From assembly GCA_016946835.1 (NCBI GenBank), contig JACVTC010000040.1:1037501-1101500 (forward strand): a DNA stretch of 64,000 nt, in the 5' to 3' direction. The translations under genes and the position numbers were made by a program. The notes beneath the pieces were generated by a model, which was not told the origin of the DNA, did not search any database, and saw only the letters and a list, made by a program, of their open reading frames with translations. Below, in pieces: positions 1-64,000 of this stretch. Origin of the DNA: Neocallimastix lanati (nom. inval.). Its lineage: Eukaryota > Neocallimastigomycota > Neocallimastigomycetes > Neocallimastigales > Neocallimastigaceae. Each line of letters begins with the position of its first letter. The stretch's first letter is position 1.

Positions 1-453
1 ATTATTGTTAAATCTTTTATATATATATAAAATAAAGTAAAATTAATATTTATTAACATATATATTATTTTATTTTTATTATATTTTTTTTTATAAATAC
101 TTAATAAGATTAATCAAAAATATATATATAATAAGATCAAAAGGGAATTTTTTATTTTTTAATTTTTTTATTTTTTTTTTTTTATTTATATTATTATTTT
201 AAATAATAATTAATTATTTAGTAATAAATAAATATATACATATATATTGTAGTATTGTAGTTTATTTAAATATTTATATACTTTAAAGATTGGGCTACTT
301 TCTTTCTTTCTGATTCTTACTCTCTCTTTTTTTTTCATTCATTTTTTTTTTTTTTTTTTTTTTTTTAATATTTTTGATTATTAATATAATGTATATTTAT
401 AGAATGTTAATATATTTATATATGTTTCTATTCTAAAACACAATAAGTTGAAA

Positions 454-485
<32 letters not shown>

Positions 486-557
486 TTATTTTTTAACTTT
501 AATTGAAATAATTCCAGTATATTTATTATTATTTAATTACTATTTTATAAATATCTT

Positions 558-598
<41 letters not shown>

Positions 599-1259
599 AT
601 TTTTTAATTAATATTAAGGTTTCTTCTTTTTTCGTATTATCAGTATTGTTGAAATTTATCATTAGACAATAAATTATTATATTATTAATTATTAAATTAA
701 TTTTAAATAAAATAACTTTTTTTTTTAAAAAAAAAAAAAAAAGTATTAATATCAACCATTTTAGTAATATAATTATTATTATTAAAAGTAAATTCTCCTT
801 CTAATCAATAATCATTTGATTTTTTTTCCCCAATAACTCATTCACTGCTATACATTCACTATATGAAAATGTAAACTGTCTAGAAACAAGTTCTGTTACT
901 TTTAACAATTAAAATAACATATTTTAAATATATCGTATTTCTTATTTATTTATTTATTTATTTATTTATGTGAAATAATATTTTTCTTTTCCTTTTTTTT
1001 TTATAAAAATAAAAATAAAAATAAAAATAAAGAAAAGTTTGGGAAAAACATGGTATTAAAACCTTAACCGAATAAAATAAACACAATAATATAATTCTTT
1101 AAATATTAGATAGTAAATATAATAAAAATACCATTTTCCATTCTAAATAATAATAATAAAATTAAAATTGAGGCAACACATTTTAATATCAAAGATGAAA
1201 GAAACAACAACAACAAAATATATATATATATATATATATATAATAATAATATCCATTCA
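1..1259. other. AT-rich intergenic DNA, no gene seen
   Basis: No coding region is supportable. The stretch holds poly(T) runs near 335-366, poly(A) runs at 458-484 and 559-597, a short (ATTT)n run near 940-968, an (AAAAT)n run near 1005-1030, and (TA)n near 1219-1242. Short open frames here translate only to Lys, Phe and Ile runs, so they are rejected as genes. Confidence 0.8.
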
Positions 1260-1660
1260 TAATTTTCATAATGACGAAGAATTTATTTAGTATCGATAAC
1301 TTGGCCATTTCTGTCAAGAAGACTTAAAAATTACCTAAATAGGCGTGATATTAATTCAAATAAATGTGATGATTGAAAAATGGTAAAAAATGAAACGTAA
1401 TCCTCACAGTAAAAACTCCTCCAAGAGCAAAAGAAATTTTGGAGGTAATATACATTCTGACATTGGTTTAGTCCAGTAAATACTTCTTATACTGGGAAAA
1501 TGACTTTTTTTTTTTCTTTCTAACAATAATTGATGAAGCATCATGAAAATCATAGGTTTTATATTATGGAAAATAAGTCAGAAGCCACTAAGATCGATCA
1601 TAATAAGTACTCTCAAGATGCTTAATAATAAATTCAATGAACCATAAAATTAAAATATTA
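1260..1660 (+). pseudogene. Ty1/copia integrase fragment, heavily decayed
   Basis: Frame-broken translation shows a leftover of the copia pre-integrase zinc region: a Lys-Cys-Asp-Asp stretch whose second Cys codon is now TGA. It is followed by an Ile-His-Ser-Asp-Ile-Gly motif around 1445-1470, which in copia integrases carries the first catalytic Asp. A Leu-Thr-Ile-Ile-Asp-Glu stretch follows. Several stops and frame changes interrupt it, and no flanking LTR is visible. The next copia block, from 1700, restarts at protease, so this is probably a separate, older element rather than the same copy. Confidence 0.5.
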
Positions 1661-1699
1661 AAAACAAATACATAAAATTTGATGATTCATATGCAAGAA

Positions 1700-4037
1700 A
1701 CAAATGAATTTGAATAAAATTCATGAATGGTACTACGATACAGGTGCATATGAGCACATAATTAGCAATAAAAAAATTTTTTTTGAAGGACTTTAAAAAG
1801 GGAAAAAGTATATTTACGTTGTGCTAATAATTCAGTAATTGAATTTGAAGGATATGGAGTGTATGAATTTTGTATAAACGAAATTTATTAAAAAAAGAGT
1901 ATTATATTCAGAAAAGGTAAACAAAAATCTCTTTAGTGCCAGAGAATTAGCAAAACTGAGCATAATATCAATCATTAAACCCTTAAACAATTAAAAAGAA
2001 AGATTAAAATTAAGAAATATAACGAATAAACATATTGTGTACTTTGAATCCAATTATTATAATCAATTCAAAATGGAAGTCTTTATATAAAGTAAGCAAT
2101 AATAGCTATTAAAAAAAAAAAGAAATATTATCAATAGATAAAACTGATAATATAAGCATAGAAATATGGCATAGAACATTGGGACATTTTTACCAAAATA
2201 ATATAAACAAATATTTAGAAATGCATAATATTAAAAGTCCATTATGTATAGATTGCAAAATATCAAAAATGAAAAGAATAGCACATAATGGTGAACCACC
2301 CAAAACTAAAGAAAAATTAGAAATTATTCATTCTGATATTTCTGGACGTGTGAACCCTTCCATCAATAATAAAAAAATATTTTATTACTTTTATGGATGA
2401 ATTTTCAAGAAAAGTTTGGATTTTCACCCTGAGGCACCAGATATTAGTATTATTGATTTCTTTATATATTTAAATAATCAGTTTAAAGAATTATCAATCA
2501 AAAAAATTTTAGAACTGATGGGTTGCTATATTTATAACAAAATACCACATTCTGGAAACAAAAACTTAATTCCAGATAAATTATTTGAAGATAAAAAAAA
2601 AAAAAAAAAGAAAATATCTATAAAACACTTAAGAACATTTGGTTGAGTATGCTATTATAAAGAATTTACCAAACATAACCCAAAATTTGTACCAAACTCG
2701 AAAAAAGAAATATTTCTAGGTTTCGATAATCAAATCTACTCATATATAATTATGGATGGATGAAAAAAAATTTAAATATCCATCATGTTAGAGAAGTTGA
2801 ATGTTTAGAAAATGAACCTTCGAATTTCAAATATAAAAATACATTAAAGGAAGACCCTTATTTTGCCTTTGAAAACTTAAACCAAAATAATATGGGACCT
2901 ATTATTAACAATAGCGAAGAAAGAAATTTAATTCCAGAAGGAAATATTGAGGAAGACATAAATAATAATAATAACGAAGAAATAAATAATGTAGAAGAAG
3001 AATTAAATAATGAAGAAATAAATATTGAAGAAAATATTAATATGGATATTGAAAATAATCAAAATAATGTAAGAAACATAGTAGAAAATATAAATTAAAG
3101 AACAGCTCTGGAAGAAGAAATCGCAAATGAAGCAAGAAACAATAATATAATATTTCTAAGGATACATTACCCCCAAAACATTACTAACAATAACGAAAAT
3201 CTTAAAGAAAATAATGTAAATGATAATAATAATTTAAATAACAAAGAAAATATCGATAATATAATGAAAAAATCAATAAAAAAGGATAATAATATCTCAT
3301 GTGGAGGAGAATATTCTAATAACAAAGAAGTTAATATGGATACAGAAAAGTATATTTTAAATGAGAACTGTAATAATAAAATTTTGACAATAAAAGATAA
3401 AAACAATATAAGAGATAATAATAATTATAAATATAATAAACACAACAATACCATGAATATAGTAAAAAACACTAAAAGTATTTCAAATAAAGACAACACA
3501 AAAATGAATTCTAAAATTTTCATTGATGAGCATAATAGTTCGAAATTTATTTCTGAGAATAATAATAAATCATTTAAGAGCGATACATTTGATTTTATTT
3601 ATAAAATAAACAATGAAATACATAACGATAAAATGAAGATATATAATAATAAAGAAAATAATATAGATAACTTACCTTCTACGTCCAATAATATCCTGAA
3701 TTGTAAAAATGTTACTCCACATAAACCTATTGATGATGATCATCAAACTATGGAAGAGAAAAATTTTTCAAAAAATGACGAAAATTTTATTAATGAAAAA
3801 ATTTTTCAAAATGATGAAAATAATTATATCAATATTTCTTCTAAAAATGATGTGATTAATCCACTTAATATCTATGACAACTTTCCTGATATTAATAGTA
3901 ATGCTTCTTCTATTAATAGTCCTCATAGCAATCATAATAAAAACATAAATTATTTTAATGAAAATCCTAGTTTGGAGGGGATTAGAACTATTGAAAATAA
4001 TACTGAAAATTTTAAAAATTCTTCTCATAATAACTGA
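1700..4037 (+). pseudogene. Decayed Ty1/copia element: protease, integrase, Asn-rich linker
   Basis: The order of remnants is that of copia Pol. A protease Asp-Thr-Gly triad in a Trp-Tyr-Tyr-Asp-Thr-Gly context lies near 1728-1745. The pre-integrase zinc region has a C-x2-C (Cys-Ile-Asp-Cys) at 2248-2257, followed by the integrase His-Ser-Asp motif at about 2329-2338. An integrase C-terminal part follows at 2416-2760 (Leu-Arg-Thr-Phe-Gly; Phe-Leu-Gly-Phe-Asp). From 2760 to 4037 there is a long Asn/Glu/Ile-rich linker, open for 112 and then 257 codons, of the sort that separates integrase from reverse transcriptase in the other copia element here (7600-8900). Stops at 2398, 2644 and 3096 break the frame. 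No reverse transcriptase follows on this strand. Confidence 0.7.
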
Positions 4038-4109
4038 AAAATGTATATGAGTTTTTATAATAAACTTTATTTATTTTTGTATTTATTTAATACATAAATT
4101 TTTTATTGA
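4038..4109. other. Junction between opposed copia remnants
   Basis: Short AT-rich spacer between the end of the plus-strand linker and the far edge of the minus-strand LTR. Nothing recognisable is in it. Confidence 0.5.
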
Positions 4110-4344
4110 GGTTAAGAACTCACTTTTTTTAAGATAATAAAAATAATTAATTTTTATAGTAAAAATTATATCTTTAATCATGTGATTATTCTATTAATAC
4201 ACATAGATAGATGTTACACAACATAAAAATATAATAATAAAATATTAATATAAGATAAGAATATAATATTGATAATAATATCAGAATATAAAAGTATAAT
4301 ATTAATAATATAAAAATATAAAATAAAATGTGAATATTTTAACA
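4110..4344 (-). repeat. 3' LTR of minus-strand copia element
   Basis: Read on the minus strand, the LTR begins TGTTAAAATATT at 4344, directly after a polypurine tract (complement of 4345-4353). The far edge is inferred at about 4110, where the plus strand reads GGTTAAGAACTC. This resembles the TGTTAAGAGTC end of the LTRs at 25005 and 26074. An internal TTGTGTAACA and nearby AATAATCACATGATT are shared with the copia LTR at 17778, so the two belong to one family. The far boundary is approximate. Confidence 0.6.
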
Positions 4345-5490
4345 TTCCCCCCTAAATAAGATTTTCTTGAAAATTTTGTTTGGGAAGAATAACATTTTAT
4401 TTCCATTGGCATCTTATGTGAGTACATCGGCAAGATTGTCTTTGGATTTGATATGCTGTAAAATAACATTATTATTTTCAACAAGTTCCTTGAAGAAATG
4501 GTAACTTACTCGCATGTGTCTCAGTCTTTTTCCAATAGCAAAATTTTCGGCGGAATATAGAGACTAGCTTTATTGTCACCATAGAGATTTATTTTGAATT
4601 TTTTATTAAATAGTTCTTCAAGAATATTTTTTAACCATAGACCATTTTGCAACGGCTTCTGATAATGCAACATATTCTGCTTCGGCAGTGGATCTTGAGA
4701 CACATTGTTGTTGTCTTGACATCCATAAAACTGGTCCTGAAGCTAAGGAAGTTGATATTTCCAGATGTCGATTTACTCTTCGTTATATCTCAAGCGAAGT
4801 CGGAGTCGGTATAGCCTTTAAGATTTCCATCTCTTTAATATTGTAAATAATAATCTTTGGTTTGGTTAATATATTTAAATATTTGTAATACCTTTTTCTA
4901 ATCAGTCATATTTGAGTTTTTATTTTTTCTTGATGCTTTGTTTACTGCACAAGCAATATCAGGACTTGTGCATTTTGCTAAATGTATGAGAGAGCCTACT
5001 GCGCTTTGATAGATATTACTATCGAATGGTTCTTTGATGTTTTCACCTACACAAGGAGTAGAGGATTTTTGATTTTCATTTATTTTGAATCTTTTTAAAA
5101 TATCGTTAATATATTTTCTTTTGTGAAATATTATATCCATATTCAGTAGGTTCGACAGTTATTCAAAGTATATGATTTACTGAACTACATTTTGATATTT
5201 TAAATTTATTTTTAATTAGTTCAACAGTGGAGTTTATTTCATTATCTAAGCCTGTAATAAGCATATCATCTACATATAATGCAACAATGCAAGTAGTTTC
5301 TTTTTGAGAGTTTGATTTTGAAAATAAACATTGTTCACTTTTTAGTTGAGTAAAACCTATATTCTTCAGAAAATTAGAGATTGTTATATTCCACATTCTT
5401 CCTGCCTGTTTCAATCCATATAAAGCCTTGTTCTGTTTCCAAAAACCGTTTTTGTAGTTTGGATCACTTAAAAATCTATGTAATGTTAGA
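4345..5490 (-). pseudogene. Decayed Ty1/copia reverse transcriptase and RNase H, minus strand
   Basis: On the minus strand from 5490 the frames give Trp-Lys-Gln-Asn-Lys-Ala-Leu-Tyr-Gly-Leu-Lys-Gln-Ala-Gly-Arg (5450-5400). The reverse transcriptase catalytic box Tyr-Val-Asp-Asp-Met follows (about 5260-5275), then Ser-Thr-Pro-Cys-Val-Gly and Pro-Asp-Ile-Ala-Cys-Ala-Val-Asn-Lys-Ala (5060-4930). RNase H remains lie at 4703-4521 (Trp-Leu-Lys-Asn-Ile-Leu-Glu-Glu-Leu-Phe; Asp-Asn-Lys-Ala-Ser). Frameshifts separate the blocks. A G-rich polypurine tract (complement of 4345-4353) abuts the LTR. Only the 3' half of Pol survives; the 5' side ends next to the solo LTR at 5516. Confidence 0.8.
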
Positions 5491-5515
5491 GATTATCATA
5501 CTAATATGATACTAC

Positions 5516-6358
5516 TGTAAAGAGTTTAAGAGAAACAAATTACAAATAACAAAATACACAAAATAGTTTAAACATGTAATAAAAAAATTCTTTTTTAATA
5601 AACAATCTTTTATTAATTTTAAAAAATAAATCTCTTCTCGTTATTAACTATTTGATAGTCAATAACTAATACATCGATTTAAATAATGAATTTTACATGT
5701 ATTTATATTTTTTCATGATGACATTTTAATATATCAAACCTATTTAATATACATATATTACTATTTATTTATAAACAAAATATTTATTAATAATTTTATT
5801 AAATAATAATTAACTAAAACTAAACAATAATTAATTCATTAAACTTTCAACTTATTTACAATAATAATTAAATTCAATAAAAACTCATTTATTAGATATT
5901 TATTATATAAATATTATTAATACTAATGTTTATATATTTACAATTCAAAAGTATTTTTATAAACTATTTAAACTAATTTTAACTATTTAAAACTATTCCG
6001 AAATTAATTTTAAAGTATTTTAAACTAACTAAACTAAGTTAAATAGAATAACTATTTTAAATAAACTAAATTAACTAGAATAACTATTTTAAATAAACTA
6101 AATTAACTAGAATAACTATTTTAAATAAACTAAATTAACTAGAATAACTATTTTAAATAAACTAAATTAACTAACTTAAATAAATTATTTAAATCAAATT
6201 TATTATCCAAAATTATTTAAATAATAATTTTTCCTTTATGAAAAGTTTACATAAATTTATAATTAATTTTCATATATGTAGATCATAAATTTATGTAATT
6301 TATTACATTAATTAATTATGTAATAATTAATTATTAAAGATTTTATTAAATCTTTACA
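5516..6358 (-). repeat. Solo LTR of a Ty3/gypsy element
   Basis: The 843-bp block starts TGTAAAG and ends CTTTACA, perfect inverted termini identical to the start of the intact gypsy LTR at 9058. Internal stretches align with the reverse complement of that LTR, for example the ACATCGATTTAAA region near 5671 and the AAAGAT...ATCTTTACA end. It is flanked by ACTAC (5511-5515) and ATTAC (6359-6363), a 5-bp duplication with one mismatch. No internal gypsy sequence remains, as expected after LTR-LTR recombination. It is diverged from the intact copy and contains its own 32-bp repeats. Confidence 0.75.
6045..6176. repeat. 32-bp tandem repeat inside the solo LTR
   Basis: About four copies of a 32-bp unit that begins TAGAATAACTATTTTAAATA. 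Copies are nearly identical, so the amplification is more recent than the divergence of the surrounding LTR from the intact gypsy LTR, which lacks it. Confidence 0.8.
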
Positions 6359-9057
6359 ATTACCAACAAAGGAAAAAGAAATAGTACAAGTTTCAAAAAT
6401 TGGAGATCATACGGGATACATCAATAATATTTACTTCATAATAAAAAATGTATTATATTCAGAAGATATTAATGAAAATAAAACATTAATATCATTTAAC
6501 GATCTTAAAAGACAATACTTAGCTGATATTATTATTATTGATAACAATGCATACTTTAGATTAGCAAAATTAAATGGTCAACTTTTATGTATTGAAAAAG
6601 AAAACTCAATTAAACTTTGTAATATTTATGTTAACAGTAAACAAGGAAATCATAAAACAATATATAGTTTGCAAAGTAACAATTTAGAACCAATACTCCT
6701 TAAGTATATGGCATAAAAGACTATGCCATTTCTACAATAATAATCTTATTAAATTCTTAAATGGCCATACTATTAACAAAACTCTCTGTATTGGCTGTAA
6801 AATATCAAAGCTGAAGAAAGAACCTTTCAGAAAAACCTTAAATGCAAGAAGCACAAGGCCGTTGGAACTAATTCATTCGGACATTATTGGACCTCTTAAA
6901 GAATCAAGGAATAATTTCAAATACATTTTAACTTTCCTTGATAACTTCACAAAAAAAAGTTGGATATATCTACTGAAAAGAAAATCGGAAGTTCCAGAAA
7001 TTTTTGAAAATTTCATACGTATGGTAACAAACGAATCAAATTTAACAATAACCAAAATACAAAGTGACAATGGAAAAGAATATACTTCAAGGAAATTCAT
7101 AAATATCTGTAATAAAGCAGGTATACAAAAAAATCTTATCGTTCCAAGAAATCCACAAAGCAACGGAAGAGCTGAAAGATTAAATGGAACAATAATAAAT
7201 GCTACGAAAGCATTATTAAATCAAACAAAGTTAAGCTACCATTTCTGGGAAGATGCTGTAAGAACCTCAGTAAAAATATACGACATGACTCCAAGAACTG
7301 CAATAAAATTCAAAATTCCTGATGAATTATACTACCATAAAGAAGTGAACATTGACAATCTTCGTGTTTTCGGATGCAAAGCATACTACTATATAGATAC
7401 TCCTCTTAAAAATTCAAAATTTAATAATAACACATTACCTGAAATTTTCTTAGGGTATGATGAACATTCTCCAAGATATGTTATTTTTGGAACTAATGAT
7501 TACAAAATTCATATTGCTTGTGATGCCGTAATAGAAGAAGATATCCCTGGAAACTTTAATTTTAATAACAAAACAAATTATAAAGAAAATTACACACCTG
7601 AAGAACTTAACACAAAAGAAGATGAAGACGAAGATTTAGAAAATGAATTAAATGAAAATAATTTAAATGTTCATCACCAAAGCAACAACAATCAAAATGT
7701 ACATTTAATTCAACAAAAATTCAATAATAATAATACTTCAAATTTCAACAGCAGTAACTATACAAGTGAAGATTCTCATGAGAATCCTCAAAACAATGAT
7801 AATAATAACTCATCAAATGATAATAAAATTTACAACGACACAATAATTCAAATAATATTTTAGATAATAAATCAAACAATATTTCAAATAATAACTTAAA
7901 CAATATTTCAAAAAATAACTCAAACAAAATTTCAAATAAGAATTCAAATAATTCAATAATTAAATCAAATATCTCAAATTACAATTTAACGAATATTTTA
8001 AATAAAATAAAATTTAAATTTAACAGTAACTCAAATATTGTCAATAAAATGAAATCAAATATTAACCTTAATTAATAATAATCCAATAAATCAAAATTCT
8101 AATCAAACCTTAATTGATAAAAATTTAATAAATCAGAACTCTAATCAAACCTTAAATAATAATAACCCATTTAATAATAACAAAAATTTTTCAAACAATA
8201 TATTAAATAATAATAATTTTTCACGAAATAATATATTAAATGATAAAAACTCAATAATTAACTATGAAAAATCAAATAATAAAAATCTTTTAATTAATAA
8301 TAAATTAAATAATGAAAATAAAAACAATACTAATAAAAATTTCAATATAAACAATAATGCAAATAATAATAATTTTTTACCTAATTTAGATGTTAAAATT
8401 AATAAATTATTTGATATAAGTGATTATAATTCTAATAATATATTACAAAATACAAATGATAATATACAAATAAATAATAATCAAAATAATAATTCGGACA
8501 ATAATTTAAATAATAATAATAATATTTATGAAAATAGTACAATAAACATTAAAGACAATTCAAATAAACCAAATGTAAACAAAAAGTCCATTTTTAATAA
8601 AAGAAGAAGTGTTAAAAATTTAATTATTGATAATAATCCAAACGTCTCCAATAATTTACCAAATTTCAATATTAAAAATTTTACTTTTAGTAGATTAAAT
8701 TTTTACAAAAATTTACATAATAATAATTCTTCTGATTCAAATAATAAAATTATTTTTAAACCCTTTAACAGTGATATTAATAATGTTTATTATAATAACT
8801 ATAATGCTCAACACTCCTTCAGATCTAAAAGACCAATTAGTCCAACCTCTCAAAAAGAATTTAATAAATTTAGAAAAATTAATTTTAACACTAAAACCAT
8901 TTGTAACATTAATTTTAAAGTACCTTCTAGTTTCCACCAGGCTGTTACCTGTAAGGACCACTCTCGCTGGGAAAATGCTATTGCTGAAGAACTAGACAAT
9001 CTATACAATAATAAAATCATGACTTTTGTTCCATTTGTTCCTAAAGGTAAAACCATC
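6359..9057 (+). pseudogene. Ty1/copia Pol, 5' part (protease end, integrase, linker, start of RT)
   Basis: The first frame (6361-6715) is the region between protease and integrase. After a frameshift near 6695 comes the pre-integrase zinc region (His at about 6710, C-x2-C at about 6790-6800). An open frame of 333 codons (6862-7863) then carries the integrase catalytic triad: His-Ser-Asp-Ile-Ile-Gly at its start, Ser-Asp-Asn-Gly-Lys-Glu near 7063, and Gly-Arg-Ala-Glu-Arg near 7167. A long Asn/Ser-rich linker (7600-8800) follows, then the first reverse transcriptase block (His-Gln-Ala-Val-Thr near 8936; Trp-Glu-Asn-Ala-Ile-Ala-Glu-Glu-Leu). The frame is cut at 9057 by the gypsy insertion and resumes at 16379. 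The 5' end (Gag, 5' LTR) is missing. Confidence 0.85.
9053..9057. repeat. Target-site duplication, left copy (CCATC)
   Basis: CCATC directly precedes the 5' LTR and is repeated exactly at 16374-16378 after the 3' LTR. Five bases is the usual duplication for Ty3/gypsy integrases. Removing the insert and one copy restores the copia reverse transcriptase reading frame. Confidence 0.92.
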
Positions 9058-9829
9058 TGTAAAGATATTATTAATATCTTTAAATAATTTTAATTAAATT
9101 TAATCATAAATTTAAGTAAAATTAAAATAAATTTATTTGAAATCACGTGTATAAAATTATTGAAAATATTTTTAACATAATTTCGATTTTTTTCCCAATC
9201 ATACTAATAAATTAAAAATTTCTCTTGTGAAACTAGTATTTGAAAATCATTTCTTTTTATGTAATTTAATTTAAATAATAAGAGTTAAGGTTTTTCACAA
9301 GATAAATTAACAACATGAAACTATGCAATTAGTCATGTTGAAACTTACGGCATTTTATGCTAAATTTATATTAAATAATTATGACAACTTTTATATTATT
9401 TTTAAATAGAAAATATATAATAAATTTACTAATAATATTTAAATAATAAATAAATAATAAATGAACTCAATTAGAATTGATTATATTTATTTTAGTTATT
9501 AATTATAATTCTCTTTATTTAGTAATAGTTAATTATTTATTATTAGTTTAGGTTAGTACTGTTTTAAATAAATAGCTAGATAATATAATTCAATAGGAAT
9601 TATATATTATAAATGCAATAAGATAAAAATATAAATAGTTATCAAATTTCATGTATTTTAATCGATGTAATTGTTATTAACGATTTCTTGTTAATAACAC
9701 TTTAAAATAAATAAAGATTTTAATATTTAAAAAATTAATAAAACTTGTTCTTTAAAACTATTATTTTGTGTTTTAGTGTTATTATTGAAGTGTTGATTTA
9801 TAATCTATTTTTTTTATCAAAACTTTATA
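9058..9829 (+). repeat. 5' LTR of the chromovirus
   Basis: Starts TGTAAAGATATT and ends CAAAACTTTATA. The end dinucleotide is TA rather than the usual CA in both LTRs, whereas the related solo LTR at 5516 keeps CTTTACA. It contains the AT-rich promoter and polyadenylation region expected of an LTR, but I cannot fix the U3-R-U5 borders. Confidence 0.92.
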
Positions 9830-10029
9830 ATAACAATTACCTTTTAAACAAACAAAAATACGTTATAAATCAATAAAAAATATTTAAAACACGTGACTCT
9901 TTTGTGGCTTATTTGTGGCTTGAATCAAGATATTTTTACCAGATATTTTTACCAAGGATTTTTAGAAGCTACCCACTTTTGACACTACCGACTTTGGAAT
10001 ACTCACAATTTTAGATTATTGCTACCAGC

Positions 10030-10412
10030 TTTAGGATATCGCTACCAGTTTAAGGAAATATTCTACTCGATTTAGGCTAATTCTACCAGTTTAAGGAAAT
10101 ATTCAACTCGATTCAGGCTATTCTACCAGTTTAAGGAAATATTCTACTCGATTTAGGCTAATTCTACCAGTTTAAGGAAATATTCAACTCGATTCAGGCT
10201 ATTCTACCAGTTTAAGGAAATATTCTACTCGATTTAGGCTAATTCTACCAGTTTAAGGAAATATTCAACTCGATTCAGGCTATTCTACCAGTTTAAGGAA
10301 ATATTCTACTCGATTTAGGCTAATTCTACCAGTTTAAGGAAATATTCAACTCGATTCAGGCTATTCTACCAGTTTAAGGAAATATTCTACTCGATTCAGG
10401 CTAATTCTACCA

Positions 10413-10417
<5 letters not shown>
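10030..10417 (+). repeat. Higher-order minisatellite (40+41 bp, 81-bp period) in gypsy leader
   Basis: Two alternating variants are present, both containing CTACCAGTTTAAGGAAATAT. One continues TCTACTCGATTTAGGCTAA (41 bp), the other TCAACTCGATTCAGGCTA (40 bp). The 81-bp pair recurs almost unchanged about four times, with half-units at both ends. Degenerate copies of the CTACCAG motif extend left to about 9936. Confidence 0.9.

Positions 10418-10459
<42 letters not shown>
10418..10459 (+). repeat. Poly(A) tract of about 42 bases in gypsy leader
   Basis: Uninterrupted A run directly after the minisatellite, upstream of Gag. It is probably slippage-prone, and its length may vary between copies. 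Confidence 0.9.
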
Positions 10460-10461
<2 letters not shown>

Positions 10462-10794
10462 TTACCAGACTCATACCATACCATTTATCATATTGGGACA
10501 CTTGTGCAAGACTTTTGAATAAAATTACCAGATTACGTGAGAAATCCATAATATTATTTGGAATTAAATTTTAACCAGTAAGATACTATATTATAATATT
10601 CAGTTTACTCGACGGCACCACTACAATTGGAGAGAGCCAGTTCGACTTTACATACAATATTATAATAGAAATATCTTTTTATTAGAACATCTATTTCAAA
10701 TATCATTATTTAAAATATTCAAAAGTAAATAATAAGTTACAAATTGAACGAAGTTGAAGATTTAATTCAAAAATTCGAAAACCTTGATTTAGAA

Positions 10795-13700
10795 ATGAAC
10801 CAAGCAAATAATCAAGGCTTCTTAAGAAACACTCAGAAAACAGTAAATGATCCACCACTGTTTTCTGGTATCAAGAGGGAATTCGACGGGTTCCTAACCA
10901 GAGCCGAAATTGCTATGGAATCCAACCCACATGGAATTAATAATGACATCGCAAAAGTCAAATTCATAATTTCTTATTTAATTGGAGAACCTTTAGACTG
11001 GGCTTCGTCTTTGAGACGCAACAATGACGAAATTTTGAATTCCTATGAAAATTTCATTAATGAACTTAGAGCTCGTTATGGTGAAGAAGAAGTTAATACT
11101 GTAATTGCTAATGGGAAACTTTGTTCAATCCGTCAACATAAGTTTGGCCGCGTTAACGATTACATTAATGAATTCAATAAAGTTGCAAGAAACTCAGACT
11201 TCAACGAGTCTGCAAAAATATACATGTTTATCAAAGGATTACATTATAAAATGAGAGAACATCTTGCCGTGGTCAATCCGAACCCAAACAATTTAAGAGC
11301 TTTGTTTACTGACGTTATTAGCATTGAGAGTTTAACCAAAAGACACAGTATTAATGAATTTTATTTTCATCAATACAATCACCGAAACAACGCTAGTTCC
11401 AGTACACAACTCACTAATAATGATCCCATGGAAGTTGACCTCTATCGAATCAAGAGAGGTCAAAGGAATACCAACTATTTCCCATCCAACAAGAAATTGT
11501 ACCAGGAGAATGTTAACTCTAAGGAAGAAGAAAGAAGAAAAGGTCTTTGCTACTATTGTAAGCAACCAGGGCATCTTAAATTTAATTGCCCGAACAAGAA
11601 GAGGCCCGCTACAGTTAAAATGATCAACAAGAAAGAAAGAAATGATAATATTGCATCTACTAGCTTAAGAAGAATCAGAAGAATCAACAGCCAAGAAGAT
11701 ATTTTGAAAGTCAGAAAAATTGTTGAAGAGCAAAACTCACTCTTGACCAAGAAAAGTAACATTATTGATTTTTATATCAAAACAAACGATACAGAAGAAG
11801 TAAAGGCAAGAGTTTTGATTGATTCTGGATCAGATCTTAACTTTATTCACCCAGAATTTGCGAAGGCTTTTGGAATCAAAACCCAACAAATTGAAGAACC
11901 ATTCCGTGTTACTGGTCTTGGTTACGGAATATCAACAGTTAAAAAGGAAACGGAGAAGTGCATTTTACGTTTAAAAAATCACTTAGAAATCATTCAATTG
12001 TATGTACTCAGAATTCCTGATGTTGATATTATTTTAGGTCTACCTTGGATTGAGAAGCATTCGCCTTATAATTACCACGACGCAAAGAAGATCTCCTTTG
12101 GCTCAGGATTTTGCGCTAGACACTGTAATAACGGTAAAAGAAAAAGAAAGAACAAGATCAAGAACAAGAAAAAGAACAAAGGAAAAGAATCTGCTACCGA
12201 CTTGGAAGAAAATAAAATTATTGAAGACTCAAGAAAAAGAAAATCTTTCTTTGAATCCGATTCCGAATCTGATTCTGAAGAAGAAATTTCTATTCGTGGC
12301 CGCCGAACTCGTATTAGAACTTGTACTGAATTTATTAATAGTGATAGCGATAGTGATATTAATGATACTTTTATGTTAGATAATTTTAGTGATAGCATTA
12401 GTGATAGCGATAATTTTAGTGATAGTGATGATATTATTGTTATGAATTGTGATAGTAAAATTAGTAAAAATAGTTTAAAGATCTTAAAGAAAATTTGTGA
12501 ATCAAGTAAATGTAAGAAATTAAATGTAATTGAAAAATGTAATAATGAAAATAATAATTTAAATAAAGATGATGAAAAGGTCGAAGTACCTGAAATCTAT
12601 TTGATGTTTAAAGAAGTGTTTAATGAAAATAATTGTAATGTGTTACCTCCGCATCGTAATTATGATTGTGAGATTAAATTAAAAGATAATTGTAGTTTAT
12701 TTTATGGACCGTTGTATCCTTTAACTGAGACGGAGAGAGAAGAATTAAAGAAATATTTAGAAGAAAATTTAAAAAAGGGTTTTATTAGAAAATCTTCTTC
12801 TCCCGCTGGAGCACCTATTTTATTTGTTAGAAAAAAGGATGGTACATATAGATTAGTTATTGATTATAGAAAATTAAATGAAATGACCATCCGTAACTCT
12901 TACCCTCTTCCTTTAATTAGTGAATTGTTGGATAGAGTTAAAGGTGCTAAATATTTTACTAAGTTAGATTTAAAATCTGCCTATAACTTAGTAAGAATTA
13001 AAGAAGGTGACGAGTACAAAACTGCCTTTCGCACAAGATATGGGCACTTTGAATATCTCGTTATGCCTTTTGGGCTTAAGAATGCCCCTGCTACATTCCA
13101 ACATTTTATAAATGATGTTCTCAGTGATTACTTAGATGATTTTGTAATCTCTTATATTGATGACATTTTAATTTATTCTAATACTTTAGAAGAACATCAT
13201 GTACATGTCAAGAAAGTTTTAAGAAAATTGTTAGAGAATCATTTAGTTGTTAAATTAGAAAAGTGTGAATTTGATGTAACTGAAACTACTTTTCTTGGTT
13301 ATGTTTTATCAAGAGATGGAATTAAAATGGATAAAGAAAAAGTTAAAGCAATTTTAGATTGGCCTGTTCCAACAAACGTTAAAGAAATTCAATCGTTTAT
13401 TGGACTTTGTAATTATTACAGAATTTTTATTAAAGACTTTGCGAAAATTGCAAATCCTCTCCACAAATTAACTAGAAAAAATGTTCCTTTTAATTGGAGT
13501 TCTGAACAACAAAAAGCGTTTGATACTTTAAAAGAATTATTTACTACTGCTCCTATTTTGAAACATCCTGATAGCAACAAACAATTCATTGTTGAAACTG
13601 ATGCTAGTAATTTTGCTGTTGGTGCAATTCTTTCTCAGGAATTTGATGGGCATTTGCATCCAATTGCTTTTATTTCTACTAGCTTAACTAAATCCCAAAG

Positions 13701-15564
13701 AAATTACCCTATCTATGACAAAGAACTTCTTGCTATTAAAGTTGCATTGGAAGGATGGAGACATTACTTAGAAGGAGCTCGCCATCAGTTTATTATTTAT
13801 ACTGATCATAAGAATTTAACTTTCCCTCGAAAACCTGAACTTCTTTCCCAACGCCAAATTCGTTGGTATGAATTCTTATCTAGATTTGATTTTAAACTAA
13901 TTTACAGAGCTGGCAAAAAGTCAGGTAAACCAGATATTTTATCAAGACGTAGTGATCATTTATTTGCTAGTGTTCGTCCTATTTCATGCGTTATTAATTC
14001 ATGTAGTTTTAAGAATGATTCTTTAATCTCCTCTATTCATGATTCTCTAGCTAATGATGAATTCTATTGCAAAATAACTGAATTTCTTAAAAATGATAAT
14101 TCAAAAGATCCCCCTTTTAGTAAAATCGATAAATTTTCTCTTGACAAAAATGGTTATTTACTTTTTGAAAATTTAATTTATGTTCCCAATAAAATTAGAA
14201 TAAGAGTTTTAGAACTCCATCATGACTCTATTTCTGCTGGTCATTTTGGAATTAATAAAACTATTGAACTTATTTCTCGTAATTTCTGGTGGCCTAAATT
14301 ACAAAAAGATGTTAAAATGTTTATTAAATCTTGTGAAATTTGTTCAAAATCCAAAATCCCAAGACATAAGCCATATGGTTTACTTTCTCCACTTTATACA
14401 CCAAATAGAGCCTGGTCTGCTATCTCTATGGATTTTATTGTTGAACTTCCGAAATCCAAAGATATGACCACTATAATGGTTGTTGTGGATCGCTTAACTA
14501 AAATGGCTCATTTTATACCATTTAGATGTCTTCCTACTGCTTCTATTGCTGCTGATTCTTTCATTGCTAATATTTTTAAACTTCATGGTTTCCCCGATTC
14601 TATTATTTCTGATCGTGGTTCTCAATTTACCTCTGATTTTTGGAATCGTCTTTGCTCTCTTTTAAATATTAAGCATTCTTTTTCTACTGCTAATCACCCG
14701 CAGACTGATGGTCAAACGGAGAGGGTGAACTCGATATTGGAACAATATCTTCGTTGTTTCATTAACGAAAAACAAAATAATTGGTTTGATTTATTACCTT
14801 TTGCAGAATTTTCTTATAACAATACTTTACAACAATCAATAAATCAATCACCATTTTTTGCAAATTATGGATTTAATCCAAAGTTTAATCCTGAGATTCC
14901 TTCAAACGAGAATCCACATAGAGCTGAAAAAAGAATATTGAATATTAACGAAAACATAAAGTTTTTAAAAGAAAATTTAGAACAAGCGAAAAAGACTTAT
15001 AAAAAATATGCAGATTTAAAAAGAATAGATTCTCCTGATTTTAAAGTAGGAAATAAAGTTTATCTTTTAAAGGGTAATACAACAAAGAAAAATAAAAAAT
15101 TATCTGATCAACTAATAGGACCCTTTGAAATCATTAGAAAAGTTAGTGATTTAGCGTATGAACTTAAACTTCCTAATAATATGCGCTGTCACCCTGTATT
15201 CCATGTTTCGCTCCTCGAACCTTACCATGAAAATGAATTCCCAAACAGAAGAAATACTCGTAGAAGAAATATTAATCTTACTACGGATACAATTAATAGA
15301 AGTCCTGAAAGAATAATTAAAATGAAAACTTTTAACAATAAAAATCGTTACTTGATTAAATGGAAAGGATGCGATTCTAATGAAAATACTTGGATCGATG
15401 AAGATCAAATTTTTGATAAACAATTAATACAAGAATACTATAGAAAAGAAAAGAAGAATAAATCTTCGAATATTAACAATGAATTTTGCCAACTACCTGA
15501 AGATTCGAACGAGTACTATGTTAGGCATAAATATCAACCTTTTGTGATCGATCTTCCTTCCTAA
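10795..15564 (+). CDS. Gag-Pol polyprotein of the Ty3/gypsy chromovirus
   Basis: The frame is open from 10729 but the first ATG is at 10795, giving 1589 residues. Domains in order: retrotransposon Gag (about 20-200); CCHC zinc knuckle C-x2-C-x4-H-x4-C (about 252-265); aspartic protease with Asp-Ser-Gly (343-345); a basic stretch, then an acidic Ser-Asp linker (about 490-545). Reverse transcriptase follows with Phe-Thr-Lys-Leu-Asp-Leu near 720 and the catalytic Tyr-Ile-Asp-Asp at 787-790. Next are RNase H (Asp near 935, Thr-Asp-His near 1003), integrase His2-Cys2 zinc domain (1142-1185) and a DDE core (Asp near 1212, Asp near 1270, Glu near 1312). The C-terminal chromodomain (about 1502-1545) has Leu-Ile-Lys-Trp-Lys-Gly and Trp-Ile. 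It copies element RNA and inserts it, probably guided to modified histones. No frameshift separates Gag and Pol. Confidence 0.95.
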   Translation: MNQANNQGFLRNTQKTVNDPPLFSGIKREFDGFLTRAEIAMESNPHGINNDIAKVKFIISYLIGEPLDWASSLRRNNDEILNSYENFINELRARYGEEEVNTVIANGKLCSIRQHKFGRVNDYINEFNKVARNSDFNESAKIYMFIKGLHYKMREHLAVVNPNPNNLRALFTDVISIESLTKRHSINEFYFHQYNHRNNASSSTQLTNNDPMEVDLYRIKRGQRNTNYFPSNKKLYQENVNSKEEERRKGLCYYCKQPGHLKFNCPNKKRPATVKMINKKERNDNIASTSLRRIRRINSQEDILKVRKIVEEQNSLLTKKSNIIDFYIKTNDTEEVKARVLIDSGSDLNFIHPEFAKAFGIKTQQIEEPFRVTGLGYGISTVKKETEKCILRLKNHLEIIQLYVLRIPDVDIILGLPWIEKHSPYNYHDAKKISFGSGFCARHCNNGKRKRKNKIKNKKKNKGKESATDLEENKIIEDSRKRKSFFESDSESDSEEEISIRGRRTRIRTCTEFINSDSDSDINDTFMLDNFSDSISDSDNFSDSDDIIVMNCDSKISKNSLKILKKICESSKCKKLNVIEKCNNENNNLNKDDEKVEVPEIYLMFKEVFNENNCNVLPPHRNYDCEIKLKDNCSLFYGPLYPLTETEREELKKYLEENLKKGFIRKSSSPAGAPILFVRKKDGTYRLVIDYRKLNEMTIRNSYPLPLISELLDRVKGAKYFTKLDLKSAYNLVRIKEGDEYKTAFRTRYGHFEYLVMPFGLKNAPATFQHFINDVLSDYLDDFVISYIDDILIYSNTLEEHHVHVKKVLRKLLENHLVVKLEKCEFDVTETTFLGYVLSRDGIKMDKEKVKAILDWPVPTNVKEIQSFIGLCNYYRIFIKDFAKIANPLHKLTRKNVPFNWSSEQQKAFDTLKELFTTAPILKHPDSNKQFIVETDASNFAVGAILSQEFDGHLHPIAFISTSLTKSQRNYPIYDKELLAIKVALEGWRHYLEGARHQFIIYTDHKNLTFPRKPELLSQRQIRWYEFLSRFDFKLIYRAGKKSGKPDILSRRSDHLFASVRPISCVINSCSFKNDSLISSIHDSLANDEFYCKITEFLKNDNSKDPPFSKIDKFSLDKNGYLLFENLIYVPNKIRIRVLELHHDSISAGHFGINKTIELISRNFWWPKLQKDVKMFIKSCEICSKSKIPRHKPYGLLSPLYTPNRAWSAISMDFIVELPKSKDMTTIMVVVDRLTKMAHFIPFRCLPTASIAADSFIANIFKLHGFPDSIISDRGSQFTSDFWNRLCSLLNIKHSFSTANHPQTDGQTERVNSILEQYLRCFINEKQNNWFDLLPFAEFSYNNTLQQSINQSPFFANYGFNPKFNPEIPSNENPHRAEKRILNINENIKFLKENLEQAKKTYKKYADLKRIDSPDFKVGNKVYLLKGNTTKKNKKLSDQLIGPFEIIRKVSDLAYELKLPNNMRCHPVFHVSLLEPYHENEFPNRRNTRRRNINLTTDTINRSPERIIKMKTFNNKNRYLIKWKGCDSNENTWIDEDQIFDKQLIQEYYRKEKKNKSSNINNEFCQLPEDSNEYYVRHKYQPFVIDLPS

Positions 15565-15587
15565 AGTTAATCTCGCAGGAGCTCGAC

Positions 15588-15600
15588 TTAAAGGGCGAGA
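15588..15600 (+). promoter_or_regulatory. Probable polypurine tract (plus-strand primer)
   Basis: AAAGGGCGAGA-like purine run ending one or two bases before the 3' LTR, in the position of the plus-strand primer of LTR retrotransposons. It contains one pyrimidine, so the exact primer is uncertain. Confidence 0.6.
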
Positions 15601-15601
15601 T

Positions 15602-16373
15602 TGTAAAGATATTATTAATATCTTTAAATAATTTTAATTAAATTTAATCATAAATTTAAGTAAAATTAAAATAAATTTATTTGAAATCACGTGTATAAAA
15701 TTATTGAAAATATTTTTAACATAATTTCGATTTTTTTCCCAATCATACTAATAAATTAAAAATTTCTCTTGTGAAACTAGTATTTGAAAATCATTTCTTT
15801 TTATGTAATTTAATTTAAATAATAAGAGTTAAGGTTTTTCACAAGATAAATTAACAACATGAAACTATGCAATTAGTCATGTTGAAACTTACGGCATTTT
15901 ATGCTAAATTTATATTAAATAATTATGACAACTTTTATATTATTTTTAAATAGAAAATATATAATAAATTTACTAATAATATTTAAATAATAAATAAATA
16001 ATAAATGAACTCAATTAGAATTGATTATATTTATTTTAGTTATTAATTATAATTCTCTTTATTTAGTAATAGTTAATTATTTATTATTAGTTTAGGTTAG
16101 TACTGTTTTAAATAAATAGCTAGATAATATAATTCAATAGGAATTATATATTATAAATGCAATAAGATAAAAATATAAATAGTTATCAAATTTCATGTAT
16201 TTTAATCGATGTAATTGTTATTAACGATTTCTTGTTAATAACACTTTAAAATAAATAAAGATTTTAATATTTAAAAAATTAATAAAACTTGTTCTTTAAA
16301 ACTATTATTTTGTGTTTTAGTGTTATTATTGAAGTGTTGATTTATAATCTATTTTTTTTATCAAAACTTTATA
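15602..16373 (+). repeat. 3' LTR of the chromovirus
   Basis: 772 bp, same start (TGTAAAG), end (CTTTATA) and length as the 5' LTR. I found no difference when reading both. It is followed by the right CCATC duplication. Confidence 0.92.
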
Positions 16374-17751
16374 CCATCATTACTACCAGATGGGTTTTTG
16401 CATGTAAGTCTGATAGTGAAGGTAACATTACTAAATGGAAAGCAAGACTAGTTGCCAGAGGTTTCAATCAAAAATATGGCATAGACTTTGAACTTACTTT
16501 CTCTCCTACACTCAACATCGATTGTTTAAAATTAATCTTCTCCCTTTCTGCAAAATTTCATTGGCCCATTCATCAATTAGACATTAAAGCCGCTTATCTA
16601 AATGCTCACCTTGATAAGGATATTTATACTACCATTCCACCCGGAGATACTAACTTTTGGAGGGGATACTGGAAGCTCAACAAAGCATTATATGGTTTGA
16701 AACAATCCGGAAGACAATGGTATATCACCATTTCTAATTTCTTAATTAATCAAGGTTTCAAACAATTAACCTCAGAAAAATGCTTATTTAAAAGAATCGT
16801 CAACAATAAACTGGTATGCTTAATTGGACTTTATGTTGACGATATGGTAATTACAGGAGAAATAAAAGAAATTAAATGCATTATTAATAAAATTAAAAAC
16901 AATTTCAAAATATCAAAATCAGGACCAATAGACTTTATTTTAGGCATAAAAGTTGAAAACAATAATTTCAATTATAAAATATCTCAAATTCATTTTATAA
17001 ACAATATCTTACACAAATTTAATATAAATAATTTAAAGAAAGTCAGTACTCCATGTGTGGGAGATAATAAAATTTCTGAAAATAAACAAGCTTTTGATAA
17101 AACCACTTACAAAAGTGCTATAGGAATGCTCATATTTCTATCTAAATGTACAAGACCAGATATAGCCTTTGCAGTTAACAAAGCAGCAAGGAATTCAGAA
17201 AGTCCGACAGTCTCTGATTGGGTAAAAGTTAAAAACATTATGAAATATTTAAATAGTACAAAAATTATAAATTAAGTTATAATGGAACAGGAGAAATTTT
17301 AGGATACTCAGATTCTGATTTTGCCGGTGACATTAAGGACAGGAAATCTACTTCAGGATATATTATTCTTATGGGAAATAACCCAATATGCTGGATGTCT
17401 AAGAAGCAATCAATAGTTACTACTTCTACTGCTGAAGCCGAATACATTAGTACTTCAATTTGTATTAAGAAGATTTTATGGATTAAAAATATTTTATATG
17501 AACTATTCAGATATTCAAGACCAATTACAATTTATTCAGATAACACTGCAAGTATTAAATCTATGGAAAATGGTGATTTAAATCCAAAGTTAAAACATAT
17601 CTCAATCAAATATCATTTCAACTACGACTATATATCTAAAAACATTATTAAATTAAAATATATTGAAACAAAGAGTATGCTAGCTGACATTTTAACTAAA
17701 TCTGTTAATGGACCAAAAATTAAAGAATTCGCAAATCGAGTTTTCTTTTAA
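16374..17751 (+). pseudogene. Ty1/copia Pol, 3' part (reverse transcriptase and RNase H)
   Basis: Continuation of the copia frame broken at 9057. From 16379 come Thr-Arg-Trp-Val-Phe-Ala-Cys-Lys and Ala-Arg-Leu-Val-Ala-Arg-Gly, then Gln-Leu-Asp-Ile-Lys-Ala-Ala-Tyr-Leu-Asn-Ala and the catalytic Tyr-Val-Asp-Asp-Met near 16833. Ser-Thr-Pro-Cys-Val-Gly and the RNase H junction follow. A one-base frameshift near 17270 separates RNase H (17277-17751), which still shows Ser-Asp-Ser-Asp-Phe-Ala-Gly, Ala-Glu-Ala-Glu-Tyr, Ser-Asp-Asn-Thr-Ala and Leu-Ala-Asp-Ile-Leu-Thr-Lys. All four acidic residues are present. Apart from the gypsy insertion, the frameshifts near 6695 and 17270 and the missing 5' end, the copy is well preserved. 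Confidence 0.9.
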
Positions 17752-17767
17752 AAAAAAAAACTAATTT

Positions 17768-17777
17768 GAGGGGGGAG
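17768..17777 (+). promoter_or_regulatory. Copia polypurine tract
   Basis: GAGGGGGGAG directly upstream of the LTR start TGTTATTATA. The same G-rich tract precedes the minus-strand copia LTR (complement of 4345-4353) and the TRIM-like element (complement of 25191-25196). It is the expected plus-strand primer. Confidence 0.85.
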
Positions 17778-18032
17778 TGTTATTATATAAGTAAATGAAT
17801 TAAATAAATATATTATAACTATATGTAATTAAATATTATAAATTAATGTAGACTACATAAATATATGTAATGTAATTCTATTGTGTAACAAATGAATAAT
17901 CACATGATTGAGTATATAAAATGTACTAACCATTTATGAATTAGAAAATAATGGTCTTTAAAATAAATAAATAAAGTAAACAAATAAATAAATAAAACTA
18001 TATTTTTAAATAAAAACTAAAGTGTAATTAAC
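17778..18032 (+). repeat. 3' LTR of the copia element
   Basis: Starts TGTTATTATATAAG after the polypurine tract. It contains TTGTGTAACA and AATAATCACATGATT, shared with the minus-strand copia LTR at 4110-4344, then a TATATAAAATG box near 17921. The right edge is set at TAATTAACA (18032) because family members end in TAACA; this is a best guess, and a later TTAACA at 18648 is possible. Confidence 0.65.
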
Positions 18033-19480
18033 ATATTTAAAACTTATATTAGCAATATTAATAATAAATCTTATTTTTTTATTTTTATATTAATTATGAA
18101 ATTTTGTATTAATAATACTTTTATATATTGATAATTAAAAATTTATATATTATATTTTAACTTTTATTATAAAATTTTATATCGAAATGTTTTATTTTAT
18201 ATTGAAAAATATTTTATTTTATTAAAAACCTTTATATTAAGATAGTATTTTTATTTTTATTTGAATGTTTTAACAGATTGTAATAATAATTATAGCCAAT
18301 TAAATAAATTTTTATTAGTAATATTTTAGATAGATTATTATAAAAAAAAATGTTTTATTAATATTATAAATGTATTTTATCTAAATGGTTATAATAAAAT
18401 TTTATATAATTGATTATAAAAATCAATTTAAATTAAATAGTTTTTATAAAAAAAAAAATAATAAAATGTAATTTAGTGGCAAGAACAACTTTTATACCTT
18501 GAAAAAAGAGTATAAATAGTTGTAAATTTTGCTACCAATTTTTAAAAATCATCAAATTAATAAAATAAAGAATTAAATAAATAAAATAAAATAAAATAAA
18601 ATCTTTGCATTTATTATTGTTTTTATTTAATTTCTCATAACCTTAACAGAAAAATGTAAGAAATTAGACTTATAGTTATAAGTCTATATTTCTTAATCCT
18701 TAATAATTATAAAATAATTATTAAGTTTACTTAATTTTATAATTAATTAGTTATTAATAATGTAACAAATTTTATTAAATTATATATTAAATTTTATTAA
18801 ATACATTTTGTATTTATTTTGTATGTATTTCTATATTCGTTTCTGTATCTATTTTTGTATTTTTCTTAATTTTATTCATAAGTTAATTCTGTTAAATTGT
18901 TATATTTTTCTTAATTTTATTCATAAGTTAATTCGGTTAAATTGTTAAAGTGTGAATTAATTTAACCGTTTAACTTACGTAATTTAGAACATCGGTTATT
19001 AAGGTTTTTCCATAAAAATGGTTTTACTTAATAATACGATAACCAATAAGTATAGATTATTGGTTGAAATCTTTCTAGGTTTTTCTACTAATCTTTTCCT
19101 GGAAAGTATTTTGTTAAGATTAGAAAATTCTTTATTTCTTTATTTTAAAATATAAAAAGGACTCTTGAGTTTCCTTTCGAAAATCAAGAGTTATTATTAT
19201 AAGAAAAATAATAATAACAATAAAATTTTATAAATTAAAATATTAATAATAATAATAATAAATTTTTTTTATTTTAAAATAATTTTTATTAATTTTTTTT
19301 TGGTAAAATAAAATAAATAAATTAAATTTTTTTATAATAAACTCGATTTTTTTAATAAAACAAATTTAAAATTTCCCAATTTTAATTAATAATATTATTA
19401 TTAAAATAAAATTGTGGATTAGAAATTGCTATAAAAGAATTTTTATTTCAATTTCCAACAAAAAAACGCCTTCTAAAGTG
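18033..19480. other. Non-coding AT-rich stretch
   Basis: No open frame or recognisable element. A 45-bp direct repeat (TTTTCTTAATTTTATTCATA start) occurs twice at 18861-18947. A TATAAAAAGGACTC box near 19151, preceded by CTGGAAAGTATTTTGTTAAG, looks LTR-like, but no partner LTR is visible. Confidence 0.6.
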
Positions 19481-19489
19481 ATTATCATT

Positions 19490-20300
19490 AACAAAAGAAA
19501 AATTTTGAAAGAAAAATTAAAAAGGATTAGAATTCAAAAATTAAAAATCTCAAAATTTTAGAGAAAAGAAAAACACAAAATAATGAAACATCAAAAACTA
19601 CTCCAAAATACAATGCAATTGATAATTCTAATTATTTATTAAAAAAAAAGGAAGAGAGAGAGTGACTCATGTACAGATCATAATATTTATAAGAAACAAA
19701 GAATTAAGCAATTAATTAATATAGAAAGACAAACATTAAACAATAATCACATTCCTATAAAACAAATTGATAATTTTAACAAATCAAATGAAAATGTTAA
19801 TATTGAAAATGAAACAAATCAAACAAGCAATGAAATAAATAAATAAATAGTATTGATTTAGATACTCCACAAACATTCCTAGAAGCAGTAACTAGTGATG
19901 AAAAGGATAAATGGATAGAAGCAATATCAAACGAACTTGAAAACCTCTACAACAACGAAACCATGTCCTTAGTAAAAAAGCTACCTGAAGGAAGAAAACC
20001 TATTGAATATAAATGGGTATTCACAAAATATAACGATAAAGGAGAACTTGAAAAAGGCTAGACTAGTGATCAAAGGATTTAAACAAATTGAAGGAATTGG
20101 TTATGACAAGACATACTCTGCCACGTTATCTGTTGAAAGCATGCGTTTAGTCCGCAATAGCTTCATTACATAAATGGAATATCCAACAATTAGACATTAA
20201 AGCTACATATCTAAATGCTCCTCTTAATAATCTATATGACAATTCCAGAAGGAGATCCTGTGATATTTGAAGATACTCCAGAATCTATGGATATTACATA
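19490..20300 (+). pseudogene. Ty1/copia fragment: linker and start of reverse transcriptase
   Basis: An Asn-rich linker (19730-19850) is followed by the copia reverse transcriptase N-terminus at 19855-20060 (Phe-Leu-Glu-Ala-Val-Thr; Lys-Trp-Ile-Glu-Ala-Ile; Tyr-Lys-Trp-Val-Phe-Thr-Lys). After a frameshift come Ala-Arg-Leu-Val-Ile-Lys-Gly-Phe-Lys-Gln and Gln-Leu-Asp-Ile-Lys-Ala with further breaks. It stops near 20290, before the Tyr-Val-Asp-Asp box. Differences from the copy at 8936-9057 and 16379 show it is a distinct subfamily. Confidence 0.75.
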
Positions 20301-21187
20301 ACCATTATTATAATCTGGATGACATTTATGATTGTTAATGAATTCATATATAGTTTTTCTATTTAGGTCATTTGTAATTATGTTTGGATTCATAGGTGGG
20401 AGTGGACTTTAAATTAAGTAAGAATTTTTAAGTTATATAAATAAGATTATTATTATAGAGTGAATTAAGAAGAAATCAATTATTTAATATATTTGATATT
20501 AACAATTAATAATATATATGTAAATATCAATATAGTAATAACCAATTATTTAAAAATTTATTATCAACATAAAATATATATTAAATATTTAATAATAATT
20601 ATTAAATATACTAGTATATCGCTATGTATATTATTTTATATCAACTATTTTTTATTTAAATTTAATAATTTTACAATTCTTTTTTATTTTTATAATATTA
20701 TACAATATACAATTTTGTATGAAATAGTTACATTTACTTCTTACATTATATAAAAGAGACCAATCAGATTCATCAACGTTTTTTTTTTGATTGCAGGTTT
20801 AATTTATTGGTTTTTCTAATCCTTATATTTAAATTTAAAACGTAACAAAAATAAAAATTTAAACTTATAATAATTATAATATTAAAGCATTAAAATAAAT
20901 ATAAAATTTGTTATAATAAATTTGATAAATGTATTATAATATTTTAATATTTAATAATATTTTAATAGTTTTATTATTAAATTTTTATTATTAATTTTTA
21001 TTAATATATTTTTATTATTAAATTTTTATTATTAAATTTTTATTAAATCTAATCCAATCAAAAAACTATTTTAATTATATAAAAAGAACAAAGTAGTACA
21101 ATACTTTAGTTCTCTCTTTCTTTCAATTAAAAATATATAAAGAACCAATAATTATGTTATTAAATTATCATATTTATTTATTATAGC
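20301..21187. other. Non-coding AT-rich stretch before the MULE
   Basis: No supportable gene. The 86-codon frame at 20493-20753 is Ile/Tyr/Phe-rich low complexity. The last bases before 21188 are ordinary AT-rich DNA in which the MULE inserted. Confidence 0.6.
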
Positions 21188-21196
21188 ATAAGATGA
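21188..21196. repeat. MULE target-site duplication, left copy
   Basis: ATAAGATGA, matching ATAAGATAA at 27386-27394 (8 of 9 bases, the first seven identical). Nine bases is the typical Mutator-like duplication length. Confidence 0.7.
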
Positions 21197-21296
21197 ATGT
21201 GCATTTCGAAAATTTTTCTTTCGAAAATTTGTATTTTGTTGTATGGCTTAAATATTTTTAATTTTAAGACACTTAATTTTATTAAAATTTTAATGA
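21197..21296 (+). repeat. Left terminal region of MULE-A
   Basis: This 100-bp end recurs almost unchanged at 49353-49463 (shared TTGTTGTATGGCTTAAATAT and AAGxCACTTAATTTTATTAAA). Its outer 50 bp is an inverted copy of the right end at 27330-27385. Confidence 0.75.
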
Positions 21297-21975
21297 ATAA
21301 TAATTAATTAATTAAATAAATAAAATTACAATTCTTAAAAATTTTCAAACACGTAATCTTACGTGGAGCGTATATCTAATTGTATCATAATTTTGTGGCT
21401 TTTTTCTACAATTTTTAAAAAGACATATATTCACAATATGGCGTGAATAATAATTGTGGTGATATTTTATGACGCAAATTTATAAGCCACCAAGGATTTG
21501 GCGAAATTCAACTGGACGAAATTCAACTTTTGGCGAAATACAACACTTCAATAAATAATAATTAGGTTAGGTATTTCTATTTAACATTAAACAATAAAAT
21601 AAAAATAAGAAATAAGAAAACTTATTTTTAAACATTGAAAAATAAAATAAAAATAAATAAACATTTTATTTTTTAATGCTGAAAAAATAAAATAAAAAAA
21701 AATTAAGAAATATGAAAACTTTTTTTTTTAAACATTAAAAACTAAAAAAAAAAAAAAAAAATAAAAAATAAAAAATAAAAAATAAAAAAAAATAAAAATA
21801 AATAAATAAAATAGTAAATAAAGAAATAATAAATAATTAATAATTAAATAATTATTTAAATAATTATATAATTAATTAAAAAAAGGTTTATTATTTTAAA
21901 TATTAAAAAAAAAAAGTTTCAAAGCATTTAAAAGTATATTTATTAAAATATTTTATTGAAAAATTTTAATTATCA

Positions 21976-23396
21976 ATGGAAGACAATATAGAAATTGAAA
22001 TAAGTGAAACAAATCGAGGAAATGAACAAATTATTATTAATAAAAAATACAAATTTTTCATTTCAACGGAAAGATAAATCAAAAATTTATAGATGCACTG
22101 AATAAGACTTTAAATAAATGTAAATCTTTAATTATTTTAAATGATAAAAAGGTGGTTTTAAAATATGAAAGTTTACATAACCATCTCGAAAAAGAAATTG
22201 ATGTGTCTATATCAGTAGCAAAACATAAAATTAAGGAAGAAATTAAGAAAAATTCAATTCCTATGGATATAAAACCTAAACATATATTTTAATGCCGTTT
22301 CTCAAGAAATGGGACTTATGTCCCGAATATAGTACAATTAGATCCCAAATAATAATATAAACAATTTCCTCCAAACATAAAAAGTTTTGATGATATTCCC
22401 ATTGAATCAAAATATTATAAAACGAAAAGAAATGAAAAATTTATGTTATTTAAAAAAACTGATCTAATAATCTTTCAATCACCATTCCAAGCATATTTAT
22501 TTTCGAATTATCATAAAAATATATTTGTGGATGGTACATTTTATGCAGCACCGAAATTTAGTTATCAGTTATTTATAACAGGAACTTATGTTGGGGAATT
22601 TAATATGTTTTACACTACTTCCATTTCTATATTAAAAAATAAAAAACAATCTACATATGAAACATTATTTAAAGAAATAAAAAAAATGCAAATAAATTTA
22701 GGAGTAATACATTAATTACTACAATTAATTTTCATTGTGATTTTGAACAAGGTATATCTAATGCCGCAAAAAAAGTTTTTCCCAATATAAATATTAAATA
22801 TTGTGTTTGGCATTACAAAAGATCATTAGAAAAACAAAAAAATATATTGTTATCATGAAGTGAAAAATAATAATGATGTATATATTTATTATAAAGCTAT
22901 TTCGAACTTACCGTTTATAAACCCTAACTATATATTTGATATTTATATTATAATAAAAAGAATTTGTCAAGAAAAAAAGTATAATAATTTTCTACAATTT
23001 TTAGAATATTTTAATAAAAATTATTTACTTAAGTATAATGTTAATAATTGGAATTATTATGAAAATATAGAGCATTTAACAAACAATGCATCAGAATCTT
23101 ATAATAGCTACTTAAATAATATATTTCCAAATAAACCTTTATTTTATAAATTAATATATATATTAAAAGAAGAAGAAAACTTATCTTATAATGATTATCA
23201 AAGGAGAACTAAAGGAAATTGGAAAAAAAAAAAGCAAAAAATATTTAGTGCAACTGATGAAATTAAAATTTTAATTGAAAATTACAAAAGTAAGGAAATA
23301 AATTTATTTTATAATGGATGCAACAGAAATGAATTAGTTAAATTATGGAAAGATTGTTTAATTGATTTAAACGATATAAATATTAATTTAAAATAA
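21976..23396 (+). pseudogene. MULE transposase, decayed copy A
   Basis: Starts at an ATG (21976) that reads Met-Glu-Asp-Asn-Ile-Glu. An N-terminal FLYWCH/WRKY-type zinc region is recognisable (Cys-Thr-Glu, then Leu-His-Asn-His-Leu-Glu at about 22174-22190). The DDE domain follows: first Asp in Phe-Val-Asp-Gly-Thr-Phe (22529), second Asp in His-Cys-Asp-Phe-Glu (about 22740) next to Cys-Val-Trp-His-Tyr, and the Glu in Asn-Ala-Ser-Glu-Ser-Tyr (about 23091). It ends at TAA 23394. Comparison with the copies at 50965-52381 and 53108-54090 shows a 2-bp loss near 22103, an extra T near 22291, a small deletion near 22352 and further shifts near 22690 and 22853. The last 178 codons (22860-23396) are intact. 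Confidence 0.85.
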
Positions 23397-23406
23397 ATAA
23401 TTTTAA

Positions 23407-24126
23407 ATTTTTGGATTTCTAAAGAGAGACAATCAATTTGATACGTTAAGGACTTGGATAAATTAAGTAAATCTGAACTAAAACTGGAATAGTTTAACAT
23501 TTCATTTTTATCATGAATAGAAATCTTTAATTCATTTAAATTATTTTGATTTTTCTGGTTAATTTCAATGATTTCAATAATGTTGTCCAAAACATTTTCA
23601 ATGTTATGTATTTCAAGAAAGTTATGATTGTTTATTTTTGTATTAAGGTTATCATTCATCCTATTTAGAGTTTTTAATTCGTGAGAATTGTCCGAAAATT
23701 CAAATTCTGTATCGGTAGGAGTATATTCTGAATCAGATTTATTATTCATTTTGTGTTGAGTGAGCATAAACCTGGATAAGAAATCGGCTAATTTATTATC
23801 TTTGCCTTGTATGTAGATAGGATAACAGTTAAACTCACAGATATGTTCTATCAATCTAAGTTTTCTATTAGATTCCACTTTTGATCCTTTGTTAATAGTA
23901 AAAACTAAATTTTTATGATCTGTTAATATTAAAATTCGTTGACCTTGTCTGATAAGCCACTTAAAGTGTTCTAAAGCGTTGCTGATTCCTAAAAGTTCTT
24001 TGTCAAATATTGAATATTTTGTTCAGTTGTATTTAATACCCTACTATAAAATCCTAGAGGCTCTAACTCAATTTATTGTAGTTTTCAGAAGTAATATATA
24101 ATGAAGATTTTATAATATCCAAAGAA
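23407..24126 (-). pseudogene. Ty3/gypsy RNase H fragment inserted in the MULE
   Basis: Read on the minus strand from about 24040: Phe-Asp-Lys-Glu-Leu-Leu-Gly-Ile, then Leu-Ile-Leu-Thr-Asp-His-Lys-Asn-Leu, then Tyr-Ile-Gln-Gly-Lys-Asp-Asn-Lys-Leu-Ala-Asp-Phe-Leu-Ser-Arg (to about 23780). This is the end of a gypsy RNase H domain. It runs on into an acidic and Asn-rich stretch (open from 23878 to 23309). MULE sequence matching the copy at 50900 stops near 23406 and resumes at 24127, so the block is an insertion. Its ends carry short inverted TTTGGAT/ATCCAAA and a possible AATTT duplication. No LTR accompanies it. Confidence 0.7.
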
Positions 24127-24336
24127 TTTAAAAAAATGCTAGAAAAATACAAATTTATTTATTTTAAATTTATATTTATAATCGTTTAAATAATAATTAA
24201 ATAATCTTAATATAAAATAATGTTAGAAAAATAAAAATTTATTTACCTATTGTGTTTATTTAATAATCTTAATAGAAATTATCTTTTAGTTATTTTTATT
24301 AAATAATTTATAACTAAAACCGATTTATTTGATACT

Positions 24337-25004
24337 AGTTAAAATTTATAATTATATAATTATAAATTTTATTAATATCAATATCAATATTATATAATTA
24401 TAAATTTTATTAATATCAATATCAATATTATATAATTATAAATTTTATTAATATCAATATCAATATTATATAATTATAAATTTTATTAATATCAATATCA
24501 ATATTATATAATTATAAATTTTATTAATATCAATATCAATATTATATAATTATAAATTTTATTAATATCAATATCAATATTATATAATTATAAATTTTAT
24601 TAATATCAATATCAATATTATATAATTATATATTTTATTAATATCAATATCAATATTATATAATTATAAATTTTATTAATATCAATATCAATATTATATA
24701 ATTATAAATTTTATTAATATCAATATCAATATTATATAATTATAAATTTTATTAATATCAATATCAATATTATATAATTATAAATTTTATTAATATCAAT
24801 ATCAATATTATATAATTATAAATTTTATTAATATCAATATCAATATTATATAATTATAAATTTTATTAATATCAATATCAATATTATATAATTATAAATT
24901 TTATTAATATCAATATCAATATTATATAATTATAAATTTTATTAATATCAATATCAATATTATATAATTATATATTTTATTAATATCAATATCAATATTA
25001 TATA
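24337..25004. repeat. 38-bp tandem array inside the MULE
   Basis: About 17 near-identical copies of a 38-bp unit containing TATAATTATAAATTTTATTA and ATATCAATATCAATAT. The related MULE at 50640-50725 has only two to three copies, so the array expanded in this lineage. It resumes for part of a unit at 26252 after the inserted LTR element. Confidence 0.92.
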
Positions 25005-25190
25005 TGTTAAGAGTCAGGAATTTAGGTTTAATAATTATATCAACTTTATTAATATATTTTATGATAAAGAGCTGCAAATATTAAATTATATTAAATTACA
25101 TGCTTTTATATTAATACATTGTGGCTCATACATTACATTACATACATTACATTTTAATACATTTAAACTCATATTTCACATATTCTAACA
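25005..25190 (-). repeat. 3' LTR of the TRIM-like element
   Basis: In element orientation it starts TGTTAGAATATGTG at 25190 and ends at 25005. It differs from the other LTR by small indels, including TATTCTAACA versus TAACA at the outer start. Adjacent G-rich tract (complement of TTCCCCCTAAAT) is the plus-strand primer. Confidence 0.88.
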
Positions 25191-26057
25191 TTCCCCCTAA
25201 ATCAAGTTATTCTAAATGAATAATTTTGGTTTATAGGTGAATATGTGGATTCCATTATATATTTAAAATAAATTACATAAATATTTTAATTTCTATTATT
25301 AATAAAATTTTATCTAAGATATCATATCGCGTTCTGTAGTAAACGTCTTAAATCTTTATATTATTTTAGTAGTTTATTTCGTTTTATTTACCCTCTTATT
25401 ATATGTACGTTTTACTGGTTAAACGTTTAAACCTTTAATTTTTATGGGTAAAATTTTTATATACTGGATTGGATACTCATTAGGTTTTACACCATCCATT
25501 AATATTTTATATTTCGACAACTCTTCGGTTTAACACTTTGGTTTTTACGTCTAATTGTTTATTTATTTATGGCTACTCTTATGGATTTACGCCATTTAAC
25601 TACTATTTCATAAGTTAATTTAGTTTATTTTCTTAATAAAATGATTTTAATAATATTTTAAGATATCTTGTAATTATTGGTTAATATATTTTAGATTTAT
25701 TAATATTTAGATTCGTTATGAATTTCTATTCATTAATTTTATTTATTTTAATTTTATTTATTTTAGTAATCATGTTTTCTTACTCGTAATTTGCCTTCAT
25801 TTTGCGAATGTAATTTTATTTTATAATGTTCCTTTATGGGTGATTATTCTTTTATCATTTATTCAATTTTAAAGCGTGTTTCTTGAAATTAGAACTTTAG
25901 ATCATTTAAATTTCACTGTAGATCAATCTTCAATTAATTATTCATCAGTTGACATAATGGCAACTCTCACCATAAATCTAGGTCTTCAAGTACTTTCTTC
26001 TTGACATAATATTATTTTCCGGCTAAAAAATTTATTTTAAAATTCCTTTGAAGAGTC

Positions 26058-26073
26058 GATGAGACTCTTAATC
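26058..26073 (-). promoter_or_regulatory. Primer-binding site matching the tRNA-Lys(CUU) anticodon arm
   Basis: The plus strand reads CGATGAGACTCTTAATC immediately before the LTR. TGAGACTCTTAATC is the anticodon stem-loop of the common eukaryotic tRNA-Lys with CTT anticodon, as I recall it. On the element strand it directly follows the 5' LTR. Drosophila copia and yeast Ty5 are known to prime from a cleaved initiator-tRNA half at its anticodon loop. A second site of this kind is at 27528. Confidence 0.65.
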
Positions 26074-26251
26074 TGTTAAGAGTCAGGAATTTAGGTTTAA
26101 TAATTATATCAACTTTACTAATATATTTTATGATAAAGAGCTGCAAATATTAAATTATTAAATTACATGCTTTATATTAATACAATGTGGCTCATACATT
26201 ACATTACATACATTACATTTTAATACATTTAAACTCATATTTCACATAACA
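26074..26251 (-). repeat. 5' LTR of the TRIM-like element
   Basis: 178 bp, about 95% identical to 25005-25190 by eye, including TTTATGATAAAGAGCTGCAA and GTGGCTCATACATTACATTA. It is flanked by the primer site on the inner side and by the ATATA duplication on the outer side. Confidence 0.88.
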
Positions 26252-26382
26252 ATATAATTATAAATTTTAATAAATTCAAATTGTTATTTTATTTTAATAA
26301 TAATTGATTCATATTTATCAAACATTATTAATATTACTACGCAAATAATTAATTATTTTAATTGGATCATGTTTTTTGATGA

Positions 26383-26790
26383 AAATATGCTAAAAATGGT
26401 TTCTATGCTGGTGTCAACATTGATAATCCAACTGAAATTGCTGTGTTTGATGACTTCCGTGCTGGTATTATGAGATCTGAAGAATTCATCAATCTTATTG
26501 ATTATCGTGTACAGAATTTAAATATCAAAGGTGGTTCTGCTAAAAATTATTATAAACTAATTATTTTTACAAGTGTTCAAAAATTAAGCAGTATTTATCG
26601 TAATGTAGAAGATTTCGAAAGAAGAGAACAATGGGAACGTCGTATAAACTTAGTTAACATTTATCCTCCTTAAAGAGTACATTTAGGTGGTCTTCCAGTT
26701 GGCTACAGAACTATTTAAGAACTATTTAATGACTTTGAATATAAAATTAATGATGAAAGTGATAACACTAGAGTTATAATAAATTAGATT
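26383..26790 (+). pseudogene. CRESS-DNA virus/plasmid Rep helicase fragment
   Basis: The frame open from 26383 to TAA at 26671 matches the second half of a circular single-stranded DNA replication protein. A Walker B box Val-Phe-Asp-Asp-Phe-Arg is at 26443-26460. The conserved Ile-Lys-Gly-Gly-Ser comes about 30 residues later, then a motif C region Ile-Ile-Phe-Thr-Ser (about 26560), and Gln-Trp-Glu-Arg-Arg-Ile with the arginine finger near 26630. The N-terminal HUH nicking domain and Walker A are absent: homology starts just after MULE sequence ends near 26372. Two more stops follow in the downstream tail (26671-26790). In an active Rep this part is the superfamily 3 helicase that unwinds the circular genome. 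Here it is a dead fragment, and the source virus or plasmid cannot be named. Confidence 0.75.
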
Positions 26791-26799
26791 AGTTTTAAT

Positions 26800-27385
26800 T
26801 AAATTTTATTAAGTTTTTATATTTTACATGTATTTTTTCTTAATAAATAAATATTGATGAGATATATCTGAATATATAGCTGGTCCAATCAATTTTATAC
26901 CACAAACATAAGTAATGCATGCAGTAGTAATTAATAAAGCTATTAATTATTTTTTAAACATTTTAATTTATAAAATTAATACTTTAATATAATATTATAA
27001 AAAATACTAATTATAAACCTATTTATATATTTATTTTTTTTTAATTATTCAATTATGTAATTACGTATGTAATTCTGTTGATAATATAAACAAGGTATTA
27101 ATAATAATTAATAATACTTAAAATAAAAAAAATATATATAATAATTATTTTATATATACAGTAATTATATATATATATTTTTATTTAATTTTCTAAAAAA
27201 TATTTTTTTAGTCATAATAAACGTTTGTCTTAATTATTTTCATTATCATTTAAAAATTTATTTATTCATTTATAATTTATTTATTAATTTATTTATTTAT
27301 TACATTATAATACCCCATGTTTTCCGAAATGCACTACAACAAAATACAAATTTTTGTAATAAAAATTTTCGAAACGACACCCCCC
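26800..27385 (+). repeat. Right terminal region of MULE-A
   Basis: 26800-27060 is AT-rich with no gene. From about 27070 to 27385 the sequence is the reverse complement of 49464-49790, including GACAAACGTTTATTATGACT and the terminal CATTTCGAAAATTTTT. This defines the shared MULE end. Confidence 0.75.
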
Positions 27386-27394
27386 ATAAGATAA
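27386..27394. repeat. MULE target-site duplication, right copy
   Basis: ATAAGATAA directly after the terminal CCCCCC of the MULE; partner of 21188-21196. Confidence 0.7.
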
Positions 27395-27527
27395 GTATCA
27401 AGCCACATAATACTTCATGTATATAAACACTGTTTTAGTCCTTTTTATATTTGATAACTCTCAACTTTATTCTAATAAACTATCTTAATTATATATTCTG
27501 AGTAACTCTTAATTGTTATTTTTAACT
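27395..27527 (+). repeat. Relic of a copia-type 5' LTR
   Basis: A TATA-like TGTATATAAACACTG box is followed by AT-rich DNA ending in TTTTTAACT, right before a primer site of the same type as the TRIM-like element. The left part is missing or cannot be delimited. The terminal CA is lost if the boundary is right. Confidence 0.5.
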
Positions 27528-27551
27528 GATTAAGAGTCTCACTCTACGAAG
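27528..27551 (+). promoter_or_regulatory. Second primer-binding site matching tRNA-Lys(CUU)
   Basis: GATTAAGAGTCTCACTCTACG is the reverse complement of the 5' half of a tRNA-Lys(CUU): anticodon arm TGAGACTCTTAATC plus part of the D arm (GTAGAG). It extends the match beyond that at 26058 and sits on the opposite strand in a different element. Confidence 0.65.
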
Positions 27552-28810
27552 TTTAGTTCGAAATAAAAGCTGAGTACAGAAAATAAATTATACAAATTTA
27601 ATGATTAAATTAACAAATTTAAAATTTATTATTTAAACTGAATTAAACGCATAATTATCCTCTCTATACAAATTATAAATAATCAAAAATAAGCAAATAT
27701 GTAAATAAATATTATAAAACTTAAAATAATGGTACGAGACCATAATCGGCAATGACAATAAGTATCAAACAAAGATTTTAATAATATATAGCAAAATAAA
27801 ACAATTATTATAATCATTATAGTTATTTAAAATATATATGAAAATATTATATTTAATGTAAATAAGAAGTAAATGAAATAATAACTATTATTTAGTGATG
27901 GTTACATTCTATGAAGAAAAAAATTATGACTACTAGGATGAATCAAGCTATTACATAAGACAAAGGTGTTAAAATAATAAAACAAAAAACCTAAACAAAA
28001 CCTCACTTATTACGTTTCTTCACTTGAAATAATACTCTCAAAGTAAATAAATAAATAATTTGTTGGACAATAGATTCAAGAACAAAATACAAACGAGAAT
28101 CAGCAAGACATAAAATAATGTAACAAAATAATAGATTAAAGAACTGCAAAAAATATATTAGAGATGGAGAAGATATAATGCTCTGCCGTTATAATGATAT
28201 AAAAACCTGCGAATATGACTATTAGAACTCACTAATGGTTGAAATGTAAAAACAACACATGAAGGAACATACATATGCTAAGTTAATAAAATAAAATACA
28301 TTAAAAAAATGTATTACATTCGTGTATTTAAAAGAAGTTTAAAATATCTATCAATAGTCTTAGGAAAGATATAAAATTGTATTTTTTATAGATAATAATA
28401 AAAATCTCGTTTTCAGTTTATAGATATTGTTTTTGAACCTTTATTATCACCTTTCTCTGTAGTTTTTATTTTCACTATTCATTTAATTTCCGAGTTTCAC
28501 TGTGCTTTGAACTCATACTTTCGTAACTATTCATTTTTGCAATTTCACTTTGACTTGAATTTTGTTTTTAGTTATTAGGATGATCCATTTTCTACAATAT
28601 TACCTGTAGTATTTCTTTCATTCTTACTTACAGACAGTATTTTCGTCTACCTTTGAATTTTGTTCTTCCTGATTTGAAGTATGACTTTTTTGAAATTCTT
28701 CAGTAGTAGTTATTGTTTCATATTTATTATCTTCTTTAGTATAAGCTTTTTGGAAAGAAGATTCCGTTGCATAAAACGGAATAAAATATTTTCTTGAACA
28801 TTATGTGCAT
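27552..28810 (+). other. Decayed interior of a copia-type element, identity uncertain
   Basis: This follows the LTR relic and primer site. There is no long open frame; short Lys/Asn/Gln-rich pieces (for example 27900-28200) could be a degraded Gag. On the minus strand, 28790-28640 is open for about 50 codons and is acidic and Ser/Thr-rich. I cannot assign it to a family. Confidence 0.4.
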
Positions 28811-30289
28811 TATAAATAATATATATTGTAGTAGTATATAACATATTTTTAATAATTAAAGTTTTTCAAAAAATAGTAAATATTTAGGGTTAGAATTAGG
28901 ATAAGAATTAGTGAATAGTTATGGTGTGATTATTGAAATTGGATTACTAATAAGGAGCCTAGTTGTTAATCATGAGTTTCAGATAATTCTTGTATTGAAA
29001 AAAATATTTATATATTAATAACAATATTATAAATGATTTAATAAAAATATAAAATTATATAATTTTGATATTAGTATTAAATTGTTATTATAAGTAAAAA
29101 TATATTGAATATTGATAAAAAGACCCTTATATTAATAATAAAAATAAATTATTAATAGTATAGAATTATTATATTATTCTAGATGCATAGTGTATAAATT
29201 AATTTTAAAAATACTAATAATAATCTTGGAAATAATAATTTTCAGAATATAAAAGAGTATAATAAGAACACTTTTTTAATTTTTAGGTTAGGTTATTTTA
29301 GGTAAACTTAAATTAAAGTAATTATTTCTGTTCATTTCTTATCATTATTATGGTTCAGGAAATTTTGAATATAAAACAAGTAATAAAAAAATTATAAATA
29401 AGTTTTGTTATCTATTTATAATTTCTTTTATTAAATGCATATTTTATTTATTTATTTATTTAGATTCTATTGATCTTACTAATAATTATTTCCTTTACCA
29501 TTATTTTTCCATTATTTTTTATGAATTTTCACTAATATTTATATTTTTTATTAAAATATAGTTTGTGGCCACTAAAAGGCATTTAAATTTTTATTTTTCA
29601 ATGGAATTTAAATTAATAATAAAAAAAGTGGGTTAGAGTTATAAATATTATATATTATTTATGATAATATTAAATTAATAAAAATATAATATTGGTAAAT
29701 ATTCATAATATTTGATTGAAAAATATTATGAAAAAAACATAATAAAATATATCTTAAATCATTTAATGAATAATTTGGTATTTAAATTGAAAATATACTA
29801 CCTAATTATTTAAATTAGTTTTTTGATAATATTATATATTAATATAATTTTTAAGATACAAAATATGATAAAATATAATAAAATATAATAAGAATATACT
29901 ATAAAATTTTATAACTTTACGGTTATGTTGATTAGTCTTGAATAAAATATTGAATTATGAAATCTTTAATAATTATATAATATAAAAAATACCATTTTAA
30001 AAATAATAAAAATATATTAGTTAAAATAATTTTATTTATTTCATGGGTAATATAATTTTATATTAGTAATGCTGAGCTTTTTTATATTATCAGAGGAATG
30101 ATTTTTGTTATTAAAATTACGTAGTATATAAATAATTAGAACTACAATGAATATTAGAATTATCGAGAAGTTTTCTTATATTATTTAATAAAAAATAGTG
30201 AAATCAAATATTAATAAATGAATAATAATGAATTATTAACGACAATATAATTTCTATATTGTCTTCTAGTACTTTAATAATAAATTCTT
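28811..30289. other. Non-coding AT-rich stretch
   Basis: No open frame above background and no repeat structure that I recognise apart from short A/T runs. Confidence 0.6.
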
Positions 30290-32290
30290 TATATTCTGGA
30301 TTCAAGGTATTTTGGAATTGTTCATAATAGATATATTATTTTGAGGATAATCCTTCAATTTTCTTTAACTCTCTTATATCTTCTTGATGATTCAAAAGAT
30401 TAATTAAAAAAATAAAATTTTTCTTCATCACTGTATTCATTATTAATGGGAGTTATAATATCAATTAAATCTTTGCTATTAAACTTACATAAGTTATATA
30501 GAATTGAGTGAATGAATAATTGATGATCAATATGAGTCTTCAAGTTGATTAAAATATTGTAGAATGGATTTTCTTTATCTACTATTGTAACTGACATTTC
30601 AAGATTGTTTATTTTAACTGGCATTCGTATTATTAAGTCTTCAGAATAATCATCATTTATTATTTTTAATTAAATGCTTCAAGCATTAATACAAATAGAT
30701 TCATATTGATTGGGTAGTTTTTTTGGATATTATTTCTTAATTATATTTAAATTACTACAAGAATCTATTAGAGTTTTTCTTGGAATTCAGTCAACGGTTA
30801 CATCAACCATAGCAATATCATCATCATTAGGTTTATGACTTTTACTTTCATAAGTATATTCAATATTATTAACAAAAACAATAATAGTATTTATCCACAA
30901 CGCCAGCAACTCTTCTTTTTTTTCTCTATAATTTCAGTCAATAAATAACAAGCGTTCTAATTATTGGAGATACATCAAACATCTTTCTGAAAGTGATATT
31001 ATAATTAGTTGAGTTTAAAGCCTTAATTTTATCATAACTTTCATATTCAGCTTGCATTTGAGTTTTTCTAGGTACTTTAGTTGTCTTTTCGGAATATTTT
31101 TCGGTTTTGAATTTCTCATCAATCAAATTAATCAAAGTGCGATTAGTATCTTTAATATTTGATGAATCTTCTTCGTCTATTTCTATTTCTTCATATTTTG
31201 AATTTTGGTTTTCTAGGGAAGAACTAGTTGTAGCTCTTTCTTTATTTTTTTACTATTTTCAATTTTTTTTTCTTTTTCGGTTCTTGGTTGAGTAAAAATA
31301 GAAAGATGCTTTTATATAATTGTCTTTTTGGCTTGTTTAGGGTTTTCTCTAATCTGATTTTCTTTTTGTTTCCTTTGACCAAAAGTAACAATAGGTTTAG
31401 GATAATCCTTTAAGCCTTTTCCTTTTCCTTTTACTAGATACACCATTAGTTAATTCACCAGCAATATTCGTAACCATACTACCATAATGTTCTTCTATCT
31501 CATTCATATAGTATTCATTAAATATATTATGTTATAAAAAGACATTGAACAATACCATCATTTTTATTTTCATTGGATTCACCTTTATAATATTTGGAGT
31601 TGGAGAAATCAGAGTGTCTAAAATTAAAGCCAGAATCAACGATGAATATAAATATATTTATGTCTTCACCAGCCAAATTCGGATAATAATAATTTTTATC
31701 TTAGAAAATATTCTTTTTGGATTCATCAAACTTTCTTTGGGAAATGAAGGAAAGATTAGTAGAACGAGTTCCCTTTGACGTATGGATTTTTCCAGGAATT
31801 TGTGGTTTTAAATATCTATAAATTATCATTACTATGGGAAGTATTTTCCTTCATTTTAATATCAGGTATTATTGCTTTAATATTTGGTAAATCATCAATA
31901 AAGGAACTAGCTCTTCAGAGAGATAAGAATAAATAAGAGCTTCATCAATTAAAGAGAAAATCACATAAGTATATTTTTCTTCTTTTTTATATTCCTCATC
32001 AGTTACATTTCTCTTACTAGAGTATTCTAAGGTGGTGAAGAAGCTTGTTCTATTTTTTCAAGAATCAATGTATCTTCATAAGTATCTATATTTTCAATGA
32101 ATTACATTATTCATTTCAGTAATTAAAGTATTAAGAAATTGTTCCTTTTCTTCACGCTTGAAATATCCATTTTTTTTTTTTTTTTAATTCAGTATCCACT
32201 AAAATTAAATTGAATTGATCCCCAGCTTTTGTGTCATCAGAAGATGAATTTTTAACCTTTTTAAGTTTTTTATTTTTAACATTAATCATC
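30290..32290 (-). pseudogene. Ty3/gypsy Gag and protease, decayed, minus strand
   Basis: Read from 32290 down, the frames give a Lys/Ser/Glu-rich Gag with Tyr-Val-Ile-Phe-Ser-Leu-Ile-Asp-Glu-Ala (about 31980) and an Asp-Leu-Pro-Asn-Ile-Lys stretch. A Lys-rich region follows (31450-31200). Then comes a 65-codon open piece (31135-30938) with Arg-Lys-Thr-Gln-Met-Gln-Ala-Glu-Tyr-Glu. Near 30780-30760 an aspartic-protease-like Leu-Ile-Asp-Ser-Cys-Ser-Asn-Leu-Asn replaces the usual Asp-Ser-Gly. Last is a 74-codon piece (30624-30400) with Pro-Val-Lys-Ile-Asn and Lys-Glu-Asn-Pro-Phe-Tyr-Asn-Ile-Leu, which I take to be the protease C-terminal side. No reverse transcriptase follows. The assignment rests on resemblance to protease-region peptides of fungal gypsy elements. 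Confidence 0.55.
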
Positions 32291-34890
32291 AAATAATAAT
32301 TATACTTAAAAGAAAGTAATTTTTAAAGTAATTTTTAAATATTATTATTATTTTTTTTTCAATTTTTATTATTTTTATTATTTATTTTTATTAACTATTT
32401 TATTTAATATTTTTTATTTATTTTTATTTTTTAAATCTAACTTCTTTTTATTTATTTTTTTTCCTATTGTTTAATTATTATTTGTTATATTTTTTATTTT
32501 AATTTTTTCTTATATTTTTACTTTTAAAATAATAAAATTAATGTTTATTCATAATTTTATTTCAAAAAAAAAATTTTTTTTCTATTCAATTTTCAATATT
32601 ATTTTTATATTAATAATGTCAATATATTTATATATATTAATATGATTATTTATTTATTTTTATTTGTAGTATTGTTTAATATAAAATTATAAAATTGAAA
32701 ATTAGTTTTAGCTGTTACAATGATTACTTCTTTTTAAAAATTTCATAAAAAAAAAAAAAAAAAGTATTTAAAATAAGTTAAAAATATAATTTAATATTTC
32801 GTTATTATTAAAATTTTTAATTATATCTTTTATTCATTTATTTATTAATGATTTAATAATTTGACCTTTACTTAACAATATAATTAATATAAAATAAAAC
32901 AGAATGTAAATATAAGAGAATAAATATATATATATATATATTTATTTAATTATAAACTATTTAAACGTAAGTTAAATCAATAGTTAATAAATATTTAATA
33001 TTCTTAGTATAAAAAGAAAATAATATAAAATATAAATTATTATAAAATAATAATTATAGAAATAATAAAAAATAAGTATAATATTTATATAAACAATAGT
33101 GTTAAATCATAGCTGTTTTATAGTTTATTGAAATTATATGACTTAAATATATAAATAAACAATAGGGTTTTATTGTTCAATTATGCTTAAAACTATGCTA
33201 TATATTTTTTAATAAACGTTCCAGAAAATATATATATAAACAATATATGGTTTTTATGCAAAAAAAAATATTAAAAATTTGTATAAATTTATATTGTTAC
33301 TTACATAAATATATTTTCATTAAATGTAATGAAAATATTTAAATTAACATGATCTAAAATTTTAGATCACGTTAAATTTATATCAACATAGTTTCATATA
33401 ATTTATTTAATCATATAATTTATTAATTTATTTTTATGTAATTATTAATGATAAAGTTTTATTAATAATTAGGGTTTTTATAGAAATTTGGAATATAAAT
33501 AGGATAATTTTATTTTATATTAAAATATATTGATAATATATATGTATTATATTTTTCAATTACTTAATATTTTAATTATTTTAAAAATTTTAATAGTAAT
33601 TATTAACAGTTGATATTTTTCCAAATTTAATATTTTAACTTATTTAAAAAAAAAAAGATTTATATATTCTGTTATGTATTAACTGTATAATATATTATAT
33701 ATAATTTAATTTATTTATTTATGATCAATGAATTAGCTATATATATGAAAAAAATCTTTAAAATTAAATAAAGAGTTCTTGATTGAGTCCTGGACTAAGT
33801 AGTGTAACCTGATAATAATGGATTTTTTTTTTTTTTAAGAAAAATTTCTGTATTTTTAATGAATTACTAATATTTTAATATTTCAAAATATTAATTGAAA
33901 GCAAAAGTTGAATAATTAAAATATATATTTTAATGAAAAGATTAAATAAATATAAAAATTTTGAAAAATATATTCATTTTAAATTATATTTTTTTCACAT
34001 CAATATAATTAATATTGAAATATATAAATAAATAAATGTATAATTATTTTCCAATACTTTATTATTGTAAAAGAAAAATAATTTATATTGATATTTAAAA
34101 AAAAAATTTTTTTTCTATTTATTATAATATACAATATTAAAAATAATTACAGAATTTAAATTCCAATCATAAAAATTATAATATTAATAAGATGCAATTA
34201 TTAATTAAATTTAAAAATTTTTATGAATATATGACATAAATTTTTAAAATATAAATAATTAGATAATTATAATTATAATATATTCTTTATATATTAATTA
34301 AAAATATTATATATACTATTTGTTTTATTTATAATATAATAAATTTAAATATATATATAAATAATAAATAAATAATAAATGTATGAAATAATGGAAAATC
34401 ATATTCATAATCAAAATCAAAATCATGATATTAAATTTAAACAATTGGATTGTTTAAAAATTATTAATTGAAAAAAATAATTATTTTTAATTGAGATTTA
34501 ATATTTTTAAAAATTAACATTTATGAATATTATTAATATATAAATTTAATCATAAAAATTTATTATATCTAAAATTAAATCAAAAATTTATATCATATAA
34601 TATAAATTTTTATAATTATTTTTTTACCTTTTCTCTTTTTTTTTTATAAAAAAATAAATTTATTTTATTTAAGTAGAAATAAAATAAATCAAAGTAAAAA
34701 GGATTTCAAAAAGAAAAAGAATAATTAATATAGACTGTGTAAATAAATAAATAATAAAAAAGGTATATTAATAATATTTGATTAATAATTTAATAATTAG
34801 AATCAATTTATATCATAATAGACAAAATTATGTTATTTTTTAATAAACTAAATTATTAAAAGAAGTGAAATTATAAGTTTGATATATAAT

Positions 34891-34921
<31 letters not shown>

Positions 34922-35784
34922 AATAAAAATAAAGTATTTTAAATAATCAAAAATAAAGGGACCAATAAATTAATAAATTTATATAATATAATTATGTATT
35001 ATTAAACAAAAAGTATATAAGATTTATAAATTAATATATTTAAAACTAAAAGTAATTTCAATTTAAAGAAAAATATTAAAATAAGCACTTAAATAAATAT
35101 ATATATTTCTGAAATCAGTATTTTTATTCAGTAATATCAAAAGTATTGCTAAAAAAGATTATATTTAAATATATTTATATTTTTATGAATATTATTTATA
35201 TTATATATATTATGTTATAATTCTTTTAATATATAATAAAGATATTGACTATTATAAAAATAATTATAAAAGTATTTTTAATAAAATATATTAAATATAA
35301 TTTTTAGTATTTAACTTTCAATTTTATTTCTCAAAAAATAATAAATTATGTAATATATTCTTAAATAATATAAAACAAAGTCTATTTTTTTTTTTCCATA
35401 ATTTATTAGAATATACTATATATATATTTATTAATATATGAAGAAAAATAATAAATTATATAAATTATATAAATAAATTATTTAATAATTAAAGATTAAT
35501 AATCAATTGAACTAAATAAAAAGGAATAATAAATTCGAACTAATAATCAAAATTAAGGTAAAATCCCGATATATTGATAAATAATTTATTATAATTAAAA
35601 ACCAAACTATAAAAATAAAAAATAAATAATATTTTATTATTTGTTAGGATTATATTCATATAAGTGTTATTAAATTCGTTAAAAGCAAAAACAAAAAAAA
35701 AAAAAATAACTAGTTTTTTTATTTTATTATAAAAGATATATATATAGATAAACCTAAAACTGGAAAAGATTTTTAAAATTTAAA
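32291..35784. other. Long intergenic region upstream of serine palmitoyltransferase
   Basis: About 3.5 kb of extreme AT-richness with poly(T), poly(A) and (TA)n runs (for example 32170-32186, 32752-32764, 34893-34916). I see no gene, transposon or repeat family. The promoter of the downstream gene should lie at its right end; a TATATATATAGATAAA stretch at 35737-35752 is a candidate but is not distinctive here. Confidence 0.7.
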
Positions 35785-36683
35785 ATGGGTAAAAAATCAC
35801 AAAAGAAAATTTCAAATGAAATTCCAAAAGAGGATAATAACGATTCAAAAGCAGAATCTGTACCATTCTATGTTTTAATTACAACATATTTATCATATTT
35901 AATTTTAATTATTTTTGGTACATGTCTACTTTTATATAAATCATTCAATATTTATCTTATATTATATATATATATATATAAATTTATTATATTAATAATT
36001 CAAAAACGATTTTTTAAAAAAAAAAATTATATTAATCAGAAGTATTAAAATTATTTGAAATATTAAAGAACTTTATTAATTAATATATTATATTAATTCA
36101 ACTAAAAAGGTCATATACGTGATTTTTTTGGTAAAATATTCAAATCTGGTGAATATGCCTACTTACGTCATCAAAATGTAATTCTTTCATAATATAGATA
36201 TAAGATATTAGTTTAAATCATATTTAAATGAAAAAAAAAAAATTTATGTAAAAAATAAATATGTTTATATGTATTAATAACATATTATTGCTTTATTAGG
36301 GATATGCACCATTAAATTCCGATTTTGAAGTAAATAAAATTTTGGATTAAAATATAAATTAATATTTTATATAAAAAAATATTAATGTAGTGAACGTTTT
36401 TAATTAATTATTATTTTATAAAATTCTTTATTAATAGAATTTCTATCAAAGAAGAATGTATCTTCGTATTCGTGATGCTTTTAATCGTCCAATTACAAAT
36501 GTTCCAGGAAGAACATTAACTCTTTTAGATAGAGTTAGTCATGATAAAAATAAGACTTTTGAGTAAGTTATCACAATTATATATATATATTAATTCATTA
36601 ATATATAAGTATATTTTGAATTTTATATTAAATATTAAATAATTAATATAAATATATTGACATTATTGTATAAAATATTTCTT

Positions 36684-36714
<31 letters not shown>

Positions 36715-38878
36715 TTCAAAAGATTAACTGGAACAACTACAGAAGTATTAAATCTTTCTTCATACAATTATTTGGGTTTTGCCCAAAATAAAGGTCCATG
36801 TGCTGATGCTGTAAAAGTTTCAATAAAAAAAGATGGTATCACAACTGATAGTCCAAGAATGGTTGCTGGTACTCATGAAATTCATAGAGAATTAGAAAAA
36901 TTAGTAGCACGTTTTGTTAAACAAGAAGATGCTATGGTTGTAAATATGGGCTTTGCAACAAATTCTACTACTATTCCAGCTTTAGTTCAAAAGGTTAAAA
37001 AAAATATATATATATATAATTATTTTTTTTTATTTATATTTATTTTGATTAATTAAATTTTTATATCAGAATTTAAGCACTATTAAATAATATATAAATG
37101 AATTAAATTGAATTTAAAAGAATTAAATACACTTTTTTTTTTTATTTTATTTTTTTTTTATTAATTCTTATTTTATGTATAAACTAAATTATTTATAATA
37201 TTTTTATTTTTTTATTATATATATATATAAATCATTATTATATTTTTTTATAAAAAATTTTAAAATTTACAATTATTTCAACATTAAAAAGGGTTCTTTA
37301 ATTATTAGTGATCAATTGAATCACTCTTCACTTATTTTTGGTGCAAGAATTTCTGGAAGTAAAATTAGAGTTTTCAAACATAATGATATGAAAGATTTAG
37401 AAGGTGTACTTCGTGAAGCAATTTCTCAAGGACAGCCACGTACTCATCGTCCATGGAAAAAGATTTTAGTTATGGTTGAAGGTCTTTATTCTATGGAAGG
37501 AAATATTCTTAAATTAGATAAATTGGTTGAATTAAAAAAAAAATATAAGGTAACAAAAAATAAAATAAAATAAAATAAAATAAAATAAAATAAAATAAAA
37601 TAAAATAAAATAAAATAAAATAAAATAAAATAAAATAAAATAAAATAAAATAAAATAAAATAAAATAAAATAAAATAAAATAAAATAAAATAAAATAAAA
37701 TAAAATAAAATAAAATAAAATAAAATAAAATAAAATAAAATAAAATAAAATAAAATAAAATAAAATAAAATAAAATAAAATAAAATAAAATAAAATAAAA
37801 TAAAATAAAATAAAATAAAATAAAATAAAATAAAATAAAATAAAATAAAATAAAATAAAATAAAATAAAATAAAATAAAATAAAATAAAATAAAATAAAA
37901 TAAAATAAAATAAAATAAAATAAAATAAAAAAATAGAATAAAAAAATAATAAAAAAATAACTATAAAAATGGAAATTAGTTTAAATTATTAAATTATTAT
38001 CATATGTAGTTCTATTTATATGTTGATGAAGCTCACTCTATTGGTGCTTTAGGTAAAAACGGACGTGGTGTTTGTGATTATTGGAACATTGATCCAAACT
38101 TAGTTGATATTCATATGGGTACTTTTACAAAAAGTTTTGGTGCTGCAGGTGGTTATATAGCTGGTAAAAAGGTATGATTAAAATTACAATAAATAATAAT
38201 AATTTAACAGATTATAATTTATTATTAACGGTTAATATAATAAATAAATAATATATAAATATTTTATAATTATTATAATATTTTTTTTTCTATATAACAT
38301 TAAAAAATATTAATTATTATTGTAAATATAATTAAATATATTCTTCCATATGTCAATAAACAATTTTTTAAAAATGAATTTAAACTTTTTTAAAAAATTA
38401 TAATAAATAGAAAGTTATTGATTGGATTAGACTTAATTCACATTCTAATATATATGCAGAAGGTATGAGTCCATTGGTTTGTCAACAAATTATTTCCAGT
38501 TTCAAAATTATTATGGGTGAAGATGGAACATCAGATGGTAAGAAAAGAATAAAGCAATTGATGGATAATTCAAGATTACTTTCAACAGAATTAAAAAAAA
38601 TGGGATTCATTGTTTATGGTGATAAAGATAGTCCAGTTGTTCCATTATTACTTTATAACCCAGCAAAAATTTCTGCATTCTCAAGAGAAGCACTTGCAAG
38701 AAAAATTGGTGTTGTTGTTGTAGGTTATCCAGCTACTCCAATTCTTTCTTCTAGAGTACGTTTCTGTTGTAGTGCTTCTCATTCAAGAGAAGATATGGAA
38801 GAAATATTGAAAAGAATATCTGAAATTGGTGATCTTTTGCAATTAAAAGTCAGTACAAGAAAAAATATTGAACTTTAG
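35785..38878 (+). CDS. LCB2: Serine palmitoyltransferase subunit 2 (LCB2/SPTLC2), 8 exons
   Basis: Condenses L-serine with palmitoyl-CoA to 3-ketodihydrosphingosine, the first step of sphingolipid synthesis, as the catalytic half of the ER-membrane LCB1-LCB2 pair. Exons: 35785-35917, 36110-36177, 36300-36329, 36438-36562, 36723-36993, 37292-37549, 38010-38171, 38411-38878. They join in frame to 504 residues, with GT-AG introns of 108-460 nt. One hydrophobic segment (about 29-46) would anchor it. The pyridoxal-phosphate domain shows Gly-Thr-His-Glu (near 127), Glu-Gly-Leu-Tyr-Ser-Met, Asp-Glu-Ala-His (301-304) and the Schiff-base lysine at 336 in Gly-Thr-Phe-Thr-Lys-Ser-Phe-Gly. The Gly-Thr-Phe-Thr-Lys motif marks it as subunit 2, since LCB1 lacks the lysine. 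Slightly shorter than usual for the family (about 560) but with all core motifs. Exon borders were set by conservation and frame. Confidence 0.93.
37559..37931. repeat. (TAAAA)n microsatellite in LCB2 intron 6
   Basis: About 74 consecutive, almost perfect TAAAA units fill most of the 460-nt intron (37550-38009), the longest intron of the gene. The run starts nine bases after the 5' splice site. Confidence 0.95.
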
Positions 38879-39320
38879 ACTTTAAACAAATAAAATAAAC
38901 AAATAAAAAAAAAAAAAAATAGAAAAAAAAAAAAAATAGAAAAAAAATTTTTTTTTCGTTCTTATTACAGAATTAATTTATAAAACTATACTCAATAATA
39001 ACTTAGTTTGATAAAAATAATAATAAAATAAAACTAAACGCCATTTATAATCAACAATAGAACCTCCATTTAAATTTTTAATTTTTTTTTTTTTTTTTTA
39101 ATAAAATATATATATATTACAATAGAAATCAAAAAAAAAAAAAAAAAAAAAAAAAAATAAATAAATAAATAAATAAATAAATAAATTTAAATAATTATCT
39201 TTACAATCAGTACTGTTAATAATCATTAATCAAATGAATATTATAAAATATTATTTACTTATATATTTGTAAGGAAAGAAAAAAGGGATCAATTATAAAT
39301 TAATATAAAAATAAAAAATA

Positions 39321-39356
<36 letters not shown>

Positions 39357-39421
39357 ATTATTTAAATATATGTTTATTTATTATATATATTTATAATACA
39401 ATTTTAAATATTTATTGTTAA

Positions 39422-39453
<32 letters not shown>

Positions 39454-39696
39454 TATAAATATTTTTTCTCATTTCAATTTTTATCTTTTTATCTTTTTTT
39501 TAATAAAATATAATATATATAATATAAAATATAATGAAAAATAAATATAAAATAAAATAAAATAAAATATATATATATATAATTTTTTTTTTATGATATT
39601 TTGATTTATTTATTTTAAAATTTATTTATATTTTATTTTAATTCTATTTTTATTAATTTTTACTTTTTTATTCTATTTATTTTATTTTTTTTTAAT

Positions 39697-39741
<45 letters not shown>

Positions 39742-39885
39742 CTATTTCTTTTAAAATATAAAAATAAATAAAAAAAATAATGATGTAAAATATAATTTTT
39801 TCAATATTTTACTATTTTACTTACATGTTGTTAATTATTGAATTAAAAATTTTAAAATATATATAATTTTTTTTTTCCTTGTAAG
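38879..39885. other. Downstream AT-rich spacer with homopolymers
   Basis: Holds poly(A) near 38907-38920 and 39132-39157, poly(T) near 39325-39353 and 39702-39740, and (TA)n runs. It will contain the LCB2 polyadenylation site, but AATAAA-like words are everywhere. No gene seen. Confidence 0.7.
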
Positions 39886-40205
39886 CAATTTGATCATGAA
39901 ACTTCTGGTACTAATGATGAAATTCATCAATTTTGTAATTTTAAATATGTACAACTTTTTAATCAATTTTATAAGATCGATATATTCAAAAAGATAAAAA
40001 CTAAAGGTGTTAAATATAAATTAACAAAAAAAGGAGTTGAAGCTCTCAGTAATAAATGTAAAAGCCAAGTGATATTAAATAAAATCACACTAAATTTTTA
40101 TTAATAAAGAAGGTCAAATTATTAAAGGATATTACAAAATCAACAATCTATTAAACTAGAATTGAAACCAAAAATCAAAGAATTAAACGATTTAAATTAA
40201 ATTAA
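39886..40205 (+). pseudogene. Orphan exon-like fragment
   Basis: An acceptor-like TTTTTTCCTTGTAAG is followed by about 70 open codons (39888-40101) of ordinary composition, unlike the A/T-run background. It is rich in Lys and Asn and includes Tyr-Lys-Leu-Thr-Lys-Lys-Gly-Val-Glu-Ala-Leu. After a stop, a second piece in another frame continues (Asn-Lys-Glu-Gly-Gln-Ile-Ile-Lys-Gly-Tyr-Tyr). The first piece vaguely recalls the DEP-domain region of fungal RGS proteins, but not well enough to call. It is most likely a leftover of a duplicated or broken host gene. Confidence 0.4.
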
Positions 40206-40914
40206 TAAAAAATTTTTTAAATATTTAACACAAAATAATAATACATGATATAAAATTAATTGAAATTAACTAATTAATTAAATATATAAACAAATTTAAA
40301 ATTTATTATGAAAAAATACAATTTTTAATATATCTTTATATAATTTAGGATATTAATAACTTTTAAAATATTCATAGCATTTGTATACTTAAGATATTAG
40401 TAACTTTAATAATAAAATTCATAAATTACTACTCTTATACTATATATTTACTCATATTATTTTATTAATTTATTTATTATGTAATTTATTATAATGTATT
40501 TAGTAGTTTATTCTTTTACTTTATGTTGTATAAATTTAACAATCCTTTTAAATATTTTGTGTTACTTGTAATATAAGTAATAAATGATATAAAACAAATA
40601 TGGATACTACTTCAATTACTCAATAATATATAAGATTTTATTCAAACTTTATATTTCATTCAATAAATAATTCATATTTCAATATATTATTGAACTCACA
40701 GCTAATTTACAATTTCAATTGAGAATTATTCTCCTAGAGAGATAATTTTCAATCTCCCATTAATTTGCTATTTTAATGAGGAAATTTCTGATATAAACCA
40801 AATACGTGTAGTAACATATTTGTATGTTTAATATAATTATTAAATTCTAAATTTATATTTTTTGCCAATAATAATTTTTGAAATCATTTCTGATTCAATA
40901 CTGGCCTCGCTTCA
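40206..40914. other. Non-coding AT-rich stretch
   Basis: No open frame. It runs up to the dispersed repeat at 40915. Confidence 0.6.
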
Positions 40915-41110
40915 AATGGAAGTTAGGAACTGGAGAGGCATTCGGAGAAAAAGTGTACTAGAAAATTCTTAGCAATAATATATATGTCAAAACACCAATT
41001 CTAAACACTTAGTAAGGCTTTCCAGTAAGGACAATATTCCACCTATGCAAAACCATAAGGAAGTGTTATAACTACCTCAGTTTTCCCATGAGGGGGACTA
41101 AAAATAAGGA
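40915..41110 (+). repeat. Dispersed repeat of about 190 bp, copy 1
   Basis: Noticeably richer in G and C than its surroundings. It aligns with the reverse complement of 48630-48815 over its whole length (shared GTTAGGAACTGGAG, GAAAAAG, GCAATAATAT, AACACCAAT, GAAGTGTT and ACCTCA words in order). Family unknown; it may be an LTR, leader or SINE-type unit. It lies about 200 bp before decayed gypsy sequence. Confidence 0.7.
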
Positions 41111-41324
41111 CGGTAAATACTGGAAATAATTAATAAAAAAAATTCTTATTTATATATTAGATTATTATTATTCATATATATTATAAACTATAATATTAAA
41201 TTAAATATATTTATATTATTTCTTCTTAATATATTATATACTAATACTCTTATCATATAAAACTTAGATATTCTTATTTATCTTAAAGTTTATATTAAAA
41301 ATACTTAATTCTTCTATTTAGGTA

Positions 41325-41560
41325 TTTGTGATGTTCTATTACAACTCCAAGAAGATAAAATATAGCACCGAATTTTCTATATCAATCACTCTTTAATTAA
41401 ATCAGAACATAACTGCCCTATTACTGAATTAAAAGGAATTGCTTCATATTATTGTATTATAAATATATTCAACCCCTATATATTAGGTAATCCTTTTCAA
41501 ACAGTATTATATACAGATCATTAATCATTAGTCCCAATTATAAAAAAGATATGAACGATT
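41325..41560 (+). pseudogene. Ty3/gypsy RNase H fragment preceding a gypsy Gag
   Basis: Frame-broken translation gives Gly-Ile-Cys-Asp-Val-Leu-Leu-Gln, His-Ser-Leu-Ile-Lys-Ser-Glu-His-Asn-Cys-Pro-Ile-Thr-Glu-Leu and Leu-Tyr-Thr-Asp-His, all from RNase H. It sits 5' of Gag, so it is not in normal element order. It is either the end of another element or a rearrangement. Confidence 0.6.
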
Positions 41561-41569
41561 TGATACCCC

Positions 41570-44500
41570 AAGACCTTTACTTGATAACCATGACGTAGAC
41601 AATAATTTTTCTATTACTAACTATGATTTAGATAGAGATGTAATCATGAAAGATAAAATTTCTGCTTCTTTATTTTAAGTCCCTGAATCAGGATTCTTTT
41701 CAGGAAAACCATCTGAAACCGAACTGTTTTGCCAACTCTGTGAAGATACTTTTAGGACTACCCCAAATAGATATTTATCTGAGGAAACAAAAATTAATTT
41801 TGTTAAATCTCGTTTAAGAGATTCAGCATGAAATTGGTATTTAAACAAATATAAGGATAATTTTAGACCAGGTTCTATGCATGAATTATTAACTGGTTTA
41901 AAGACTGCTTTTTCTAATGTTGCTAGTTATAAATTAGCATAAATTAAATTAATTTCATTAAAACAAACTTATGGAAAGATAAACAATTACATTGAAGAAT
42001 TTAGAAATTATACTCGCTTATTTAAATGGGAAGAAGAACCTTTGACTTTAATATTTTATAATAGCTTACATCCAAGATATCAAGAAGAAATACAAAAATC
42101 AAAAGTATTTCCAACCACATTAGAAAGTATTATTACAACCTGTATTTTATTTGAAAATTCTATTAAAATCAAAAATACAATTAGACTATCCAACATACCA
42201 AGTACACTAAGAAGAGAAATTCAAACCATTACTCTAGTTATAAGAACAATTATAAATATTATAATAATAAATATTACCAAAATCATTTCAACAGTCAGAA
42301 TTATAATACAAATAATAAGAAAGATAATGAGAATAATAAAATTAAACCATAATAGTCCATAAAACTACTAAATGAACATCAAAGGGAGTCATTGAATGTT
42401 CATAATCAAAAATTCTTATCCATATAATTTTCCAATTAAATTAGACTCCAGTCCTACTCGTGAAATTCCAGAAATATTTTATAAATTCTATAGTAAAATT
42501 CCAATAAAATTAAACAACTTAAATTACGATCATAAAGATCAAAATACATTAGAATATGAATCTATTCTAGACAGCGGTTCATATTGAAATTTCATTTCAA
42601 AAGAATTAATTAATAAATTAAATTTAAGGACTCAAACTACCAACAACATTATTCAAATAAAGGGTTATTAGTGGTTCAACAAAAATTAATGAATATATTA
42701 AACTATATTTTCAAACTAAGATTTCAATAAACAATTCAATCTATTTAATTACATTTAAAGAAAAATTTTTAGTCACAGACCAAATCCTTATTGCTTTATT
42801 ACTTGGAAATAAATTTATGGAGAAATATAAATTACATTACAATTACGACAATAAAATTATTTTTTACAGATTTAAATTTCAATTTAAATCATTTTAGGAA
42901 AAAAATTTTTATTATCAAAAAATTATAAAATATTTCATAAAGAATTTATATATCAAAAATTAAATAGTTCAAATTTTAATAATTATAAAAATCTAAATAA
43001 AATTAATTTTTCAGAATTTAATAAACCTAAAGTTTTAAAAGAATCAAAATTTCAATGTAAACAAAACAATTCAGTAGATTTAACCACAAATAATTCTCCA
43101 TCTGATAATACAAAATATACGAAATTTAAAATTTATATGAATCACAATGGTAGAAATAAGAAAATTAAAAATAAAATGCCACATTTATATTTAAAATTGT
43201 ACAAAAAACCTAACCAAACTTAAGGTTGAATTAGAAAAACTTATAAATAACAAGTTAATTGAACCTTCAAATTCTCCCTGGTCCTCTCCAGTTATATTAG
43301 TACTAAAAAAGAATAAGAAATGGAGAATGTGTGTGGACTTTAGGAAATTAAATATCGTCACAATAAAAGATGCTTATGCATTACCTTTAATCGATGAAAT
43401 ATTATTTTCAATTGGAACTGAGATTAAAGTGTTCACTACAATCGATTTATTCTCTGGTTTTCATCAGATTCCAATGTATAAAGACAATATTTCACCACTA
43501 TGTATGGCAATTACCAGTTTCGAGTAATGCCTTTTGGATTATTTAATGCTCCCGGAACCTTCCAAAGAGAAATGAATAGGATATTTCTACCACTTATTGG
43601 AATTTGTATGTTTGTCTACGTTGATGATTTAGTTATATTCTCTCCTTCTATTGAACAACATATAGTGGATTTTAATAAAGTATTCAACATCATTAAAGAA
43701 AATAATTTAAAAATTAATTTAGAAAAATGCAACTTCTTCAAAGAAAAAGTCAATTTATTAGGTCATACTTTATCAATTAATGGAATTTCCCCTATACAAG
43801 AAAAAATTCAGGTTATTTTAGAATGGATTCCACCAAAAAATATTACTCAATTACAGTCCTTTCTTGGTGCAGTCGGTTATTATCGAAAGTTTATATTCAA
43901 CTTTGCCAATATTGCTAAACCATTGTTCAAATTATCTAAGAAAGGTGTTAAATTTATATGGGATAAAGAACAGGATGATAGTTTCAATGAATTAAAAATT
44001 AGGTTAGCTTCTGCTCCAATTTTAACTATGCCTAATTTTGACAAACAATTTATTATCCGTACTGACGCTTCTTATGATGGTATTGGAGGTGTTCTCCTTC
44101 AAAAAGATGAAAACAACATTGAAAAACCTATTCATTTTGTAAGTCGCTCTTTAAAGCCGGCGGAGAAGAATTATGCAATAACAGATCTTGAGGGTACAGC
44201 TGCGACTTACTGTGTTACAAATTCAAGTCTTATATTGCTGGAAATAAGTATGAAACACTTCTTTACACAGACCACAAACCATTAGTAGGATTATTCAAAA
44301 ACAAAGAAATCAATAATTCTAGGCAAACACGTTGGGTTTTACTTCTTTCGATGTTAAAAGTCAAAGTATTATATGAACCAGGAAAAAAGAATGTTATAGC
44401 AGATGCATTATCCTGACTTCATACTGAGCATAATAAAATTATAAGTACCATAACAAATGAAATAGGTGAAAATAATTCAAATAATTTACTTTCTTGTTAT

Positions 44501-44770
44501 AAAGACAAATTCATAGTAATTAATAATGAAGAATATTTTAAAAATGATGGTAAACTGAGAAAAGTTATTAAGAATCAAGACGAAAAAGTTGATTTAATAT
44601 TAAAAGCACATAAAATTGGTCACGAAGGTGTATTTAAAACCTATAATAGACTTAAACGTAACTATTATTGGACCAATATGATTCTTGATGTTAAGTATAT
44701 TGTAAAAACTTGTGAAAGATTGAAAGATGCCAATTATTTAGACCCCAATCGTTTAACTATCAAACAGAAG
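41570..44770 (+). pseudogene. Decayed Ty3/gypsy element: Gag, protease, RT, RNase H, integrase start
   Basis: Gag starts around 41690 (Thr-Glu-Leu-Phe-Cys-Gln-Leu; Trp-Tyr-Leu-Asn-Lys-Tyr; Asn-Tyr-Ile-Glu-Glu-Phe) with stops near 41679, 41830 and 41940. A protease Leu-Asp-Ser-Gly-Ser lies near 42568. Reverse transcriptase runs from about 43230 (Trp-Arg-Met-Cys-Val-Asp-Phe-Arg-Lys-Leu; Thr-Ile-Asp-Leu-Phe-Ser-Gly-Phe), with a frameshift at about 43500. The catalytic Tyr-Val-Asp-Asp is at 43618-43629. RNase H follows (Arg-Thr-Asp-Ala-Ser; Leu-Tyr-Thr-Asp-His-Lys-Pro-Leu after a frameshift near 44215). The integrase zinc-binding His/Cys region is at 44600-44720. It stops before the DDE core. It is distinct in sequence from the intact chromovirus. 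Confidence 0.85.
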
Positions 44771-44817
44771 ACATTGATACTATATTATTAATATCTTATA
44801 ATTAAATATTATTATTA

Positions 44818-45722
44818 TGTAACTTACAAAGTATAAAAGAAAGATGTAAAAATCTATCTTTTATGTTCTTTGTAAGGTTATTGTAAAATTACCTTAATAG
44901 TAATATATTATAGATATTTTATTATTAAATAAAATAAATAAATTAAAATCAAATTAATTTAATAATTCTAATTATCAAAGTTTATTATAAATAAATTTTT
45001 ATTAAACTAAACTATTTAAATATTTATTATTATTATTATATATCTATATAGTATATTACTATATAGACATATCGACTTAGTGAATATTTTTTAATAAAAC
45101 ATATTATTTTATTTAAATTTAAACTATAAATTATATCAAAATCTTAACACACCTCTCTATTCGAGTTGTTAATAATAAACACTAAAATTAATTACAATTA
45201 TAATTATTTATTTCTATTACACTAGAATATAGCGCAGCACTTTATAACTCTATCTGTTATTAGTTACTGGACTTACACAGGGTAACTATATTTATTTAAT
45301 AATTATATTTTTATTTATTAATATTAATATTTATAATAACAATTTACGTTAATAGTAACGCTAGTGCGTTACAATTACAAGTTCAATTATTATTTATACA
45401 TGAAAATAATTTTATGATTGGTAAATAATTTAATTTAACTTAGTTTACTAATCACTAAATAAAAATATATTTAACTAAGTATTTAACTATATAATTAACT
45501 ATAAAATAATAAAATTTAATGTACGAAATTAAGAAAAGATTTTATTTGATTAGCCAAAATTGCTAACTGTTTAGAGATACGTTACGTAACCAAAGAACTA
45601 TCATTGGATAGGCTTGAAGTTACCATGTATCTGTTACACAAATTTAGTATACGTTACAGTAATAAGTATTATAATTAATAAATAGTTTAGTTAGAATAAA
45701 ATAATTTAACTAGATCATTACA
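44818..45722. repeat. Possible LTR
   Basis: The block starts TGTAACTTACAAAGTATAAAAG, with a TATA-like word close by, and ends GATCATTACA, giving 5-bp inverted ends TGTAA/TTACA. It is followed by TTGAGGTTCGGGAC, which could be a primer site. The block is non-coding. There is no second copy in the window and no clear target duplication, so the call is tentative. Confidence 0.35.
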
Positions 45723-47084
45723 ACATATGTTGAGGTTCGGGACAGATTAATAATAAATATAGAAGTAAACACTAAAATAAAAAAAAAAAAAATTAAAAAT
45801 TAAAATATATCTTTTTAAAATATTATATTTATTTATTTAATAAAAATTATTCAATTAAAACTAATGATAATTTTATTTTTTGAATAAGATTATATCTTCA
45901 AGATTGATTTTTCAAAATACAATTTTCTCATCTATTTATATTGTTTTATATCGTTAGAAATGGCCAAGCCATTTCTTTAGAATATTTTAGATTTACATGT
46001 TTGAAATGTATTTAAATTATAAATTCATAATCTATTCTATTATAATAAATAATTATATATTATTAAATTCTAAACTATTTATTATTAATTGTAGTGATAA
46101 TATATTTTAAAAATTATTTTATTACTTTTACAGAACTATTAGTAATAGAGTATTATTTAATTTAATACTATTTTTAAATAAAAGTATTTTAGATTATTAT
46201 CTATTATTAATATTATTATAAATGGGGTGTATTTTGGAAGGAAGTATTACTAATTTTAATGACAAGGATCATGGATTTAAGTAAAATATTTTTAAATCAT
46301 TAATAATTATATTAATTTTATTAATAATAAATAATCTGTATTAGTAATATTTGTAAAATAAAATTTTCTTTAATAATAAAATATTGATAGAATAAATCAT
46401 ATTAATAAAACTAGATATTGATAATAATATTGATATTAATAATATAGTATTATTTTTAATAAAAAAGTATTGATATTGATAAAGAATTTATATTAATAAT
46501 AATAAATTTAATATTAGTAATAATTTGGCAGTAATAGAACATAAGAAAGTTCTCCAAGTAAGGCAATAAATAATTTAATTTTAGTGGTTAAGTTATTTGT
46601 CAAAGTTTTAAGATAATTTGGTCTTAACGATTAGGTCAAGATGCCAAATTATAGTAATTAATTAATAATTTAAATTTACTCTTATTTTAAATATATTGTT
46701 ATTAGTAAATTTTATAAATAAGTTTTTATTTAAAATATAAATTTTATTTAATCTTAATAATGTTTTATTACATGATTATTTTATATAATTATTACTATAA
46801 TTTAAATTGTAATAATCCTACAAAGGATTAATCAAAAGATTTAAACATGTATTTATATAAAATAATTAATTATTAAAATGCTAATTAATAATATGAATAT
46901 GTAATAATATTAATATGAATATGTAATAATATTAATATAAGTTTGATATTGGTAATATAAATTAAGATAATAATATAAATATTTAATATAAATAAAATAT
47001 AAGAATCTAATAATAACTAAATATTATATTTTATAATTAAAATATAATATGTAAAAATTTTGATAAATTAATATAGAAATTAAT
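45723..47084. other. Non-coding AT-rich stretch
   Basis: No gene. One direct repeat, TTAATATGAATATGTAATAA, near 46892-46935. Scattered GATATTAATAATA words recall the 38-bp MULE repeat but do not form an array. Confidence 0.55.
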
Positions 47085-47105
47085 TTAGGGGATAGCGCAT
47101 TTAGG

Positions 47106-47699
47106 GGGGAGATGCATTTCGAAAAATTTCATTTCGGAAAGTTTCATTTCGGAAAATTTACATAAAAAGTTTCATTTCGCAAAAATTTTTTTATAAAGTT
47201 AATAAATAAATAAATTAATAATAAAACAAATAAATAATATATATAATTTAAATAAATAACTAAATAAATAAAAATAAATAAATAAAACTATAATAAATAA
47301 ATAAATTTAAAATTAAATTTTTTAAAAAAAAGAAAAATATATATATATATATAATAAATATACATAATATAATAATAAATATTCATTAGAATTAAAGCTT
47401 TAAAAAAATAAAATATTTTATCATACATTTTAAATGTTCTATAATATATAATTAATAATAATTTTATATATTTTTAAAAATAAGTATTAACAATTTAAAA
47501 GATGTAAAGGATAATAATTTAAAATATAACTATTAAAATTAAAATATAATTAAAAAATAATTATTATTAAAAGATTAAAAAATAATATATAAATAATTAA
47601 TTGATCATTTTACACCTTTTAAGTCCTTGGGCAGTATTTTAAAAAAATCTTAAATTATTAATAAATTTTTTTAATAAAATAAATATTTATAAATAATTC

Positions 47700-47739
<40 letters not shown>

Positions 47740-48151
47740 TGAGGACATCATAAAAAAGGGAGTTAAAAGTAGCACAAAGTTTGGATGATTTTAGGTGGTA
47801 TCTATTTTTTATATTTTTTATTTTATATTATATTTTATATTTTATATTTTTTATTTTATATTATATTTTATATTTTATATTTTTTATTTTTTATTTTTTA
47901 TTTTTTATTTTTTATTTATATTTTATATTTTATATTTTTATATTTTTATATTTTATATTTTTATATTTTTATATTTTTTATTTTTTTTTTATTTTATATT
48001 TTTTATTTTATATTTTTTTTTTATTTTTTTATTTATTTATTTATTTTATTATTTATTTATCTATTTATTAAAATTTTGCGAAATGAAACTTTTCAGAAAT
48101 GAAACTTTTGCGACATGCCTGCAAAAAATTTTCCGAAATGCCACACACTCC
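47106..48151. mobile_element. Non-autonomous MULE (MITE-like), 1046 bp
   Basis: Left end GGGGAGATGCATTTCG with repeated AAAGTTTCATTTCGG words to about 47190. The right end is the inverted equivalent (48070-48151: AATGAAACTTTTCAG, CCGAAATGCCACACACTCC). Flanking 9-mers GCATTTAGG (47097-47105) and GCATTTCGG (48152-48160) match at 8 of 9. The interior is AT-rich DNA, a poly(A) run (47703-47737) and a (TTTTATAT)n run (47800-48060). There is no transposase; mobilisation would need a MULE enzyme such as those nearby. Confidence 0.7.
47800..48060. repeat. (TTTTATAT)n-type microsatellite
   Basis: Irregular TTTTATATTTTATAT run inside the miniature MULE. All three frames are open and give only Phe/Ile/Tyr/Leu, so long open frames here are artefacts. 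The same repeat type truncates the transposase at 54091. Confidence 0.9.
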
Positions 48152-48629
48152 GCATTTCGGAACCGCACGTGAATAAATACAAGCCATATATTTTTAAGAT
48201 GGCGTATTATATATTAAATATATTTGTAAATCATCAATTTTTTTGAAATATATCACATTTTAAATATTTTTAATAATTATTTTTTCAAAGAAATTATATG
48301 TGCCATTTTATTTTAATGTTTTAAATATTATATTTATAAATAAAAATTTATAAAAAATAATATAAGCCACATTCCGAAATGAAAATTTATGTAAAATTTA
48401 TAAAGCCTCATTCCGAAACACACCACCCTCAAATATATTACAAATAAAATTTTACAAAAAATAAGGTTTATAAAAAATAATGGAAGTTTTTAAAAATTTT
48501 AAAATAATGTTAGAATAGTAATTGTGGATTGAAATTATTACTTCTGAATAGAAAAAAAAAAAAAAAAAAAAAGAAAAAAAGTTTAGTAGTTCTTCGTAAA
48601 AAAATTGTGCTTTTTTTTTTTATATATTA

Positions 48630-48815
48630 TTTCTGTTATGTACCACCCTTTACAAGAATATTGAGGTAATCACAACACTTCTATATAGGCAGAATTGTCC
48701 CTGCTGGACAGCCATACTGAGTATTCAGTATTGGTGTTCTGACATGCATATTATTGCTGCGAATTTTCACGTACGCTTTTTCTCGGGTACTTCTCCAGTT
48801 CCTAACTGGAGTGTT
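48630..48815 (-). repeat. Dispersed repeat of about 190 bp, copy 2
   Basis: Reverse-complement partner of 40915-41110. This copy stays open for 63 codons on the minus strand (48872-48681), with Pro-Val-Arg-Asn-Trp-Arg and Asn-Asn-Met-His-Val-Arg-Thr-Pro-Ile-Leu. Copy 1 breaks that frame, so coding is unproven. Confidence 0.7.
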
Positions 48816-49204
48816 GCATTTCGGAACATGACTTAATAAATAAAAAATTGGTTCATAATAGAACACCCACATTTTTTTCTTTTTTAAATAATTGTAAATA
48901 AATAAATAAAAATAGAAATAAATACAAGTGTGTTAATTTTTTTTATCTCATAAACACATTATTTATAATATATAAATTAAATATTATTAAATATTATTAT
49001 TATTTAAAAAAATATTAAAATATGTCTTTAAAATGAAATATTATTAAATATTATTTTATTATTTTATTTATTAAAAATTTAAATATTATTATTTATTTAT
49101 CAAAAATAATTTAAGCTACCCTTACATCAATGGTTGTTTAAAGTGCGCCGCATTACATATAAGGCCATGTTACGAAATACACCCTTTGAAGTCAGTATAA
49201 CCTA

Positions 49205-49333
49205 ACCCATGGGGATACTCGGTAATTTTCTATATTTTTCAGCCAAGGTCGTATCTTTTTGTTTCGATTTATCCACATCGTCCATGTGGTTCCGGATCTC
49301 CTGTACCCATTTTGTACCCAGCTGATCCACTCT
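49205..49333 (-). pseudogene. Captured exon-like fragment, 42 codons
   Basis: The minus strand reads an acceptor-like AATATGCAG at about 49342-49334, then 42 open codons ending in a stop at 49205. Composition is normal (Asp, Lys, Trp, Arg; Lys-Trp-Val-Gln-Glu-Ile-Arg-Asn-His-Met) and GC is far above the flanks. It lies between MULE-end sequences (GGCCATGTTACGAAATACACCC at 49162-49183 and the left end at 49353), which fits a host exon carried by a MULE. Gene of origin not recognised. Confidence 0.45.
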
Positions 49334-49352
49334 GCATATTAATCAAATATCA

Positions 49353-49463
49353 AAATCGGGGAGTGTGCATTTCGAAAATTTTTATTACAAAAATTTGTAT
49401 TTTGTTGTATGGCTTAAATATTTTTAATTTTAAGCCACTTAATTTTATTAAAAATTTAATGAA
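49353..49463 (+). repeat. Detached MULE left end
   Basis: 111 bp almost identical to the left terminal region of MULE-A (21197-21296). It is cut at 49463, where the next MULE end (GGGGGTGTGTCATTTCG) begins, so a second MULE landed inside or against this one. Confidence 0.75.
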
Positions 49464-49796
49464 GGGGGTGTGTCATTTCGAAAATTTTTATTACATAAAT
49501 TTGTATTTTATTGTAGTGCATTTCGGAAAACATGGCGTATTATAATGTAATAAATAAATAAATGAATAAATAAATTATAAATGAATAAATAAATATTTAA
49601 ATAATAATAAAAATAATTAAGACAAACGTTTATTATGACTAAAAAATTTTTTTTTAGAAAATTAAATAAATATATATATATATAATTACTACATATATAA
49701 AATAATTATTATATTTTTTTTATTTTATTTTAAATATTATTAATTATTATTAATACATTAATACCTTGTTTATATTATCAACAGAAAATACAGATT

Positions 49797-50200
49797 GAAT
49801 AAAATAAAATAAAATGAAATAAAATAAAATAAAATAAATTGTAGAAACATAAATATAAGTACAGATTGAATAAAATAAAATAAAATAAAATAAAAAGTAG
49901 AATATTAAATAAGAAAGTACAGATTGAATAAAATAAAATAAAATAAAATAAAATAAAAAGTAGAATATTAAATAAGAAAGTACAAATTGAATAAAATAAA
50001 ATAAAATAAAATAAAATAAAATAAAATAAAAAGTAGAATATTAAATAAGAAAGTACAAATTGAATAAAATAAAATAAAATAAAATAAAATAAAATATAAT
50101 AAAATAAAATAAAATAAAATAAAATAAAATAAAATAAAATAAAATAAAATAAAATAAAATAAAATAAAATAAAATAAAATAAAATAAAATAAAATAAAAA
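49797..50200. repeat. (AAAAT)n with interspersed 27-bp spacer, minisatellite
   Basis: Blocks of (TAAAA)n of growing length alternate with spacers such as GTAGAATATTAAATAAGAAAG followed by TACAAATTGAA. About five blocks end in one long uninterrupted run (50103-50198). Confidence 0.9.
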
Positions 50201-50964
50201 AAATATAATATAATAATTCTTTTATATATATAGGAATCTTATATATTTTAATTTTTTTTCATTTATTTTTCTAAAAAAAAAAATTTAGTTATAATAACGT
50301 TTGTCTTTTAATTATTATATTTTATTATAGTAAATAAAAAAATTTAAATGAAAAGTAAATAACTTTTATTATTTATAATTCATATTTTCATAAACGATAT
50401 ATATATATATTAATTTAAATGATATAAGAATTAAGAATTAAAACAATAAGAGTTGAATAATTGATCCTATTAAAATAATTTATTATTTGCATAGTAATAT
50501 TTATAATGTTTGATCAATATGAATCAATTTATTATTAAAATATAATAATAACAATAATAATTTTAATAAAATAATAAAAATCTTTTATTGAATTTAATAC
50601 TTTTAATAACATAATTAATTTTGAAAAGTATATTGATATTAATAAAATTTATAATAATATAATATTGATATTGATATTAATAAAATTTATAATTATATAA
50701 TATTGATATTGATATTAATAAAATTTTAACTAGTATCAAATAAATCGGTTTTAGTTATAAATTACTTAATAAAAATAACTAAAAGATAATTTCTATTAAG
50801 ATTATTAAATAAACACAATAGGTAAATAAATTTGTATTTTTCTAGCATTTTTTTAAATTAAGATTATTTAATTATTATTTAAACGATTATAAATATAAAT
50901 TTAAAATAAATAAATTTTTATTTATTTAGCATTTTTTTAAATTAAGATTATTTATTTTAAATTA

Positions 50965-52381
50965 ATATTTATATCGTTTAAATCAATTGAACATTCTTTC
51001 CATAATTTAATTAATTCATTTCTGTTGCATCCATTATAAAATAAATTTATTTCCTTACTTTTGTAATTTTCAATTAAAATTTTAATTTCATCAGTTGCAC
51101 TAAATATTTTTTGCTTTTTTTTTTTCCAATTTCCTTTAGTTCTCCTTTGATAATCATTATAAGATAAGTTTTCTTCTTCTTTTAATATATATATTAATTT
51201 ATAAAATAAAGGTTTATTTGGAAATATATTATTTAAGTAGCTATTATAAGATTCTGATGCATTGTTTGTTAAATGCTCTATATTTTCATAATAATTCCAA
51301 TTATTAACATTATACTTAAGTAAATAATTTTTATTAAAATATTCTAAAAATTGCAGTAAATTATTATACTTTTTTTTTTTGACAAATTCTTTTTATTATA
51401 ATATAAATATCAAATATATAGTTAGGGTTTATAAACGGTAAGTTCGAAATAGCTTTATAATAAATATATACATCATTATTATTCTTCACTTCATGATAAC
51501 ATAATATATTTTTTTGTTTTTCTAATGATCTTTTGTAATGCCAAACACAATATTTAATATTTATATTGGGAAAAACTTTTTTTGCGGCATTAGATATACC
51601 TTGTTCAAAATCACAATGAAAATTAATTGTAGTAATTAATGTATTACTCCTAAATTTATTTGCATTTTTTTTATTTCTTTAAATAATGTTTCATATGTAG
51701 ATTGTTTTTTATTTTTTAATATAGAAATGGAAGTAGTGTAAAACATATTAAATTCCCCAACATAAGTTCTTGTTATAAATAACCGATAACTAAATTTCGG
51801 TGCTGCATAAAATGTACCATCCGCAAATATATTTTTATGATAATTCGAAAATAAATATGCTTGGAATGGTGATTGAAAGATTATTAGATCAGTATTTTTA
51901 AATATCATAAAATTTTCATTTCTTTTCGTTTTATAATATTTTGATTCAATGGGAATATCATCAAAACTTTTTATGTTTGGAGGAAATTGTTTATATTATT
52001 ATTTGGGATCTAATTGTACTATATTCGGGACATAAGTCCCATTTCTTGAGAAACGGCATTAAATATATGTTTAGGTTTTATATCCATAGGAATTGAATTT
52101 TTCTTAATTTCTTCCTTAATTTTATGCTTTGCTACTGATATAGACACATCAATTTCTTTTTCGAGATGGTTATGTAAACTTTCATATTTTAAAACCTCCT
52201 TTTTATCATTTAAAATAATTAAAGATTTACATCTATTTAAAGTCTTATATTCAGTGCATCTATAAATTTTTGATTTATCTTTCCTTTGAAATGAAAAATT
52301 AAATTTGTGTTTTTTATTAATAATAATTTGTTCATTTCCTCGATTTGTTTCACTTATTTCAATTTCTATATTGTCTTCCAT
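50965..52381 (-). pseudogene. MULE transposase, copy B
   Basis: Start codon complement at 52379-52381 (Met-Glu-Asp-Asn-Ile-Glu), stop near 50968. It keeps the FLYWCH-like Cys/His region (52270-52150), the first catalytic Asp in Phe-Ala-Asp-Gly-Thr-Phe (about 51820), the second in His-Cys-Asp-Phe-Glu (about 51615) with Cys-Val-Trp-His, and the Glu in Asn-Ala-Ser-Glu-Ser-Tyr (about 51265). A 2-bp loss near 52033 (compare 53454-53463), a short deletion near 51995 and further shifts near 51660 and 51385 break it. The C-terminal 130 codons are intact. It is closest to copy A and copy C. Confidence 0.85.
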
Positions 52382-53107
52382 TAATAATTAAAATTTTTCA
52401 ATAAAATATTTTAATAAATATACTTTTAAATGCTTTGAAACTTTTTTTTTTTTTTTTTTTAATATTTAAAATAATAAACTTTTTTTTAATTAATTATATA
52501 ATTATTTAAATAATTATTTAATTATTAATTATTTATTATTTCTTTATTTACTATTTTATTTATTTATTTTTATTTTTACTTTTTATTTTTATTTTTATTT
52601 TCTATTTTTTATTTTATTTTATTTTTTTTATTTTTTAATGCTTAAAAAATAAATAAACATTTTATTTTTTAAGCATCAAAAAATAAAAAAAAAAAAAAAA
52701 ATAAGAAATAAGAAAACTTCTTTTTTAAACATTAAAAAATAAAATAAAAATAAATAAACATTTTATTTTTTAAGCATCAAAAAATAAAAAAAAAAAAAAA
52801 TAAGAAATAAGAAAACTTCTTTTTTAAACATTAAAAAATAAAATAAAAATAAATAAAAATTTATTTTTTAAGCATTAAAAAATAAAAAAAATAAAATAAA
52901 ATAAAAAATAGAAAATAAAAATAAAAATAAATAAATAGAATAGTAAATAAAGAAATAATAAATAATTAATAATTAAATAATTATTTTAATAATTATATAA
53001 TTAATTAAAAAAAGGTTTATTATTTTAATTATTAAAAAAATAAAAAAGTTTCAAACCATTTAAAAATATATTTATTAAAATATTTTATTGAAAATTTTTA
53101 ATTATCA
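52382..53107. repeat. Palindromic centre between transposase copies B and C
   Basis: Mirror-image 5' leaders of copies B and C meet near 52744. The centre consists of repeated modules with AAACATTTTATTTTTTAAGC, poly(A) and AAGAAATAAGAAAACTTCTT. The leader of copy A at 21570-21975 contains the same modules once or twice. Confidence 0.8.
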
Positions 53108-54090
53108 ATAGAAGACAATATAGAAATTGAAATAAGTGAAACAAATCGAGGAAATGAACAAATTATTATTAATAAAAAACACAAATTTAATTTTTCATTT
53201 CAAAGGAAAGATAAATCAAAAATTTATAGATGCACTGAATATAAGACTTTAAATAAATGTAAATCTTTAATTATTTTAAATGATAAAAAGGAGGTTTTAA
53301 AATATGAAAGTTTACATAACCATCTCGAAAAAGAAATTGATGTGTCTATATCAGTATCAAAGCATAAAATTAAGGAAGAAATTAAGAAAAATTCAATTCC
53401 TATGGATATAAAACCTAAACATATATTTAATGCCGTTTCTCAAGAAATGGGACTTATATGTCCCGAATATAGTACAATTAGATCCCAAATAATAAGAAAT
53501 ATAAATAAACAATTTCCTCCAAACATAAAAGGTTTTGATGATATTCCCATTGAATCAGAATATTATAAAATGAAAAGAAATGAAAATTTTATGATATTTA
53601 AAAATACTGATCTAATAATCTTTCAATCACCATTCCAAGCATATTTATTTTCGAATTATCATAAAAATATATTTGCGGATGGTACATTTTATGCAGCACC
53701 GAAATTTAGTTATCAGTTATTTATAACAAGAACTTATGTTGGGGAATTTAATATGCTTTACACTACTTCCTTTTCTATATTAAAAAATAAAAAACAATCT
53801 ACATATGAAGCATTATTTAAAGAAATAAAAAAAAATGCAAATAAATTTAGGAGTAATACATTAATTACTACAATTAATTTTCATTGTGATTTTGAACAAG
53901 GTATATCTAATGCCGCAAAAAAAGTTTTTTCCAATATAAATATTAAATATTGTGTTTGGCATTACAAAAGATCATTAGAAAAACAAAAAAATATATTATG
54001 TTATCATGAAGTGAAGAATAATAATGATATATATATTTATTATAAAGCTATTTCGAACTTACCGTTTATAAACCCTAACTATATATTTGA
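53108..54090 (+). pseudogene. MULE transposase, copy C, truncated
   Basis: Same protein as copies A and B, but the start codon is ATA (53108) instead of ATG, and the frame is cut at about 54090 by a (TTTTATAT)n run. From 53342 to 54090 it is open without breaks for about 250 codons. It includes the first two catalytic Asp residues (about 53677 and 53887) and Cys-Val-Trp-His. The catalytic Glu is lost with the C-terminus, so it cannot be active. The 338-codon open frame ends in a Phe/Ile/Tyr/Leu run that is only microsatellite. Confidence 0.85.
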
Positions 54091-54358
54091 TATATTTATA
54101 TTTTATATTTTATATTTTATATTTATATTTTATATTTTATATTTTATATTTTATATTTTTATATTTTATATTTTATATTTTATATTTTATATTTTGTATT
54201 TTATATTTTATATTTTATATTTTATATTTTATATTTTATATTTTATATTTTATATTTTAATATTTTATATTTTATATTTTATATTTATATTTTATATTTT
54301 ATATTTTATATTTTATATTTTATTTTATATTTTTTATTTATATTTTTTTTTATTTTAA
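54091..54358. repeat. (TTTTATAT)n microsatellite truncating copy C
   Basis: Run of TTTTATATTTTATAT units with few interruptions. It replaces the last 140 or so codons of the transposase and joins directly to the right MULE end at 54370. Confidence 0.9.
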
Positions 54359-54435
54359 TTTATTTATCTATTTATTAAAATTTTGAGAAATGAAACTTTT
54401 CAGAAATGAAACTTTTGAGACATGCCGCACACTCC

Positions 54436-54565
54436 TAATTTTAAATATTAAAAAATAATATATAATATATATATATTAGAATATTTTAAATGTTATAAAA
54501 TAATAAATGATATATATATACACATAAAATATAAACTACAATATACACACTAGAAAATATTTTAA

Positions 54566-54599
<34 letters not shown>

Positions 54600-54959
54600 A
54601 TATATCAAATCATTGATTGGTGACATAAAAAAATGTGTAATATTCTTTTAATAAAATTTTTATTAAACAATTTATTTTTTTTTTAATCTTAATTCTTTTT
54701 ATTTTATTAAATCTTTTTTCTTAATATAGATGATTCTATTTTATTTTTATTAATAATTGTGGAAAAAAAAAAAAAATAAAAAAAAAAATTTAATAAAAAA
54801 TTTTAATATTTATAATTTTCAAAATTTTGTATAAAAAGATCAAAAAAAAATTTATTTTTTATCAAATAAAAAACAAATAAAAAGAAAATAAAAAAAAAAA
54901 ATAAAAAGAAAATAAAAAACAAATAAAAAGAAAATAAAAGACAAATAAAAATAAAATAA
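54436..54959. other. Intergenic spacer upstream of the secreted-protein gene
   Basis: AT-rich with poly(A) runs at 54571-54598 and near 54890. It probably includes the promoter of the next gene and an A-rich 5' leader (AAATAAAAAG repeats, 54860-54959). No other feature. Confidence 0.6.
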
Positions 54960-55284
54960 ATGAAATTATTTAGTATTGGTAGTTTATTTATTCTTTTAAC
55001 TGTTGCTTATACAGTTACTGGCAAAGCAATTCCTGAATTAAGTAAGTATTTTATATTTAAAAATTGTTTTTATATTATATAATTTTGTATATAAAAAAAA
55101 TGATAAAAGAATTTTCATTTCTATAAATTTCTATTACTATAATTCTAATAATATATTTATTTTTATAATTTTAAATATAAAAGACAAAAGGGGTAATTAT
55201 ATATATATATAATAATATGATAATTTTAGTATTATTAAAATTATTTTTTCTTCTTTCTTTCGTTCTTTCTCCTTCAATACATTA

Positions 55285-55337
<53 letters not shown>

Positions 55338-56628
55338 ATTACTGGTGGTATGTATAATAATAAATTTATATAATATATATATAGAAAAAAGATTTATATA
55401 ATATATATATATATAAAAGATTAATTTCATTAATATATTCTCTTATATAATTCTATTTTCTACCAGTTGACCGAATATGCAATAAACAATTACATTTATA
55501 TAATTAATTAATAAATCTTATAAAATAATAAAATAATTTTATTTTTGTTGTAATTTTTCTTATTTAAATATTCCTTCCCCCCTCATCTTTTTCAAGTTGA
55601 AACTCTATATGATTATGGTATGTAATCTTTAATTTTTATAATAAATTATAATTATTATAGTTACATACTATTTTTGTTGAATTTTATTATTTTATTTTAT
55701 ATTTTTATTAATAATATATATATTTTTATATATAATATTACAGCTTACGATAACACTCAATATGATTATGGTATGTAATCCTTAATTTTTATAATAAATT
55801 ATAATTATTATAGTTACATACTATTTTTGTTGAATTTTATTATTTTATTTTATATTTTTATTAATAATATATATATTTTTATATATAATATTACAGCTTA
55901 CGATAACACTCAATATGATTATGGTATGTAATCCTTAATTTTTATAATAAATTATAATTATTATAGTTACATACTATTTTTGTTGAATTTTATTATTTTA
56001 TTTTATATTTTTATTAATAATATATATATTTATATATATAATATTACAGCTTACGATAACACTCAATATGATTATGGTATGTAATCCTTAATTTTTATAA
56101 TAAATTATAATTATTATAGTTACATACCATTGTTGTTGAATTTTAATATTTTATTTTATATTTTTATTAATTATATATATATTTTTATATAAATGTTACA
56201 TTCATTAATTTCATTTTATTATATTAAAAAATATTTTTTATAATTTATCTAGCCAGAGACGAAGGTATGATGATAAATAGGTTATTAATTACAATAACAT
56301 TACGTAGGTAATAATATATTAATTATTATTTACCTTTGTTTTATTTAAAATTTTAGGAAAATTAATTGGAAGTGGTGGAAAATGTAAAAGGTACTCTAGA
56401 AAAATGAAATCATTATATCTTGGAAAAAATGAACATAGAAAAGTTAATTTTAACAAAAACAGCTATGTTATTTTTTGTAATGATAAGAACCAATTCCCTA
56501 CCATTTTTAATTTAAAAACTTCAACTAAAGTATCATATAATCGTGGTAGGACTGATAATAAAAATTACATAAGTGTTTTAAGTTGTCCTGATAATAAATC
56601 ATTTGAAACCAAATGCCAATCAAAATAA
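54960..56628 (+). CDS. Small secreted protein with tandemly duplicated micro-exons
   Basis: Exons 54960-55041, 55597-55617, 55744-55770, 55897-55923, 56050-56076, 56253-56264 and 56357-56628 join in frame to 155 residues. All internal exons begin and end in phase 1, with GTAAGT or GTATGT donors and AG acceptors. Residues 1-21 are a signal peptide (hydrophobic core Ser-Leu-Phe-Ile-Leu-Leu-Thr-Val-Ala-Tyr). The middle is three copies of a nine-residue unit, Thr/Ala-Tyr-Asp-Asn-Thr-Gln-Tyr-Asp-Tyr, each from an identical 27-nt exon. The C-terminal 90 residues are basic and carry four cysteines (Lys-Cys-Lys, Phe-Cys-Asn, Ser-Cys-Pro, Lys-Cys-Gln), which could form two disulfides. I do not recognise the family. 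The gene model is inferred from splice signals and frame; transcripts would settle it. Confidence 0.7.
55289..55336 (+). repeat. Poly(A) tract of about 48 bases in intron 1
   Basis: Uninterrupted A run inside the first, 555-nt intron of the secreted-protein gene. Confidence 0.9.
55618..56076 (+). repeat. 153-bp tandem duplication of exon plus intron
   Basis: Three consecutive 153-bp units (27-nt exon plus 126-nt intron), almost identical in exon and intron. The first exon of the series (55597-55617) is a diverged 21-nt version. The fourth intron has a few differences, marking it as the edge. Confidence 0.92.
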
Positions 56629-56879
56629 ATATGAAAATTTCATAAATAGTACCTAAATCAAAATTCAGTTAATCCTTTTGCCATATTATTTTTATAATTT
56701 ATTGTTATGTAATAAAATGCATAAACAATAAATTGTAACATTTATATAAAAATAAATAAAAAAATAAATATGAAAGTTGTTACTATATAGATATATCTTA
56801 TATTTTATGAGGGTGCATTTTTTTTTTTAAAAATACTTTTTTTTTTAAAAAAAATATTTAATTAAAATTAACATTAAAT

Positions 56880-56911
<32 letters not shown>

Positions 56912-57041
56912 CAAATAAAAAAAATATAAATATGTATTCCAAATAAATAACAATAAAGTATATCTTAAAATAATCAATTTACTTATGCCAAAGGTAAACA
57001 AAAAATTCAGATATTTTATCACATAATTGTACTGATAAGGC
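56629..57041. other. 3' flank of the secreted-protein gene
   Basis: AT-rich, with poly(T) at 56881-56910. It contains AATAAA-like words after the stop. No gene. Confidence 0.6.
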
Positions 57042-57190
57042 ATAATGATAATACAGGATCATCATCTATTTCTACGAAAGGTGAATCTCACCCTAGTAGT
57101 TCAATAAATGTTGAATCCGGGGAGAGTTTAGTGGACACCACACTATCTATTTTAAAGATGTTACTTCTAGGTTTTATTTCTTTTTTTTTT
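57042..57190 (+). pseudogene. Coding tail of a retroposon
   Basis: About 45 open codons of normal composition (Ser/Thr/Glu/Gly-rich; Ser-Thr-Lys-Gly-Glu-Ser-His-Pro-Ser) lead straight into the first array unit, whose GTGGACACCACACTATC is still in frame. It looks like the end of an open reading frame of the element whose 3' tail makes up the array. Confidence 0.45.
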
Positions 57191-57517
57191 TTTTTTTGTT
57201 AGGAAGGGAAAAATTCCCGCATAGTACAACTTAACCGAAATACATAAAAAAAAAAAATTTAGTAGACACCACACTATCTATTTTAAAGATGTGACTTCTA
57301 GGTTTTATTTCTTTTATTTCTTTTTTATTTGTTAGGAAGGGAAAAATTCCCGCATAGTACAACTTAACCGAAATACATAGTATTTTCGAGCTTTTTTATT
57401 TTTTTTTTTTTTTTATTTTTTAAATTTTTTTATTTTTAATTTCAAATGTACTTTTTACCTACATGTATTTTTTAAAATAAAATTTAATAAAGTTTTGGAA
57501 GTGTGTTCTCTTCCCTG

Positions 57518-57556
<39 letters not shown>

Positions 57557-59190
57557 AGTGAACACCACACTATCTATTTTAAAAAATTTAGTGGACACCA
57601 CACTATCTATTTTAAAGATATTACTTCTAGGTTTTATTTCTTTTTTTTTTTTTTTTTGTTAGGAAGGGAAAAATTCCCTCATAGTATAACTTAACCGAAA
57701 TACATAGTATTTTCGAGCTTTTTTATTTTTTTTTTTTTTTTATTTTTTAAATTTTTTTATTTTTAATTTCAAATGTACTTTTCACCTACATGTATTTTTT
57801 AAAATAAAATTAATAAAGTTTTGAAAGTGTGTTCTCTTCCCTGTCTAAAAAAAAAAAATTTTATTTTTAATTTCAAATGTACTTTTCACCTACATGTATT
57901 TTTTATAATAAAATTAATAAAGTTTTGGAAGTGTATTCTCTTCCCTGTCTAAAAAAAAAATTTTATTTTTAATTTCAAATGTACTTTTCACCTATATGTA
58001 TTTTTTAAAATAAAATTTAATAAAGTTTTGGAAGTGTGTTCTCTTCCCTGTCTAAAAAAAAAATTTTTTTATTTTTAATTTCAAATGTACTTTTCACCTA
58101 CATGTATTTTTTATAATAAAATTAATAAAGTTTTGGAAGTGTATTCTCTTCCCTGTCTAAAAAAAAAATTTTATTTTTAATTTCAAATGTACTTTTCACC
58201 TATATGTATTTTTTATAATAAAATTAATAAAGTTTTGGAAGTGTATTCTCTTCCCTGTCTATAAAAAAAAATTTTTATTTTTAATTTCAAATGTACTTTT
58301 CACCTATATGTATTTTTTATAATAAAATTAATAAAGTTTTGGAAGTGTGTTCTCTTCCCTGTCTAAAAAAAAAATTTTTTATTTTTAATTTCAAATGTAC
58401 TTTTCACCTACATGTATTTTTTATAATAAAATTAATAAAGTTTTGGAAGTGTGTTCTCTTCCCTGTCTAAAAAAAAAAAAAAAAAAAAAAAATTAGTGAA
58501 CACCACACTATCTATTTTAAAGATGTGACTTCTAGGTTTTATTTCTTTTATTTCTTTTTTATTTGTTAGGAAGGGAAAAATTCCCTCATAGTATAACTTA
58601 ACCGAAATACATAGTATTTTCGAGCTTTTTTATTTTTTTTTTTTTTTATTTTTTAAATTTTTTTATTTTTAATTTCAAATGTACTTTTCACCTACATGTA
58701 TTTTTTATAATAAAATTAATAAAGTTTTGGAAGTGTATTCTCTTCCCTGTCTAAAAAAAAAAAAAAAAAAAAAAAAATTTAGTGAACACCACACTATCTA
58801 TTTTAAAAAATTTAGTGGACACCACACTATCTATTTTAAAGATATTACTTCTAGGTTTTATTTCTTTTATTTCTTTTTTATTTGTTAGGAAGGGAAAAAT
58901 TCCCGCATAGTACAACTTAACCGAAATACATAGTATTTTCGAGCTTTTTTATTTTTTATTTTTTTTATTTTTTAAATTTTTTTTATTTTTAATTTCAAAT
59001 GTACTTTTCACCTACATGTATTTTTTATAATAAAATTAATAAAGTTTTGGAAGTGTATTCTCTTCCCTGTCTAAAAAAAAAAATTTTTATTTTTAATTTC
59101 AAATGTACTTTTCACCTATATGTATTTTTTATAATAAAATTAATAAAGTTTTGGAAGTGTGTTCTCTTCCCTGTCTATAAAAAAAAAAAA
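57125..59190 (+). repeat. Tandem array of poly(A)-ended retroposon 3' tails
   Basis: Long units start at (A)TTTAGTG(G/A)ACACCACACTATC and run through GTTAGGAAGGGAAAAATTCC, AACTTAACCGAAATACATAG and AATTTCAAATGTACTTTTCACC to AATAAAGTTTTGGAAGTGTG, TTCTCTTCCCTGTCT and poly(A). They lie near 57125, 57255, 57555, 58495 and 58780. Short units of about 100-110 bp begin at TTTTATTTTTAATTTCAAAT and end at the same GTCT-poly(A); about six are consecutive at 57858-58470, and one follows at 59080. Some long units end early in CCGAAATACAT-poly(A). Each unit carries its own polyadenylation word and A-tail. Confidence 0.88.
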
Positions 59191-60130
59191 AAAAAAATAT
59201 ATATTTTAATATTTTGTAAAAAAAATAATCCCCAATGAAGTGGACTGTTTTTCCAGGTCCATGGAGGGTTGATGGAAAAAGGAATAACCTATATCAGGTG
59301 TACTAATTACAGCTTTCTGTGATTCTGATGTTAATCGATGGTTATCCTTTATAAAGTGGCTTCTAGTACGAAGAGTGAAATTTGGAATACAGGAAGACTG
59401 TAGAAAGTGAACCTGATGTTTTATATTGTTTTAAACTGAATATGTAGTAACATTGGAGTTGTATAATTAATAATATCATGTAGTTTCTACATATTATCAT
59501 TGTAATGAATCTATTGTATTTTTACTTTTTTTTTTTTTTTACTTTAGCATTATTTTGTATATGTATTTTTCTATAGTATTATATATACTTTCATGTAGCT
59601 ATTGTAAAATGGAATTGTAGGAGATTGATTCACTCCAAAGCTTGTGCTTAAAATATTATTTAACGGATAGGAATCTTTTTTATAGTATTTCTCTACTAAA
59701 TTATTTTTTTTTAAATATACTTTTAGCTTATTTATGATTATTCAACAGAATTTATTACATTTTAAAGAGCTTTATTAATTGAAAGAATTACAATCATATA
59801 AAAGATAAAAAGAAACCATTATTCATTTTAACAGTTTGTATTAGTTTTATATTAATAATTTACTAACCCTAGTGATAAATTATAAATATTATATCAGCAA
59901 TACCGGATTAAATCAATTATTTACAAATCAACAAGAACGATATTTTTCAATCTTTCATATATTCAACACCAACAATTTTTTTATACTATTTAAAGGGAGT
60001 TTACTTTCTCTTTTTTTATTTTTATTTTATTTTATATATTAGAAAAAAAATATATATATATATATTTTCTATTTTTATTATTATTATTATCTTTATTTTA
60101 TACTTCTTTTATTTTTTAGGTTTTCTTGAA
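59191..60130. other. Spacer with higher-GC segment before the LINE
   Basis: 59230-59420 is richer in G and C (AATGAAGTGGACTG, TCCATGGAGGGTTGATGG) but has no long open frame. It could be the leader of the LINE or a piece of another element. 59700-60130 is AT-rich, with poly(T) near 59526-59541 and (TA)n near 60050-60065. Confidence 0.5.
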
Positions 60131-63100
60131 ATGGATAATACTTATTCAAATTCAGCAATTATACCTGTTTTGCGACGAGGCCTTCGAAGATTCGATATTC
60201 TGAATAAAGATTTCATTCTTATTTTTATTCATGATCTTCAATCATGGTCTGTCATTAAACTTTGGGAATTTCTTAGTAAACATATTTCCAATTGCAATGA
60301 AATAGTTCATGGAATTATAAAAAAAAAAAAAACACACACACCTAATATGGAAAATTACTTCATTTTAAGGATTAACTATGATAAACCCACTTATTATCTA
60401 AATAGTTTACTTCTTCTTACTCGAGGCCTTCCTATCTGTATAAAATTAATTGGATCATAACCAACGAAATTCGAACTTTCAGTTATGTTAAGAAATTCAA
60501 CAATAAATTTTCTTCTTTTGAAACTAAATCTATGGTAAAAGATTTTCTTTATAGAAGCATTTACTCACCGTCTACTCAATTCTTCAATCTTTGTGTCAGT
60601 TGGAACATTAATGGATGGAATGCTGAAAAAACATGATGGTATAAGATACTTTAATGAAATTTTTAAACCTATCTGTATTTGCTTTCAAGAGGTCGGTAAT
60701 AGCCTATACCTTAATGGACTTTTAAATAATTACCCATTTCTTTGTCACTATAATACAATTTTACGAAAAATTGATCCAAATATACTTAGTATGAGAGGTC
60801 TTAGTATAAGTGTACATCGTTCTTGTTCATTTTCTCCTGATCTTTTTGAATATAAGTTTATCATTTCTGTTAACATAACTTTTTTTGGGGGGAACTAAAT
60901 GAACTATTGGTAATATTTATGTTCCTACAGTCACTCATAGGGAAGAAAGAATGATGGCCTTTTCAGAAATTACAAATTGGTTAAAGAAACGTACTAATTC
61001 ACCTTCTATTCTTGTGGGTGACTTTAATATGTCTAAATCCCAATTAGAAAGTTTACTTAATAAATCATCTCATCAATGGTTTGCGAAAAACTTAACGAGT
61101 CTTGATTTCACATGGGCTCGGGATTGTAAATCGTCTTGTATTGATCATGTTTAATTTAATTGTAAAATGAAGGAATACATTAATAAGGTATCTGTTTGTA
61201 GTACATTTAATGATATTTCTGATGACTTCCCTCTTATCCTTTCCTGTAAGAAAGATGACTCTGAAGGTTCTCGTGCTCCTTCTCCATCTAGAAGATTCAA
61301 GTAGTCCCAACGCATGTGTAATGAAAAGCATAATGTAATATTCTCAAGTAACTACTTCTCAGTTCTTCTTAATGAATTTGATAATAATAAAGAATTAAGT
61401 TCTAATGAAATGGTCAATAAAATTATAGAAACGGTTAATAAAGTTGGAGATAAAGTTCATGCTAGAGTTCCTTGTAATCTTAAGGGCTCAGCTTTCTACT
61501 GCCCTTATTACATCAAGAAGCTTTCTCATGAAAAGCATGTTGCATTTTATGGTATCAAAAATTTTTCTTTCGATGATAATCTTGAAAACCTTGATGAATT
61601 TTTTAATTTGCTTCGTGAATATAAAAATTTATGTAATAATAAAGTCAGGTTCATTATGTTTTCTATTAAATCAAAACAATTTCATCAATCGAAAGAAAGA
61701 ATCTGCATGTAATGATTTTCGTAACAAAAAAAGCTAGGAATGCTTGGTTAAAATTAAAGAAGCTATCTCACCCTATGTACTCTAATTCTATTTCGTCAAG
61801 CGTTTTAAAGGACAAGCAGGGTAACTTTGTATTTTCTCATTCGGATCAATTAAATCGATTTGCTGAACATTACAGTGAACTAGCTTCTGATGTTATTCAA
61901 CATAGTCTGGATAATGAATACTGGGAAAATTTATTTGGAATTGATCCTAATAATAATCCTACTTGGGATATTAATGATCCCATCACTATGGAAGAAATTC
62001 AAAACACTGTGCCTGATATGTAAAATAATAAAGCTCCTGGCCCCGATGGTATTCCGATTGAATTTTTTTAAAACCTTCTTTAGTAAATCTGATTTATCCG
62101 ATAATCAAGTTGAACCTTCAGATGTTCACTACTCTGATTGTGCTAATTGTTTACTTTCATTATTTGACAAAATCTGGGATGGTGATTTCCCTGAAGAGTG
62201 GAATTCGGCTTCTATAATATTAATTCCAAAAAAAAAGGAGATCTTTCAGATTGCAATAATTATCGAGGTATTTCTCTTATTAATGTTGGCTTAAAAATTA
62301 TTTCAAAGATTGTTACTAATAGAATTGCTAAATATGCCCTTGAACATAAATTTGTTAGACCTGAGCAATTTGGATTTAGAAATAAAGAAGAATGCATAAG
62401 TTTATATATTTCAATTAGAGAGATATATCAAAGAAGAAAAATTTCAAGGAAATTTTACTTATCTTGCTTTTCTCGATCTTAAAAAAGCCTATGATTCAGT
62501 ACTTATCTTTAATATTTTGACCAAATTATATAACTTAGGAATTATTAATAGAGGTCTTTATTGGAGTTATGGATTTAAATCTTGCAATTCTTCTGTTAGT
62601 CTCTATGATATTACTCGTGAATTGAGAATACCTCCTCTTTCAGCTATCTGTGCTATATCTCAATTACGATACTTTAGAAAATGGAAAAATTCATCATGTA
62701 TTATTTAATCATCTCACTAATAATATTCCTACGATGTCACATTACTCATGGACTAAAGAATCAAGGACTTTGGATAAGAAATTAAATGGTAAAAAGACCA
62801 AGTGAAATAAACAAAGTTTTATTGGGAAAGAGATGTCTTCAAACCCTCAAAAGCTAAAAAAAAAAAAGCAATCATATACAAGGAGAATGATTTTGAATTT
62901 GTTTCAGAAATCAAAAACTTAACATTTCAATATCCAAAGTATCAGTTGGGATTCTTTTGGATTTCTCGAATTAGGTGTGGTTTTAAATTTGACATTAGTA
63001 TTTCCATTAAAAGAAAATTAGTATCAGAAGATTGCTCTAATTGTTGCCCTTGTTGTGGTGTTAGTGTACCTAGCTTTTCTCCCTGGATCTTTGCCTGTAA

Positions 63101-63760
63101 AGTATTGGAAAATTACAGAAATAAATCTTTACCTTTTCTAGATGATTTCTTTTTGAAGTTTGCAATGATAATTGAACAAAAAATCTTTGGATGTTTTTGT
63201 AGATTCAGAAAAGGATTATGATAATAATATTTATTATATATTGAGTGCTCTTCTTGGCGGGCGTTCAATATATTCAAAAATTAAAGTTAATGATGGGGAA
63301 CAAAGACAATTAGTTGGCAATAATTTTAAACAAAGTTCAAACTTCGTCAACTGTTCCGTATTTTGTGGGGATTGCGGAATTTCTAACAAATGTAATACCA
63401 TTAATTTGTCGATCTTTTAGATTGATGATGAAATGATATTCCGTTGAATCTACCGTTACCAAGAGCGTCGACGTCGAAATGATAAGGCATGGATTTTCAC
63501 CTCCAAATATAGATTCGATTGATAACACTAATACTGAAATTATTACTCGCAATAATGGACATGGTGTTATTATCGAGGAATGAGAAAAGTTAAACTATTG
63601 CTTCTAACGCACTTTTATAATTTTATAATATATAATATTTTATTTCATGTATTTTATTTGTTATTGTTTTCATTTAAATCATGTAATTTTATTATTATTA
63701 TTATAAATTAAATAAAGTATTTTCTTAGTCTAAAAAAGAAAAAAAAAAAAAAAAAAAAAA
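60131..63760 (+). pseudogene. Decayed LINE (non-LTR retrotransposon) with endonuclease and RT
   Basis: Starts Met-Asp-Asn-Thr-Tyr (60131, 109 codons), then frameshifts. An apurinic-type endonuclease follows: Ser-Trp-Asn-Ile-Asn-Gly-Trp near 60598, Cys-Phe-Gln-Glu-Val near 60683, Val-Gly-Asp-Phe-Asn-Met near 61015, and a C-terminal Ser-Cys-Ile-Asp-His near 61135. Reverse transcriptase: Ala-Pro-Gly-Pro-Asp-Gly-Ile-Pro near 62033, Tyr-Arg-Gly-Ile-Ser-Leu-Ile near 62260, Phe-Leu-Asp-Leu-Lys-Lys-Ala-Tyr-Asp near 62470. The catalytic Tyr-Ala-Asp-Asp block is missing. The 3' part has Phe-Trp-Ile-Ser-Arg-Ile and a Cys-Cys-Pro-Cys-Cys zinc-like cluster (63040-63056). At least ten stops or shifts make it dead. 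The tail ends AATAAAGTATTTTCTTAGTC then poly(A) at 63732-63761, similar to the array at 57.1-59.2 kb. Confidence 0.85.
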
Positions 63761-63763
63761 AAA

Positions 63764-64000
63764 GTAAAATAATAAAATTATAATAACAACATTTTAATTC
63801 TAAAAATATATTTTTAAAATAATAAAATTATAATAACAACATTTTAATTCTAAAAATATATTTTTAAAATAATAAAATTATAATAACAACATTTTAATTC
63901 TAAAAATATATTTTTAAAATAATAAAATTATAATAACAACATTTTAATTCTAAAAATATATTTTTAAAAAATAATAAAATTATAATAACAACATTTTAAT
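63764..64000. repeat. 50-bp tandem repeat at window end
   Basis: Nearly five identical copies of a 50-bp unit containing AATAATAAAATTATAATAAC and AACATTTTAATTCTAAAAAT. It starts right after the LINE poly(A) tail and runs off the window. Confidence 0.92.

Follow-up and report, generated by a model that had tools for sequence, protein, structure and literature searches.

A dead fragment of a CRESS-virus Rep gene inside one copy of a Mutator-like element in the gut fungus Neocallimastix lanati

How does a piece of a viral replication gene come to lie between the ends of a DNA transposon? The question is raised by a 64,000-nucleotide stretch (the window) of the genome of Neocallimastix lanati, an anaerobic gut fungus. 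An earlier note had read a block at 21188-27394 as a Mutator-like element (MULE) carrying a Rep fragment, either captured in the manner of Pack-MULEs or left by a replicon that inserted into the MULE and then decayed. The block does enclose a MULE, but the earlier span included flanking DNA and the exact element is shorter (Table 1).

Table 1 Features of the Rep-bearing MULE, in window coordinates.
Feature	Position	Strand	Evidence
Left target site duplication (TSD), CATAAGAT	21187..21194		Empty-site alignments
FLYWCH-type MULE, single insertion	21195..27384	+	Empty sites; L049 alignment; MULE and FLYWCH domains in sister copies
Left terminal inverted repeat (TIR), ~50 bp, with a shorter outermost part than sister copies have	21195..21244	+	Alignment of ends
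Decayed MULE transposase gene	21971..23400	+	96.8% identity to window copy 2
Secondary insertion with Gypsy-type RNase H fragment, 715 bp	23410..24124	-	Break 23409/24125 relative to L049; RT_RNaseH E 5.7e-6
38-bp tandem array, 17 copies	24351..25004		Repeat reading
Non-autonomous LTR element, ~1.25 kb	25005..26251		LTRs ~25005-25190 and ~26074-26251; flanked on each side by the 5-bp duplication ATATA
Helicase part (3' third) of CRESS-virus Rep, up to natural stop	26369..26787	+	Homology to Rep proteins and relics
Viral 3' flank and right junction zone	26788..26838	+	ACATGTA common to C744 relic; MULE alignment
MULE right arm beyond the Rep substitution	26849..27384		89.5-94.6% identity to 29/29 other copies
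MULE second gene, leftover 5' end; small secreted-looking protein (signal peptide judged by eye)	26849..26961	-	Sister copies
Right TIR	27335..27384	-	Alignment of ends
Right TSD, CATAAGAT	27385..27392		Empty-site alignments

The ends of the window MULE match each other over about 45 bp in a local alignment, in line with the inverted ends of about 50 bp described before, and the identical type of ends is found in sister copies, with 9-bp TSDs where these were read (AAATTGTTA at L054, TATAAAAGT at L055). The flanking duplication, previously given as 9 bp with 8 of 9 identical, is real and consists of 8 exact bases. From sequence alone such a TSD would be weak evidence in DNA this AT-rich: in random-point trials, 8 consecutive matches within ±3 were seen in 1.2% and at least 8 of 9 in 4.3%. 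When the MULE was removed and its flanks joined, 19 places in the genome matched across the joint at 88-90% identity, along with one shorter match. Several of the 19 lie about 5.3 kb from each other, so they look like LTR pairs and not 19 independent elements. At all four empty sites fetched, the left homology stops at 21194, the right homology begins at 27385 and CATAAGAT is common to both. Both ends are therefore those of one insertion, and an origin from two different insertions is ruled out.

MULEs have a TSD of 8-11 bp, and the element has a TSD in this range, TIRs and, in its sister copies, the transposase domain. On one 90-aa piece of the window transposase the MULE domain scored E 0.004, below the cut-off; in sister copies PF10551 (MULE) was found above it (E 1.1e-9 and 9.8e-11), and L050 has both the MULE (E 1.1e-9) and the FLYWCH domain (E 8.3e-8).

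A Rep helicase fragment does lie between the transposase and the right end, as first proposed. An open piece of 96 amino acids (26383-26670) shows up to 82% identity to Rep proteins, and the natural stop codon is present at 26785-26787. The fragment begins at about residue 185-200 of a Rep of 320-340 amino acids; the HUH endonuclease domain and the P-loop part are absent, and the reading frame is disrupted by a frameshift near 26384 and by in-frame TAA codons at 26671 and 26716. The open piece holds FDDF and IIFTS residues, which we take to be Walker B-like and motif-C-like, respectively. On its own it had no Pfam match, and the C15 Rep relic had no PDB match as a single sequence and matched PF02407 at E 0.044 only. 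A profile of 21 relatives matched the Replication-associated proteins 9pqj (E 1.6e-10) and 9pqq (E 1.9e-10), in the SF3 helicase core. The origin nonanucleotide TAGTATTAC was not found anywhere in the window MULE block; one TAATATTAC occurs at about 26329, within MULE sequence, and TAGTATTAC adjoins the C124 relic (L072:723). The insertion of the Rep fragment in the MULE is real and dead, with no evident function.

Relative to sister copies, the interior homology of the MULE stops at 26369, close to the 26372 previously taken as the start of divergence, and is back by 26849; base 26369 is compatible with both MULE and Rep. Both junctions lie within MULE sequence with the MULE order correct, and the right junction zone overlaps ATGTATTTTT, a stretch common to sister copies. 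About 750 bp of MULE, including most of the gene for the small secreted-looking protein, has been swapped for about 460 bp of CRESS-virus DNA that runs from the 3' third of Rep through the stop codon into part of the 3' flank, and the second MULE gene is truncated by this substitution. Simple addition of Rep to the MULE is ruled out, since Rep takes the place of sequence kept in better copies. The related copy at 49464-52381 (window copy 2), which had served as the Rep-free state, indeed has no Rep but has itself undergone deletion and expansion in this arm.

The window MULE is longer than sister copy L049 (6.2 vs 4.2 kb) because of secondary insertions, and both the Gypsy fragment and the LTR element add to its length. 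The site of the Gypsy insertion is unbroken in 19/19 other fetched spanning copies and in window copy 2. The LTR pair is 96.7% identical across the aligned part. A similar, shorter tandem array is present in L008. The match to the right arm starts at 26849 or farther left in 26 of 29 copies (exceptions L025, L027 and L029). The window copy departs unevenly from the family majority: 19/536 in the right arm (highest of 28 rows), 11/366 at the left end (rank 7 of 10) and 14/1426 in the transposase part (lowest of 11 rows). The arms may therefore have different histories, a point against the explanation favoured below.

We favour repair of a break or gap in the MULE with viral DNA as filler, and we give a probability of roughly 0.6 to one MULE copy having acquired its dead CRESS scrap in this way. 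The figure includes breaks caused by the MULE as well as chance breaks, and as the chance case is also treated below as an alternative, the two probabilities overlap. The MULE would have suffered a double-strand break or gap, by excision or from another cause; in the repair it would have lost sequence of its own and gained a piece of circular-virus DNA as filler, the left joint sharing 1 base and the right one about 5-10. Viral DNA in an infected cell is a probable donor, as is a relic that has meanwhile disappeared, since the relics found in the assembly reach 76% DNA identity at best and are each rejected as the source on that ground. Entry of Rep before or after the landing of the MULE would both fit, and nothing was found to date the one relative to the other. 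We count for filler repair the second unrelated fragment in the same copy, the Gypsy RNase H piece absent from all spanning sisters. Internal deletions occur elsewhere in the family, with breaks joined by overlaps of 9, 7, 1 and 3 bp in L057, L059, L061 and L062, and L058 has a deletion plus a tandem duplication; these come from a biased sample, the extra deletion-bearing copies having been fetched mostly for an odd-looking arm. In coordinates of the L049 element, the right breakpoint of the window copy (~3660-3689) falls between those of L059 (3634) and L061 (3703).

Ordinary viral endogenisation, with virus DNA joined to a break in a resident and passive MULE, is a special case of filler repair with overlapping odds, and is a serious contender although we would bet slightly against it. 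Counting the window, the genome holds nine Rep relic loci, and no MULE sequence of the window family surrounds Rep at the seven tested of the eight others (all but C124:680655; for C412, C124:1032811 and C699 the test covered only 0.8-0.95 kb); residence of these relics in this MULE family is thus rejected (0/7). In that test we discounted AT-rich matches of about 65-75%, a few of up to 88% over A/T runs of 40-100 bp, obtained without the low-complexity filter, and L048 (68%) and L006 (67%) obtained with it; L047 has in addition a 79-bp match at 85% to part of the LTR element of the window copy, not to the MULE. Neither of the findings that the earlier note would have taken as refuting its reading was made. 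With 1124 first-look candidates of no more than 4.2 kb each, the family would take up 2.4% or less of the 199 Mb, and nine random integrations would give about 0.2 hits in it; by our arithmetic this is not rare enough to exclude chance. The earlier idea of a replicon entering the MULE and decaying is plausible to this extent, but Rep was not simply added, and the 750-bp loss and the filler pattern also fit gap repair of the MULE. At one relic, C744, two Rep pieces lie 2675 bp apart and are only 71% alike, which rules out a clean tandem provirus; two putative capsid-like pieces there, read from composition, matched no Pfam family.

It is unlikely that Rep was picked up elsewhere by Pack-MULE-like capture and that the element was then transposed into its present repeat. 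Rep does lie between two ends inserted as one unit, and gap-repair-like rearrangements are present in this family, but no second Rep-bearing copy was found. The search for other MULE copies with the same insert gave one match of 100% in the assembly, all others being at 72-76% DNA identity, and Rep occurred in 0/45 MULE loci, representing 29 distinct copies other than that of the window. The Rep piece has not multiplied in this assembly, and from a single Rep-bearing copy movement cannot be shown. A Pack-MULE is by definition an element without transposase; the Pack-MULEs of plants, reportedly described by Jiang et al. in 2004, have MULE ends around a foreign gene fragment. The window element is like them in that its MULE ends enclose such a fragment, and unlike them in that it keeps transposase remains and its fragment comes from a virus, with no donor found and no multiplication seen.

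An assembly chimera is very improbable. Misjoins do arise in DNA as rich in AT and repeats as this, but the empty sites are clean and the MULE order is kept at both junctions. Of the two, only the left joint (LDHVF..KYAKNG) has independent support: it is spanned by the representative sequence of the protein cluster P0095, which stands for 11 contigs and 6 member sequences (longest 8768 bp), and is thus seen outside the 1.34-Mb contig, making an error there unlikely. Hardly any weight attaches to Rep as a retained functional part of the MULE, for which the open frame and its motif residues speak, given the frameshift, the two TAA codons, the missing nuclease and P-loop parts and the single copy.

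The earlier note knew of no case of transport on a fungal MULE. Something comparable is published for Tuber melanosporum, where a geminivirus-like Rep is carried by an amplified TIR transposon that has two transposase ORFs, 37-bp TIRs and no obvious TSD; the transposase type is not named in section 8 of the paper (Liu et al. 2011, PMC3198968). There are 42 Rep genes or remnants, all but one in one clade with >95% identity, amplified in that genome (PMC3198968). Both systems are fungal TIR elements that have transposase ORFs and enclose a broken CRESS Rep, whereas here there is one copy, the element is a MULE and its 8-bp TSD is proven by empty sites. In contrast to the geminivirus-like Rep described there, relatives of the window Rep show weak similarity to Viral_Rep (PF02407).

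CRESS-like Rep proteins from Piromyces finnis (P0014, P0021, P0024) and Piromyces sp. E2 (P0030, P0096), which are longer, are 74-82% identical to the window piece. P0014, P0021, P0024 and P0030 fall in the same Rep clade, as do database contigs of about 2.7-3.05 kb (P0003, P0005, P0007 and P0017 among them) that look like free viral genomes by size. In the Rep tree, all 8 gut-fungal rows given form one strongly supported group with 18 other database rows, 10 of which are on contigs of 2.7-3.05 kb. Scans of viral contigs by protein pattern gave 5 and 12 matches with no relative among them, and an exact-pattern scan gave none. No open literature was found that joins Cressdnaviricota and Neocallimast, and hits for CRESS with Neocallimastix or Piromyces were unrelated by title; the host link may already have been reported in other literature.

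The Rep clade thus points, with good probability, to gut fungi as hosts of these CRESS viruses. A broader view is speculative and rather unlikely as a whole: Neocallimastigomycota would be natural hosts of CRESS viruses of about 2.8 kb that enter their genomes repeatedly, and in one lineage a MULE would have taken DNA from an infection and moved it as cargo. The locus is a case, proven by empty sites, of a piece of virus lying within a transposon of an early-diverging fungus and, if the 2.7-3.05 kb contigs are viral circles, gut fungi would be a testable host for them.

The window lies on contig C335 in the 199-Mb genome of Neocallimastix lanati, an anaerobic fungus of the gut (Neocallimastigomycota). 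The earlier note had taken the block at 21188..27394 for one Mutator-like insertion, and comparison with genomic places where the element is missing bears this out. Inverted repeats lie at the block ends, 21195 and 27384, and FLYWCH and MULE transposase domains were found in sister copies of the window MULE. The target duplication at the window block has a chance occurrence of 1.2-4.3% in such DNA and is, alone, weak evidence; 9-bp target duplications were found in the sister copies read for them, L054 and L055. When the sequences beside both MULE ends were fused and matched to the genome, 19 places aligned with the joint within the match (query 36-200) at 88-90% identity, and one further, shorter match began at query 66. 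In all four empty sites fetched, left-flank homology extends up to 21194 and right-flank homology starts from 27385, the two sharing CATAAGAT. The MULE was therefore inserted as one unit into a repeated element. This empty-site comparison is the decisive test for a single insertion, and an origin of the two ends from different insertions is dismissed, since 4/4 empty sites join both flanks.

A genome search with the MULE right end gave 1124 first-look candidates, 40 of these scored, and 29 sister copies, not counting the window copy, were compared. The piece homologous to 26264-26369 was present in 21/29 copies (within the fetched 1.5 kb, E 1e-8) and absent there in eight. In sister copy L008 it is followed by 749 bp and then by the homologue of 26820-27387, and most other copies having the right arm align with L008 without a break. 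In the window copy, MULE homology ends at 26369 against all four copies compared and is clear again by 26849; Rep occupies the gap. Base 26369 at the left joint is compatible with both MULE and Rep, and the right joint falls within a shared ATGTATTTTT-like stretch. The observation of a CRESS Rep fragment between MULE ends was confirmed and sharpened to a replacement of interior MULE sequence. A search for other MULE copies with the same Rep insert, as the note had proposed, found none: Rep was absent from 45 loci representing 29 distinct copies (0/45), and the whole genome gave a single high-identity match to the Rep piece.

The segment lost in the window copy holds, in sister copies, most of a second MULE gene. 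Its product is 149 aa, cysteine-rich and secreted-looking in 3/18 copies read and 146-148 aa in 2/18; the gene is shorter or broken in the remainder. Of its 31 relatives, every named one is from Neocallimastix (lanati, californiae, 'constans'). A roughly 300-bp MITE-like derivative, in which the two MULE ends are fused, was recognised by eye at L008:2250-2550.

Features of the window MULE, its sister copies and other Rep relics
Feature	Location	Strand	Remarks
Second MULE gene	L008, about 574-1460	minus	also in other copies; remnant at window 26849-26961
Non-autonomous LTR element	window 25005-26251		5-bp duplication ATATA; inside MULE, adjoining 38-bp tandem array
5' Rep fragment (L072)	C124:1032500-1033450		flanked by 83-nt direct repeats at 222-304 and 859-941
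C744 relic	L047 (C744:183000-192900), about 3200-6200		Rep pieces and capsid-like open frames

Relative to a Rep of 320-340 aa, the Rep piece starts near residue 185-200, and it ends at its natural stop (26785-26787); ACATGTA is common to its 3' flank and the C744 relic. Judged against relatives it has a frameshift near 26384, and two TAA lie inside its match to database protein P0003, at 26671 and 26716. Functionally it is ordinary, a dead relic. The top protein matches, at 82% identity, are P0014 (Piromyces finnis) and P0017, and a profile built from 21 relatives matches solved viral Reps. For a helicase-segment tree, 43/55 protein rows passed the E-value cut and were joined by four N. lanati pieces (47 rows); seven short or partly matching rows were removed by hand, and P0001 was omitted in favour of its relic piece. 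All eight gut-fungal rows (four N. lanati, three P. finnis, one Piromyces E2) fall inside one 26-row group (support 100/99), within which the position of the window piece is not fixed. They are interspersed there with 18 other database rows, requiring four label changes. The longest contig is 2742-3046 bp in 10 of those 18 rows, 1.2-2.1 kb in six, and 3441 and 6241 bp in the rest; among relatives of the C15 relic it is 2.5-3.15 kb in 24/63.

Rep-like matches occur at nine loci: C15, C224, C744, C124 (two), C412, C699, C760 and the window. The earlier note had held that Rep in the same genomic context without MULE ends would speak against its reading; no such case emerged, and a window-type MULE around Rep was absent at the seven examined of the eight other relic loci (weak AT-rich matches discounted). 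The 5' part of Rep is carried by C124 (L072) and C412 (L071); the nonanucleotide TAGTATTAC lies in L072 (723), within a stem-loop by eye, and a longer variant in L071. The direct repeats of L072 are 71% alike, with the final 33 nt or so nearly identical by eye. At C744, two Rep pieces 2675 bp apart are merely 71% alike, and between them, on the opposite strand, lie one basic and one other open frame. We read both frames as capsid remains; database comparison gave no match for them. A further piece resembling one of them (53% identity) lies at C112:898344. Locus L048 (C760:559000-568900) holds a more divergent Rep helicase at 4655-5116 (28-35% identity, P-loop-like sequence), with long open frames of unknown kind upstream.

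An assembly artefact at the left joint is made unlikely by P0095. This cluster representative of 103 aa shares all 96 aa of the window Rep piece, and its first residues come from the MULE side of the left joint. P0095 represents 11 contigs and six member sequences (longest 8768 bp), the joint having been read in the representative; this support extends to the left joint alone.

As to mechanism, a break or gap inside the MULE may have been repaired with uptake of foreign filler DNA. Internal deletions in other MULE copies show short overlaps at their joints (9, 7, 1 and 3 bp), and in one other copy a deletion is accompanied by a tandem duplication. The eight copies of the second batch were picked for an odd-looking arm, which inflates the deletion rate. 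A Gypsy RNase H fragment was a further gain in the window copy and is missing from 19/19 spanning sister copies. These deletions and this gain are consistent with filler-DNA repair. It is also plausible that a break in an abundant repeat received virus DNA by chance: by arithmetic from the 1124 candidates, the MULE family accounts for no more than about 2.4% of the genome, against nine relic loci. Capture of Rep by the MULE, a reading offered in the earlier note, is possible; its transport as MULE cargo is unproven. Divergence is uneven: among 28 rows the right arm (26849-27384) ranks highest, and among 11 rows the transposase part (21971-23400) ranks lowest. Two MULE templates may have contributed to this copy.

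A fungal transposon bearing a geminivirus-like Rep has amplified in Tuber melanosporum (PMC3198968); it has 37-bp TIRs, two transposase ORFs and no obvious TSD. The N. lanati MULE is distinguished from it by the type of virus, by the Rep-bearing element being single and by a proven TSD. The main text of PMC6446971, on MULE diversity, contains 'Neocallimast' 0 times; gene capture is the subject of PMC13317346. The interest of the N. lanati locus lies in a virus fragment nested in a MULE and in the hint it gives that gut fungi serve as virus hosts.
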